Below, in pieces: positions 1 to 44,022 of a stretch of 44,022 nt of DNA (its first letter is position 1; each line of letters opens with the position of its first letter). The stretch lies in IMG/VR virus record IMGVR_UViG_3300047163_000078, positions 1-44,022 of that record, one strand, 5' to 3'. A model generated the notes under the pieces. It was not told the origin of the DNA. It saw only the letters and a program-made list of their open reading frames with translations, and made no database searches. The stretch is from a virus. The translations under genes were made by a program, and so were the position numbers.

Positions 1-255
1 GGGGCCAACCTGTCCGGGGCCAACCTGTCCGGGGCCGACCTGTCCTGGGCCGACCTGTCCGGGGCCAACCTGTCCGGGGCCAACCTGTCCGGGGCCAACC
101 TGTCCGGGGCCAACCTGTCCGGGGCCGACCTGTCCGGGGCCAACCTGTCCGGGGCCAACCTGTCCGGGGCCAACCTGTACGGGGCCAACCTGTACGGGGC
201 CAACCTGTCCGGGGCCAACCTGTCCGGGGCCTACCTGTCCGGGGCCGACCTGTCC
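1..255 (+). repeat. 15-bp tandem repeat array (17 units) encoding pentapeptides
   Basis: Seventeen consecutive 15-base units with consensus GGGGCCAACCTGTCC. Differences between units are single bases at a few positions (AAC to GAC or TAC, TCC to TAC, one GGG to TGG). The conservation is at DNA level, including synonymous sites, which points to recent expansion by slippage or unequal recombination rather than protein selection alone. The same unit continues at the other end of the window. Confidence 0.97.
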
Positions 256-597
256 GGGGCCAAAGATGCCGAATTGATTCTAGCGCGCACAGAAATCCAG
301 CCTCGCGAAGGCGAAGTTATCGGCTGGAAAAAGTGCCGAGACGGCGTCATTGTCAAAGTGCGTATTCCCCCCGGCGCAAAACGCTCCAACGCGCTAGGCA
401 GAAAATGTCGAGCATCATTCGTCGAAGTAATAGCCATATTCAACGGAACATTCGGCATCTCGCAACACGACGGCAAAACAGAATACCATCCAAACACAAC
501 CGTAACAGCCGATGCCTGGACGGACGACCGATTGGTCGAATGCGGACACGGCATTCACTACTACCTAACCCGCGAAGAAGCTGAAGCTCATTCATGA
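1..597 (+). CDS. Pentapeptide-repeat protein with C-terminal DUF5758-like domain (3' part of a gene that runs off the window end)
   Basis: The frame is open from base 1. It opens with 17 pentapeptide units of the form G-A-(N/D)-L-(S/Y), then a globular domain of about 110 residues ([44 protein letters not shown]) that matches my recollection of the DUF5758 domain often found after phage pentapeptide repeats. Such repeats fold as a right-handed quadrilateral beta-helix; some mimic DNA, but no role is proven here. The 5' part is at 43776-44022, in a compatible frame. The TGA stop overlaps the next ATG (ATGA at 594). The function in this phage is unknown; DNA mimicry is only a guess. Confidence 0.85.
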
Positions 598-662
598 AGA
601 ATGCGCCCATCGTGGTTCGGCGCATGGACGACAACAACTTGGAAATGGCGGAAGCCGCATGA
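594..662 (+). CDS. 22-residue micro-ORF joining two genes by ATGA overlaps
   Basis: ATG at 594 overlaps the stop of the pentapeptide gene (ATGA). The stop at 660-662 overlaps the ATG of the next gene at 659 (ATGA again). The peptide begins [11 protein letters not shown] and ends LEMAEAA. No family is recognisable at this length. It may be a real small protein, or a translational bridge that lets ribosomes reach the next start. A purine-rich GGAAATGGCGGAAG stretch inside it can act as the ribosome-binding site for the following gene. Confidence 0.45.
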
Positions 663-1183
663 CCTGGACCCAACGAATGCTCCGAATCGCCAAGCGGCAG
701 GTGATTCGAGCCTACCTGACACGATCGCCGTTTGAAGCGGAGGCTGAGCCGGTGACTGAATTTTTCGACCTCTCAGGCGGCATGGAATCCGCCGCAATGA
801 TTTGTCTCGAAGCTGATCGCATTAAGCGGGACGGCTGCATTGTGCGTTATGCCGACACGGGAAAACAGTTCCCGGAGATGGAGGATTCGTTGCGCCAGAT
901 CGAAACGATTCTCGGCATTGCCATCGAACGCATCACGCCACGAATTTCATTCGATGACTTTTTGTTTGATAGGGGCGGAATGATCAGAAAAGGAACTAAC
1001 GACTGCTCGCGGAGAATGAAGCGCGGAAACTTAGCTGAAGAACGAAAAGGCCATTCGTTCATGCCGCTGCCGCTCAAGGTATTGGATGAACGGCGCAACG
1101 ATGACGGCCTTTTCGCGAACATCGGCTGCGCGTGCTTTGGGGGAACCGAAAGTGTCGCCGACGAGATAGAGGAGGCTTGCTGA
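659..1183 (+). CDS. PAPS-reductase-like PP-loop enzyme (adenine nucleotide alpha hydrolase-like fold)
   Basis: 174 residues. A PP-loop, SGGMESA, lies at about residues 39-45 and is the ATP-pyrophosphatase signature of the PAPS reductase / DndC / tRNA thiolation superfamily. An ADTGKQFPEM segment follows, as is usual in phage members. Cysteines occur at NDCSRR and CACFGG near the C-terminus. Phage homologues are common and mostly uncharacterised; sulfur chemistry on nucleic acid, as in DndC, is one possibility but is not shown by this sequence. It is the first of a tight run with the helicase and methyltransferase (TGATG overlap at 1181-1185), which fits a job on DNA. The ATG at 659 is chosen because of the ATGA coupling. 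Confidence 0.7.
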   Translation: MTWTQRMLRIAKRQVIRAYLTRSPFEAEAEPVTEFFDLSGGMESAAMICLEADRIKRDGCIVRYADTGKQFPEMEDSLRQIETILGIAIERITPRISFDDFLFDRGGMIRKGTNDCSRRMKRGNLAEERKGHSFMPLPLKVLDERRNDDGLFANIGCACFGGTESVADEIEEAC

Positions 1184-2829
1184 TGGCATCCCCGCAAATC
1201 GAATTCATCCAAGATCGTCTGTCGATCCACTTCAACCGCTTCGACTTGCCGGCCTATCTGCTGTTCCTGCAAGCGAAGCGGTTGCCGGAGTTCGACCTGA
1301 AATTCCACGTTGAGGACGAGACGTACACCATCACGGCCCCGGCTCGCTTTGCCGATTTGCTGGGCGTGGAAAGGCCGGCTTCGAACGGCCGGGAATTGCC
1401 GCTGGCGGAATTCCTGTTCGACGACCAACGCGAGATCGTGAAGCTCGCCTTGGAAGCGAAACGCTTTGCGGCATGGGAACAATGCGGGCTCGGCAAGACG
1501 ATTCAAGGCTTAGAGTTCGGCAGACAGGTTCTAAGCCGCACCAATGGCCGAGTGCTGATTGTTACGCTCAATGAGATCGTGCCTCAGTGGATTGCCGAAT
1601 CGAAACAGTTCTACGGCGACAAACTGCCGCTCTTGCGGTTGAAGAGCCGAAGGGAAATGCGCGAGTGGTGCGTCAACGGTTCGCCGGGACTGGCAATCAC
1701 CAATTACGAGAAATTCAATCCGGGAAGCATCGAGGATCAGACCGTCAACGAATGCCGGAATCTCGCTGGGGTGATTATCGACGAATCGAATCGCCTCGCG
1801 GCAGGCGGCGGCAAACAGAAGTGGGCGCTCATCAAGTCGTGCAAGGGCGTGGAATACAAACTGAGCCTGACGGCGACTCCGGCACCGAACGACCTGATGG
1901 AGTTCGCGTCCCAAGCGTCGTTTCTGGAAAAGATGCGGAGCGAATCGGACATCATTTGGACCTACTTCACCAGAGATCCGAAGACTCATCGCTGGACCGT
2001 CAAGCCGCACGCGCGAACGGCTTTCTTCGAGTTCATGTCGTCATGGTCGATCTACGTCAACAATCCGAAACGCTACGGCTGGCGGCAGAGTCTTCCGGAC
2101 GTGCCGCAGCCCGAGTATCACACGATCGATGTCGAACCGACGCCTGAGCAGCTGCACCATTTGCATCTGTTGACGGCCGACGCCGAGACGGGGCAAATGA
2201 GCCTGTTCGCCGATGAGACAAACGCGATTCAGCGCATGAAGCTGTCTCAAGTCGCCAAAGGGTTTCGCTATCGCATAGGCGACGAAGCGATGCACTCGAA
2301 ACCGAAGCTACGGTTCGTTGAGCGCATCCCCAGCAACAAACCTGCCGTTGTTGCCGGCATCGTCAAGCGCGAAGCAAAGGCTGATTCACAGGTCTTAGTC
2401 TGGACGATCTTCGACGCCGAAACAACGATCCTCGCCAAGGAGCTCGGCGACCTTCCAGGTGTTGCCGTTCTGACCGGCAAAACCAAAGACGAGGATCGTG
2501 TCCGGATCCTTCAGGAATTCCGCGACGGCAATATTCGCGTGCTGATTTCCCGCGCGTCGATGCTCGGCTACGGCATGAATCTTCAGTTTGTCGATGCGAT
2601 GGTGTTTTCGGGCTGGAATGATTCGTTCGTCCTCTGGTACCAGGCGGTCCGTCGAGCGTTCCGTTTCGGCAAGAAGTCGCGGCTAAGAGTCTATATTCCA
2701 ATGGTCCGCCAGCTTGAGGGCGATCAGTGGGACAACATCCAACGCAAAGAGCGCGAGTTCGAGCGCAGCATTGAGGAAATGGAAAACAACTACATCAACG
2801 CCATGAGGCGGCAAAGGAGGGCGGCATGA
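1183..2829 (+). CDS. SNF2-type superfamily 2 DNA helicase/translocase
   Basis: 548 residues from the ATG at 1183, which overlaps the previous stop; the frame is open further upstream, but this start fits the coupling. Walker A is CGLGKT near residue 101. The Walker B position reads DESN (D200, E201) instead of DEAH. Motif III is SLTATPAPN. The C-terminal RecA domain has SRASMLGYGMNLQ and a WYQAVRRAFRFGK arginine-finger motif. This is the compact phage SNF2-like layout without extra domains. Such ATPases remodel or translocate on duplex DNA. Its place between a PP-loop enzyme and a methyltransferase suggests a part in modification, recombination or replication restart. Confidence 0.88.
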   Translation: MASPQIEFIQDRLSIHFNRFDLPAYLLFLQAKRLPEFDLKFHVEDETYTITAPARFADLLGVERPASNGRELPLAEFLFDDQREIVKLALEAKRFAAWEQCGLGKTIQGLEFGRQVLSRTNGRVLIVTLNEIVPQWIAESKQFYGDKLPLLRLKSRREMREWCVNGSPGLAITNYEKFNPGSIEDQTVNECRNLAGVIIDESNRLAAGGGKQKWALIKSCKGVEYKLSLTATPAPNDLMEFASQASFLEKMRSESDIIWTYFTRDPKTHRWTVKPHARTAFFEFMSSWSIYVNNPKRYGWRQSLPDVPQPEYHTIDVEPTPEQLHHLHLLTADAETGQMSLFADETNAIQRMKLSQVAKGFRYRIGDEAMHSKPKLRFVERIPSNKPAVVAGIVKREAKADSQVLVWTIFDAETTILAKELGDLPGVAVLTGKTKDEDRVRILQEFRDGNIRVLISRASMLGYGMNLQFVDAMVFSGWNDSFVLWYQAVRRAFRFGKKSRLRVYIPMVRQLEGDQWDNIQRKEREFERSIEEMENNYINAMRRQRRAA

Positions 2830-3917
2830 AGAAGCAAACTGGCCCAACCAAAAACGATTTACTGATCGCTCAAAAATCGTTGGAGCATACACCGACAGAG
2901 CGACTCGCTCGGCTATGCGAGCAAGCTGAGAAAGCGGATGAGGAAATAAACGTGAGTCCCAGAGTCGAACTTCACAACCGAGATTGCATCGCGGGAATGG
3001 CCGACATGCCCGAGTCATCCGTCGATGTCGTCGTGACGAGCATCCCCTTCGAGGAGCTGTTCACTTACAGCGGCAAGCCCGAAGACGTCGGCAACAACGG
3101 CAGCACGATCGACATTCGCGCCGGCCGATTCGCTCTGAATCTCCGATTCATGATCGAACAGGCTTTCCGGGTGTTGCGGCCTGGATGTAATTTCTGTTGC
3201 CACATCCAACAGCTGCTCAGTTACAAGGTCCAACACGGCTTTATGGGCCGTCGAGACTTTCGCGGGGCGATGGTCGAAGTCTTCGGCGCGGGCGGCTTTC
3301 ACTTCACGGGCGAATTCGTGATTCCGAAAAACCCTCAGTCAATGGCCCAGCGGCTGAATCTGCACTCGCTGCAATTCAAAACCGGCTACGCTCGCAACGG
3401 TTGCATGCTCAACCCGGCCGTGAACGATTACGTTTTGATCTTTCACAAGCCAGGCGAACATCCGCATCCGCCAAAACCGCTGCGTCATCCGAGCAACCCG
3501 ACCGGCTGGATCGATAGCGACGAGTGGGTTCGAGACGCGAGCGGCATCTGGACCGACATCATGGAAATCGACGTGTTGGACGGTTGTCGCGGTCATAAAG
3601 AGGACAAACACGAAAAGCATGTTTGTCCGCTTCAATTGGAAGTTATTCGCCGGCTCATCAACCTCTACACGAATCCGATCAGCATTCAGCCGGACGTGAC
3701 TGTCCTTGATCCATTCATGGGAATCGGCAGCACGGCATACGTCGCCGTCCGCGGGCGTTCGCCGATGACAAAGCTGAAACTCGACGAGCCGCGCAATGTC
3801 GTCGGGTTCGAGTTGAAAGAGTCCTATCACAAAGCGAGCCTCGACTATGTGGCCGTGGCTCAAGGTCAAAACGACAAGGTCGATGCCGACTTATTCGGAG
3901 AAATCGTTCATGGATGA
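2826..3917 (+). CDS. DNA amino-methyltransferase (N6-adenine or N4-cytosine, permuted beta class)
   Basis: 363 residues. The catalytic motif IV comes first as TSIPF (residues 71-75, a variant of TSPPY/TSPPF). The SAM-binding motif I, LDPFMGIGST, comes late, near residue 300, and is followed by VVGFELKESY. This order is typical of beta-class phage methyltransferases. Which base is modified cannot be read from the motif. The gene starts in an ATGA overlap with the helicase. A long insert between the motifs (roughly 100-290) probably holds the target recognition region. With no nuclease gene beside it, it is more likely a solitary protective or regulatory methylase than half of a restriction system. 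Confidence 0.88.
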   Translation: MKKQTGPTKNDLLIAQKSLEHTPTERLARLCEQAEKADEEINVSPRVELHNRDCIAGMADMPESSVDVVVTSIPFEELFTYSGKPEDVGNNGSTIDIRAGRFALNLRFMIEQAFRVLRPGCNFCCHIQQLLSYKVQHGFMGRRDFRGAMVEVFGAGGFHFTGEFVIPKNPQSMAQRLNLHSLQFKTGYARNGCMLNPAVNDYVLIFHKPGEHPHPPKPLRHPSNPTGWIDSDEWVRDASGIWTDIMEIDVLDGCRGHKEDKHEKHVCPLQLEVIRRLINLYTNPISIQPDVTVLDPFMGIGSTAYVAVRGRSPMTKLKLDEPRNVVGFELKESYHKASLDYVAVAQGQNDKVDADLFGEIVHG

Positions 3918-4479
3918 AAAACGACAAGGCGACTGGCTGCAAACGCACACCGGGCGCAAGTTCTACCCGCTCGATCCACAGCCTGACGACATTGACATTA
4001 TCGACATTGCCCATGCACTGTCCAACATTTGCCGCTTCACGGGACACTGTAAGACTCATTACAACGTCGCCCAGCATTCAGTGCTCGTCAGCGCCAACGT
4101 ATCGGACCGGGCGGCACTATACGGGTTGCTTCACGACGCGGCTGAAGCTTACATCGGCGACATTTCCCGGCCCATGAAAAAATGCATTCAGATTTCGTGC
4201 GGCTATGGGCTCAAGGAAATCGAACAGCGCATCGTGGAATGCATCTGCAAAAAGTACCTTGTTATCCGCGATGCGTCCATTGAAGCCGAAGTGAAAATGG
4301 CCGACGATCTGCTTCTGGTTACGGAAGCGAGAGACCTGATGAGCCCGCTCGCGGATGGCTGGCGTCACCACCCAGCGAACGGATACCAGGTCTTGCCAGA
4401 CAAGATTTCACCATGGACGCCAAATCAAAGTTATTACGAATTCTTACAAACGTTCGACAGGATTCGGAATCGTCGATAA
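3910..4479 (+). CDS. HD-superfamily phosphohydrolase (YfbR-like)
   Basis: 189 residues from the ATG at 3910, which overlaps the end of the methyltransferase by 8 bases. Metal-binding residues of the HD fold are visible: AQHS with H56, then LLHDAAEAYIGDISRP with H75-D76. The opening TGRKFYPLDP and the CRFTGHCKTHYNVAQHS segment are typical of phage YfbR-like proteins. Known relatives are deoxynucleoside 5'-monophosphatases, so a role in nucleotide pools during replication is plausible. The substrate cannot be assigned from sequence. It is the last gene of the first cluster. Confidence 0.8.
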   Translation: MDEKRQGDWLQTHTGRKFYPLDPQPDDIDIIDIAHALSNICRFTGHCKTHYNVAQHSVLVSANVSDRAALYGLLHDAAEAYIGDISRPMKKCIQISCGYGLKEIEQRIVECICKKYLVIRDASIEAEVKMADDLLLVTEARDLMSPLADGWRHHPANGYQVLPDKISPWTPNQSYYEFLQTFDRIRNRR

Positions 4480-4502
4480 TGAACCGGTCGACATCCTCGA
4501 CC

Positions 4503-4520
4503 GCCAAGCCGCGGCTTGGC
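4503..4520. other. Perfect 18-bp palindrome in the gap before the terminase genes
   Basis: GCCAAGCCGCGGCTTGGC is its own reverse complement and lies in the 209-base gap between the HD gene and the small terminase. The flanking sequence is AAAAGCCCCC, so there is no U-tract for a classical terminator. It could be an operator, a site bound by the small terminase, or a transcript hairpin. Its role is unknown. Confidence 0.5.
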
Positions 4521-4666
4521 AAAAGCCCCCACCGGGCGGGAAGTGAAATTACCCGGATACAGCGGCGAACAGTCCTCGGCTTTCCAAGGCCACGGGTTCC
4601 GCCGGCAGCGTCGATTGCTGCCGCCAGACCGGACGCGAAGAGCGGACGGGGGTAAGGGGGAGTTTT

Positions 4667-4682
4667 CGGAATCTGGTAAGAT
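4667..4682 (+). promoter_or_regulatory. Promoter-like motif CGGAATC-N3-TAAGAT, 6 bases before the terminase ATG
   Basis: CGGAATC, three bases, then the -10-like TAAGAT, ending 6 bases before the ATG at 4689. The same arrangement occurs at 11518 and 18637. No Shine-Dalgarno sequence fits between the motif and the ATG, so a transcript starting here would be leaderless. Confidence 0.5.
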
Positions 4683-4688
4683 GTAACG

Positions 4689-5171
4689 ATGGAAACGACA
4701 ATCGACACACAAACGCCAGCGCCAGAAAAAAGAGTTCCGCGAGCGCCGAACCCGGATTGGCGTCCCGCTTTCCTCGAGGAGCTTGGCAAGCGCTGCAACG
4801 TCGCCGCGTCGTGCCGAGCGGCCAAGGTGGACCGCAAGACGGTCTACGTTCGCCGTAATACCGACGATGAATTCGCGGAAGCGTGGAAAGAGGCTCTGGA
4901 AGAAGGCATTGAGGCGCTCGAACTTGAGGCTCGCCGGCGGGCCGAAGAAGGGACGCTGAAACCGGTGTTCCACAAGGGCGAGAAGTGTGGGGAAGTCCAA
5001 GAGTACAGCGACACGCTCATGATTTTCTTGCTCAAGGCCGCCCGGCCCGACGTCTACCGCGAACGGCACCTTATTGAGCAGGAAGGGACGGTTCGGCTCG
5101 AACTAACGGAAGAGATCGTGTCGAGTGAAAACCGTTTACAAAACCATCGGGTTGCACCAAGCTCAGGCTGA
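4689..5171 (+). CDS. Terminase small subunit
   Basis: 160 residues. A helix-turn-helix region (CNVAASCRAAKVDRKTVYVRRNTDDEFAEAW) is followed by the EALEEGIEALELEARRRAEEG and YSDTLMIFLLKAARPDVYRE segments usual in phage small terminase subunits. It recognises the packaging site and hands DNA to the large subunit. It overlaps the large terminase by 47 bases in another frame. Expression probably starts from the motif just upstream. The acidic C-terminal tail is the likely contact with the large subunit. Confidence 0.85.
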   Translation: METTIDTQTPAPEKRVPRAPNPDWRPAFLEELGKRCNVAASCRAAKVDRKTVYVRRNTDDEFAEAWKEALEEGIEALELEARRRAEEGTLKPVFHKGEKCGEVQEYSDTLMIFLLKAARPDVYRERHLIEQEGTVRLELTEEIVSSENRLQNHRVAPSSG

Positions 5172-6381
5172 CTTTCGCCGCTCGGACGCGATCTACCGAG
5201 GTTTTGTTGGGGGCCGTGGAGCGGGCAAAAGCTGGGTTGGTGCGTACGATCTGTTGCGGCGAGCCAAGCCAAAGCGAACCTATCTGGTCGGCAGTCCGAC
5301 AGGAACCATTCTCGGCGACACCACTTTTCCGACATTCGAGGCGCTCGCGAAAGATCTTGGTGTTTGGCGCAGCGTCCGCACGTCGCCGTGGCCAACGGTG
5401 TCGCTGGCTCAAGGAATCAAGGTCCGTTTCCGCACCGCCGAAGACCCCGAGAAAATGCGCGGCCCAAACCTCTCCGGCATTTGGCTGGATGAGGCCTCGC
5501 TGATGGCGCGCGAAGCCTACGAAATCTGCATCGCTTCGCTTCGTGAGGCCGGCGAACAGGGCTGGCTGTCGGCGACGTTCACCCCCAAAGGATGCACCCA
5601 TTGGACCTACGAAGTTTTCGGCAAGGGACGGCCGAACACCGCCTTATTCCAAGCGCGAACCGGCGATAACCCATTCAATCCGGCTGGATTTGAGGCGACA
5701 CTGGCCGCCGAGTACGCCCCGCGGCGAGCAAGGCAAGAGCTAGGCGGCGAATTCCTGGACCTCGACGGCGCCGAATGGCCGGCAGCGTGGTTTCCCGAAT
5801 CGATCTGGTTCGACGACTGGCCGACGTCGGGCGTCACGCTGCGGATTATTTCGCTGGACCCGAGCAAGGGAAAAAACGAATCGAGCGACTATTCTGCCTT
5901 CGCCATGCTGGCGCGAGACAAAGACGGGCGGCTATGGGTTGAAGCCGACATCGAACGCCGGCCGACAACTCAGATTGTCGCCGACGGCTTTGCGTTATGC
6001 GAGCGATTCCAACGCGAAACGGCTGGGCATCTGGACGGCTTCGGAATCGAGTCTAATAGTTTCCAGGAGCTTTTGGCCGATCTATTCATCACTCAAGGAC
6101 GACTTGCGGGCTTCATGCCGCCGATTTACAAGATCAACAACACGACGGGCGGCGGCGCCGATAAGCCAAGAATTCGCCGCTTGACACCGGAGCTTAAATC
6201 GGGCAACTTCCGCTTCCGGCGAACGCCGGGAACGCGGCTGCTGGTGAAGCAGATGCTCGAGTATCCGGGCAAGGACGGCTCGGGCAAATCGCTGGCGGAC
6301 TATCACGACGATGGGCCGGATGCGTTGGAAATGGCGCGGCGGTTGGGGATTGAGATATTCAATGGGAAACCGAAACGATGA
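5125..6381 (+). CDS. Terminase large subunit
   Basis: 418 residues from a GTG at 5125. Walker A is GGRGAGKS (residues 29-36). Walker B is GIWLDEAS with D122-E123. Motif III is ATFTPKG. The C-terminal RNase H-like nuclease half shows SLDPSKG, GIESNSF and DDGPDALEMA, which carry the acidic metal-binding residues. The order and length fit the headful or cohesive-end ATPase-nuclease motor of siphoviruses. Its stop overlaps the portal start (ATGA). The first codon is uncertain because the N-terminus lies in the overlap with the small subunit. Confidence 0.95.
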   Translation: MKTVYKTIGLHQAQADFRRSDAIYRGFVGGRGAGKSWVGAYDLLRRAKPKRTYLVGSPTGTILGDTTFPTFEALAKDLGVWRSVRTSPWPTVSLAQGIKVRFRTAEDPEKMRGPNLSGIWLDEASLMAREAYEICIASLREAGEQGWLSATFTPKGCTHWTYEVFGKGRPNTALFQARTGDNPFNPAGFEATLAAEYAPRRARQELGGEFLDLDGAEWPAAWFPESIWFDDWPTSGVTLRIISLDPSKGKNESSDYSAFAMLARDKDGRLWVEADIERRPTTQIVADGFALCERFQRETAGHLDGFGIESNSFQELLADLFITQGRLAGFMPPIYKINNTTGGGADKPRIRRLTPELKSGNFRFRRTPGTRLLVKQMLEYPGKDGSGKSLADYHDDGPDALEMARRLGIEIFNGKPKR

Positions 6382-8768
6382 GTGACCGCAACCTAATCGA
6401 GCAGCTCAAAGAGAAGCGAGCGGCCAACGAGCTTATCGTCGAGAGCGTCCGAGAAGCCCGGCTCAAGCGTTGGCAGCAAAAAGAATCCCGCCGCGCCGAC
6501 CTGTACGAATCGCTCAACATCGATTGGGTGACTCCGTACATGGACTTGCTTGACCGCTTCCGCCAGGATCCGGTCTATGCCGGTCCGTCCGCTTACTGGA
6601 ATCGGCGGTACGGCAAAAATTTCCCCATCTTCCAGACGGAAACCGATCTGTCGATTCTGAGGGCACCCGCTCGCATCCTTTGTGCCACGAACGGCTATGC
6701 GATCGGAACCTTAGAGGGATTAACCAGCTACGTCGTCGGACCTGGTTTCACCTACCGATGCAAAGTCAAAGACGATTCTGATGCTCCCGAAGAACTGGCC
6801 AAAGCTTGCCAGAAAATCATCGAAGAATTCCATGAACGCTCTCAATGGTACGGCGGCGAGATGCCAGGCTTGGAAGAGGAGCTATTCTGGCGATCGTGCG
6901 AAGACGGCGAGTACATCCTGGATCATACTTGCATGGCTGACGGCCATACGGAAGTACGCACAATCGAGCCGGAGCAATTGACGCAGAAACCCCAAGGCGA
7001 TCCGTTCGAGTGGATGTTCGGCGTTCGGACCGATCCCGAAGACGTGCAAACGCCGCTCGGCTATTGGATTTATTGGGGCAATTCGCCGGTCGAGGGTGAA
7101 GAGTATTCACCGGATGATATCGTCCACTTCCGCCGCAATACCAAGAGATCCATTAAACGCGGCCTGACCGACTTTTCATTCGACACCTTGGAGACGTTTG
7201 AGAATGCCGCGCGGCTTCGGTCTAATATGGGAGACGCGGGCGCTCAGCAAGCGTCAATCGTCGGCGTCCGACAGCATGAGGCGGCGACGGGCGACGACAT
7301 CCAAAGCTGGACACAAGCCGATGCCGATTGGACCGTCCAAGATCCAATTACCGGCGATACCGAATACGTTCGACAGATGAAAAAAGGAGGCTGGCAAGAC
7401 ATGCCCAAGGGGATGAACTACGTCCCCGGTCCGATCGCTCAGTCTCAGCCGATCCATATCCAAGTGCTGCAAATGTGCTTGCGGAGCTGCGGCCAGCGCT
7501 GGAACGCTCCCGAATGGTTGCCGTCTGCCGACGCGTCAAACAACAATTTCGCTAGCTCCCTGACGGCCGAGAGCCCCTTCGTCAAGACGGTCATTCGTCG
7601 GCAAAGAAACTACGGCATGGCGTTCACGCGTACGCATTGGATCGTGCTGCGTAATTGGTGGACGAAACGCGGCATCCACGCGGCGGGCCGGGAATGGGAT
7701 TGGACCGAAATCAAACGGGCCATTGACATTTCCGCCGAAGCGATTTCGCCTGAAGCGCGCGACCGACTGCAAGAGGCGAACAAGGCCGCCATCGAAATAC
7801 CGCTCGGTGTCGAATCAAGGCAGCGTTATGCTCAGTCTCAGGGCAGAGACTTCGCTCAAATTGCCAAGGACAACGAGCAATACGCGGAAGAGTTTGGCGG
7901 CAACGATCAACCGCTCGCGATGCCGGCCGATAACGAGCAACAACAGCCGCCTCAACCGCAACAACAGCCGCCGAACGGCGGCGATGCGGGCAACACCGCA
8001 GCGGGATCGGCCGGAGACGGAAACGACGAGGACGCCTTGACGGCAGACCTCGGCAAAATCTTCGGTGCGCTCAAAGACTCCATGCCCGGCTATCAAGGCC
8101 CATCGGAAGACTATATCCGACAGCTGGCGCAAAAGTACCTCAAACAGTATCGCGACAAGACGGGCCGCAACGCCTCCGAATCGATCCTATTGGAGGATCA
8201 GCAAGGAAAATCCGGAGTTTTCAAGGACAAACAAGGGCACCGTTACCGCCTCGAGCGCGGCAAGCGGGTTCCGCTCGGCAACGCCGGCGGTGACAACGAT
8301 TCAAAGACGGGTCACGATAAGCCGATAAATCCGCAAGAGGCCAACCATGCCGCCGATCAGTTCGGCCAAGAAAACAAAGAGATCGGCGACTCGCCGCAAT
8401 GGGGAAAAGTCAAAACGTTCGTTGCCGGCGCGTACGTCAAAGCCGTAACAGCAATCATGCAATCGGGCGGCATCAGCGGACTCGGCAAGGCGGTTCTGGG
8501 AGCGATTGATTACGAGCCGGACGACTTCTCAAATCCGGCCGTCATGTTAGGCCATCACGGTTCGCACCTTGGCGGCGACCATGCGGCCATCGCTCACGAC
8601 CCGTTCAAGGATGCGACGGGCGGAGTGATTTCCCTTACAATTGCAACCAAGGTGGCCGGGTTTATTGTCGGGCAAATCGTCAAGCGAATCGGCAAGCAAC
8701 GGTCGGAATCGCTGGAAGTGGAAGCGATCGTTCGGCGGGTTTTGTGGGAGATGTTATCCGGGCAATGA
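6378..8768 (+). CDS. Portal protein with a long C-terminal extension
   Basis: 796 residues, well above the ~450-550 usual for this portal type. Residues 1-500 look like a phage portal (RAPARILCATNGYAIGTLEG, YSPDDIVHFRRN, PEWLPSADASNNNFASSL). A Q/P-rich linker follows at about 515-540, then roughly 240 extra residues with KQGHRYRLERGKRVPLG and a hydrophobic stretch GGVISLTIATKVAGFIVGQI near the end, after an HHGSHLGGDHAAIAHD His-rich segment. Portals form the dodecameric channel at the capsid vertex. The extension may project into the capsid or bind the next head protein. The gene is coupled by ATGA overlaps on both sides. Confidence 0.85.
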   Translation: MSDRNLIEQLKEKRAANELIVESVREARLKRWQQKESRRADLYESLNIDWVTPYMDLLDRFRQDPVYAGPSAYWNRRYGKNFPIFQTETDLSILRAPARILCATNGYAIGTLEGLTSYVVGPGFTYRCKVKDDSDAPEELAKACQKIIEEFHERSQWYGGEMPGLEEELFWRSCEDGEYILDHTCMADGHTEVRTIEPEQLTQKPQGDPFEWMFGVRTDPEDVQTPLGYWIYWGNSPVEGEEYSPDDIVHFRRNTKRSIKRGLTDFSFDTLETFENAARLRSNMGDAGAQQASIVGVRQHEAATGDDIQSWTQADADWTVQDPITGDTEYVRQMKKGGWQDMPKGMNYVPGPIAQSQPIHIQVLQMCLRSCGQRWNAPEWLPSADASNNNFASSLTAESPFVKTVIRRQRNYGMAFTRTHWIVLRNWWTKRGIHAAGREWDWTEIKRAIDISAEAISPEARDRLQEANKAAIEIPLGVESRQRYAQSQGRDFAQIAKDNEQYAEEFGGNDQPLAMPADNEQQQPPQPQQQPPNGGDAGNTAAGSAGDGNDEDALTADLGKIFGALKDSMPGYQGPSEDYIRQLAQKYLKQYRDKTGRNASESILLEDQQGKSGVFKDKQGHRYRLERGKRVPLGNAGGDNDSKTGHDKPINPQEANHAADQFGQENKEIGDSPQWGKVKTFVAGAYVKAVTAIMQSGGISGLGKAVLGAIDYEPDDFSNPAVMLGHHGSHLGGDHAAIAHDPFKDATGGVISLTIATKVAGFIVGQIVKRIGKQRSESLEVEAIVRRVLWEMLSGQ

Positions 8769-9634
8769 AACGCCAACCCCTATCCCTTCACGCCGAACAA
8801 GACGCCATCTTTGACCGTGCCCAGGCGGCGGCCGACGCCATCGAGCGCATCGTCCAACAGATTTGGAATGATTTGCTCACCGCCATCCGCCTCAAAGGTA
8901 ATTGGTGGGAAGTGTTCCACGAGGCTCGCAAGGCAGTTGCCCAATTGCAGCGCATCCCTGACGTTCTGGCCGTTGAGTTTGTCAACGTTGCCAAGTACTC
9001 CCGCCAACAGACGCAAGCCAAGCTGACGCGAAAACTCCGGGAACGCTCGCCGCACCTGATGGAAGCCGATGAACCGATCCAGCTTACCTATCAAGAATTG
9101 GCCGCGCGGCACGGCATTCCCATTTTCGGGCCGGCACCGCTCGAAAACACGCTGCGGACCATCTACGCCTCCGACTGGCGGGATCGATTGCAGACGCTCA
9201 CAAAGCTCGCATCGCCCGATGCTCTGGCAGCTCGAATTGCCAACGGGGTGCAGTTAGGACAAACGCCGGCCGAGATCGCCAGGTCGATCGCGCCGCTGGT
9301 AATGAACGTTCGCTCGTCCGCGAAGCGGGTTGCACGGACCGAGGGTATGCGGATCGCCCACGCCGAACAAATGGCCGCTTACGACGAGGTTGGGGAGCTC
9401 ATTATTGGGTTCGAAGTTCGATCAATGCGAGTTCACTCGACAAGGCCCTGGCATGCGGCTCGGCACGGGAAGCAGTATTTCAAACAGCCAGCAGCGGGGC
9501 AAAAGGGGATGGCTCAATGTCCGCATCCTCCAGAGGAACCGGACGATCCTGCCGAGCGTCCAGCCGGAACGCCGAAAATTGCCCCCAATTGTCTTTGCTG
9601 GCTGGAACCGATTTTGCGGCCAACTATTAAGTAA
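8765..9634 (+). CDS. Mu F-like head morphogenesis (minor head) protein
   Basis: 289 residues from the ATG at 8765, which overlaps the portal stop. The signature is near the C-terminus: VARTEGMRIAHAEQMAAYDE, RPWHAARHGKQYF, a CPHPPEEP segment and APNCLCWLEPIL, as in Mu gpF / SPP1 gp7-type proteins. These are minor capsid proteins next to the portal that help assembly or DNA ejection. The charged helical N-terminal 100 residues are less conserved. It is the last gene before the minus-strand cassette, and a short AT-rich inverted repeat (TTAAG-taatt-CTTAA, 9627-9641) lies in the convergent gap. Confidence 0.85.
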   Translation: MKRQPLSLHAEQDAIFDRAQAAADAIERIVQQIWNDLLTAIRLKGNWWEVFHEARKAVAQLQRIPDVLAVEFVNVAKYSRQQTQAKLTRKLRERSPHLMEADEPIQLTYQELAARHGIPIFGPAPLENTLRTIYASDWRDRLQTLTKLASPDALAARIANGVQLGQTPAEIARSIAPLVMNVRSSAKRVARTEGMRIAHAEQMAAYDEVGELIIGFEVRSMRVHSTRPWHAARHGKQYFKQPAAGQKGMAQCPHPPEEPDDPAERPAGTPKIAPNCLCWLEPILRPTIK

Positions 9635-9659
9635 TTCTTAACAGTTCGACACCGCCCCC

Positions 9660-10190
9660 TCAATTCGCCGGCTCATCCGCCACGTCAGCCAACCACCACT
9701 CCGACTCGAGATTCCAGTCCGGGTGCAACCAGAACCGCCGCACGACGAATTCGAGCGCTCGCGTCTCCACGCACGACAACGATTTAACTCGCTGCAACAG
9801 CTCTGCGACGTGCTTATCCACCTTGGCCCGATCAACTTTGTTGCCCGGCGCGAGCCACTTATCCCCGAGGCGATTGAGCCGGTGAGCGTCCGCAATCTCT
9901 GCGGCGATAAATCCCAGCGATCCCATGCCGTTCGCTTGCTCAAGCAAATCGGGCCAGAGGTAGCCGTTGAGGGCGTCCGCGATCAGGCACCACTCAGCGG
10001 GGGAGAATCGCTTGGCGTTGGCCTCAATCGCGGCGCGGAGCGTTGCGGCCCAATTGACCACGCTACCGGCGATCGCGGCGGTGCGGTTGCCGGCATTGCC
10101 GGACTGGTCCTCGCAGGCTTGCGCCAGCCAGTCGGCGGCGGTGAGCGTGTCGGCGGTCAGGCGTAGGTGAGTGAGCGGCGTCGCGGCCAT
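9660..10190 (-). CDS. Hypothetical helical protein, last gene of the minus-strand cassette
   Basis: 176 residues starting MAATPLTHLRLTADTL. It is predicted mostly helical, Trp-rich (11 or so Trp), with no signal peptide or membrane segment. I do not recognise a family. It lies downstream of structured RNA copy A, whose 3' end is about 30 bases before this ATG, so its translation or stability may depend on that RNA. It runs against the flanking head genes, which suggests an accessory (moron) gene expressed from its own promoter, possibly during lysogeny. Confidence 0.6.
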   Translation of the reverse strand: MAATPLTHLRLTADTLTAADWLAQACEDQSGNAGNRTAAIAGSVVNWAATLRAAIEANAKRFSPAEWCLIADALNGYLWPDLLEQANGMGSLGFIAAEIADAHRLNRLGDKWLAPGNKVDRAKVDKHVAELLQRVKSLSCVETRALEFVVRRFWLHPDWNLESEWWLADVADEPAN

Positions 10191-10218
10191 GCTTAGTACT
10201 CCGGATGACGGGGCGATA

Positions 10219-10283
10219 CCGATAGGCGGGAGTCGAACCCGCCCTGTCCGGTTATCGGTTATTCGGCCGGGCTCAGACGGCCA
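10219..10283 (-). ncRNA. Structured RNA, copy A: hairpin plus tRNA-like acceptor/T-arm helix
   Basis: Read 5' to 3' on the minus strand: a GGCCG/CGGCC hairpin with an 8-base loop beginning TCTGA (78-82 with 65-69 in the 10200s), then an AATAA linker, then CCGATA pairing with TATCGG (10253-58 with 10219-24), a 9-base interior segment, and GGCGGG/CCCGCC closing a TTCGACT loop (10231-37). The last helix and loop are exactly a tRNA TpsiC arm, stacked on a 6-bp acceptor-like stem (12 bp together). No D or anticodon arm is present. Copy B (10597-10662) keeps all three helices with different bases, which is covariation evidence for structure. The hairpin overlaps the stop codon of the gene at 10273-10536. 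Confidence 0.7.
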
Positions 10284-10536
10284 GTTTCTTTCTTTGGATT
10301 TCGAAGCTCAATGCCCCAATGCGTTGAGCTTCTTTTGCCGCATACTCCTGAACGGCCTCAAAAAAGGCCGCACGACGCTGTTGCCTAGCTTCATACGGCG
10401 GACATCCTGGCCACGATGGCATCAGATAGCTGATGGTGTACCACGCTTGTTTGGCGAGCCAGTCAGCATTAACAAATCGACTGGCCTCGTAGTCCCAGAC
10501 CTGTCCAGGACGGCCGACACAAATCAGAGCTTCCAT
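10273..10536 (-). CDS. Hypothetical 87-residue protein of the minus-strand cassette
   Basis: Starts MEALICVGRPGQVWDYEASRF with a good GGAGG ribosome-binding site about 10 bases upstream. The middle is Trp-rich (NADWLAKQAWYTISYLMPSWPG) and the C-terminal half is a basic amphipathic helix. No family is recognised. Its stop codon TGA lies in the loop of RNA copy A, and RNA copy B ends about 60 bases upstream of its start, so the gene is framed by the two RNA elements. A CTCCCA/TGGGAG hairpin lies between copy B and this gene. Confidence 0.6.
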   Translation of the reverse strand: MEALICVGRPGQVWDYEASRFVNADWLAKQAWYTISYLMPSWPGCPPYEARQQRRAAFFEAVQEYAAKEAQRIGALSFEIQRKKLAV

Positions 10537-10596
10537 TTTTTTTCACTCCTCCGCTCCCAACCGCATGGCTGGGAGAAAACTAGGTTGGGGCGAAAT

Positions 10597-10662
10597 CCGC
10601 CGCGCGGGAGTCGAACCCGCGCGAGACCAATCGGCGGCGTTATTCCCGGTCGTCAGACCAGG
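10597..10662 (-). ncRNA. Structured RNA, copy B: hairpin plus tRNA-like acceptor/T-arm helix
   Basis: On the minus strand: hairpin CCTGG/CCGGG (one G-U pair) with an 8-base loop TCTGACGA, an AATAA linker plus two bases, CCGCCG pairing with CGGCGG (10632-37 with 10597-602), a 10-base interior segment, then CGCGGG/CCCGCG closing a TTCGACT loop. The architecture matches copy A, with changed but still paired helices and identical loop cores. An alternative 7-bp outer pairing (AATCCGC with GCGGATT, ends 10671 and 10594) would give a whole-tRNA-sized outline, but no normal cloverleaf forms inside it. The element starts 8 bases after the stop of the gene at 10670-10945. Confidence 0.7.
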
Positions 10663-10669
10663 CAGCGGA

Positions 10670-10945
10670 TTAACGAGATTCCCATTCGCGTTTTTCCGCT
10701 GGCTTGAGATCGGAATCCCCCAATTCCACGACGTAATATTCGGGCCGCTCCCCCGGCCAATCGCCAGTCGCGCGTAAGATTTCGGCGCGGGCCTCCGCAT
10801 CGGCGCGGTCCGCATATACGGTCGGTTCATAGCCAAAGATTGCGTCGCGCGGCATACCATCGTGCTTCACGCTCATGATTGCCCGGACGACAAAAAGAAC
10901 AGATGTTATTTGTTCGTTGATTTCTTTCAGGTTGGTCGCGGTCAT
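10670..10945 (-). CDS. Small hypothetical protein, paralogue of the next gene at its N-terminus
   Basis: 91 residues beginning MTATNLKEINEQI. The first 13 residues nearly match the start of the protein at 11055-11324 (MTATNLSLKEINEQI); the rest is unrelated (GYEPTVYADRADAEARAEIL, then YYVVELGDSDLKPAEKREWESR). The C-terminal part resembles small phage proteins that read like a beta-alpha-beta unit, but I cannot name it. The shared start comes from a duplicated DNA segment that also carries the ribosome-binding site GGAGACC. Its stop abuts RNA copy B. Confidence 0.6.
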   Translation of the reverse strand: MTATNLKEINEQITSVLFVVRAIMSVKHDGMPRDAIFGYEPTVYADRADAEARAEILRATGDWPGERPEYYVVELGDSDLKPAEKREWESR

Positions 10946-10976
10946 GGTCAGGTCTCCGGTTCAGGGGTTTGGTTTC
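10907..10976. repeat. Leader/N-terminus direct repeat, copy 2
   Basis: Seventy bases almost identical to 11280-11354. The segment contains a ribosome-binding site, start codon and the first codons of the minus-strand gene. Compared with copy 1 it lacks the six bases GCTCAG and has one extra base before the start, which moves an upstream leader reading frame (ETKPLNRRP) out of phase with the gene here. Confidence 0.9.
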
Positions 10977-10992
10977 GTCGGTTGCCTCCATG

Positions 10993-11013
10993 CCGCTCCG
11001 GGGCCGGGAGCGG
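10993..11013 (-). other. Hairpin between two minus-strand genes
   Basis: CCGCTCC and GGAGCGG form a perfect 7-bp stem around a 7-base GC-rich loop in the gap between the genes at 11055 and 10945. No U-tract follows on the minus strand, so it is a weak terminator at best. Attenuation or mRNA protection are alternatives. Confidence 0.4.
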
Positions 11014-11054
11014 TGTAGAGGGAATCGAGAACTCACTTTACCGCCTCAATTTTC

Positions 11055-11324
11055 TCACACTCCCTTGTACGTTGTGAGTTTGCTGCCGCCAGCGCTGTAG
11101 CGCACGATTTGCCAGATTCCGAGCAATTGATGTTCGCTCGACCGTACCAATTGCACTTGCAAGTGGTCGCCGTTCGTCAGTCGCACAATCGGGCGGTATG
11201 GAGCGTATTCACCTACCGCCGCGATCCATTGCCGCAGCAAGCTGAGTCCTTTCCGCAGCGGTAAGCGTTCGTCCATTTCTATTTGTTCGTTGATTTCTTT
11301 CAGGCTCAGGTTGGTCGCGGTCAT
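11055..11324 (-). CDS. Small hypothetical protein, first gene of the minus-strand cassette
   Basis: 89 residues from the ATG at 11324 (MTATNLSLKEINEQIEMDERLP). An in-frame ATG upstream at 11363 would add MKRETKPLNRRPT, but the GGAGACC ribosome-binding site fits the inner start, as in the paralogue. The C-terminal half (YRPIVRLTNGDHLQVQLVRSSE, then GIWQIVRYS) looks like a small beta-sheet domain. No function is assigned. It is the gene nearest the strong promoter at 11379-11406 and so should be the best expressed of the cassette. Confidence 0.6.
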   Translation of the reverse strand: MTATNLSLKEINEQIEMDERLPLRKGLSLLRQWIAAVGEYAPYRPIVRLTNGDHLQVQLVRSSEHQLLGIWQIVRYSAGGSKLTTYKGV

Positions 11325-11354
11325 GGTCGGTCTCCGGTTCAGGGGTTTGGTTTC
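11280..11354. repeat. Leader/N-terminus direct repeat, copy 1
   Basis: Seventy-five bases repeated at 10907-10976. It covers the ribosome-binding site, ATG and first codons of the gene at 11055-11324. The six extra bases GCTCAG encode the residues Ser-Leu that distinguish this protein start from its paralogue. Confidence 0.9.
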
Positions 11355-11369
11355 TCGTTTCATCCACTC

Positions 11370-11406
11370 GACACTAGTAATATACCTGATGTAATTACAG
11401 TGTCAA
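11370..11406 (-). promoter_or_regulatory. Strong sigma-70-type promoter with overlapping operator-like inverted repeats
   Basis: On the minus strand, TTGACA (11401-11406), a 16-base spacer and TATATT (11379-11384) form a near-consensus promoter for the minus-strand cassette. The spacer holds the perfect palindrome TGTAATTACA (11390-11399). A wider inverted repeat, GACACT-(A)-GTAAT against ATTAC-AGTGTC, spans the whole promoter from 11370 to 11404. This is the layout of a repressor-controlled promoter. The repressor is not identified; the RHH protein at 32177 is one candidate. Confidence 0.7.
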
Positions 11407-11517
11407 GGATTGTAGACACAATTTCGCCATTTTTTCCAAAATAATTTCCGACGCCGGCACCAGGCGTGGACGGAAGCGTAGACCAAGGTTGGAGAGGGAT
11501 TTGAGAATTACCACCTT

Positions 11518-11533
11518 CGGAATCATTTATAAT
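11518..11533 (+). promoter_or_regulatory. Promoter-like motif CGGAATC-N3-TATAAT, 8 bases before the protease ATG
   Basis: CGGAATC, three bases and a perfect TATAAT end 8 bases before the ATG at 11542. It has the same spacing as the motifs at 4667 and 18637. No Shine-Dalgarno sequence is present, so the mRNA would begin at or next to the ATG. It would drive the head and tail operon. Confidence 0.55.
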
Positions 11534-11541
11534 CGGCTTCC

Positions 11542-12810
11542 ATGTCGAAAAAACACCGGAACCGAATCACGGCGATATTGCTTCCCCGCTCGCGGGTTTT
11601 GCTTGAATTCGTTGCGGCCAAAGGCCCGCAACTGAAGATCGACCGCGACAAGGGAGTCATCTACGGCGTCAAGGTCCTGGGCCGTTACTCGAAAAATTCG
11701 CACGGATTGACCGAAGCGGAGAACGGCACCGAATACCCGCTCGAAACGCAACGACGGGCGTTGCCGCTGCTCGAAGGGGTCAAGGTCAAGACGGATCACC
11801 CCGCCGACCGGCAAGCCGCCGACAAGGAACGGTCGATCTTCGATACCTTCGGCGTGTTGCACAATCCCCGGATTGAGGGCGACGACACCTGGGCCGATTT
11901 GCACTACCTGAAAACGCATCCGCTGGCCGAATCGGTGCTTGAAGACGTAGAGCGCGGCCTAGGAGTCTATGGCCTTAGCCACAACGCGACCGCGGCCAAA
12001 GAACACTTTGACCGCAACGCCAAGCGGCTCGTAATCGACGAAATCGGTGCCGTCCGGAGCGTCGATTTGGTCGACCGGCCGGCGACAAACCGAAACCTCT
12101 GGGAATCCAGTTCAGGAGAACCGACAGTGGCAACCAAAACCGTCAAGTATTCTCTACGGTCGATCCTCGAATCCCAGCGGTCGCGCTTCAGCAAGAACCG
12201 GCTCGGCTATATGGATCGGCTGTTGGAAGCCGAAGACGATCCGGACATGAAAAAGTGCATCGCGGAAGAGTATGAAGAAGATCAACCGGCCGACCTGGGC
12301 CCCGACGATCAAATCCGCACGGCGTTCCAATCCAGCATTATGTCGATGGTCGAAAAAGCTCTCGGCGGCGACATGGACATGAAAGAGTGCCTCAACAAGA
12401 TCAAGCAACTGATGACGACGCACGGCAAGCTCACGGAACAAGACGAGCCTGACCCCATTGAAGAGTCCGAAGAAGATGAAGATGACGAGAAAAAGAAAGT
12501 CCCGTCCGCCGAAGAAAAAACGGTCAAAGAATCGCTGGCCCGTCTGGTTCGCAAGGATGCTTGCCGCGATCTTTGCGAGTCGATGAACTTCATCCCGACC
12601 AAGGCTCAGCTTGACTCGCTCATGGAAGTCTCGACCGAAGCCGCTCGCCGGACGATCGTGGAATCGTTTGCGGCCAAAAACACCAACAACGCGGACTCCA
12701 AGCGTCCGCGCAGCCGGGCACCGGGCACCGACCGAACGAGCGGCGGGAGCGGCAGACCGCTGACGGAATCAATCGCCGACGATATCGGCCTCTTGAGAAA
12801 CGGGCGGTAA
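11542..12810 (+). CDS. Prohead protease fused to scaffold
   Basis: 422 residues. The first ~190 resemble a phage prohead protease: GVIYGVKVLGRYSKN, KVKTDHPAD with a candidate His, GVYGLSHNA with a candidate Ser, and AVRSVDLVDRPATN. The rest is helical and very acidic (EESEEDEDDEKKK) as in scaffolds, ending in a basic tail. Proteases of this type cleave scaffold and capsid during head maturation. An in-frame GTG at 12127 with a good ribosome-binding site suggests that the scaffold is also made alone. The gene opens the capsid operon and has a leaderless-type promoter motif in front. Confidence 0.75.
   Translation: MSKKHRNRITAILLPRSRVLLEFVAAKGPQLKIDRDKGVIYGVKVLGRYSKNSHGLTEAENGTEYPLETQRRALPLLEGVKVKTDHPADRQAADKERSIFDTFGVLHNPRIEGDDTWADLHYLKTHPLAESVLEDVERGLGVYGLSHNATAAKEHFDRNAKRLVIDEIGAVRSVDLVDRPATNRNLWESSSGEPTVATKTVKYSLRSILESQRSRFSKNRLGYMDRLLEAEDDPDMKKCIAEEYEEDQPADLGPDDQIRTAFQSSIMSMVEKALGGDMDMKECLNKIKQLMTTHGKLTEQDEPDPIEESEEDEDDEKKKVPSAEEKTVKESLARLVRKDACRDLCESMNFIPTKAQLDSLMEVSTEAARRTIVESFAAKNTNNADSKRPRSRAPGTDRTSGGSGRPLTESIADDIGLLRNGR
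12127..12810 (+). CDS. Nested, in-frame scaffold protein (internal start within the protease gene)
   Basis: GTG at 12127 lies 7 bases after AGGAGA (12114-12119), a well-placed ribosome-binding site inside the longer gene, exactly at the boundary between protease and scaffold parts. The product would be 227 residues: a helical basic start, an acidic middle and a C-terminal helix. In-frame nesting of scaffold within protease is known for lambda C/Nu3 and similar pairs. The start is inferred from sequence only. Confidence 0.6.
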   Translation: MATKTVKYSLRSILESQRSRFSKNRLGYMDRLLEAEDDPDMKKCIAEEYEEDQPADLGPDDQIRTAFQSSIMSMVEKALGGDMDMKECLNKIKQLMTTHGKLTEQDEPDPIEESEEDEDDEKKKVPSAEEKTVKESLARLVRKDACRDLCESMNFIPTKAQLDSLMEVSTEAARRTIVESFAAKNTNNADSKRPRSRAPGTDRTSGGSGRPLTESIADDIGLLRNGR

Positions 12811-12863
12811 TTGTGATTTACCGGACGGACCGAAACACTCCAAGATTTTGAACGGAGTTTACG

Positions 12864-13676
12864 ATGTCGATCAATCGCGTTTTGCCGGATTATACGAGCC
12901 TTAACGAACCGTTCGAGGCTTCGACGGCCGTCAACATCGGCGACCTGACTTTCTTCGACGCGTCGGGCAACATCGAGCCGGCGAATTCGCGAGCCGATAC
13001 GGGTTCGGCGCTGGGCAACCAGTTGGACTTCGCCCCGATCTTCGCCGGCGTGTCGGAAGACAAAAGACTTGTCGGCGAAACCACCGTGCAACAACGGGTC
13101 ATTTGCCCGGATGGCGTGTTCGATTGCACGATTGCCAGCGGCACTTACACACCGGGCCAAATGGTGGGCATTGCTCGCGATTCGGTCAACAACGTCAACC
13201 TGAATCAACAGGTGGCCGTCGTCACGGATCCCGCGGCGGCGATCGGCACCATTTTGATCGGCGGAGCATCGGTGACGACGGTCCGCTGCCGGCTGCAATC
13301 GAAGCTCTTCAACGCGGACAACTACCCGTCCAAGATCAAATATATCGGTTCGCAGGGGACGGAGCAAAACTCAACGCCGACGGCCGCGCAACTAATCGGC
13401 GGCATTGTGACTCAGACCGGACAGACGGGAGCGGGCACCGTAACGCTGCCGACCGGTACGCAGCTTTCCGCTGCCTTCCCGGCCGGCGTACCAACTGGAC
13501 TATCGTTCCCCTGCCGTTTCGCCAACCTGGGCGGCGGCCAAACCTTGACCATCACGACCGCGACAGGCTTGACGCTCGTCGGGACCGTGGCCGTGCCAAG
13601 CGGCAAGTGTGCCGATCTGCTCTTTGTGAACACCGGCTCAAATACCTGGACCGTTTACAGCACCGTCAGCGCGTAA
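12864..13676 (+). CDS. Probable head decoration protein with C-terminal beta domain
   Basis: 270 residues between protease and major capsid, where decoration proteins normally sit. Residues 1-155 (GDLTFFDASGNIEPA, TYTPGQMVGIARDSVNNVNLNQQVAVVTD) look like a small beta-barrel of the DUF2190 or lambda-D-adjacent type. Residues 175-270 form a second beta-rich unit (GGQTLTITTATGLTLVGT, then CADLLFVNTGSNTWTVYS), like domains seen on head fibres. It probably binds the outside of the shell. A GGAG ribosome-binding site precedes the ATG at 12864. Confidence 0.6.
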   Translation: MSINRVLPDYTSLNEPFEASTAVNIGDLTFFDASGNIEPANSRADTGSALGNQLDFAPIFAGVSEDKRLVGETTVQQRVICPDGVFDCTIASGTYTPGQMVGIARDSVNNVNLNQQVAVVTDPAAAIGTILIGGASVTTVRCRLQSKLFNADNYPSKIKYIGSQGTEQNSTPTAAQLIGGIVTQTGQTGAGTVTLPTGTQLSAAFPAGVPTGLSFPCRFANLGGGQTLTITTATGLTLVGTVAVPSGKCADLLFVNTGSNTWTVYSTVSA

Positions 13677-13714
13677 GGACGGCTGGACCGACTTAGCTCT
13701 CTGGAGTGTCGATC

Positions 13715-15013
13715 ATGATGAATCGAACCGCAGTCCGAAGCCTGTTGGAAAGCCGTTGCGGCGGCAATCGGCAGGAGTTCATCCGCCGCGTATCCCACTA
13801 CATGGGGTTGACGGACGCCAACGGCCGGAAGTATCTCGACCGGGCCGGCAACCCGGAGCTTCGCAATCCCCGCGAGGGCAGCGGCAGCGAATTCCCGCGC
13901 ATGCGAGCCGACGAGTTCTCGCTGCGTTCGCTGTGGGAGGGGCTTGTCGGCGAAGACACGATCGAGAGCCACTGCCGACCGAACATGATTGAGCGGGCGC
14001 TAATCGAAGACAATGGAGCGGGAGCCGTGCCGGCATCCGCGTTTGCCGATATCAACGCCTGGACCGCCGTGACCTCAGGGCTGTTGGAAATCAGCATCCT
14101 CGAGCAATGGCGGGCACCCGAATTCATCGGTGATATTCTCTGCCCGCCAAAGATGACCAAGATGGCGGAAGGGCGCAAGATCATCGGTTCGACGCGAATC
14201 GGCAATCAGGCCGAACCTCGTCAGCCATTGATGCCGACGAAGCGAGTACAGATCGGCGAACGCTGGGTGACTCAGCCGCGAACCGTCGAAGGAGCAGCGG
14301 CCATCGAAGTGTCTCAGGAAGCCGTCTTTTTCGACCTGACCGGCGAAGTGACGGAAGAGGCCGGCAACGTTGGTTTTTGGGTTGGCTACGAAAAGGAGCT
14401 GTTGCAAATCGACGGCTTCATCGGAGTGACGAACACCTACACCTACAAGGGCAACAACTACAACACCTACATCACGGGCGGCTACTACAACAATCTGATT
14501 ACCGGCAACGATCTCCAATATCACGAAAACATCCTGACCGACGAACTGGCGTTCCGGGATATGATCGACCCGGAAACCAATACTCGCGTCTTGATCCAGC
14601 CGAATACGATCCTCTGCCAACGCGAGCGGAAATACATCGCCGATCTGTTGGTCGGCGGCGGCGAATACCAGCACCGGACCGCACCGGGAGCGACGGCGAC
14701 CGATCAGTCGATCCGCCGCGGCGACAACCCCTGGAAAGGCCGATACCGCGTCATCGAATCGCCTCTGGTCTATCAGCGAATCACGGACGCGACAGGCCTT
14801 AACGTCTCGACAACGAACGCCGGCAAATACTGGTGGCTGTTCGAGTCTGGCAAGGTGGCGGAGTGGAGCCAAAACTGGCCGTTGCGGGTCCAGACAGCCG
14901 CGCCGAACCAAGTGGACATGATCGACCGCGGCGTTGTGCTGTTCGTCAAGGCGGATCAGCGCGGCGTTGTGACGATCTTGGAGCCGCGCCGATCAGTGAT
15001 GAACACGAACTGA
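13715..15013 (+). CDS. Major capsid protein
   Basis: 432 residues from the ATG at 13715, chosen for GGAG 8 bases upstream; a GTG at 13706 is also open. Position after protease/scaffold and decoration, length, and sequence features (helical N-terminal region rich in charged residues, then FIGDILCPPKMTK, RTVEGAAAIEVSQEAVFFDLTGEV, ALGV-like loops replaced by TYTYKGNNYNTYITGGYYNN, and a C-terminal NQVDMIDRGVVLFVKADQRG) fit a capsid protein of the HK97 fold family. The N-terminal ~100 residues may be a scaffold-like arm removed by the protease. Exact family not confirmed. Confidence 0.75.
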   Translation: MMNRTAVRSLLESRCGGNRQEFIRRVSHYMGLTDANGRKYLDRAGNPELRNPREGSGSEFPRMRADEFSLRSLWEGLVGEDTIESHCRPNMIERALIEDNGAGAVPASAFADINAWTAVTSGLLEISILEQWRAPEFIGDILCPPKMTKMAEGRKIIGSTRIGNQAEPRQPLMPTKRVQIGERWVTQPRTVEGAAAIEVSQEAVFFDLTGEVTEEAGNVGFWVGYEKELLQIDGFIGVTNTYTYKGNNYNTYITGGYYNNLITGNDLQYHENILTDELAFRDMIDPETNTRVLIQPNTILCQRERKYIADLLVGGGEYQHRTAPGATATDQSIRRGDNPWKGRYRVIESPLVYQRITDATGLNVSTTNAGKYWWLFESGKVAEWSQNWPLRVQTAAPNQVDMIDRGVVLFVKADQRGVVTILEPRRSVMNTN

Positions 15014-15061
15014 ACTGCGTTTGACCGAAACACGACAACGGAATAGATCAGAGGATTGATC

Positions 15062-15481
15062 ATGGCCAGCGAAATCGAGAAAGTGGACCTGTCGGCAGCA
15101 ACTGCTCCGTTGTCTCCGGATGCCGAAATCGCCTTGCTCAAGGCGGAAATCGAACGGCTGAAAAAGAAGTCAATCCAAGATGAGGCCGACGTTGAACTGT
15201 TGTTCCACGAAAATGCCTTGCTCAAAAGCCGAGCGGAAACGGCTGAAGCGGAAACGGACAAGGCGTTAGCGGCGAACCCTGCCGCGCCGGTCGACGGAAA
15301 TCCGAAGCAAAAATACCTCGTCAACATCGTCAATGGGCCGTCTTGGATTGTGGAAGCCACTCATCCGCTGTTCGCCGAGGATGCGTTCAAGGCCGCCACA
15401 GGCTTGCGCAGTTCCGCCGAGCGACCGCAGATCAGCGAATACAACGGGCCGCTGCCGGTTGGCCGATTCATTGATCGCTGA
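15062..15481 (+). CDS. Coiled-coil structural protein
   Basis: 139 residues from the ATG at 15062 with AGAGGA in front. Residues 15-70 form a strong coiled coil (AEIALLKAEIERLKKKSIQDEADVELLF with heptads). The C-terminal 45 residues (KYLVNIVNGPSWIVEATHPLFAEDAFKAATG) form a small domain. Small proteins with this layout follow the capsid gene in many phages and may be head-to-tail or head-surface components. Function inferred from position only. Confidence 0.55.
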   Translation: MASEIEKVDLSAATAPLSPDAEIALLKAEIERLKKKSIQDEADVELLFHENALLKSRAETAEAETDKALAANPAAPVDGNPKQKYLVNIVNGPSWIVEATHPLFAEDAFKAATGLRSSAERPQISEYNGPLPVGRFIDR

Positions 15482-15488
15482 TCGGGGG

Positions 15489-15740
15489 ATGACGATGGCC
15501 GATTCAACCGACGTCCTCAGCCTCAAGCAATCGAGATCAAACATCATCGCCGTGGTTGCGGCCAAAACCGAAGCTTGGGTGGCGTCCGGTTGCCCGCCGA
15601 CGTATTCGATCGATGGTGCCAGTTATCAATGGGATGATTGGCTCAAAACGAAAATGGATGAAGTCGACAAGCTTACCCAGATGATTCAGAAGCTTTCTCA
15701 ACCGTGGATTATCCGAAGCCGCGGGGCCGCAACGGGGTGA
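15489..15740 (+). CDS. Small hypothetical structural-region protein
   Basis: 83 residues, ATG at 15489 after GGGGG (an ATG at 15495 is also possible). The middle reads PPTYSIDGASYQWDDWLKTKMDEVDKLTQMIQKL, a short Tyr/Trp-rich turn then an amphipathic helix. I have seen this kind of YSIDG...W..WL motif in small phage head-region proteins, but cannot name a function. It overlaps nothing and is followed closely by the next gene. Confidence 0.6.
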   Translation: MTMADSTDVLSLKQSRSNIIAVVAAKTEAWVASGCPPTYSIDGASYQWDDWLKTKMDEVDKLTQMIQKLSQPWIIRSRGAATG

Positions 15741-15744
15741 TTGA

Positions 15745-16098
15745 ATGGCCTCTTATAGCACTCCGATCAACGCATCGGCCGACGGAGACAACACGATTGT
15801 CGCTGCCAAACCGGGCATGCGCATCCGCGTTCTCGGCTATGTGGCAATTGCAAACTCTGTTGTCGCCGCTCAGTTCTTCTCCGGTGCCAGCTCCAATAAC
15901 AACCCTCTGACCGGGCCGATGCAATGCGGAACATCTTCTGATTCCGGCGGCCTTGTCGCCCCGCTCACGCCTCCGATCCCGATGGGCCGCGATGCGTGGT
16001 TTGTCACCGGACCTGGGCAAGCGTTGATACTGAACCTGTCTTCTGCCGTGCAAGTCTCTGGGCATCTTAGTTACGATTATATGCCGCCAACGACATGA
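15745..16098 (+). CDS. Small beta-rich structural protein
   Basis: 117 residues. Ser/Ala/Val-rich with repeated short beta segments (MRIRVLGYVAIANSVVAAQFFSG, AWFVTGPGQALILNLSSAVQVSGHLSYDY). This resembles phage proteins that decorate capsids or join head and tail. The protein at 17566 in the same cluster has a similar style and length (128 residues), so they may be distant paralogues. No specific function is supported. Confidence 0.55.
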   Translation: MASYSTPINASADGDNTIVAAKPGMRIRVLGYVAIANSVVAAQFFSGASSNNNPLTGPMQCGTSSDSGGLVAPLTPPIPMGRDAWFVTGPGQALILNLSSAVQVSGHLSYDYMPPTT

Positions 16099-16108
16099 GG
16101 TGATTATC

Positions 16109-16243
16109 ATGTCGTTGACAACATGCGGTGCCGGCGGAACGACCACGAGCAGCGGTCCAGTTCCATCCAACGCCATGCGCGATGCCAATACCGGCAGCAT
16201 TCTGCGCGACGCCAACAACGACAAACCTCTGACCGTTTCGTGA
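16109..16243 (+). CDS. 44-residue hypothetical protein
   Basis: ATG at 16109 after GAGGTGATTATC; the peptide is Thr/Ser/Gly-rich at the start (MSLTTCGAGGTTTSSG) and ends SILRDANNDKPLTVS. It fits the gap between two genes with its own ribosome-binding site and a following AGGAC site, so it is probably translated. No homology is recognisable. Confidence 0.5.
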   Translation: MSLTTCGAGGTTTSSGPVPSNAMRDANTGSILRDANNDKPLTVS

Positions 16244-16253
16244 GGACAAAATC

Positions 16254-16901
16254 ATGAGCAGCAGCTTCTTGGCAGGACAGATACCGGCATGTGTAGCGGA
16301 CGGTTCCGACAACTTCGGGCCGTCGACGCTCTATACCATTGACGACATTGGCTACCCTTTCATACAAGCGCCGGACACGGATGGGGCGTTCGGCTTCAGC
16401 AACGGCATTCCGACTGTGTTGGGCGGGTTCAGCGTAGTCAACGGGAATACGACTCTTGATGATGGCGCAATCTTCACAGACGGCTACGGCGACTTAACCA
16501 CCCAGGGTTTGATCGTATCTAATAACATTGGCAACGGTAACTTACAGGTCTCCGGCTACGTTATTGACGCGGATAACATGATCAGTATCGACCCCAATAA
16601 CCGCCAACTCATCACAAACAATGGAGTGGAGTATGTAGCTGTTATTGATTGGAGCGGTAATAACCCTGACGCCGCTTACCTGTCATTCGACACCGCTGGG
16701 AACGCTACGTTCAGCGGCAATTCGACAACGAACGATAACCTCTATGTGGGTGGTTCATCACAACTAGACAACGGGACGATATCGACAGACGGTGACGGTA
16801 ATTTTACCGCCGCGTCCCTTAATGCATCCAACGGCTTTAGTGGCACTGGAATTTACACTCACTTCACCGTCGTGAACGGTATTATTACGTCAGCCTCTTA
16901 A
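16254..16901 (+). CDS. Fibre-like protein with two beta-repeat units
   Basis: 215 residues, Asn/Gly/Ser-rich. Two similar units are visible: LDDGAIFTDGYGDLTTQGL and LDNGTISTDGDGNFTAASL, about 95 residues apart, each following a VVNGN- or TNDNLY-type segment. This DG-x-G-x-x-T pattern occurs in trimeric beta-helical fibre shafts that end in repeats. It lies among head genes rather than at the tail end, so it could be a head fibre that binds host surface or debris. Codon use looks less GC-rich than its neighbours, consistent with acquisition. Confidence 0.55.
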   Translation: MSSSFLAGQIPACVADGSDNFGPSTLYTIDDIGYPFIQAPDTDGAFGFSNGIPTVLGGFSVVNGNTTLDDGAIFTDGYGDLTTQGLIVSNNIGNGNLQVSGYVIDADNMISIDPNNRQLITNNGVEYVAVIDWSGNNPDAAYLSFDTAGNATFSGNSTTNDNLYVGGSSQLDNGTISTDGDGNFTAASLNASNGFSGTGIYTHFTVVNGIITSAS

Positions 16902-16914
16902 CAAGGAGTTTCTC

Positions 16915-17277
16915 ATGATCGGAATTCAGTTCAACTTGGCGAATGACCCGGAGAATCCGGGCTCGTCGATCAACAACGCGTTTGCCGCGATCACCGGCAT
17001 TCAAATGAACCCCGGCAGTCCCGGCAATGGAACCGTGACGTTTGCGATCTATCGCAGTCAAGCGGCCGCAGTGGCCGGTGGAATGCCGTTGCCGAACACC
17101 AACCAGCAGGGGATGTTCGGAGCCATGTCGGTGCGGGTCCCCGTAACACCGAACGGCAGCGACAAGAGCATCCCGGCCGCGACGGTCGTTGCTGACGGGG
17201 CCACGCGGGCGGCGATCTGCGCGGCGGCACTGGCGGCGGCATCGGCAGCGTTTCCAGGCGGGACGGTTACGACGTAA
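16915..17277 (+). CDS. Hypothetical structural-region protein
   Basis: 120 residues starting at an ATG with AAGGAG six bases upstream. The first 50 residues read as a small beta domain (GIQFNLANDPENPGSS, GTVTFAIYRSQ); the end is an Ala-rich helix (RAAICAAALAAASAAFPGG). No family is known to me. It sits between two fibre-like genes and may be accessory to them. Confidence 0.55.
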   Translation: MIGIQFNLANDPENPGSSINNAFAAITGIQMNPGSPGNGTVTFAIYRSQAAAVAGGMPLPNTNQQGMFGAMSVRVPVTPNGSDKSIPAATVVADGATRAAICAAALAAASAAFPGGTVTT

Positions 17278-17320
17278 CTGGCCGCGACAACTCAACCGGG
17301 AGGAGCGGGCGGCCTGGGAA

Positions 17321-17509
17321 GTGTGGCTCTCGGGTGACGGAATCCAGTGGAACGGGCCAGCAATCGCCTCGTTCCCAGCGAACCCGGCGAGCGCGTTATA
17401 CACGCTTACGACCACCGTTCCGCCGAACAGCACGCTTGCAGTGGTGCGGTACAACTCCGCCACAGGCATTCGGAGCAATCCGAACGCTTGCAAGGTGAGT
17501 ATTGCGTGA
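17321..17509 (+). CDS. Small beta-sandwich-like protein (start uncertain)
   Basis: About 62 residues from a GTG at 17321. The sequence WLSGDGIQWNGPAIASFPANPASALYTLTTTVPPNSTLAVVRYNS reads like a compact Ig-like beta domain. No ATG is available; a GGGAGGAG sequence is 16 bases upstream of this GTG, which is farther than usual, so the true start could differ. An upstream extension in frame would overlap the previous gene. Confidence 0.45.
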   Translation: MWLSGDGIQWNGPAIASFPANPASALYTLTTTVPPNSTLAVVRYNSATGIRSNPNACKVSIA

Positions 17510-17565
17510 TCGGATTTCGGGGTTGGGGCTCGCGGTGATCGCGGATTAACCAATAGGAGAATCGT

Positions 17566-17952
17566 ATGGGCAACACGCTAACGCTGCAAACCGTCATTGA
17601 CGACGGCAGCGGCCAGAAGATCATCACGACCGTGGAATACGAGGGGACTCTCGGAATGGGGGCCGTCTACAACGTGGCCGCCAACACGACCAACCAGGAG
17701 CAAGTTATCGCTCTGGTTCGCGCCGACATCAAGCTGCTTGTCATCGTCTGTTCCGTCGCCATGACGATCAAAACCAACTCTACCTCTTCGCCGGGCAACA
17801 CCATCACCGTTCCAGCCAACACCCCGTACATTTGGGCAAGCGCCGACGGGATGATTCCTGATCCGCTGTCGGCGGACATTACGGCCCTCTACCTCACAAA
17901 CGCCGGATCGGTGGCCGGAACGTGCAGCTTGTGGGCGATCATGCAGCAATGA
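17566..17952 (+). CDS. Small beta-rich structural protein
   Basis: 128 residues with AGGAG before the ATG. Alternating hydrophobic segments (LLVIVCSVAMTIKTNSTSSPGNTITVPANTPYIWASADGM, DITALYLTNAGSVAGTCSLWAIMQQ) are typical of phage decoration or fibre-associated beta domains. It resembles the protein at 15745 in general composition. Function not assigned. Confidence 0.55.
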   Translation: MGNTLTLQTVIDDGSGQKIITTVEYEGTLGMGAVYNVAANTTNQEQVIALVRADIKLLVIVCSVAMTIKTNSTSSPGNTITVPANTPYIWASADGMIPDPLSADITALYLTNAGSVAGTCSLWAIMQQ

Positions 17953-17962
17953 GGCTTCAGCC

Positions 17963-18634
17963 GTGGGACCGTTCGCCGCTTCGATCGTGAACGATTACCA
18001 GTCGTGGGACGACCGCGAATCGGTCGCTTACACATCTGTAAAAAATTCCGGGAACGTCGAATACTCGCTCACGGATTGCCTTCGCCGGCCGCTCAATTTT
18101 AAGGAGTTGGCGGCCAGCGGCGGCGTGTATACAAGCCAAGATCGCGTTTGGCTTGTGCCAGCGGCGATCCTGCCGAGCGGATTGAACGGAGTAGCAGACC
18201 TTAAGCCAGCCGACTTCTTGACGGACGGCGACAGCGTTCAGTGGACCGTGTTGGAATGTGCCTGGAACACGTTACAGACGTGGTGGAGATTGGTGACGCG
18301 AAATATCGTTTTGGCCTACGATCTGCGGTCGACCTTAAGCATAATCAACCCCATCAACAATCAGGACGCGAGCGGCAACCGCATTCCGAATTACAACGTT
18401 GAGCCGGCCTACTCGAATGTGCCGTGCCGGATTCAGGAGCAGGAGGGCAACGTTGCGGAATTGCTGGGAAAACAGGAGATCAAGCGGACGTTCATCGCCT
18501 ACATCGGCCAGCGCGTGACCGTCACACGCGAGAGCCGGGTAATCAGCGGCGGGGTGAATTATCAGGTGACCGGTTACCGCAACCCGGACCGGATCGACAT
18601 GCTGATGGAGCTAAACCTCGAAATCATCCCGTAA
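17963..18634 (+). CDS. Probable head-tail connector (neck) protein
   Basis: 223 residues from a GTG at 17963, with GAGG upstream. Residues 15-110 contain a domain with SLTDCLRRPLNFKELAASGGVYTSQDRVWLVP; residues 150-223 (CRIQEQEGNVAELLGKQEIKRTFIAYIGQRVTVTRESRVISGGVNYQVTGYRNPDRID) read as a beta-barrel like phage head-closure (stopper) proteins. Position immediately before HK97 gp10-like and terminator-like genes supports a neck role. Confidence 0.6.
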   Translation: MGPFAASIVNDYQSWDDRESVAYTSVKNSGNVEYSLTDCLRRPLNFKELAASGGVYTSQDRVWLVPAAILPSGLNGVADLKPADFLTDGDSVQWTVLECAWNTLQTWWRLVTRNIVLAYDLRSTLSIINPINNQDASGNRIPNYNVEPAYSNVPCRIQEQEGNVAELLGKQEIKRTFIAYIGQRVTVTRESRVISGGVNYQVTGYRNPDRIDMLMELNLEIIP

Positions 18635-18636
18635 GT

Positions 18637-18652
18637 CGGAATCGAGTAAAAT
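18637..18652 (+). promoter_or_regulatory. Promoter-like motif CGGAATC-N3-TAAAAT, 6 bases before the next ATG
   Basis: Third copy of the CGGAATC-N3-TA(A/T)(A/G)AT arrangement (see 4667, 11518). It ends 6 bases before the ATG at 18659, with no ribosome-binding site between. It lies in the short gap after the connector gene and could re-start transcription of the tail genes. Confidence 0.5.
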
Positions 18653-18658
18653 CGGTGT

Positions 18659-19072
18659 ATGGATTCGGGAGCGGACCTATGGACAGGCGACGAGCTAAAA
18701 CGGCAACTGGAACTGCGCATGGCCGAAATGTTGCTGCGGGCCGCAATCACCCTGGAGAAAGAATCCAGGGAAGATTACGCTGGCATGGCCAATCCGTCGC
18801 CACACAAAAAGCCAGCCCCGAAAGGTTCGTTCCCGGCCGTCCGAACCGGTCACCTGCGCGACGGCATTATCCATCAGCCGACGTCGCTCGCGGCGATCGT
18901 GGCGGACGGGCTCAAGATCAAAGTCGGCTACCGGGCCGCGGCATTCTACGGTATCGCCCTCGGCAACCGCGGCTGGAAGTGGCTAGCCGACACGCTGGCG
19001 GATCATGAGTCGGCCATCCGGGCCGAGCTTGGCGGCGTGGCCGGCGGCATCAATGTGGGGAGCAACCCTTGA
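18659..19072 (+). CDS. HK97 gp10-like head-tail joining / neck protein
   Basis: 137 residues. The helical start (LKRQLELRMAEMLLRAAITLEKESREDYAG), then HKKPAPKGSFPAVRTGHLRDGI and a C-terminal VGYRAAAFYGIALGNRGWKWLADTL is the usual layout of gp10-type tail completion proteins, which join the tail to the neck. It overlaps the next gene by 4 bases (TTGA). It may be translated from a leaderless transcript. Confidence 0.7.
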   Translation: MDSGADLWTGDELKRQLELRMAEMLLRAAITLEKESREDYAGMANPSPHKKPAPKGSFPAVRTGHLRDGIIHQPTSLAAIVADGLKIKVGYRAAAFYGIALGNRGWKWLADTLADHESAIRAELGGVAGGINVGSNP

Positions 19073-19497
19073 TCGTTACCCCCGACGATGTTTTGGCCGG
19101 AGTACTGGCCATTTGGAAAAGTTCTCCGGTTGCCGCCGAAGTTCCGGGCGGTTTGCATCATGGGAGAATTCCCAACGATGCCGACACTCCCTACGCCCTG
19201 ATGAAAGTGACGCCGGGCGCACGAATGGAATTCAGCGGCAAGGCTTATTGCCAGGCGTTCACCGTGACGATCGGCATCTATGCTTCGGCGGCCAGCCCGA
19301 GAACTGGCAAGAAAGCGAATCTGTTGATGAGCCTATTGGACCGGACGCAAGGATTGACGGTTCCTAATGCCGACAGTGTGTTGACCGTGAAGCCGGCTCT
19401 GGGAAAGCTCGAGTTGGCCGCCGAAATGCAAAACTCAAATAATGTGCTGATCGATTCGGCGGCGTGGGAAATCATGATCCAAGGGAGCCGGCCATGA
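19069..19497 (+). CDS. Probable tail terminator protein
   Basis: 142 residues from a TTG at 19069 that overlaps the previous stop. The beta-alpha layout (HHGRIPNDADTPYALMKVTPGARMEFSGKAYCQAFTVTIGIYA) is that of the gpU/HK97-type terminators that cap the tail tube. Position between the gp10-like protein and the tube gene supports this. TTG start is inferred from the coupled overlap. Confidence 0.6.
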   Translation: MIVTPDDVLAGVLAIWKSSPVAAEVPGGLHHGRIPNDADTPYALMKVTPGARMEFSGKAYCQAFTVTIGIYASAASPRTGKKANLLMSLLDRTQGLTVPNADSVLTVKPALGKLELAAEMQNSNNVLIDSAAWEIMIQGSRP

Positions 19498-20051
19498 GCG
19501 CCACGCTGAATTTGAATATCGAAATCGCCGGTTCCGGGAGCCTGACCGATATTCCGGCAACGATTAACAGCGTTGAGGAATCGGGAACGGTCGGCAGCGG
19601 CAGTTTCGGGGGGCCGAATGATATCAACCTGATTCTATCGCCGGGGACGGGCAACCTCCAAGCGAACCAATGGTACCTGTGCCGACGGACCTGCGATGCA
19701 ACGTCAAGCGACAACCTCAACCTGAACGACGCCACGTCTGGAATCGTCAACGGATTGGGACAGCATTTGGAACTTGCCCAGGTCACGGCGATCATTATCG
19801 CTTTGACCGCTCCGGACGGGACGCTTACGCTGCGGGTTGGTCCGCAAGGCGTGTCGGACGCATGGAAAGGCCCGTTCGAAGGAGTTGGGTCGACCTGTTA
19901 TCTCAACGTGACCGACTTTGCTGTATTGGCGGGCCGCTTCGGCGACGGTCTCGGAACGGTAACGGACACGACGGCGAACATCCTCGGCATCAGCAACCCA
20001 GGCGCAACAAACATCACCTACGACATCTGGATCATCGGAATCGAAGGATAA
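19494..20051 (+). CDS. Hypothetical tail-region beta protein
   Basis: 185 residues from the ATG at 19494 (ATGA overlap). Mainly beta (LNLNIEIAGSGSLTDIPATINSVE, QVTAIIIALTAPDGTLTLRVGP, TNITYDIWIIGIEG), with a Gly/Asn-rich loop region. It lies between terminator and tube genes, where a second tube-like or tail-spike base protein may occur. In composition it is like the decoration proteins upstream. Function uncertain. Confidence 0.6.
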   Translation: MSATLNLNIEIAGSGSLTDIPATINSVEESGTVGSGSFGGPNDINLILSPGTGNLQANQWYLCRRTCDATSSDNLNLNDATSGIVNGLGQHLELAQVTAIIIALTAPDGTLTLRVGPQGVSDAWKGPFEGVGSTCYLNVTDFAVLAGRFGDGLGTVTDTTANILGISNPGATNITYDIWIIGIEG

Positions 20052-20065
20052 GGAGGGCAACGATC

Positions 20066-20452
20066 ATGCCTCAATTTCGCTCGGGCAACGGCGGTTATGT
20101 GGAGCTGTCGGCGGACGGAATGAACTGGACCGAAATGGATACCGCCGTTTGGGATTTAACCGAAGATATAAAAGACGTCGAAAACACTCATTCGGGGACG
20201 GGTGGCGACACGAACTACGAGGCTGTTGTAAACGACAACTCGTCAACCGTGGAGCTTCCGTGGGATGAAGACAATCCGCCCGATGTGGTGGTGTTGATCG
20301 GGTACAAAATATTCGTCCGCTTTAAGCATGGTGATGGGACGGTCGTGAAGCAGCTGAGCAATACCCTGTTCAAATCGCTCAAGACTCACGACGACAACGC
20401 GGCCGACATCGTGCGCGTAACGATGGAATTGAAAGGCGGGTCCAAATCGTGA
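20066..20452 (+). CDS. Probable tail tube (major tail) protein
   Basis: 128 residues from the ATG at 20066 with AAGGAGGGC in front. Features fit a short siphovirus tube protein: GNGGYVELSADGMNWTEM, a DTNYEAVVNDNSSTVELPWD loop and ADIVRVTMELKGGSKS beta strand end. It is directly followed by the tail chaperone gene with its frameshift, the normal order tube-chaperone-tape measure. Small for the family, so moderate certainty. Confidence 0.55.
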   Translation: MPQFRSGNGGYVELSADGMNWTEMDTAVWDLTEDIKDVENTHSGTGGDTNYEAVVNDNSSTVELPWDEDNPPDVVVLIGYKIFVRFKHGDGTVVKQLSNTLFKSLKTHDDNAADIVRVTMELKGGSKS

Positions 20453-20934
20453 TCGACAACGACAAACAAACGGCAGCCGTCGCCGCTCCGGGTGCGGTCG
20501 AGATCGGCGGCAAAACCTATCTGGTTGTGCCACCGACGCCGGCGATGGAGCTGATGATCCGGTCCGAATTCAAGCGCATGTGCGCGGCCAGGATGAAAAC
20601 ACCGCTGCAATCCATCGCCGCCGATCTGCAGCAGCTCCCGCCCGCGTACGCGAAAATGGCGATTGATGCGGCCGTTGCTCAGCAATCATCGAACGCCGGC
20701 AACGTTGAGCCGTCCGATGAAATGATCGTGGAGCAGATTTTCACGCGGGAAGGTACCGCGTTCCGGTTCTGGGCGCAAGCCAGATCGATTCAACCGGAAT
20801 TGACGCTCGAAGAAGCGTGCCAACTCATCACTGCCGAGAACTTCGCGGATGTGCTGGCGCGGCTGATCGACGTCTGCCAACCGGCAAAAAAAAAGCCGAT
20901 GGAACAATTTCCGGCATTCGTCAACGGTGGTTGA
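20449..20934 (+). CDS. Tail assembly chaperone, short form (gpG-like)
   Basis: 161 residues, GTG start at 20449 overlapping the previous stop. Mainly helical (MELMIRSEFKRMCAARMK, DEMIVEQIFTREGTAFRFWAQARS, LTLEEACQLITAENFADVLARLIDVC) with a Lys-rich end. As in lambda G, the gene ends just after a slippery run of nine A residues, where a fraction of ribosomes shift -1 into the next frame. Chaperones of this type bind the tape measure during tail assembly. Confidence 0.7.
   Translation: MIDNDKQTAAVAAPGAVEIGGKTYLVVPPTPAMELMIRSEFKRMCAARMKTPLQSIAADLQQLPPAYAKMAIDAAVAQQSSNAGNVEPSDEMIVEQIFTREGTAFRFWAQARSIQPELTLEEACQLITAENFADVLARLIDVCQPAKKKPMEQFPAFVNGG
20886..20895 (+). other. Programmed -1 frameshift site in the tail chaperone gene
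   Basis: Nine A followed by G (20886-20895) in frame 0 reads GCA AAA AAA AAG, giving the classic heptamer A AAA AAG at 20889-20895. A -1 shift enters the frame that runs open to 21230. The frame-0 stop is 37 bases later (TGA at 20932). The position, direction and product match the G/GT frameshift of lambda and most siphoviruses. Confidence 0.75.
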
Positions 20935-21230
20935 GCTATCAGGAAAACTGTTGGTCAACCGATTGGGCAACTCTTTACCGGAGAGCGATCGCCGGTGGCC
21001 GATCGATTGCGGACCTGATGGCGTTCACGGTTGGCCAGTGGTTGACGCTGTTGACCGCGAGCAAAGAAACGGTTCTGACGCATACATCGGCGGAATCGTT
21101 CATCCGCTGGCGAAACGTGCAACGGGCGAGAAAAGGATTGCCGCCGTTGCCCGAAAAGAAGCCGGCCGCAACAAAACCGAAACAGATGCCGCAAGCAACC
21201 GCCCGAAACAATCGCTCGAGGAAAACGTGA
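20895..21230 (+). CDS. Tail assembly chaperone extension (gpT-like), reached by -1 frameshift
   Basis: From the slippery site the -1 frame gives about 111 residues beginning ADGTISGIRQRW. It contains WLSYQENCWSTDWATLYRRAIAGGRSIADLMAFTVGQWLTLL and a basic, Pro-rich end. Added to the 149 upstream residues it makes a fusion of about 260 residues. No ribosome-binding site suits an independent start. The long form normally recruits tail tube to tape measure. Confidence 0.7.
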   Translation, partial: ADGTISGIRQRWLSYQENCWSTDWATLYRRAIAGGRSIADLMAFTVGQWLTLLTASKETVLTHTSAESFIRWRNVQRARKGLPPLPEKKPAATKPKQMPQATARNNRSRKT

Positions 21231-21231
21231 C

Positions 21232-22485
21232 ATGCCAGCCGGCAGCGACATTCTGGCGCGGAAATTCGTCGTCTTTGAGGCGGCCGGCCTTGATGCGATC
21301 CTCACGGATACGAAGACCTACAACGATCTTTTGACGCAAACGAGCGAGCGGCTCAACAAGGTCAAGCAAGCCATTTCCAGCGGCGCTTACGCCAAGCTAG
21401 CCAAGGATGCCGTCGAGGTTCGGAAACAGAATGATGCGCTCGCCAAGTCGGCGCGAGCGATCGACCTCAAGGCCAACTACGGCAATTTTATCGGCGGAGC
21501 GATTCAGGCTCAGGAGTCCATGAAAGGCTTGACCAGCGCGGCAAAGTACGGCTTTGCGGCCGTCACCGGCTCGACGATGGCATGGGTAACGGCCGGCCTG
21601 CGCGGGACCGTCGAGGCGGATCAATTAGAACGCGGCTTCACGCGGATTAGCCGGAGCGTGGCGGGTACGTTCAAGCCGACAATTGACAGCGCGATCGGTT
21701 CGATTCATGGGGTCGCAGACTGGTTTGACCATTTGTCGGGAGCGCAACAAGAATCGATCCGAAAGACGGTCTTATGGACCGCTGGAACGCTCGGGGCCGT
21801 GCTGGCGGTAAACTCGCTGGCCAAAGGTGTAATCTTTTTGGGGACGGCATTGAGGGGAACCGCCGCGGCCAACATGCTTGGGAGTTTTCAAAACGGTGGA
21901 TTGCTGGGCATGCTGTCCGCGAACAAAGGTCTCTTGTTGCGCGGCGGTTTGGCGGTTGCGGCCGGTTATGCACTGAACGAGGCGACCAAGACTCAAGGCG
22001 GACCAGGATCGAACGGCGAACAATACGGGGCTATCGAAAAGATCGGCGGCGGCCTTGGCTACGGAGCGTCCAAGATTTACCGGAATCTAAACCCCTTTAT
22101 GAGCAAGGAAGAATACGACAAAAGCTATAACGAGGGACTGCGCACCAAAGCCAAATACAACGCCCCAATGACGGACAGCGAAAAAGCCGACTTTGCAAAA
22201 CTTTCGGCATCCGATGACGCTGCCGAAAAAAAATCCGTCTCTCTCAACCAAACCGGATTCGGCGACATTGGTTCGGGATGGGATCGGATAGCTGAAGAGG
22301 TTTTGAAATCAACCGCTCTTGGCGACAATGCCGACACGAAAGAGAACACGGAAGCGATCAAGAAGCTAACAGAAGCTCTCGACGACCAGGCGAACCAAAA
22401 ATCAAGCGAAGCCTATTTCAAGGCAAATCCGTGGGCAAAGTTTTCCCCATTCGGCGGCATGAAAAACCCGAATTACAAACCGTAA
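21232..22485 (+). CDS. Tape measure protein (short)
   Basis: 417 residues, Ala/Gly-rich and helical, with hydrophobic stretches (TVLWTAGTLGAVLAVNSLAKGVIFLGTAL, LRGGLAVAAGYALNEA) and an early coiled coil (KTYNDLLTQTSERLNKVKQAIS). It lies right after the chaperone. Tape measure length sets tail length; by the usual ~1.5 angstrom per residue rule the tail would be only about 60 nm, if this is the complete protein. The C-terminal third is polar (KSYNEGLRTKAKYNAPMTDSEKADF). Starts 2 bases after the chaperone stop. Confidence 0.7.
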   Translation: MPAGSDILARKFVVFEAAGLDAILTDTKTYNDLLTQTSERLNKVKQAISSGAYAKLAKDAVEVRKQNDALAKSARAIDLKANYGNFIGGAIQAQESMKGLTSAAKYGFAAVTGSTMAWVTAGLRGTVEADQLERGFTRISRSVAGTFKPTIDSAIGSIHGVADWFDHLSGAQQESIRKTVLWTAGTLGAVLAVNSLAKGVIFLGTALRGTAAANMLGSFQNGGLLGMLSANKGLLLRGGLAVAAGYALNEATKTQGGPGSNGEQYGAIEKIGGGLGYGASKIYRNLNPFMSKEEYDKSYNEGLRTKAKYNAPMTDSEKADFAKLSASDDAAEKKSVSLNQTGFGDIGSGWDRIAEEVLKSTALGDNADTKENTEAIKKLTEALDDQANQKSSEAYFKANPWAKFSPFGGMKNPNYKP

Positions 22486-22494
22486 GGGAAGACG

Positions 22495-23502
22495 ATGCCG
22501 ACATATTGGACAACACAATCCGGCATCAAAGCCTTAGTCGGTTCGACGAACGGCAGCGCCTTGGACTACGGCGAATCGTCTTCCCCGTCGGAAGGGAACA
22601 TGACGACGATCCTGGCAACGGTGCCATGGGCGCAACGTGTCCGTTTCCGCCGCGACGTGCTTGGATATGCCCGTCCATCAGGCAACGGCTTTACGCGAGT
22701 CATTCCGGAAGTAGACCCGGCGAACGGCAACGGTACGCGATACGGCCACAAGTGCGAACTGGTGAAAGCCTTCCCCGCTTCCGGACAGGATGCCAACGGT
22801 TTCCCGGTATTTGAGACGGCCGTCTACAAGGTTGTTTTCGCCACGGTTCCCTATCCGATCCTGTCCGACAGTGTTGCCCAGGGAACTCCGAGCGGCTTGC
22901 TTGCAGCGGGATACGTCCCGGAAATGCGGCGATTCAACTATCGTCGACGAAAACTCGTTAGCCGAGAAATGCAAGTTCCGGGCGGCGCTTTCATTTTGGT
23001 AGGCCAATCGAAACCGATCGCGCAAACCGGTTTTGTCATCGCTCAGGAGCAAGAGGTTACTTACACATGGTATGGTATCCCGCGAGCGAATGTCCCATAC
23101 GCCACGTTTGACGTCGTCCAAGGCTTCGTAAACAACGTCACGTTTGACCATCGGCCGCCGGGCACCATGCTCCTTCACTCAATCACCGAAGAGCATTTGG
23201 TCGATGCCTACGATCAAAAGGTTTCCGACATAACCTTTGTGTTTCGCTACCGGCCGCAAGGGTGGAACGCATTTCCGGCAGTTCTCAGCAGCTCCCCCCC
23301 GAGCCTCGGCTGGACCGCCGTCACGACAGACGGAAGCGCCGATACAACGACCTGGGGAACGAGTCCCGCGACTCCGCCCGCGACATTGCCCTGCTTCACG
23401 ACAGGAGCTCCGGCCTACTATAAGTCGCCGTACAAAGGTGCCGACATGCGCGGGCTGTTCCAGAATTCCAACGCGGCGCAAAACTCACTCCCATTTAGCT
23501 GA
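22495..23502 (+). CDS. Distal tail / minor tail protein
   Basis: 335 residues after the tape measure, with GGAAG before the ATG. Mostly beta: FRRDVLGYARPSGNGFTRVIPEVDP, VFETAVYKVVFATVPYPIL, QEQEVTYTWYGIPRANVPYATFDVVQGFVNN, VSDITFVFRYRPQGW. The tail-end context makes it a distal tail or baseplate hub component. The Pro/Ser-rich part at 275-310 is a linker to a small C-terminal tail. No specific family is certain. Confidence 0.55.
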   Translation: MPTYWTTQSGIKALVGSTNGSALDYGESSSPSEGNMTTILATVPWAQRVRFRRDVLGYARPSGNGFTRVIPEVDPANGNGTRYGHKCELVKAFPASGQDANGFPVFETAVYKVVFATVPYPILSDSVAQGTPSGLLAAGYVPEMRRFNYRRRKLVSREMQVPGGAFILVGQSKPIAQTGFVIAQEQEVTYTWYGIPRANVPYATFDVVQGFVNNVTFDHRPPGTMLLHSITEEHLVDAYDQKVSDITFVFRYRPQGWNAFPAVLSSSPPSLGWTAVTTDGSADTTTWGTSPATPPATLPCFTTGAPAYYKSPYKGADMRGLFQNSNAAQNSLPFS

Positions 23503-23511
23503 GAGCGATCG

Positions 23512-24981
23512 ATGAACGGCAACGGTCAATTACTGGTCAACGAGGGATCGGCGGGAATTACGCTCACCGACCATCGACCGCAAGGATTCATCGCCAAGCT
23601 CACCGGCTCAAGCGGCTCAGCTTACTCTTGGACCCGTCAAATAGCGGTCGATGGCGGCACGCAAGACGATGACGGATACGGGCAAACGGGGACGTTGAGC
23701 GCCTACGAGATCAACGGAACCGAGGGAATCGCGAACGGCACATTGGTTTGGATGTGGCCGGCGGACGGGTCTCAGACGGAAATGCGGTTTTCGGATACGG
23801 GAAGCGGCGGAAGCGGCGTTAAGGGCGAGCTTAACACTACTACGCCGCTTTACGGTCCCGAGCCGACGATCAACTTCATCGAAGCGAATCAAACCGCCGC
23901 GAACACACCAGCAACAAATAGTCTCGGAATCAATCTCAAGATCACGGTTGCGGACAATCCAAGCAACGAGTCAATTGACTGTACGCTCGATAATCTTGGA
24001 GAGTTTGGCCGCGCGGGAACTAGCGGCACGACCTACGGCCCGCGGCGGCGGATCAATTTGATTCAGGGCAGCGGCATATCGATTTCTCTTGCCGACGATC
24101 AAACTGACGACGAGCTGCAATTCACGATCACGAACAGCGGGAGTACGGCAACGCTGACGGCCCAGGGGCATACCGTGGCAACGGCCACAGATGCGATTAC
24201 ATCACCAATTTCGCCGTGGGTGACTTTGGATGCCGCGAATGATCTGTTCACTTGGCGGCAAAATTCCGGTGCACCAACAGAGGCTATTCTTGACCTGAAT
24301 CAGCCTATTACCGGAGCTCCGAGCCTGCTAACTTGTTTTGGCTTGACGGAGCGCCCAAGTTGGGCGCTCTTACAAGGATCGCCGTTTGGTGCAGGATCGG
24401 CAACGAGCTATGGGTTAGCGATTGGAACCACGGAACCGACAGGCAACGGCTGGCCGGGTGGCCCAACAACAGGTGGGCCAGGAACTCCGGGCGTACTTAA
24501 TTTTGCCGTTTCACTTATTGCGTACAACACAACGACCGACATTGGACCGTTTAGCCTTTGGGATTTAGTTGATGGTGCTGGTGGTCCATTCTGGAATCCA
24601 ATAGAATACTTTGCCATTGACGGAAATACGCTGACTTTGCCGAGCGCTGGCACCTATTTGATTTGGTGTCGTTATTCGGTGTCGGCGTTTCTCTATTCGT
24701 CCCCATTGAGTCCCGTTCAAATTGTTACAAAACTCGTAAATACTACGTCAGGCGTGGACCTTCCATCGGGAGGCAATCGTCCGTTAACGTTGCAAGGAAC
24801 CTGTCCGTTGTATCTATCGAGTTGCGATACGTTGATGAGCGCTGTTTCGGTGAACGCGGGCGACGTAATCCAGCTTTACGCGGGTATGATCTGTTTTAAC
24901 GATGCCGTGGCCGCTCAGATTCAAGATGTAATAGTTTCTAACCCGGACAACGTGGTCTGGACGGCGCTGCGAATTTATTGA
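23512..24981 (+). CDS. Tail fibre / receptor-binding protein
   Basis: 489 residues, Gly/Thr/Ser-rich. The first 200 residues attach to the tail side (TDHRPQGFIAKLTGSSGSAYSWTRQIAVDGGTQDDDG); a middle region has repeats rich in N-S-G. The C-terminal ~170 residues (WNPIEYFAIDGNTLTLPSAGTYLIWCRYSVSAF ... VNAGDVIQLYAG) look like a C1q/TNF-like jelly roll, a common receptor-binding head on fibres. The codon use becomes less GC-rich after about 24300, suggesting that the receptor domain was swapped in. Confidence 0.65.
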   Translation: MNGNGQLLVNEGSAGITLTDHRPQGFIAKLTGSSGSAYSWTRQIAVDGGTQDDDGYGQTGTLSAYEINGTEGIANGTLVWMWPADGSQTEMRFSDTGSGGSGVKGELNTTTPLYGPEPTINFIEANQTAANTPATNSLGINLKITVADNPSNESIDCTLDNLGEFGRAGTSGTTYGPRRRINLIQGSGISISLADDQTDDELQFTITNSGSTATLTAQGHTVATATDAITSPISPWVTLDAANDLFTWRQNSGAPTEAILDLNQPITGAPSLLTCFGLTERPSWALLQGSPFGAGSATSYGLAIGTTEPTGNGWPGGPTTGGPGTPGVLNFAVSLIAYNTTTDIGPFSLWDLVDGAGGPFWNPIEYFAIDGNTLTLPSAGTYLIWCRYSVSAFLYSSPLSPVQIVTKLVNTTSGVDLPSGGNRPLTLQGTCPLYLSSCDTLMSAVSVNAGDVIQLYAGMICFNDAVAAQIQDVIVSNPDNVVWTALRIY

Positions 24982-25014
24982 TTGGGACACTACGAAATTG
25001 TGATGATGCCGCGG

Positions 25015-25839
25015 TTATGATCCGGACGCTTGAGATTTGCGCTTCTTCCGACGCTCATTCTTCGCCCGAAACTCACACTCCCGGCAAGCAGATCGGAAAC
25101 CGTTTTTCATCTTAGGGTCCGCCTCAAAGGCCGCCTCCGGTTTCGCGCAGCCGCAAGCGGAGCAAGTCAGCTTTGCCTCTTCGCCGGCGAGAGCCTTGAG
25201 CAATTGCAGCGGATCGTCCCGCACTTCGTGGACCGCCAGCCGCGCGGCCGAATTCGTGGCACGGCCGTGATAGGCGACCTCTTGCCCTTCCGCATCCTTC
25301 ACGCTGAACAAGTAAACGGTGTCGAATTGCTCGAATAGACGCTCAATCGGCGGAATGGACGCGGCCGCAATTTTCTCTTGCTTGCTGGGTTGCCGGGTTG
25401 ATTTGCCCAGCAGTTCGCGCAGACGCTCGAAAGTGAACGTCTGCCCGGAAGCGATTTCCGCGAGAGCCGTCTGCCGCACAATCGCGGGAATTTTCTTCGA
25501 TGCAAGCTGGGCAACTGCCAGGAATTCAAATTTCGCAACTTGCGAAATTTGGGGCAGAAGTTTCGCAACCGCCATTAGCCGCGCCGTCAAATCCTTGTTC
25601 CAGTCCGATTCGGTTGCGACCCAAATAGAAAATTTTCCGTGCCCTAGCTTTTCCTTGGCTTCCACCAACACCCGACCGGCCTTCAAAATATCTTGCTCGG
25701 ATTCCGGCCGCTCCTCGAAAATCTCGGCCGCATCTCTCAGCCATTTTTGCAGTTCAGGTTTGCACGTTGAGTAGTCGAAATATTCCACGAGAACCGTCCT
25801 TGATTCGGAACCTGTTAGGTTTGATTTGATCGTACGCAT
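25015..25839 (-). CDS. DUF3102-like protein with C-terminal zinc ribbon
   Basis: 274 residues on the minus strand, ATG at 25839. Residues 45-100 (EQDILKAGRVLVEAKEKLGHGKFSIWVATESDWNKDLTARLMAVAKLL) match what I know of DUF3102, found in phage and plasmid proteins, often with DNA-binding roles. The C-terminus has a four-Cys zinc site (CSACGCAKPEAAF then CREC), then a basic tail (KNERRKKRKSQ) that could bind DNA. A 25-bp palindrome lies within its coding sequence, which could be a binding site for this same protein. It lies against the late genes, so it is probably expressed separately. Confidence 0.65.
   Translation of the reverse strand: MRTIKSNLTGSESRTVLVEYFDYSTCKPELQKWLRDAAEIFEERPESEQDILKAGRVLVEAKEKLGHGKFSIWVATESDWNKDLTARLMAVAKLLPQISQVAKFEFLAVAQLASKKIPAIVRQTALAEIASGQTFTFERLRELLGKSTRQPSKQEKIAAASIPPIERLFEQFDTVYLFSVKDAEGQEVAYHGRATNSAARLAVHEVRDDPLQLLKALAGEEAKLTCSACGCAKPEAAFEADPKMKNGFRSACRECEFRAKNERRKKRKSQASGS
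25527..25551. repeat. 25-bp perfect palindrome inside the DUF3102-like gene
   Basis: Twelve-base arms CAAATTTCGCAA and TTGCGAAATTTG meet at a single C. A third half-like copy, TTTCGCAA, lies at 25561-25568. It is AT-rich compared with the flanking GC-rich coding sequence, although it still encodes the in-frame QISQVAKFEF. A site of this size and symmetry is typical of a dimeric regulator or partition protein binding site. Confidence 0.75.
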
Positions 25840-25860
25840 AATTCGTCGGCAAAGTCAACC

Positions 25861-25876
25861 GCGGGAAATCACCCGC
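25861..25876. other. Hairpin in the divergent promoter gap
   Basis: GCGGG-aaatca-CCCGC forms a 5-bp stem in the 54-base gap between the divergent genes at 25839 (minus) and 25894 (plus). It may be an operator or part of a leader. Clear promoter hexamers are not visible here, apart from a weak TTGACT on the minus strand. Confidence 0.35.
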
Positions 25877-25893
25877 CAAGAGCGGGGACAAAA

Positions 25894-26319
25894 ATGATTG
25901 TTGTGTCTTCCATTTTTGTCGCCGGCGTCCCGCTCGGGATGCTGGTCGACTGGCTTCTCCGCGATTTTGTTCGCAATCGCCCGCCATTTCATGATTTTCT
26001 GGCCTCTCGATTCCGCCTGTTTTTGACAGCCCAAGACGATTACGACCTCGCCGGCTGGATTCGCGAACAATGGGCAACGGTCATCGGCTGGTCCGTCATC
26101 GCAATTGGGCTTGGAATCGACGTCATCATCCTCCAGTTCAACCTCGGACCAACTGTTTCCGAGCGGACCTGGGCGGTTTGCAATACTCATCCGCTGGTCA
26201 AAGTATTGGGCGCTTTTGCCGGATTCGCCTGGACGGGATTGATTAACTGGCAGAACGGCAACTGGTGGAGCATGTTCGGCTGTGCGGCCGCAACGGCTCA
26301 CCTTTTTTTGAACGAGTAA
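25894..26319 (+). CDS. Membrane protein, holin-region candidate
   Basis: 141 residues with about three hydrophobic segments: VVSSIFVAGVPLGMLVDWLL (1-22), VIGWSVIAIGLGIDVIILQF (63-82) and VLGAFAGFAWTGLINW (103-118). A charged RNRPPFHDFLASRFRLFL segment follows the first. It begins the cluster of membrane and secreted proteins after the tail, where lysis genes are usual. Holin is possible, but the three-segment pattern is only suggestive. ATG at 25894 with GGGGAC before it. Confidence 0.55.
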   Translation: MIVVSSIFVAGVPLGMLVDWLLRDFVRNRPPFHDFLASRFRLFLTAQDDYDLAGWIREQWATVIGWSVIAIGLGIDVIILQFNLGPTVSERTWAVCNTHPLVKVLGAFAGFAWTGLINWQNGNWWSMFGCAAATAHLFLNE

Positions 26320-26322
26320 AGA

Positions 26323-27675
26323 ATGGAATTCTGGTTTGTCGTCGCCGGCGGGGTGCTGGCGATGATTTTCATGGTGGAAACGGGCGGCCGGATGATGTGG
26401 CCGCGACGGGGAGAAAAAATGAGTCAGCCGGAAATCGCTGGAAAGCACAAATTCAAACGCGGCCTGAAGCCGACGCCTCGTCACGTTCTTGCCGGAGCGA
26501 TGCCGTTCCGCCGAACGCTCAAGGCCATTCCGCCGTCTTTCTTCATTTTCCCGCTGAAAATGTCGATGTGGCTCAACGATCAGGACGGCGACTGCGTGAC
26601 CGCCGAAGAAGCGTTTAACAAGGCTTGCGCGGGAATCTTCATCCAAGACGATACCGTGTTGGCGTGGTGCAATGCTAACGGGACGCTAAACGGGGCCGAC
26701 CTCCAGCCGGTGATTCAGCAAATGGAAGCCAAGGGCTTCTCTCAGGACGGGAACATCTATGGCGACGGCAATGGGCTCGCGATCAATTACGCCGATGCCC
26801 CGACGCTGCAAGCGGCGATCTATCAGGCGGGCACGGGAAGCCCGGCGGGAAGCATCAAGATCGGCATTGCTGCCGATCAACTCCCGTCTGGCGCTGGCAA
26901 CGCGAACGGCTGGTTTTTGCCGAGCGACAGCCCGGACACCAACGAAGATCATTGCGTCTCGCTGTGCGGCTACGGAACCGCTCAGCAGTTCGTTGACGCG
27001 ATGAACGCCGCGTTCAGCGGGCTCAACCTGACGCTGCCGTCAGGCGTCGATCCCACGATGCAAGGGTACGCACTTTACACCTGGAAAACCATCGGATTTG
27101 TCGCGACCCAAGCGCTGGTGAACATGACCGGCGAGGCGTGGATTCGGACGCCGAACACCGTAACGACCGGCAGCGGTACACCGACTCCGGACACGGTTTA
27201 CACGACCGCGACCCCGGTGCCGACGCCAACGCCGACGCCGACACCGACTCCCAATCCGGTTCCCCCGACTCCGATACCCAGCCCGACGCCAACGCCGGTT
27301 CCCGTCGTCTCGTCTCCGGTGTCGATCGACTTCGCCAGCGGCGACACCGTTGGGCTGGATCCGGTGAACCTTGTTGCCACGTTCAGCAATCTGAAGTGGA
27401 CGACGAACTTGGGCACGATCCCGGCTTCCCTCTCGGCACGGTTGGCCGCGCTGCAACCGAAGCTCGCCAAGATCGGCACGGCAGTCAGCACAAAGCAAAC
27501 GCTAAGCCTTTCCTTCGGCGGAATTTTCAGCGTGTTCGGCGATGTGCTGACGCTGATTTCGACTCTCGGGCCGCTCTTGGCGGCGATCCAGACGGGCAAT
27601 GCGGCCACGATCGGAGCGGCATTGACCGCGACGGAAGCGGCAGCAGCGGCCGTGCTGTCCGACCTGGGAATTTGA
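26323..27675 (+). CDS. Membrane-anchored papain-like (C1-type) protein with Thr/Pro repeat linker
   Basis: 450 residues. N-terminal membrane segment (MEFWFVVAGGVLAMIFMVE). Residues 90-260 look like a papain-like cysteine peptidase: NDQDGDCVTAEEAF with a candidate catalytic Cys, and NEDHCVSLCGYG with a candidate His. A (TP)n linker follows at about 280-315, then a C-terminal region with a hydrophobic tail (LTATEAAAAAVLSDLGI). An internal ATG at 26419, 33 residues in, has a strong GGGGAGAAAAA ribosome-binding site and would give a form without the membrane segment. Possible roles are cleavage of a host surface or cell-wall protein. Catalysis is not proven. Confidence 0.6.
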   Translation: MEFWFVVAGGVLAMIFMVETGGRMMWPRRGEKMSQPEIAGKHKFKRGLKPTPRHVLAGAMPFRRTLKAIPPSFFIFPLKMSMWLNDQDGDCVTAEEAFNKACAGIFIQDDTVLAWCNANGTLNGADLQPVIQQMEAKGFSQDGNIYGDGNGLAINYADAPTLQAAIYQAGTGSPAGSIKIGIAADQLPSGAGNANGWFLPSDSPDTNEDHCVSLCGYGTAQQFVDAMNAAFSGLNLTLPSGVDPTMQGYALYTWKTIGFVATQALVNMTGEAWIRTPNTVTTGSGTPTPDTVYTTATPVPTPTPTPTPTPNPVPPTPIPSPTPTPVPVVSSPVSIDFASGDTVGLDPVNLVATFSNLKWTTNLGTIPASLSARLAALQPKLAKIGTAVSTKQTLSLSFGGIFSVFGDVLTLISTLGPLLAAIQTGNAATIGAALTATEAAAAAVLSDLGI

Positions 27676-27740
27676 AATCCTTTACCCGTTGCGACCGACT
27701 GAGCGACCGGCCAAAAGCGGTAACAGTCAAATAGCATTCG

Positions 27741-27765
27741 TGAGGGCACTTGGCCTCTGCCCTCA
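27741..27765 (+). other. 8-bp hairpin before the next gene
   Basis: TGAGGGCA and TGCCCTCA form a perfect 8-bp stem around a 9-base loop, ending 10 bases before the ATG at 27776. No U-tract follows, so it is not a classical terminator. It overlaps the likely ribosome-binding region (AAGGGG at 27765-27770), and so could affect translation. Confidence 0.45.
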
Positions 27766-27775
27766 AGGGGAATTG

Positions 27776-28042
27776 ATGAACCTCCAAAAAGTCGCCACGC
27801 CGTTCGATCCCGTCGCGTCGGTTGGCCGCTTGAACGCGATCATCCAATCGACGGTTGAGCCGTTGCTGAATTTCCTCGAGCGGCCCGTTCTCGCTCAAGT
27901 GATGACCGCTCTGGCCCAGCATCCGGCCCTGCAAGTCAACGACCTCGTCCAGTGGATTCAAGGCGAGGGATGGAAAGCGATCTTCCCGGATGGAACGATC
28001 GCCGTTTATCAGGACAACACACCTGACCCGACGCGAGGATAG
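27776..28042 (+). CDS. Hypothetical 88-residue helical protein
   Basis: ATG at 27776 after AAGGGG. Helical: AIIQSTVEPLLNFLERPVLAQVMTALAQHPALQVNDLVQWIQ, then GWKAIFPDGTIAVYQDN. No transmembrane segment. It precedes a holin-like gene by one base, so it belongs to the same set, perhaps as a regulator of lysis. No family recognised. Confidence 0.55.
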   Translation: MNLQKVATPFDPVASVGRLNAIIQSTVEPLLNFLERPVLAQVMTALAQHPALQVNDLVQWIQGEGWKAIFPDGTIAVYQDNTPDPTRG

Positions 28043-28043
28043 T

Positions 28044-28292
28044 ATGACCGCTCTAGATCAGCTCATCACCAAGTACCGGCTTTACGTCATCGCTCTGCTC
28101 GGGGCCGTGGTGACCGTCAACCAACAGTATCCGATTATCCCGCAAACGTACGTTCTGTACATCGGTGCGGCGCTCGCTTTTTTTACCGTTTTCAACCCGA
28201 CCGCAAACCCACCATTGCCGTTGCCGCCGAAGATCGTGGAGAGACGGGAATTGCCGCTCGGCTCAACGTTTGATCCGCGAGAGGTCTCTTGA
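28044..28292 (+). CDS. Two-segment membrane protein, holin candidate
   Basis: 82 residues: a short polar start, hydrophobic LYVIALLGAVVTVNQQY and YVLYIGAALAFFTVF, then a Pro/charged tail (PPLPLPPKIVERRELP). Two membrane segments and a charged C-terminus in fewer than 100 residues is a class II holin pattern. Context of lysis-like proteins supports this. It overlaps the next gene by 4 bases (TTGA). Confidence 0.5.
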   Translation: MTALDQLITKYRLYVIALLGAVVTVNQQYPIIPQTYVLYIGAALAFFTVFNPTANPPLPLPPKIVERRELPLGSTFDPREVS

Positions 28293-28726
28293 AACCAGCA
28301 TCTCCCGGCTGCCCTTGTGCCTTCCGCGACATGCGCGTTGCTCGCGTGATGATCTGCGAATCGCTGAGTGCTGACGGCGTCTCAGCGAATTGCCGTTGGC
28401 TCGACAACTGGACCGGGATTGATGGAGTCGGAACGTATCCTCTGGTCGATCTGTACGTTCCCGAATTCCTAACGCGGACCATCGACCAGGGGAATCAGCA
28501 CTCGACGGCGTATTTGATTAGCCGCTATTCAGAAATCGACCTGCCCCGCGAGGAATTGGAATGGGCAGTGATTTACACGACCGAACCGTGCGGCCCTCCG
28601 CTGCCGCCATCGGTGGATGAGTATTGGAGTAATGCTAATAACGGCAACGAAGGCAACCCTTGGCCGGCACCTGGACCCGACACGATTGACCTTAACGAGC
28701 TTCATCACCGTATGCAGAAACAATGA
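28289..28726 (+). CDS. Hypothetical protein
   Basis: 145 residues from a TTG at 28289 that overlaps the previous stop. Cys-rich start (PASPGCPCAFRDMR), then WLDNWTGIDGVGTYPLVDLYVPEFLTRTIDQGNQHSTAYLISRY and an acidic Pro/Asn-rich end. No signal peptide or membrane segment. It could be a cytoplasmic lysis-region protein or part of the tail-fibre accessory set. Unknown. Confidence 0.5.
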   Translation: MKPASPGCPCAFRDMRVARVMICESLSADGVSANCRWLDNWTGIDGVGTYPLVDLYVPEFLTRTIDQGNQHSTAYLISRYSEIDLPREELEWAVIYTTEPCGPPLPPSVDEYWSNANNGNEGNPWPAPGPDTIDLNELHHRMQKQ

Positions 28727-28819
28727 ACTTGGCCGGGTTTCGGGATTCACTTAGACCCTGGAGACCGCAAGCACGGCCATTTTTTTCGACAACTTCGCCC
28801 GTAACTGAGGAGAGAAGAA

Positions 28820-29362
28820 GTGAAGAACTTTTTGACTGTCGGAATCGCTCTGCTTGTCTTCGCCGTGGGGAGCGCCTTCGGGCAATGCTCCAACGGCTCT
28901 TGCTCGTCGGGATGCCCCACTTCCCCGACGGTTGCATTGACCGCTGCGGAGAAAGCCGCTGGCGTCCTGGTGACGATCTGCGGGGAGAAGATCGCACCGA
29001 AGTACACCAACGCGGCCGGCGTGACGGTGTATTGCGATTACTGCGAGGTTCCCGAGAAGAAATCGACCGCTCCGGCTCTAGCCACTTTCGCAGCGGCGCA
29101 CGGAATCAAGGGGACGCTGCAAGACGTTCCGCCGACCGTGGTGACAGCCTATAACGCATTCGTGGCCGCTCAATCGACGCTCGACACCGACACAGCGACA
29201 AACGCAACCAACCAGGCCGCCTTGACGGCCGCAACAACGGCAGCAGCGGCATCCGCGACGGCCGTGGCGACGGATACCACGGCGGTCAATACAGCGGTGC
29301 AAAATTTGATTGCGGCTCTGCAGGCGGCATATCCGACAACGGTTCAGGCACCGAAAAAGTGA
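28820..29362 (+). CDS. Secreted Cys-rich protein with Ala/Thr-rich helical tail
   Basis: 180 residues from a GTG at 28820 with GAGGAG upstream. A clear Sec signal peptide (MKNFLTVGIALLVFAVGSAFGQ, cleavage near residue 22). The mature N-terminus has a cluster of Cys (CSNGSCSSGCP) and two more further on (VTICGEK, YCDYCE). The last 80 residues are Ala/Thr-rich and probably a long helix or coiled coil. This may be exported to the host periplasm or surface in lysogens or late infection. An intrinsic-type hairpin follows at 29368. Confidence 0.65.
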   Translation: MKNFLTVGIALLVFAVGSAFGQCSNGSCSSGCPTSPTVALTAAEKAAGVLVTICGEKIAPKYTNAAGVTVYCDYCEVPEKKSTAPALATFAAAHGIKGTLQDVPPTVVTAYNAFVAAQSTLDTDTATNATNQAALTAATTAAAASATAVATDTTAVNTAVQNLIAALQAAYPTTVQAPKK

Positions 29363-29367
29363 AGCAC

Positions 29368-29397
29368 GGCGGTTGTACCGGACCCGGTACAACCGCC
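29368..29397 (+). terminator. Strong 12-bp hairpin after the secreted protein gene
   Basis: GGCGGTTGTACC and GGTACAACCGCC pair perfectly around GGACCC (two further G-C pairs are possible). It starts 6 bases after the stop of the secreted protein. The following bases (TCCGTTCTC) are only weakly T-rich, so termination may be partial or need a factor. Clear as a hairpin; function as a terminator is likely. Confidence 0.65.
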
Positions 29398-29426
29398 TCC
29401 GTTCTCAAACCTTGCAGGATTCCCCA

Positions 29427-29828
29427 ATGGCCGACGAAATTCCGAAGACGATTTGGGAGCGAGCGGTCAAACCGATGAGCGCTTACGCGATCGTGTGCAT
29501 GCTTGTTATTTGGATGTATCGGGATAACCGGGACGATATCCGTAATGAGCGGTCAATGCTTCGCGAGGATCGTTTGAACGCGATCAAGCACGGCGACACG
29601 GCCGTATTGACCCTGGCAGCGACAACCGAAGCGAATACGCGACGGATCGAAGCCGCTGTCGGCGATCAAGGGCGGAACACAAAAGCCGCGCTCGACGAAT
29701 TGACCCGTCAGAACGATTTGCACCTACGAGAGCTGATCGACCTTCACCGGCGAGCGATGGGAATGGAACCGAAACAAGCTCCGATCGGTGTTCTGCCACT
29801 GCCAAGGCCAGCAGAAGAAACACCCTGA
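29427..29828 (+). CDS. Membrane-anchored coiled-coil protein (spanin-like candidate)
   Basis: 133 residues from the ATG at 29427. Hydrophobic segment MSAYAIVCMLVIWMYRD near residue 17-33, then a long charged region (RSMLREDRLNAIKHGDTAVLTLAATTEANTRRIEAAVGDQGRNTKAALDELTRQNDLHLRELIDL) with heptad spacing, and a Pro-rich end. One inner-membrane anchor plus coiled coil is how inner-membrane spanins look, but they are short and diverse and no overlapping outer partner is seen. It is the last gene before the attachment region. Confidence 0.5.
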   Translation: MADEIPKTIWERAVKPMSAYAIVCMLVIWMYRDNRDDIRNERSMLREDRLNAIKHGDTAVLTLAATTEANTRRIEAAVGDQGRNTKAALDELTRQNDLHLRELIDLHRRAMGMEPKQAPIGVLPLPRPAEETP

Positions 29829-29889
29829 AGCGTCCCCTTGGAACCAAGAGAGGGGGTGATCCTGAATCTGCCCGTCCAGCAATCCAACC

Positions 29890-29905
29890 GGCACACCGGC
29901 ACACC
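29890..29905 (+). repeat. Two adjacent GGCACACC boxes (left arm of attP)
   Basis: GGCACACC at 29890-29897 and 29898-29905, back to back. The same octamer in the same direction occurs twice right of the core (30119-30126, 30131-30138). Four copies flanking a tRNA-derived core next to an integrase gene are probable arm-type binding sites for integrase. Confidence 0.6.
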
Positions 29906-30037
29906 GGTTATCACTTTGCCGATCTGAAAATCGCTTGTTTTGTGTTGTTTCGAGAAAAAGCTGAGAAGTTGCCAGAACTGTCAAAACCATCTTGTTTTCA
30001 AGGCATTTCCGCAAATTTTGATCGTTGAAATCTACCC

Positions 30038-30076
<39 letters not shown>

Positions 30077-30081
30077 TAAAC

Positions 30082-30109
30082 TTGTTTCTAGGGTGTTTCC
30101 CGATACAAT
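30082..30109 (+). promoter_or_regulatory. Probable integrase promoter
   Basis: TTGTTT (30082-30087), a 16-base spacer and TACAAT (30104-30109), 42 bases before the integrase ATG. It lies between the attachment core and the right-arm boxes, so integrase binding to the arms could repress its own promoter, as in other temperate phages. Confidence 0.45.
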
Positions 30110-30118
30110 CCCTTTCTT

Positions 30119-30138
30119 GGCACACCCGCTGGCACACC
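30119..30138 (+). repeat. Two GGCACACC boxes (right arm of attP)
   Basis: GGCACACC at 30119-30126 and 30131-30138, separated by 4 bases, in the same direction as the left-arm pair at 29890-29905. They lie between the integrase promoter and start codon. Confidence 0.6.
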
Positions 30139-30151
30139 TGGAACCCTCTTC

Positions 30152-31330
30152 ATGCGCCGAAAAGACTCGCCGATCCCGGCCAAGCCTTATCCCGACTTCC
30201 CTTTGTTCTATCACCACTGCGGCCAGTGGGCAAAGAAGATCAAAGGAAAAATCCGTTATTTCGGCATCGACGCTAAAGAAGCCGTCAAACTCTACCTGCA
30301 AGAGCGAGACCAGCTTCTTGCCGGCGTCGATCCCAAACGCGATTCGGCCACCGTCGGCAACGCGGTCAACTGGTTCCTTGCTGCCAAGGAATCACAAGTC
30401 CGGGCCGGCGACATTACACAGCGATCTTGGCGAGACTACAGCCTCACCGGCGATAGAATCATCAAGCAACTCGGCCGGCAAACCTTTTGTGACGACCTCA
30501 CGCCCGCTCATTTCGACATACTACGCGACCACTTCGCGGCAGGATCCGGGCCAGTGACGCTCGGCGGCCATGTCCGGCGAACCCGAATCATCTTCAAATG
30601 GGCGGTCGATAACGAGTACTTGGAACGGCCGGTCCGCATGGGCACCGGATTCAAGGTTCCCGCCAAACGCTTGCTTCGAGCCGCTCGCCAAGCCGCCAGC
30701 TCCAAAATGTTCGAGGCTGCGGAAGTCCGCTCGATGCTCGAGCATGCATCCCCAACGATCCGGGCCATGATCCTGCTCGGCATCAATTGCGGGTTTGGGA
30801 ATACCGACGTCGCCGGCTTGCCCCTGTCGGCCGTCGACCTGAAAGCCGGCTGGGTTAATTGGCCGCGTCCCAAAACGGCCGTCGAACGCCGCTGCCCGCT
30901 ATGGTCCGAAACGGTCAAGGCGCTCAAAGAAGCGAAGCGGCCAAGGCCAGCGCTCGATGGAGATGCGAACCTCGTCTTCCTGACGCGAGCCGGCCACCGC
31001 TGGGTTCGAACCAAGGACGGCGGCGACGGCAAGCCAGGTCTGCCGCTCGATGCTCTCTCCCAGGCGTTCCGGAAGTTGCTGACGGCTTGCGGCATCGATC
31101 GTCCAGGCGTGGGGTTCTACGCTCTCCGGCACACCTTCCGTACGATTGCCGATTCGAGCCGGGATTTCCCAGCGATCAACCGCATCATGGGCCATGCGGA
31201 CAACAGCATTGCGGACCTCTACCGCGAGCGAATCGACGATTACCGACTTTCAGCTGTCGTTGAAATCGTGAGAAAATGGCTGTTTCCGGCCAAACCGAAA
31301 AAGAAAAAATCGAAAAAATCCGCCGACTAA
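30152..31330 (+). CDS. Tyrosine-type phage integrase with an unusual first catalytic motif
   Basis: 392 residues. N-terminal arm-binding region, then a SAM-like core-binding domain at about 65-170 (TVGNAVNWFLAAKESQVRAGDITQRSWRDY), and a catalytic domain to the end. Visible catalytic motifs are FYALRHTFRTIADSS (H-x-x-R, late), MGHAD (His) and DLYRERIDDY (Tyr nucleophile likely in LYRER). The usual first Arg motif (G-L-R-x-x-E) reads GFGNTDVAGL, with no Arg. This variant is, as far as I recall, usual in a planctomycete-associated integrase family, so the enzyme may still be active. The end is a Lys-rich tail. It sits beside attP, with a basic C-terminus (KPKKKKSKKSAD). Confidence 0.9.
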   Translation: MRRKDSPIPAKPYPDFPLFYHHCGQWAKKIKGKIRYFGIDAKEAVKLYLQERDQLLAGVDPKRDSATVGNAVNWFLAAKESQVRAGDITQRSWRDYSLTGDRIIKQLGRQTFCDDLTPAHFDILRDHFAAGSGPVTLGGHVRRTRIIFKWAVDNEYLERPVRMGTGFKVPAKRLLRAARQAASSKMFEAAEVRSMLEHASPTIRAMILLGINCGFGNTDVAGLPLSAVDLKAGWVNWPRPKTAVERRCPLWSETVKALKEAKRPRPALDGDANLVFLTRAGHRWVRTKDGGDGKPGLPLDALSQAFRKLLTACGIDRPGVGFYALRHTFRTIADSSRDFPAINRIMGHADNSIADLYRERIDDYRLSAVVEIVRKWLFPAKPKKKKSKKSAD

Positions 31331-31425
31331 CATCGCAGCTGGTCCCGATGCCGTGTTACTGTATTCCCGTTCAGTTGCCGTTGTGGCACCTGGTAATCAA
31401 TCGGCACCTTGATTTGGAGAGGCCC

Positions 31426-31614
31426 ATGAACAAGAAGACTCGCGCGAAGTTGGCTGAGAAAAAGAAGCTCGATGGAATTACGGTGGAATTGAGCATGACC
31501 GAAGTAGCGGCCATCGCCCAGCGGGCGCTGGCCGAAAAGGTCTGCGGACGGCCGTGGGAAGTGTTCAGCGGCTTGTGGCGGCGGTTGGAACGGGAGCTGG
31601 AACGGGCGGCCTAG
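31426..31614 (+). CDS. Small hypothetical protein
   Basis: 62 residues from the ATG at 31426 after TTGGAGAGG. A basic start (MNKKTRAKLAEKKKLDGITVELSMTEV) then a helix with Trp-rich end (PWEVFSGLWRRLERELERAA). Could be a small DNA-binding or regulatory protein. It starts 96 bases after integrase and precedes a terminator-like hairpin. Confidence 0.55.
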   Translation: MNKKTRAKLAEKKKLDGITVELSMTEVAAIAQRALAEKVCGRPWEVFSGLWRRLERELERAA

Positions 31615-31665
31615 CGGCTGGGGTTCTAGGCAAGGACGCCTATCTTATCTCAAGCTGACAGCCGC
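31614..31665. terminator. Bidirectional terminator-like nested hairpin
   Basis: GCGGCTG (31614-31620) pairs with CAGCCGC (31659-31665); inside it TAGGC-aaggac-GCCTA forms a second stem. It lies between two convergent genes (plus strand ends 31614, minus strand ends 31668). The inside contains TCTTATCTC. Weak U-runs on either side, so only moderately convincing. Confidence 0.4.
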
Positions 31666-31667
31666 AA

Positions 31668-32165
31668 TCAAGGATCGCGAAGCATCGTCTCGTCGAAAAA
31701 AGAATCGGCACCTGGCAAGAAAGAACAGTCGCAACGTCGGCAATAGTAGAGGTTTTTCCAGATTTCAAGTTGCCGAACACGGGACGGCGCAATCCGTATT
31801 TGAGCGATCCAATTCGGCCTTCGGATCGACAGATAAAGAAATCTGAGGCCGAGAATTACGAACAAGAAAAAGAAAAAATCGGAAAGCGGAACCGAGCAGA
31901 AATTGAAAGTGAATGCGGCCAACAAAAACATTCCCGTAAAAAGACCAGCATTCCAAGTTGAGCCGTCTATAGAACGCTCGCGCCACTCACCCGGCCGGTC
32001 AAATCGCTTCTCAAGATCATTGCGAGGCTTTCCGGACATTCCGGCGTAAATCGTACTGGCTTTTGTAACCGAATCAAGTTGGCGGCATTTCGGGCACGAA
32101 AGATCCACTTTGGCTTCTGTCATTTGCGGCAGCGCTTCCGAAATCGGTTCTGGCTGGGGCATCAC
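31668..32165 (-). CDS. Zinc-ribbon membrane protein
   Basis: 165 residues. N-terminal zinc-binding half CPKC near residue 24, C-terminal CRRCDC half near 143, with a membrane segment pair (GLFTGMFLLAAFTFNFCSVPLSDFFFFLFVILGLRFLYLSI) in between. This pairing of a zinc ribbon with two membrane helices is known in small bacterial membrane proteins. Role unknown. Its codon use and lower GC differ from neighbours. It is transcribed against integrase and next to the RHH gene on the same strand, in the zone where a lysogeny control locus is normal. Confidence 0.55.
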   Translation of the reverse strand: MMPQPEPISEALPQMTEAKVDLSCPKCRQLDSVTKASTIYAGMSGKPRNDLEKRFDRPGEWRERSIDGSTWNAGLFTGMFLLAAFTFNFCSVPLSDFFFFLFVILGLRFLYLSIRRPNWIAQIRIAPSRVRQLEIWKNLYYCRRCDCSFLPGADSFFDETMLRDP

Positions 32166-32176
32166 ATCACCTTACC

Positions 32177-32377
32177 CTATTCATTTCTTGGCCATGGCCA
32201 GAAGTCGTTTTTCTGAAGAAACTCCCTCAGAGCGATTTCTACGATGGTCGTTTTCGTCGGCTTGAGAATATTTCTGTCGCAATATTCGTCAAGCGCATCC
32301 ATGATTAATGGATCGATCGCCAATCCGAGAGACCTTCCCTTCCGCGCATTGCGCGGTCGTCCTCTTTTTTTTGCCAT
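32177..32377 (-). CDS. Ribbon-helix-helix (CopG-like) DNA-binding protein
   Basis: 66 residues from the ATG at 32377 (an upstream ATG at 32389 is also open). Starts MAKKRGRPRNARKGRS, an AT-hook-like basic stretch, then LGLAIDPLIMDALDEYCDRNILKPTKTTIVEIALREFLQ, which fits the beta-alpha-alpha RHH fold. Such proteins bind palindromic operators as dimers. It lies beside the AT-rich divergent region and is a good candidate regulator for lysogeny or for the palindrome-bearing promoters at 11370 or 25527. Confidence 0.7.
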   Translation of the reverse strand: MAKKRGRPRNARKGRSLGLAIDPLIMDALDEYCDRNILKPTKTTIVEIALREFLQKNDFWPWPRNE

Positions 32378-32581
32378 GACATTTATCATAAAAACAAATC
32401 CCCATATTTTCGTTAAGTAGTTTCATGTTGTATCTTTATGTTATTCAAATTTCCATGCAAATTCACTACGTTTATCTTTTTTTCTATTTTTCTCTTGACG
32501 AAAATAGACGACGCTACATATACTCCTCTTATCGCCGAAACAACAGGAAACACACAAACCAACAACACGCGAGCGAAACCA
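32378..32581. other. AT-rich divergent control region
   Basis: About 200 bases with long T-runs (TATCTTTTTTTCTATTTTTC) in a genome otherwise GC-rich. It separates the minus-strand RHH gene from the plus-strand sigma-like gene. It carries the promoter at 32495 and a possible -10 (TATGAT) for the minus direction. No ORF here is credible. This is the best candidate for the lysis-lysogeny switch. Confidence 0.6.
32495..32524 (+). promoter_or_regulatory. Promoter for the sigma-like gene and control operon
   Basis: TTGACG (32495-32500), 18-base spacer, TATACT (32519-32524), 57 bases before the ATG at 32582. A close match to the sigma-70 consensus, at the edge of the AT-rich region. Confidence 0.6.
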
Positions 32582-33253
32582 ATGAAAACCCTGGACGGAT
32601 GGCGCAGCGTGATTAAGCCGCAGTGTATCGCCGATTACCGAGCCAATCGCGATTATGTTCCCAAGCGTCGAGGCGGCGCGAAGCGCCTGCCGAAGAATGC
32701 GCTCTCGGCAATCGAGCGGCAGGCGCTGGTCGCCGGCGTTACGCCGCTTTGCGAGAGCAAGGCAACCCAGTATGCTCGCGGCTCGACGCTGGCGCTGCGG
32801 CGGCAGGACCGCGAGGAATTGCTGGCGGCGATGTTCGAGGCGGTCTGCTACGCGGCGACCGTTTGGCAGCCGAATTGCGCTGCGAAGTTCAGCAGCTACG
32901 CCTTCCACTGGATCCGCGGGGCGATTACCGCGCACCGCCAATATCGCGATCGACCGTGCGGATTTCGTTGGCACAAATTGCCGAAAACGCCGAGAACCCT
33001 TTCGTTCGGCATCGAAATGGCGGGCGTGCCATTGGGTGAATTATTAGGAGACGAGCCGGCGCCGTACTTTGATGCCCAAGATTATTTACGACATCTGCGC
33101 GGCCGGCAGGCGGAGGCGGCGAGTCTGTTCGTCGCCGGCTGCTCGCGATCAGAGATAGCGCATCGGATGGGTTGCGGCACGGCAAACGTCGGCCAGTTGC
33201 TGCGCGACGCGTTCCTGACGATTCGACTGGCCATCCAAGAGGAGGTACGGTGA
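32582..33253 (+). CDS. Sigma-70-like factor
   Basis: 223 residues from the ATG at 32582. The middle (RQDREELLAAMFEAVCYAATVWQPNCAAKFSSYAFHWIRGAITAHRQYRD) matches sigma region 2, including the F-x-x-Y-A-x-x-W-I-R-x-x-I pattern. The end (EAASLFVAGCSRSEIAHRMGCGTANVGQLLRDAFLTIRLAI) reads as a region 4 HTH. Length and layout fit small phage sigma factors. It may redirect host RNA polymerase to phage promoters such as the CGGAATC-N3-TAWRAT motifs. The overlap GTGA with the next gene shows an operon. Confidence 0.75.
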   Translation: MKTLDGWRSVIKPQCIADYRANRDYVPKRRGGAKRLPKNALSAIERQALVAGVTPLCESKATQYARGSTLALRRQDREELLAAMFEAVCYAATVWQPNCAAKFSSYAFHWIRGAITAHRQYRDRPCGFRWHKLPKTPRTLSFGIEMAGVPLGELLGDEPAPYFDAQDYLRHLRGRQAEAASLFVAGCSRSEIAHRMGCGTANVGQLLRDAFLTIRLAIQEEVR

Positions 33254-33834
33254 ACAATAATCGCGCCGAGAGCATGAGGGTAATGTGCCCGCTCTTCCAC
33301 CAAGCGGGAGAAGGCGGTTCAATTCCGACCTCGGCGCTCCAATTACGCATCGAGCCAATCGACCTTACACTGGCGCGACAGCTGAATCGGCTATGGCATT
33401 CGCGCCTGCCGCGATTCAGCACCGGCAAATGCGTCAATCAGACGATACCATGCTTTGCTGCCGAATTCGACGGCCTGATCTATGCCGTGGCGATCTGGTC
33501 CAACCCACAGGCGCGGAGTTTGCCGCAGCGGGAATGGCTCGAATTGAAGCGGCTTGCGATTGCACCCGACGCACCGCGCAACACTGGCAGCCGAATGTTG
33601 CGAATCATGACGATGCTTCTCCGTCGAGCAAGGCCGTATATACAACGGCTGATCTCTTACCAGGACACCGAAGTTCACACTGGGTCAATCTATCGTGCGG
33701 CGGGTTGGCTTTCGGTGGATTGCTCAGGCAGTTGCACCGATTGGGAAGCCGGAAGCAAGCAGCGACCGCGATTGCCGGCTCAGAGCAACGCCGTCAAGGT
33801 TCGCTGGGAAAAGGTTATGGAGAGTAAAATTTGA
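33250..33834 (+). CDS. Mom-like GNAT-fold protein with an unusual N-terminus that contains a tRNA-like sequence
   Basis: 194 residues from a GTG at 33250 overlapping the sigma-like stop, with GAGGAGG just upstream. From RIEPIDLTLARQLNRLWHSRLPRF on it matches Mom-like acetyltransferase-fold proteins of phages: IYAVAIWSNPQARSLPQREWLELKRLAIAPDAPRNTGSRMLRIM, then YQDTEVHTGSIYRAAGWL. Mu Mom modifies adenine in DNA to escape restriction; this is known for the family, not proven here. The first ~30 codons, NNNRAESMRVMCPLFHQAGEGGSIPTSALQ, lie on the tRNA-Gly-like sequence; no ATG, GTG or TTG follows it before the domain, so translation must start before or inside that sequence. Confidence 0.75.
   Translation: MNNNRAESMRVMCPLFHQAGEGGSIPTSALQLRIEPIDLTLARQLNRLWHSRLPRFSTGKCVNQTIPCFAAEFDGLIYAVAIWSNPQARSLPQREWLELKRLAIAPDAPRNTGSRMLRIMTMLLRRARPYIQRLISYQDTEVHTGSIYRAAGWLSVDCSGSCTDWEAGSKQRPRLPAQSNAVKVRWEKVMESKI
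33263..33341 (+). tRNA. tRNA-Gly(TCC)-like sequence inside the start of the Mom-like gene (probable pseudo-tRNA)
   Basis: A 7-bp acceptor stem (GCGCCGA 33263-69 with TCGGCGC 33331-37), discriminator T and encoded CCA (33339-41). D-arm GCAT/ATGT with a loop ending GGTA. Anticodon stem CCCGC/GCGGG with an 11-base loop TCTTCCACCAA (canonical: 7), containing TTCCA, so TCC anticodon. T-arm GGCGG/CCG(A)CC with one bulged A, loop TTCAATT. U discriminator and TCC fit glycine. Removing four loop bases and the bulge would restore a normal cloverleaf. Either a decayed tRNA or an odd functional one. Confidence 0.6.
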
Positions 33835-33847
33835 AAAGGGGAACAGC

Positions 33848-34096
33848 ATGTCAACGAAACTATTGACGCCCAAAGAAGCGGCCAAAATCTTAGAGATTTC
33901 GCCGCAACAATTGTACCGGCTCATCAACCTCGGCAAGCTGCCGGCGGTCAATATCGGTAGCCGCACACGGGGAATATACCGGATCAACCCCAGCCAATTG
34001 GATGAGTTCATGCGGGGAACGTCTCAAGCTCCGGAAGCTGCCGCGCCAGCGTCGAAGCGGCGGCGGATTCCGAAAAACATCAAGCAGTACGTCTAA
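33848..34096 (+). CDS. Excisionase-like helix-turn-helix protein
   Basis: 82 residues from the ATG at 33848. LTPKEAAKILEISPQQLYRLINLGKLPAVNIGSRTRGIYRINPSQLDEFM is a winged HTH of the excisionase / MerR-like type; the end is basic (SKRRRIPKNIKQYV). These proteins serve as recombination directionality factors or small regulators. It is 2.5 kb from the integrase and in the control operon, so excision control is plausible. A gp3-like protein at 37275 could also be an RDF. Confidence 0.75.
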   Translation: MSTKLLTPKEAAKILEISPQQLYRLINLGKLPAVNIGSRTRGIYRINPSQLDEFMRGTSQAPEAAAPASKRRRIPKNIKQYV

Positions 34097-34105
34097 GAGG
34101 GGAAC

Positions 34106-34357
34106 ATGACACAATTTGAAACCGCAACACTTGCTCATGAAGAAGACTTGCGCGTCCTGAAGCTGGCTGGATGGGGAGAGCAAGTATTCGTCGGCGTCTG
34201 CGGAGAACCGGGCGACCGGCGAGTTCGCAGTCAATCGGCGATCAGCATTGCCAGTGTGCTGCATAGCTTTTTGCCAGGCGACACGGAACGGCTGGTCTAT
34301 CAGTTGGTCCGCTCCTGGCCGAGCCGGAAATGGAAACTGGTTTATAGGGAGGATTAA
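34106..34357 (+). CDS. Small hypothetical protein of the control operon
   Basis: 83 residues, ATG at 34106 after GAGGGGAAC. ETATLAHEEDLRVLKLAGWGEQVFVGVCGEPGDRRVRSQSAISIASVLHSFLPGD... looks like a small beta-rich phage protein. No function known to me. Confidence 0.55.
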   Translation: MTQFETATLAHEEDLRVLKLAGWGEQVFVGVCGEPGDRRVRSQSAISIASVLHSFLPGDTERLVYQLVRSWPSRKWKLVYRED

Positions 34358-34504
34358 ATGGGCAGTCTCGAAGCATTAATTTCGGCGGTTATCCTGAGTT
34401 TCGGGTTTTTCGTGGCTTCGATCATCCTGTGCGTTATCAGGACAACGCCACCCGAACCGAACGACGACAGAGATCGCGTCATTGACGACGAGATTCCGTT
34501 TTAA
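34358..34504 (+). CDS. 48-residue single-span membrane protein
   Basis: ATG at 34358 two bases after the previous stop, with AGGGAGG upstream. Hydrophobic residues 5-27 (EALISAVILSFGFFVASIILCVI), then an acidic Pro-rich tail (PEPNDDRDRVIDDEIPF). Too short for the six-frame list but with a clear ribosome-binding site and coding-like layout. Perhaps a superinfection or membrane-associated regulator; unknown. Confidence 0.6.
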   Translation: MGSLEALISAVILSFGFFVASIILCVIRTTPPEPNDDRDRVIDDEIPF

Positions 34505-34552
34505 TGGACGGCGGCTTTATTTCGTCACAACCCAAGGATGGGAGATCGGATC

Positions 34553-34786
34553 GTGAAAAAGAAACGAGCCAAATGGGGCAGCGGCAAAAAGAAGAATAGC
34601 AAGCGTTGCACGATGCCCGCTCCGGATTATGGCTGGCGAGTCGTTATCACCGATCCGGACGGAACGCAAAAGGTCTTGGACCGCAGTTACGATTACGCCG
34701 GGGCCATTGAGGCTCTCGCTCGACTCGACGAGCTTGGCGAAAACGCAACCATAACGAAACACTTGCCGGCAGCTGCCAAGACGTGA
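34553..34786 (+). CDS. Small hypothetical protein
   Basis: 77 residues from a GTG at 34553 with GGAG 8 bases before; an ATG at 34538 would add 5 residues. Very basic start (KKKRAKWGSGKKKNSKRC), then YGWRVVITDPDGTQKVLDRSYDYAGAIEALARLDE, a small alpha/beta fold. It may bind nucleic acid with its basic arm. Unknown family. Confidence 0.55.
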   Translation: MKKKRAKWGSGKKKNSKRCTMPAPDYGWRVVITDPDGTQKVLDRSYDYAGAIEALARLDELGENATITKHLPAAAKT

Positions 34787-34927
34787 CTCGTCGTCACGGG
34801 AATTCCGCTAGGCGCGTCGGCAAGGATTCGGGGGGCAGCGGTACGGTCGTGGGGAATCGTCCGTTTGCGGGCAGCGATGCCACTCCCGAATTTTATCTCA
34901 ACAGAAAAGGACAGAAAGGATTCTGCG

Positions 34928-35149
34928 ATGCCGTACTCCGTGTGCTGGGTAAGAGGGGAACAGGAAGAAGTTGCCGAAGTCGAAGTGATCGATACCGGCA
35001 TCCTTGACCCAGAAGAAGCCGTCGTGACGGCGATCCACGCGGCGAAGTCGCTGCCGCCTAAATTCGGTGGCGGCCGAGTGATCGTAAGCGACGAGAAAGG
35101 CGATCGGTTGGCAGCGATCGCGACACCGTTCCCGGCCGTGGTTAGCTGA
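34928..35149 (+). CDS. Small hypothetical protein
   Basis: 73 residues from the ATG at 34928, after AGAAAGGATTCTGCG. MPYSVCWVRGEQEEVAEVEVIDTGILDPEEAVVTAIHAAKSLPPKFGGGRVIVSDEKGDRLAAI reads as a beta-alpha-beta domain. The 141 bases before it (34787-34927) have no credible gene; a weak ORF there overlaps this one. Confidence 0.6.
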   Translation: MPYSVCWVRGEQEEVAEVEVIDTGILDPEEAVVTAIHAAKSLPPKFGGGRVIVSDEKGDRLAAIATPFPAVVS

Positions 35150-35178
35150 GACGTTTTTTCCAAGCGAAAGGATTTGCG

Positions 35179-35598
35179 ATGCCAGAAACAACGCAATTGA
35201 TGAGTGTGGCCGCGATGGTCGAACAAATGCGAAAGCTGGTGCGCGACAAAGAGAACTGGCTATTGGTTTGCCACGTTCCCGAGAGCGTGGCGCTGATTGC
35301 CCAAAATATCCGGTTTCTGGAACAGGAACAGATCGACAACGTAATGATGCTGCAGTTTCCGAGAGGCTTGATATCGAGTTGCCATCCAATGCGCCCGTGC
35401 ATGTTCGCTTTCCCGATGATCGCTGTTTCTTTCGACGAGTTTCTACGGCGGATCATTGGACGCAAACCGGAAAAGCACGATTACGGCCATTATTTGTACA
35501 CAGTCGGCGAGGCAGCCGTGTGGGATGAAATCAGCGTATTGCTGGGAATCGACGAGGCGATGGACTTGCGCAGCCGTTTGATTCCCAGCGTGAATTGA
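35179..35598 (+). CDS. Hypothetical protein
   Basis: 139 residues, ATG at 35179 preceded by AAAGGATT. Contains VCHVPESVALIAQNIRFLEQEQIDNVMMLQFPRGLIS and FDEFLRRIIGRKPEKHDYGHYLYTVGEAAVWDEISVLL. No family recognised. Good coding-like composition and operon position. Confidence 0.6.
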   Translation: MPETTQLMSVAAMVEQMRKLVRDKENWLLVCHVPESVALIAQNIRFLEQEQIDNVMMLQFPRGLISSCHPMRPCMFAFPMIAVSFDEFLRRIIGRKPEKHDYGHYLYTVGEAAVWDEISVLLGIDEAMDLRSRLIPSVN

Positions 35599-35607
35599 GG
35601 ATGCACC

Positions 35608-35871
35608 ATGCGAAAATTTCCGTTTCACGACGCGGCATACAACCGCCGCGAAGAGTGGCCTACGGAAACGGTCAACAAATACCGTTGCTCGATTTGTCAG
35701 CGTCCCTACGCCATCGAGTTTTCGGCGGCCGGAGACGGCAGGCGCTGCGGCATATGCATCGCCAACAGGCGGACCATTATTCGTTATTTCAAAGAGAATA
35801 CCATGAGCCATCTAACGGTCGAGTGCAGTGTGTGTGCGGTGCCGGATTCATTGCCACACAGTACGACCTAG
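35608..35871 (+). CDS. Double zinc-ribbon protein, apparently interrupted by a GT-repeat frameshift
   Basis: Reads 87 residues: MRKFPFHDAAYNRREEWPTETVNKYRCSICQRPYAIEF...RRCGICIANRR (first zinc site), then MSHLTVECSVC at 35803 and a stop at 35871. A (GT)n run (35828-35836) lies at the second Cys pair. Shifting frame by 2 bases there gives ECSVCGAGFIATQYDLDGCDNPICRRCGDE, a proper four-Cys site, that continues open to 35972, overlapping the next ATG (ATGA at 35969). So the intact gene is probably 35608-35972 with a 2-base insertion or slippage. Confidence 0.55.
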   Translation: MRKFPFHDAAYNRREEWPTETVNKYRCSICQRPYAIEFSAAGDGRRCGICIANRRTIIRYFKENTMSHLTVECSVCAVPDSLPHSTT

Positions 35872-35972
35872 ACGGATGCGACAACCCGATTTGCCGCCGC
35901 TGCGGCGACGAACGGGAGCAAGCGCAAGTGGCGGAAGAACCCTTAACTCCAACAAAAGAGGATCAAGCATGA
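35837..35972 (+). pseudogene. 3' part of the zinc-ribbon gene in the other frame
   Basis: This is the frame in which CGAGFIATQYDLDGCDNPICRRCGDEREQAQVAEEPLTPTKEDQA can be read from the GT run. It has coding-type content (CxxC zinc knuckle) and its stop overlaps the next ATG, which is typical of operon genes here. It would need either a programmed frameshift or the repair of one GT unit. A sequencing or assembly error cannot be excluded. Confidence 0.5.
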
Positions 35973-36439
35973 AGACAATCATTTGGCGCGGCTTCCACAG
36001 CGAGAGCCGGGCCGTCGAGGTTCAGCCAGGAGTGTTCGACATTAGCCAACACTCGGTGAACCATCACGGCGACGTCGATGAGAAACCCTATCACACATCG
36101 AAAGGCTGGAGCCTGGACTACATCGAGCAGCGACAGCGTGAAGATCATGCCGAGCTCATCGTCGTCAAGAGAAAAAAAAGATACGCGGACATCATCGGCG
36201 CGGCCGTCGAGTTCGACGGCATCGTTCGAGAACAAGGCGAAAAGTTGCGCAAGCTAGCATCCCGGATCGGCAAGGAATTGGGGATGGACGAATCCGCTGC
36301 TCACCTCGTTATCTTCCGAGCGTGGCTGGGGCTGGCATCGGAACTCGAAGAGGGACCAGAATTCAAAATTCTGGAACACGAACAGAAAAAGTCGGTACCG
36401 CGCGAGATGCCGATCGAAGAACCGCAACTGGTGTCTTAA
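35969..36439 (+). CDS. Hypothetical protein of the control/recombination operon
   Basis: 156 residues from the ATG at 35969. N-terminal half (WRGFHSESRAVEVQPGVFDISQHSVNHHGDVDEKPYHT) beta-rich; C-terminal half helical (YADIIGAAVEFDGIVREQGEKLRKLASRIGKELGMDESAAHLVIFRAWL). No family recognised. Overlaps the previous gene by ATGA and stands right before the RecE-like gene. Confidence 0.55.
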   Translation: MKTIIWRGFHSESRAVEVQPGVFDISQHSVNHHGDVDEKPYHTSKGWSLDYIEQRQREDHAELIVVKRKKRYADIIGAAVEFDGIVREQGEKLRKLASRIGKELGMDESAAHLVIFRAWLGLASELEEGPEFKILEHEQKKSVPREMPIEEPQLVS

Positions 36440-36466
36440 CTCAAAACCCGTAACTCGGAACTACCC

Positions 36467-37285
36467 ATGAAAGACGGCATCTATCCCGGCATGAGCCGGT
36501 CCGATTACGAGCAAATTGAGGCGGTGAATTGGTCCGTCCTGAAGCATTTCAGGCGGACCCCCGCTCACGCTCGTGAATTCATGCTCCACCCGCCGGCACC
36601 GACCGAATCTCTCGAATTCGGTTCGGCGTTCCACTGTGCGGTATTGGAGCCCGAACGTTTCCAAACGGCTTACGCCGTTCCTCCCAAATTTGATCGACGC
36701 ACCACGATCGGCAAGCAAGGTTGGGCCCAATGGGAAGAAGAACATCGCGGCGTTGAGTGCGTCCATCCCGACGATATGGCCGCCATTCATGGCATGCGTG
36801 AATCGCTGCTCGGCAACGAAATAGTAGCCAGCATCCTGTCGGCACAGGGAAAAAACGAAGTGGCCGTCGTTTGGACCGATCCGGAGACGGGCCTGCGCTG
36901 CAAGGGATTGCTTGACCGCATTTGCACATACGCTGGTTGGACGACTGTTCTGGACCTGAAATCGACTCCTGACGCGGGCGAATGGTCTTTCAGCGGTTCG
37001 TTCGGCAAATACCAGTACCACGGTCAGGCAGCGTTCTACCTGTGGGGATTGGAAACGCTCGCGCCGCTCGACAGGCAATTCATTTTCGCGGCGGTCGAAA
37101 AGGACCGGCCGCACTGTGTCGCCGTGTACAAGCCGGACGAAGATGCGATCCTGGCCGGCCGCGCTAAGTTCCGCCGCTACCTGACGCAATTCCGCGAATG
37201 CCAATCGACCGGAATTTGGCCCGGTTACCCCGTCGAGATTTGCCGCCTGAGTGTGCCGCGTTGGGAGGTGGAAAATGCCGCTTAG
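36467..37285 (+). CDS. RecE-like PD-(D/E)XK exonuclease
   Basis: 272 residues. Opening YPGMSRSDYEQIEAVNWSVLKHF and EFGSAFHCAVLEP, then GLLDRICTYAGWTTVLDLKST (the D...D-x-K catalytic core) and QYHGQAAFYLWGL (the Q-x-x-x-Y motif), as in RecE/exonuclease VIII-type phage enzymes. It would chew 5' ends to give single strands for annealing. The next gene overlaps it by 11 bases and is the expected partner. Confidence 0.8.
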   Translation: MKDGIYPGMSRSDYEQIEAVNWSVLKHFRRTPAHAREFMLHPPAPTESLEFGSAFHCAVLEPERFQTAYAVPPKFDRRTTIGKQGWAQWEEEHRGVECVHPDDMAAIHGMRESLLGNEIVASILSAQGKNEVAVVWTDPETGLRCKGLLDRICTYAGWTTVLDLKSTPDAGEWSFSGSFGKYQYHGQAAFYLWGLETLAPLDRQFIFAAVEKDRPHCVAVYKPDEDAILAGRAKFRRYLTQFRECQSTGIWPGYPVEICRLSVPRWEVENAA

Positions 37286-38303
37286 TGACCTGATCCAACC
37301 GCGACTGATTGAGCTGGGGAAAATCAAAATCGGTTCGCTGGGCGAAGAGCGCAAATCGTCGGGCGGCGGAACGTGGCGGCTGCCGCAGAAACTCGACCAT
37401 TTTTTGATAACGACGATGAACCGCGACAAGGCCGGATCCTTGATCCAGGATACGGACCTGATGGAATATCTGGCCTCCCAAGGGTTCGCTGGCACTGACG
37501 GCAAGCTTCGCGAGCTACCCATCAGCCTGTTGAGCAACGACGTGGAAGATGTGATGCAGTCGGCCTACGTCTGGTACGAGGGCAAAAAGTGTGCGGCCAG
37601 ATCGGACGGCAAGACGCTTACGAAACTATACGACGGCAGGGCACGCAAATGGCTGGAAACGCCTGAAGAAGTCGATTGGAAACCGGAATATGCCCAGTTG
37701 AAAACAGACAAGGGAGCGCCACGGTTCAAGCTTCATTCAACGTTCAATTGCATCATCGCGGCGAAAGAATCCCGCTGGGGCGGCGTCTACAAGCTCCGGA
37801 CGACGTCGGTTATTTCCGCCCAACAGCTTTACTCGTCGATCTTGCATATCCGCGAATTGACCGGCGGCGTACTGCGAGGCTTGCCGCTTCGCTTGGTGGT
37901 TCGTCCCGTCCAAGTGTCGCCGGACGGCAAAACGTCGACCGTCTACGTCGTCCACGTCGAACTACGCGGATCGTCGCTCGACGAAGTTCAGCAATTAGCC
38001 CTGAAACGCGCCCAGTTTGAGCTGGCGAACCGCCAAGCGCTCGATAAAGCCAAGGCCGAATACAAGACGCTTTTGGCCCTTCCCGGCTACCGGGAGTCGG
38101 CGGAAGAACAATCGGAGATTGCCCAGGAGTTCCACCCGGAAACATTTGAGTCGGCACCGCCAGCCAAAGTCGATCCACTGACGGCAGCACTCGGCATTAA
38201 CGAGCCGGCCCAGGTTCCGGAAAAAGAAGTCGAGGTCGATGAGTTCGGCGTCCCGATTTTTCAGGACGGCAGGGGCGATGCGTGGGTGAATTCAGAATCG
38301 TAA
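37275..38303 (+). CDS. gp3-like protein (RDF-like family), partner of the RecE-like exonuclease
   Basis: 342 residues from the ATG at 37275 (GGGAGG 6 bases upstream). LIELGKIKIGSLGEERKSSGGGTWRLPQKLDHFLITTMNRDKAGSLIQDTDLM reminds me of the gp3-like family (phiC31 gp3 recombination directionality factor), large in phage recombination clusters and sometimes placed where RecT would be. A single-strand annealing function is therefore also possible. The C-terminal 100 residues are acidic and linker-like. Family placement is from memory and not certain. Confidence 0.55.
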   Translation: MPLSDLIQPRLIELGKIKIGSLGEERKSSGGGTWRLPQKLDHFLITTMNRDKAGSLIQDTDLMEYLASQGFAGTDGKLRELPISLLSNDVEDVMQSAYVWYEGKKCAARSDGKTLTKLYDGRARKWLETPEEVDWKPEYAQLKTDKGAPRFKLHSTFNCIIAAKESRWGGVYKLRTTSVISAQQLYSSILHIRELTGGVLRGLPLRLVVRPVQVSPDGKTSTVYVVHVELRGSSLDEVQQLALKRAQFELANRQALDKAKAEYKTLLALPGYRESAEEQSEIAQEFHPETFESAPPAKVDPLTAALGINEPAQVPEKEVEVDEFGVPIFQDGRGDAWVNSES

Positions 38304-38330
38304 AGACACTTTGAGACAGGACAGCCACGG

Positions 38331-39194
38331 ATGGCCGCCAAGTTTAGAAAGATCGATCCCCGAATGTGGCACGACGAGAAATTTCGCCGGCTCAGGCCCG
38401 ACGATAAGCTTCTCGCCGTCTACGCGTTGACCTGCCAACAGGTCAACCGGATCGGCTTTTTTGTGTTCTCGATTTCGCTCGCGTCGGGACAGCTTGGATA
38501 CCCATCCGATACCCTTCGCAAGGGGATGCTAAGGGTATGCGATACCCTTTCATGGCGCTTCGACGAGGCCACAGAAGTGCTTTTTTTGCCCACTTGGTGG
38601 AAGTACAACGGCGCTTGCGGACCAAAAACGATGGCCGGAAATTTGGCCGATTTGCACGATGTTCCGCAAACCTATTTGTTTGAAGAGTTTGCGTCTGAAA
38701 TCAGGTACCTTTCCGATGCCGAAATCAGGGAGTTCACAAGGGTATGCCAAGGGTATGCCAAGGGTATAGGGGTGGCTTGGTCGTTTGGCGCGCAGGAGCA
38801 AGAGCAGGAACAAGAGCAAGAACAAGAGCAGGAACAGGATGTAGTTTCTTGCTCGGAGCCGGCAAAGCCGGCATCCGAGCCGGCCGTCCCGTTTTTGATT
38901 TTCCCGTGTGTCGGCACCGGCAAAAAAGAATGGCCGCTCATGCCCGAAAAGCTTGCCGAACTCAAAGGCTCTTTCCCCGGCGTCGATGTGGAGTCGGAAT
39001 GCCGGAAGGCCAGGCAGTGGTGCATCGACAATTCTGCCAAACGGAAAACGTTCGGCGGAATGCCAAAGTTTCTTTCGAGCTGGCTGGGACGCGCCCAGGA
39101 TCACGCGCGGCCGAATTTGTCGAGCAAGCCGACGCTCGGCGAAAAGTTCCGCGAGTCGGTCACTGAGTTCATGCGAGCCGAGGGAAAACTGTGA
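38331..39194 (+). CDS. Replication initiator-like protein with internal origin repeats
   Basis: 287 residues. N-terminal ~100 residues look like a winged-helix DNA-binding domain of phage replisome organizers (FRKIDPRMWHDEKFRRLRPDDKLLAVYALTCQQVNRIGFFVFS). A low-complexity (EQ)n linker at about 155-170, coded by repeats of GAGCAA-type hexamers, joins a helical C-terminal domain (GGMPKFLSSWLGRAQ). Multiple AAGGGTAT boxes lie in the gene (38497-38549, 38738-38767). As in lambda O, the initiator probably binds boxes in its own gene. The next gene is a helicase loader. Confidence 0.65.
   Translation: MAAKFRKIDPRMWHDEKFRRLRPDDKLLAVYALTCQQVNRIGFFVFSISLASGQLGYPSDTLRKGMLRVCDTLSWRFDEATEVLFLPTWWKYNGACGPKTMAGNLADLHDVPQTYLFEEFASEIRYLSDAEIREFTRVCQGYAKGIGVAWSFGAQEQEQEQEQEQEQEQDVVSCSEPAKPASEPAVPFLIFPCVGTGKKEWPLMPEKLAELKGSFPGVDVESECRKARQWCIDNSAKRKTFGGMPKFLSSWLGRAQDHARPNLSSKPTLGEKFRESVTEFMRAEGKL
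38497..38549. repeat. Iteron-like boxes in the initiator gene, left group
   Basis: ATACCCTT at 38509-38516, AAGGGTAT at 38531-38538 and ATACCCTT at 38542-38549 are exact copies of one octamer, two in inverted orientation; AAGGGGAT at 38520-38527 and GGATACCC near 38497-38504 are close variants. Arranged in opposing pairs, these look like binding sites for a dimeric initiator. Confidence 0.7.
38738..38767 (+). repeat. Iterons: three tandem 11-bp AAGGGTATGCC repeats
   Basis: AAGGGTAT at 38738, 38749 and 38760, exactly 11 bases apart (about one helix turn), the first two followed by GCC. With the left group this gives six exact octamers in ~260 bases, far above chance. The purine-rich hexamer region with GAGCAA/GAACAA units follows at ~38790-38840. 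Confidence 0.8.
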
Positions 39195-39784
39195 CGCACG
39201 AAGAATTTTGCAAAATCTACGCTTACGTCACGGCCGGTTGCGGCCAGGCGTTGAACGCGGATTCGATGCGCGTGTATTTCGACCTGCTCAAGGACATTCC
39301 GTTTGAAGCGATGGAGATCGCGGCCAAACGCGTCATCGTCGAGCATCGATGGCCGTCTTTCCCTTCGATTGCGGAACTTCGCTCTGCCGGCGTCTTGGCG
39401 ATGCACGGCAACTCACTCTCGGCGGCGGAAGCGTGGGGATTGGCTTGGAATGTGGCGAACAAGCTCGACCTAGACGTCATCGACCCGGATGAAGAATTTC
39501 TCAAGGCGCATCCAACGCACCGGTTGGCCTCCGGCATGGACGAGTTTCGCAAACTCCCAACACTCGTCCAGCGAGCGATGCAAACCTATGGTCTCCGCGA
39601 GCTTTCCTACTCAAAGGATCCGGTAACGGTCATTCGAGCCCAGTTCATGAAAGTCTTTGAGCAACTTTCGGCGAGCGGCAATCGCGATGCGTTGCTGCCG
39701 CCGTCAGCGAAGAACGCGATCGGCGTCCGTTTGCCGTCGTTAGCCGGAACGTTGGCGTCAATCGGAAAGGAATTGCCTCAATGA
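39191..39784 (+). CDS. Helicase loader (SPP1 G39P-like)
   Basis: 197 residues from a GTG at 39191 that overlaps the previous stop. N-terminal domain MTHEEFCKIYAYVTAGCGQALNADSMRVYFDLLKDIPFEAMEIAAKRVIVEHRWPSFPSIAELRSA is the recognisable signature of G39P-type loaders, which bring a DnaB-like helicase to the origin. The C-terminal half is variable. Position after the initiator supports this. No DnaB-type helicase gene is in the window, so the host helicase would be used. Confidence 0.7.
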   Translation: MTHEEFCKIYAYVTAGCGQALNADSMRVYFDLLKDIPFEAMEIAAKRVIVEHRWPSFPSIAELRSAGVLAMHGNSLSAAEAWGLAWNVANKLDLDVIDPDEEFLKAHPTHRLASGMDEFRKLPTLVQRAMQTYGLRELSYSKDPVTVIRAQFMKVFEQLSASGNRDALLPPSAKNAIGVRLPSLAGTLASIGKELPQ

Positions 39785-39963
39785 CCCACCGTGAGCGAAT
39801 CGTTGAAACGCTGGACGGAGATACGTTCGTTGTCGTCGACGTAACGGTTTTCGCGGATGGGAACGAAAACAGTGAGGATGCCGAAGCGCAAAGTCGTGTT
39901 ATTCGTGGTCAACCAATTCCGACCAAGGAACGAATAACACGAATCAAGATTGAAAGGATTTGA
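39781..39963 (+). CDS. Small hypothetical protein
   Basis: 60 residues starting in an ATGA overlap with the loader. MTHRERIVETLDGDTFVVVDVTVFADGNENSEDAEAQSRVIRGQPIPTKERITRIKIERI reads as a small beta-rich protein. Unknown. Confidence 0.55.
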   Translation: MTHRERIVETLDGDTFVVVDVTVFADGNENSEDAEAQSRVIRGQPIPTKERITRIKIERI

Positions 39964-39965
39964 TC

Positions 39966-40223
39966 ATGGATTGGATTTGGCTTGTCATTCTCGCCGCGAC
40001 TTGCCTCTGTGTGATTGCCTGTCTGTTTTGCTGGCTATGCTGCCGGATGGCCTGGAACGCGGCGGAAGAGGCAGCAACACGAATCGCCTCGATCAAACAA
40101 CCCGAACCGGCGAAGCTTCGATTTAACTCATTCGCGCGAGAGCGAGAACTCTGGCCGGCGGTAAAGCCGATCGCTCCCGGCAAAGACCAACCGGCGTTGA
40201 AAATCTTTGAGGGAGCGGACTGA
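39966..40223 (+). CDS. Membrane-anchored Cys-rich small protein
   Basis: 85 residues from the ATG at 39966 with AAAGGATT before. Residues 3-27 (WIWLVILAATCLCVIACLFCWLCC) form a Cys-rich membrane helix; the rest is polar (NAAEEAATRIASIKQPEPAKLRFNSFARE). Could be a host-membrane factor such as superinfection exclusion. Unknown. Confidence 0.6.
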   Translation: MDWIWLVILAATCLCVIACLFCWLCCRMAWNAAEEAATRIASIKQPEPAKLRFNSFARERELWPAVKPIAPGKDQPALKIFEGAD

Positions 40224-40265
40224 GATACTGAAAGACCCCAACCGTTAGAAATTAAAGGAGTGAGC

Positions 40266-41456
40266 ATGAACGACGATGTGAAAAATTGGCGCGACAAGCC
40301 GGTCAGTGACCTGAAGGTTCCGCAGATCACGAAAAAGGTTTTGGGCGACCGCGAACTCAAAACCTTCGGCGACGTGTGGAATGCGCTCGAACGGGCCGAC
40401 GACATCGGGCTGGGAGTGTTGCAAGAAAAAGTTCGCGGCCAGATCGACGATGCCAAGACGGCCGCCGGCGATGTGGCGAGCGTCGACCTGGGCGACAAGA
40501 CGCTGCCCTTGACGAACGGCGAAGCCATCGACGCCGATCCTCTTGGCTTGGCGGCCGATGTCCCGTCGATTCCTGAAGCCGCCGCAGTACCCGAACCCGT
40601 TCCGATTTCGGAAGCGGTCGATGAAGTCGTGAACAATGTCGTCGAGTCGGCCAAGGTTGCTTGCCCCAATTGCTCCAACACTGGCGTTGTCGGCGAAAGC
40701 GACACCTGCCCGGTCTGTAACGGATCCGGGCTAGTCGCCGCAAGCGAGGCGAAACGCTTAGTCGCTCCCAACGTCGAGCCGTCGAAGATCGACGAGCATT
40801 TGCTGCTACAGCAAATCCAAGACGCGCAGCGGGAGATTGACGAGCAAGAAGAGAAAATCGCCGCGATGAAAGAAGACCTCAAAGATGAAAACAAAGAACT
40901 CGAAGCGCTTCAACTTGGACTGGCGAAGCTCATCCGCCAGAGCAAAGCGGACCAACAGCCGAACCTGTTTAACCAGCCGCCAGAGGCTGGAGACTGTGAA
41001 GAACAAGAAGGGCCAACCAAGGATCAGGAACCGGCCAGCAAGCTGACCGAAGCGGAAAACAGCGAACTCTGGCGGCAATTCCCGCTCGAACGCTTCACGC
41101 AGTTCGGGCTCGCGAAGAGCGTAATCGCCAAGCTCGCGGAAGCGTCCCCGCCGATCTTGACGCAAGGCGACTTGGCGGATTACTCGAAGCCGGGCCCGAC
41201 CGGATGGACGAAGCCGCTCGTTGACATTCCCGGCATCGGCAAGGGCAAAGCCGAGAAGATCGAGGATGCGGGCATCAAGTTCTGGGCGTGGTGGGGAGCG
41301 GGCGGGCAAGTCGAGTTCGCAAAAGAAAAAGGATTGACCAATGGGAATGATTCTCCCGCCGGAACTGGAAACGAAAATCCTCCAACAATCGATCCCGGCG
41401 AAACGCTCGCCGACGATTGGAGCGAACCCGGAGGCAAAGAGCGAGCGGCCGCTTAA
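40266..41456 (+). CDS. Mosaic protein: DnaJ-type zinc half, coiled coil, helix-hairpin-helix
   Basis: 396 residues from the ATG at 40266, AAAGGAG 6 bases upstream. CPNCSNTGVVG and CPVCNGSGLV at about 132-155 form one DnaJ-type zinc knuckle pair. A coiled coil follows (LLLQQIQDAQREIDEQEEKIAAMKEDLKDENKELEALQLGLAKLI). Near 325-345, VDIPGIGKGKAEKIEDAGIKFW is a helix-hairpin-helix DNA-binding motif. Two low-complexity linkers join these parts. Zinc plus HhH suggests a DNA-junction or annealing accessory, and the RusA gene is next. The combination is unusual. Confidence 0.6.
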   Translation: MNDDVKNWRDKPVSDLKVPQITKKVLGDRELKTFGDVWNALERADDIGLGVLQEKVRGQIDDAKTAAGDVASVDLGDKTLPLTNGEAIDADPLGLAADVPSIPEAAAVPEPVPISEAVDEVVNNVVESAKVACPNCSNTGVVGESDTCPVCNGSGLVAASEAKRLVAPNVEPSKIDEHLLLQQIQDAQREIDEQEEKIAAMKEDLKDENKELEALQLGLAKLIRQSKADQQPNLFNQPPEAGDCEEQEGPTKDQEPASKLTEAENSELWRQFPLERFTQFGLAKSVIAKLAEASPPILTQGDLADYSKPGPTGWTKPLVDIPGIGKGKAEKIEDAGIKFWAWWGAGGQVEFAKEKGLTNGNDSPAGTGNENPPTIDPGETLADDWSEPGGKERAAA

Positions 41457-41457
41457 G

Positions 41458-41889
41458 GTGATTTTCTCGACCGCGGTTGTGCCCGTCCCACAACCGCGGC
41501 AGAGACACCGGATTGTTGGCGGCGGCCCGTCGGCGTATGTGCAAAACTACACGCCGACAACGCATCCAGTCAACGCGTTCAAAGCTTCGCTGCGATTGGC
41601 GTTTAGCCAAGCTTATCACGGCGAACCGTTGGAAGGGCCGATTGTTCTGCGAGCGTTGTTTCTGTTGCCAAGGCCCGCGCGGCTGATCTGGTCAACGAGG
41701 CCGATGCCGCGCGAGCCGCATGCGAAGAAGCCGGACAAGGACAACCTCGAGAAGGCCCTGAAGGATGCCTTGACCAAACTGGCGTGGCGGGACGATGCCC
41801 AGGTGTTCGACGGCCGCGTGAAGAAGCTCTATGCCGCCGGCGACGAATCGCCTGGCGTTTATTGCGAGATTGAAGCGTTAGGGAGTTGA
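41458..41889 (+). CDS. RusA-type Holliday junction resolvase
   Basis: 143 residues from a GTG at 41458 (VIFSTAVVPVPQPRQRHRI, the usual RusA start). An ATG at 41341 also has a ribosome-binding site (AAAAGGATTGACC) and would overlap the previous gene by 116 bases. The core KKPDKDNLEKALKDALTKLAWRDDAQVFDGRVKKLY carries the RusA acidic residues (KPDxDN, D-D). Cuts four-way junctions made during recombination or packaging. Confidence 0.8.
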   Translation: MIFSTAVVPVPQPRQRHRIVGGGPSAYVQNYTPTTHPVNAFKASLRLAFSQAYHGEPLEGPIVLRALFLLPRPARLIWSTRPMPREPHAKKPDKDNLEKALKDALTKLAWRDDAQVFDGRVKKLYAAGDESPGVYCEIEALGS

Positions 41890-41890
41890 T

Positions 41891-42096
41891 ATGGTTCCCG
41901 GACAACATCGGCTGAGCATTCGCATCGAACACGACTCGGCAGACGAACGGCGCTGCTTTGAGCCTGTCGCCGTCGGCGAGCAAACGATCTTCGCCGGCGT
42001 TCTGGCGGAGGCGCTTGAAACTCTATTTTCGCCGATCCGGTCAAAGTGCTGGACGATGTGCGGAAGTTGTTGGACAAGAAGAAGAAATCTCACTGA
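41891..42096 (+). CDS. Small ORF with probable frameshift, upstream of Dcm-like gene
   Basis: From the ATG at 41891 the frame reads MVPGQHRLSIRIEHDSADERRCFEPVAVGEQTIFAGVLAEALETLF. At TTTTC (42026-42030) a -1 shift gives FADPVKVLDDVRKLLDKKKKSH and a stop at 42094-42096, 13 bases before the Dcm-like ATG. That end looks like a natural protein end. Without the shift the frame stays open straight into the cytosine methylase gene. Frameshift error, programmed shift, or genuine fusion are all possible. Confidence 0.45.
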
Positions 42097-42109
42097 GCAA
42101 GGAAGCAAC

Positions 42110-43738
42110 ATGCTGAAGGATTCTGAACTCATCGTTGATTCATTCGCCGGCGGCGGCGGCGCATCGGTCGGCATCGAGAAGGCTTTGGGCCGGCCGGTTG
42201 ATATCGCGATCAACCACAATGCCGATGCGATCGCCATGCATGCGGCCAACCATCCGCGAACTCGGCACCTGACCGAAGACGTTTGGAAGGTGTCGCCGAA
42301 AGAGGCAACCGCCGGCCGTTCGGTTGGACTTCTCTGGGCATCACCCGACTGTAAGCACTTCAGCCGCGCCAAAGGCTCGAAGCCGGTCGAAAAGAAAATC
42401 CGCTCGCTCGCCTGGATCGTCGTTCGTTGGGTGCTCGAATGTTCGCCGCGCATCATCGTCCTCGAAAACGTTCGCGAATTCGAGGAGTGGGGGCCGCTAC
42501 TGCCGCGTCAGGTTTGCCGTGCTTGTGGCTGGAAAGGAACGGAAGGCCAAACGCTATTGGCGCGCAAACGCCGGCGCTGCCCCGAATGCGAGTCGTTGAA
42601 TCTCACGGTGACGGAAGAGCTTGTCCCGGACCCCAAACGCAAAGGATTGACTTTTCGCAAATTCGTCGGCCGGCTCAAAGGTCTTGGCTATTCCGTGCAA
42701 TGGCGCACACTCGATGCCGCCGACTTCGGTTCGCCCACGCATCGACGGCGGTTGTTCATGGTTTGCCGGAACGACGGCGAGCCGATCCAATGGCCCGAAC
42801 CGACTCATGCCGATCCGAAGAAGATCGACGGACCGGGACTATTCGGCCAGACCGAGCGGCCGTGGAGAACGGCGGCCGAGTGTATCGATTGGTCGATCCC
42901 GTGCCCGTCGATCTTCGACCGCAAGAGGCCGCTGGCCGAGAAGACGCTCAAGCGAATCGCTCTAGGAATCAAGCGCTACGTTCTCGACAATCCCCGGCCT
43001 TTTTTGGTTAACTTGACGCATACGGGCGAGCGGCGAAATCCTTCGGTCGACGAGCCGCTGCCGACGGTGACGACCGCTCATCGAGGCGAATACGGCGTCA
43101 TCGCTCCAACACTCATTAACTGTGCCAACGGCGACAAGGGCCGATGGGGCAATGGGGCGCTCGACATCAAGACGCCGATCAACACGATTCATTCGGGCGG
43201 CAAAAACTTCGCCCTGGTGTCAACATTCATCGCGAAGCACTTTGGCGATGCCGTTGGAACGACGATCGACAGGCCATTGCCGACAACCACAACACGCGGC
43301 ACTCAAAATCAGATTGTCGCCGCAAACCTCGTTCGATTCAATCACGACGATGCCGGCGTTGATATTGAGCGTCCCGCTCCATCAGTGACAACCAATAACC
43401 ACGCCGCCTTGGTCTATTCGTTTCTCATCCGTTATTTCGGGACCGCCATCGGCCAACATGTGACCGCACCGCTTTACACAGTCACCGGAAAAGACCGCTT
43501 TGGCCTTGTGACGGTGATGATTGACGGCGAGCTATTTGTCATTGTGGACATCGGCATGCGGATGCTCACGCCGAGAGAACTGGCCCGATGCCAAGGTCTA
43601 GACGACAGTTTTATTCTGACCGGCACGAAGACGAGCCAAGTTGCCCGTATCGGCAACATGGTTTGTCCACAACCGGCCGAAGCGATCATTCGCGCCAACT
43701 GTTGTGCGGAAATGGCGGAGCATCTGAAAATAAAGTAG
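42110..43738 (+). CDS. dcm-like: C5-cytosine DNA methyltransferase with zinc insert and internal repeats
   Basis: 542 residues from the ATG at 42110 after AAGGAAG. Motif I is [17 protein letters not shown]; motif IV reads SPDCKHFS with the catalytic Cys; motif VI is ENV; motif VIII is [12 protein letters not shown]; motifs IX-X are [11 protein letters not shown] and [11 protein letters not shown] near the end. A four-Cys zinc insert (CRACGWKG...CPEC) lies after motif VI. The target region has three or four P-L-P-T-V-T-T-type repeats, common in phage cytosine methylases. It modifies cytosines to avoid host restriction. Confidence 0.88.
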
Positions 43739-43775
43739 TGTCCGTCCGGTGGAGCAGACCACAAAGGAAAATCAC

Positions 43776-44022
43776 ATGACAAAAGACGAACTCAAACTCA
43801 TAATCGAAGCCCACATCCTATGGGTGAGCGATAATACAAAAGGAACCAGGGCCAACCTGTCCGGGGCCAACCTGTCCGGGGCCAACCTGTACGGGGCCAA
43901 CCTGTACGGGGCCAACCTGTACGGGGCCAACCTGTACGGGGCCAACCTGTCCGGGGCCAACCTGTCCGGGGCCAACCTGTACGGGGCCAACCTGTCCGGG
44001 GCCAACCTGTCCGGGGCCAACC
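43776..44022 (+). CDS. Pentapeptide-repeat protein, 5' part (runs off the end and continues at base 1)
   Basis: ATG at 43776, with AAAGGAAAATCAC in front. [25 protein letters not shown] is followed by repeats A-N-L-(S/Y)-G up to the end. The last bases of the window (GGGGCCAACC) repeat the first ten of the window, in a frame that fits joining through the repeat. The complete protein would have at least ~28 repeats plus the C-terminal DUF5758-like domain. The exact repeat number at the junction cannot be known from this contig. Confidence 0.8.
43851..44022 (+). repeat. 15-bp tandem repeat array (11 full units plus a partial)
   Basis: Continues the GGGGCCAACCTGTCC/TAC unit that begins the window. 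Both window ends lie inside this array. Confidence 0.95.

Follow-up and report, generated by a model that had tools for sequence, protein, structure and literature searches.

The element described here is a natural micro-pre-tRNA of about 40 nucleotides (~42 nt), in which an acceptor stem is stacked directly on a T-arm, and it is widespread in phages, chiefly those of Bacteroidota. That the family is real is near certain, and its members are rated here as a previously undescribed type of tRNA-like structure that works like a micro-pre-tRNA. These phage mini-tRNAs probably deceive the host enzymes that process tRNAs, so that these cut or cap the phage message at the element. Two copies are carried by IMG/VR virus record IMGVR_UViG_3300047163_000078, whose 44,022 nt were analysed in full and are called the window below.

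Two Copies in a Small Operon

The terminase, portal and head genes of the window are encoded on the plus strand, and copies A and B lie in a small minus-strand operon whose ORFs match no family. The features of this region are:

10219 to 10258, minus strand: core of copy A, micro-pre-tRNA-like; read directly and matched by covariance models R1 and R2
10264 to 10283, minus strand: stem-loop GGCCG-TCTGAGCC-CGGCC (10282-10265), 5' of copy A; accessory (folding z of the upstream 45 nt, −1.9)
10597 to 10637, minus strand: core of copy B; read directly and matched by R1 and R2
10645 to 10662, minus strand: stem-loop CCTGG-TCTGACGA-CCGGG, 5' of copy B; accessory (folding z, −1.7)
10554 to 10575, minus strand: strong stem-loop CTCCCAGCC-ATGC-GGTTGGGAG, between copy B and the next gene; accessory
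10670 to 10945, minus strand: 91-aa ORF upstream of copy B, with its TAA stop at 10672-10670; no family match
10273 to 10536, minus strand: 87-aa ORF between the copies; no family match
9660 to 10190, minus strand: 176-aa ORF starting 28 nt past copy A; no family match

The first-pass annotation had described two minus-strand copies of an acceptor/T-arm half without D or anticodon arm, each between co-directional genes. Both copies are present, fold as described and occupy such positions. In copy A, the acceptor strand CCGATA (10258-10253) pairs with TATCGG (10224-10219), with an extra A-T pair possible between 10259 and 10218. The bulge ACCGGACAG (10252-10244, 9 nt) holds CGG, and the T stem, GGCGGG (10243-10238) with CCCGCC (10230-10225), closes the loop TTCGACT (10237-10231). 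Copy B pairs CCGCCG (10637-10632) with CGGCGG (10602-10597), holds TGG in its bulge ATTGGTCTCG (10631-10622, 10 nt), and joins CGCGGG (10621-10616) to CCCGCG (10608-10603) around the same loop, TTCGACT (10615-10609). The acceptor and T-arm stack measures 12 bp in both copies, and the D and anticodon arms are absent. The three helices, the 5' hairpin included, had been noted to covary, and all keep pairing through changes on both sides between A and B; the hairpin loop is 8 nt long rather than the 5-nt TCTGA first read.

The TGA stop of the gene upstream of copy A (10275-10273) falls within the loop of the 5' stem-loop, which AATAA separates from the acceptor. The 5' stem-loop of copy B directly follows the upstream gene's TAA stop and is itself followed by AATAA, CG and the acceptor; the 45 nt downstream of this copy fold with a z of −3.7. 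The 87-aa ORF starts 60 nt past copy B and stops 14 nt ahead of copy A. No IMG/VR homologues of the window's small ORFs were found, the 176-aa ORF included, and a search with the window terminase returned only remote phage matches.

A tRNA Elbow Without D and Anticodon Arms

Across the family, the stack of well-paired elements spans 10-13 bp, mostly 12 or 13 (15 in one case), the bulge is mostly 10-12 nt long, and the T-loop reads TTCGANT. Every well-paired element (45/45) has a GG in the bulge, usually 3-4 nt in, with T or C before it and often T after it. In tRNA, G18 and G19 of the D-loop dock on the T-loop. The bulge GG occupies their place, which makes the element a tRNA elbow minus the D and anticodon arms; it should replace the D-loop, dock on the T-loop and form the elbow.

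The tRNA likeness continues beyond the stem on one side. After the stack, 36 of 59 elements have C74 and 52 of 59 have A or T at position 75, with CCA essentially absent, and in the tRNA genes of three element-carrying Bacteroidota genomes the counts are 38/38 for C74 and 35/38 for A or T at 75. The comparison set for both the 3' flank and position 1 is thus made up of Bacteroidota tRNA genes that may not be those of the window's host. The elements thus carry the host-type 3' flank, N73-C74-[A/T]75-A76. The two window copies continue after the stack with A-T-T-T and T-A-T-C, that is, without the C74 signature. In two phages that carry both elements and tRNA genes, the tRNAs end in the same N-C-T. 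CCA-less Bacteroidota tRNA genes (L197-L226) nearly always have C74 followed by A or T, and such a partial CCA may in its own right be a feature of processing.

The 5' side is different. A G1 paired to C72 is the base that RNase P favours and by which it is guided. Only 12 of 59 elements have G1, compared with 36 of 38 host tRNAs (p=7e-14); among phage tRNAs the share is 65%. With C74 and A/T75 kept and G1 lost, the 3' side of the element is tRNA-like and its RNase P side is not. The GG, the 3' signature and the G1 loss, all three missed by the first-pass annotation, together point more toward 3' tRNA processing (RNase Z, CCA addition) than toward RNase P.

A Covarying Family

A DNA pattern combining AATAA, GG and the T-arm hit 120 viral loci. 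A pairing descriptor, with tRNA genes removed, kept 22, three of which belong to the window's own record (the window itself and two pieces fetched again). Covariance model R1 was built from seven phage elements, all outside the window, chosen for equal length because MAFFT alignment of unequal ones misaligned the acceptor. It recovered copy B (E=3.7e-7) and copy A (E=4.6e-5) in the window, so that the two are no chance matches. Many other records gave several matches each (eight in the record of L103, five in L002, three in L004), usually on one strand per record, and at E<=0.0006 R1 yielded 39 elements in 25 loci. The improved model R2, in a group of freshwater phages, found 2-6 copies in each record; run unfiltered over the whole window, it scored copy A at 37.0 bits and copy B at 43.5 bits, with nothing else below E=1. 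Copies within one genome differ in their stems and share one shape. R2 also matched seven of 396 Bacteroidota genomes, four of the matches being tRNA-Leu genes, in which the long variable arm passes for the acceptor; these false positives were removed, so the bacterial counts of that search do not represent a prevalence.

The helices covary very strongly. Standard pairs fill 91.8% of the pair cells of the 39 elements, compared with 52.8% in shuffled controls and 41-50% when the partner strand is slid. Double-change cells number 179 versus 52, and the covariation score is 0.944 versus 0.176. Since this alignment was fitted to a model, tests free of it were added; the models were moreover seeded by a pattern holding GG and AATAA, for which the independent scans correct in part. 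The first model-free pattern, ACCCCA...GTTCGANTC...TGGGGT, fixed the acceptor arms and T-loop and found 8 sites in 7 viral records, compared with 0 for a scrambled 3' arm. All eight have [T/C]GGT in the bulge, although the query contained no GG. A second scan, with the acceptor TTCCC...GGGAA, gave 19 sites versus 1 in its scrambled control. About a dozen of these have a T stem of at least 5 pairs, the GG and the family's 3' flank, and the remainder look like chance matches in ORFs. Aligned sites from a lineage of transposable phages, in which several elements lie directly upstream of the transposase, have a fully (100%) paired T stem and 14 double-change cells versus 4.9. The search for further covarying copies in other viruses, which had been proposed as the test of the first reading, was thus passed decisively by covariance model and pattern scans alike.

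The hairpin and AATAA, initially taken to belong to what the copies share, were rejected as part of the family. Other elements lack them, and z falls below −1.5 in 14 of 53 upstream windows compared with 12 of 103 controls. Stem-loops are modestly enriched on the upstream side of elements (p=0.002), and on the downstream side the enrichment is weak (p=0.04).

Relation to Known RNAs

ARAGORN called no tRNA and no tmRNA in the window, and Rfam 15 at gathering score placed no family in the window or at the elements of nine loci, in agreement with the initial view that the family is undescribed. No description was found in Rfam or in the open-access literature, the search being limited to open-licence papers. 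A relaxed Rfam search of the window returned just the T-arm part of tmRNA, scoring 18.5 and 16.6 bits where the cut-off is 47. Identity with tmRNA (RF00023) was rejected because only this T-arm stretch scores; there is no whole-model match with a tag ORF and pseudoknots. Identity with tRNA genes was likewise rejected, since the elements form no cloverleaf, never overlap ARAGORN tRNAs and are unmatched by RF00005. What they keep of tRNA is the 12-bp acceptor and T stack, a T-loop of the form TTCRANY and the elbow with the D-loop GG.

The tRNA-like domain of tmRNA shares with the elements an acceptor and T-arm, the D-loop GG and the lack of a D stem and anticodon arm. In contrast, the elements have no tag frame, pseudoknots or encoded CCA, measure ~42 rather than ~350 nt and sit in mRNA spacers. 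Plant RNA virus tRNA-like structures and MALAT1/mascRNA are tRNA mimics inside a longer RNA that tRNA enzymes read; they have a pseudoknotted acceptor or a full cloverleaf and belong to RNA genomes or a nuclear lncRNA. The elements have another fold, lie in phage operons and give no Rfam match. Closest in form are micro-pre-tRNAs and model hairpins (PMC9141469, PMC11143913), likewise an acceptor and T-arm with ~12 bp stacked and no other arms. Those are laboratory constructs or guide/target duplexes, whereas the elements are natural, contain a conserved GG in the bulge and recur many times in phage genomes. RNase P sites are known in phage RNA, namely in T4 gene 32 mRNA, C4 antisense RNA and M3 RNA (PMC11143913). 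These are also phage transcripts cut by a tRNA enzyme, but single cases without a shared covarying fold.

Genomic Position

The elements lie mostly between genes. By location, 46 of 53 are intergenic, compared with 5.5 expected. Because AATAA in the first pattern biases that set toward TAA stops, positions were recounted on the 28 elements that do not match it, and 26 of these are intergenic (3.0 expected). With mechanical ORF calls, 48 of 53 elements have their nearest upstream gene on their own strand, and the median distances are ~9 nt to the upstream stop and ~37 nt to the next start. The elements are thus typically sense-strand, no more than about 20 nt from a stop codon and often multi-copy. 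In several loci (L058, L049, L061, L116 and L103), the acceptor begins with the final one or two bases of the upstream stop.

Other elements occupy leaders. The transposable Bacteroidota phages and Polaribacter phage P12002L have the element in a first-gene leader that has no nearby upstream gene on its own strand, and in one phage lineage it lies within the leader of the first early gene. Leader elements precede start codons by 13-40 nt. In one Bacteroidota genome, the element sits in the 16S-tRNA-Ile-tRNA-Ala-23S spacer, between tRNA-Ala and 23S rRNA (L161:1501-1543 and L166:1501-1543), in at least two, and probably three, rRNA operons. A DNA search of the ten other genomes of that family found no such spacer element.

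Two observations concern the sequence just upstream. In phage phiST (L242:1471-1505), a terminator-like hairpin and T-run end ~35 nt upstream of the element, so that the upstream message may end ahead of it. In six transposable Bacteroidota phage loci (L072, L258, L259, L261, L263 and L264), a conserved stretch resembling TTTGACA-n-CAAA-TAGTGATT directly abuts the element. It is possibly a promoter or operator; a promoter was suspected from its sequence and could not be established.

A Proposed Role in Message Processing and Its Alternatives

From the fold, family, positions and 3'-flank mimicry described above, we infer a cleavage, an acting enzyme and a benefit to the phage. The best explanation, which has about an even chance of being correct, is that the element is an mRNA processing or end-forming signal read by the host enzymes of tRNA 3' maturation, with RNase P optional. 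The element would fold in the transcript as a pre-tRNA mimic, to be bound and processed by host RNase Z and then by the CCA-adding enzyme, with RNase P possibly acting on the 5' side. The polycistronic message would be cut just 3' of the element. The upstream mRNA would then end in a tRNA-like structure that resists exonucleases, and the downstream mRNA would begin at a newly processed 5' end. The more specific proposal, that dsDNA phages end their mRNAs through built-in micro-pre-tRNAs after which RNase Z cuts and which the CCA-adding enzyme finishes, is a tentative one.

Biochemical precedent exists for both enzymes: tRNase Z(L) is as efficient in cutting a micro-pre-tRNA that has no D, anticodon or extra arm as it is on a pre-tRNA (PMC9141469), and RNase P cleaves model hairpins made of an acceptor and a T-arm (PMC11143913). 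Of four relevant genomes, three clearly have RNase Z. The rRNA-spacer copy adds to this, since the only obvious job for an element between tRNA-Ala and 23S rRNA is RNA processing. A weak point of the RNase Z reading is the C74 trailer, which is unfavourable for the eukaryotic enzyme, and the leader elements without a close same-strand gene upstream mean that the element cannot serve only to separate co-transcribed messages. The suggestion in the first-pass annotation that tRNA-processing or tRNA-binding proteins are recruited fits this evidence, except that the part assigned to RNase P is weakened by the loss of G1.

Full tRNA-style punctuation, with RNase P at the 5' end and RNase Z at the 3' end excising the element and splitting the message as in mitochondria, would account for the intergenic, sense-strand, multi-copy placement, for a fold that amounts to a minimal RNase P substrate and for the rRNA-spacer copy. 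It is nonetheless unlikely. The scarcity of G1 argues against RNase P as the main reader and makes full excision less likely, where stop-codon bases double as acceptor bases an exact cut by RNase P would impair the stop, and the leader positions leave no gene to split off. The mitochondrial system also has tRNA-shaped units between genes that abut or overlap stops, but it uses real tRNAs, whereas the elements cannot decode, belong to dsDNA phages and are without the RNase P guide base.

An uncut cis-element that acts as a barrier to exonucleases, attracts a tRNA-binding protein (EF-Tu, TruB, or RNase P as a binder) or tunes translation of the next gene ranks below punctuation and is improbable too. 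The leader positions ahead of start codons and the frequent neighbouring stem-loops would suit such a role, yet it leaves unexplained why the pre-tRNA 3' flank is imitated past the stem and why a copy sits in the rRNA spacer. Still more doubtful is a decoy acting in trans, a free mini-tRNA of ~42 nt that would titrate either an enzyme of the host or a defence system directed against tRNAs. The occurrence of several copies in a genome, differing in their stems and alike in shape, and conservation limited to the tRNA elbow and 3' end are what a decoy might show, but no dedicated small-RNA gene layout is seen, single copies are scattered between genes near stop codons, and the target would need to ignore the anticodon. 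Decayed or captured tRNA gene fragments, or att sites from tRNA 3' halves, are suggested by the likeness of the T-arm to such halves but are a very remote explanation already contradicted by the covariation. In dozens of unrelated elements the 5' strand of the acceptor covaries with its partner and keeps a constant spacing from it, scrambled controls gave no site or a single one, strand is fixed relative to genes and several copies occur inside one phage genome. Integron attC and tRNA-derived att sites would be strand-neutral DNA recombination sites without a conserved elbow, and the elements' fixed sense orientation and conserved T-loop and GG tend to speak against them.

Distribution and Significance

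Dozens of non-tRNA relatives lie outside the window, uncultured phages among their carriers. Cultured carriers are Cellulophaga phages phiST, phi13:1 and phi19:2 and the Polaribacter phage named above. Prophages of Flavobacterium cerinum and Flavobacteriales UBA1937 (three copies) and a Parabacteroides distasonis plasmid carry it as well, as does a phage whose terminase resembles those of Streptomyces phages (L118). The element occupies 43837-43878 of phiST (KC821604) and 1871-1912 of the plasmid (NZ_OY725781.1). The element is absent from Flavobacterium phages fF4, FCL-2 and 11b, Nonlabens P12024L, Bacteroides B40-8, Cellulophaga phi14:2 and three crAss-like phage records (PhiCrAssBcn1, cr106_1 and cr126_1); a match in crAss001 was discarded, as it looks like an ordinary tRNA gene.

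Mimicry of tRNA is well known in RNA viruses; for tailed phages, neither Rfam nor the open-access literature covered here yielded a minimal tRNA fold that recurs across operons. Gene regulation in Bacteroidota phages is poorly understood, and if tRNA enzymes read the elements, they would show how these phages split and protect polycistronic mRNAs by means of host machinery. They would also be the natural counterparts of the laboratory micro-pre-tRNAs that define RNase P and RNase Z recognition. Should end formation by RNase Z and CCA addition hold, it would be a general, previously unseen way to divide and stabilise bacterial transcripts, used once by a host as well, in its rRNA operon. The existence of cultured Cellulophaga and Polaribacter phages and of the Parabacteroides distasonis plasmid makes the idea directly testable.

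Two further observations were made. In one element-carrying phage (L101:2162-4003), a C-5 cytosine DNA methylase gene is split by an intein with a Hint domain. At L155:5336-5468, a tRNA gene directly followed by a DUF805b RNA match lies just upstream of a prophage transposase region.
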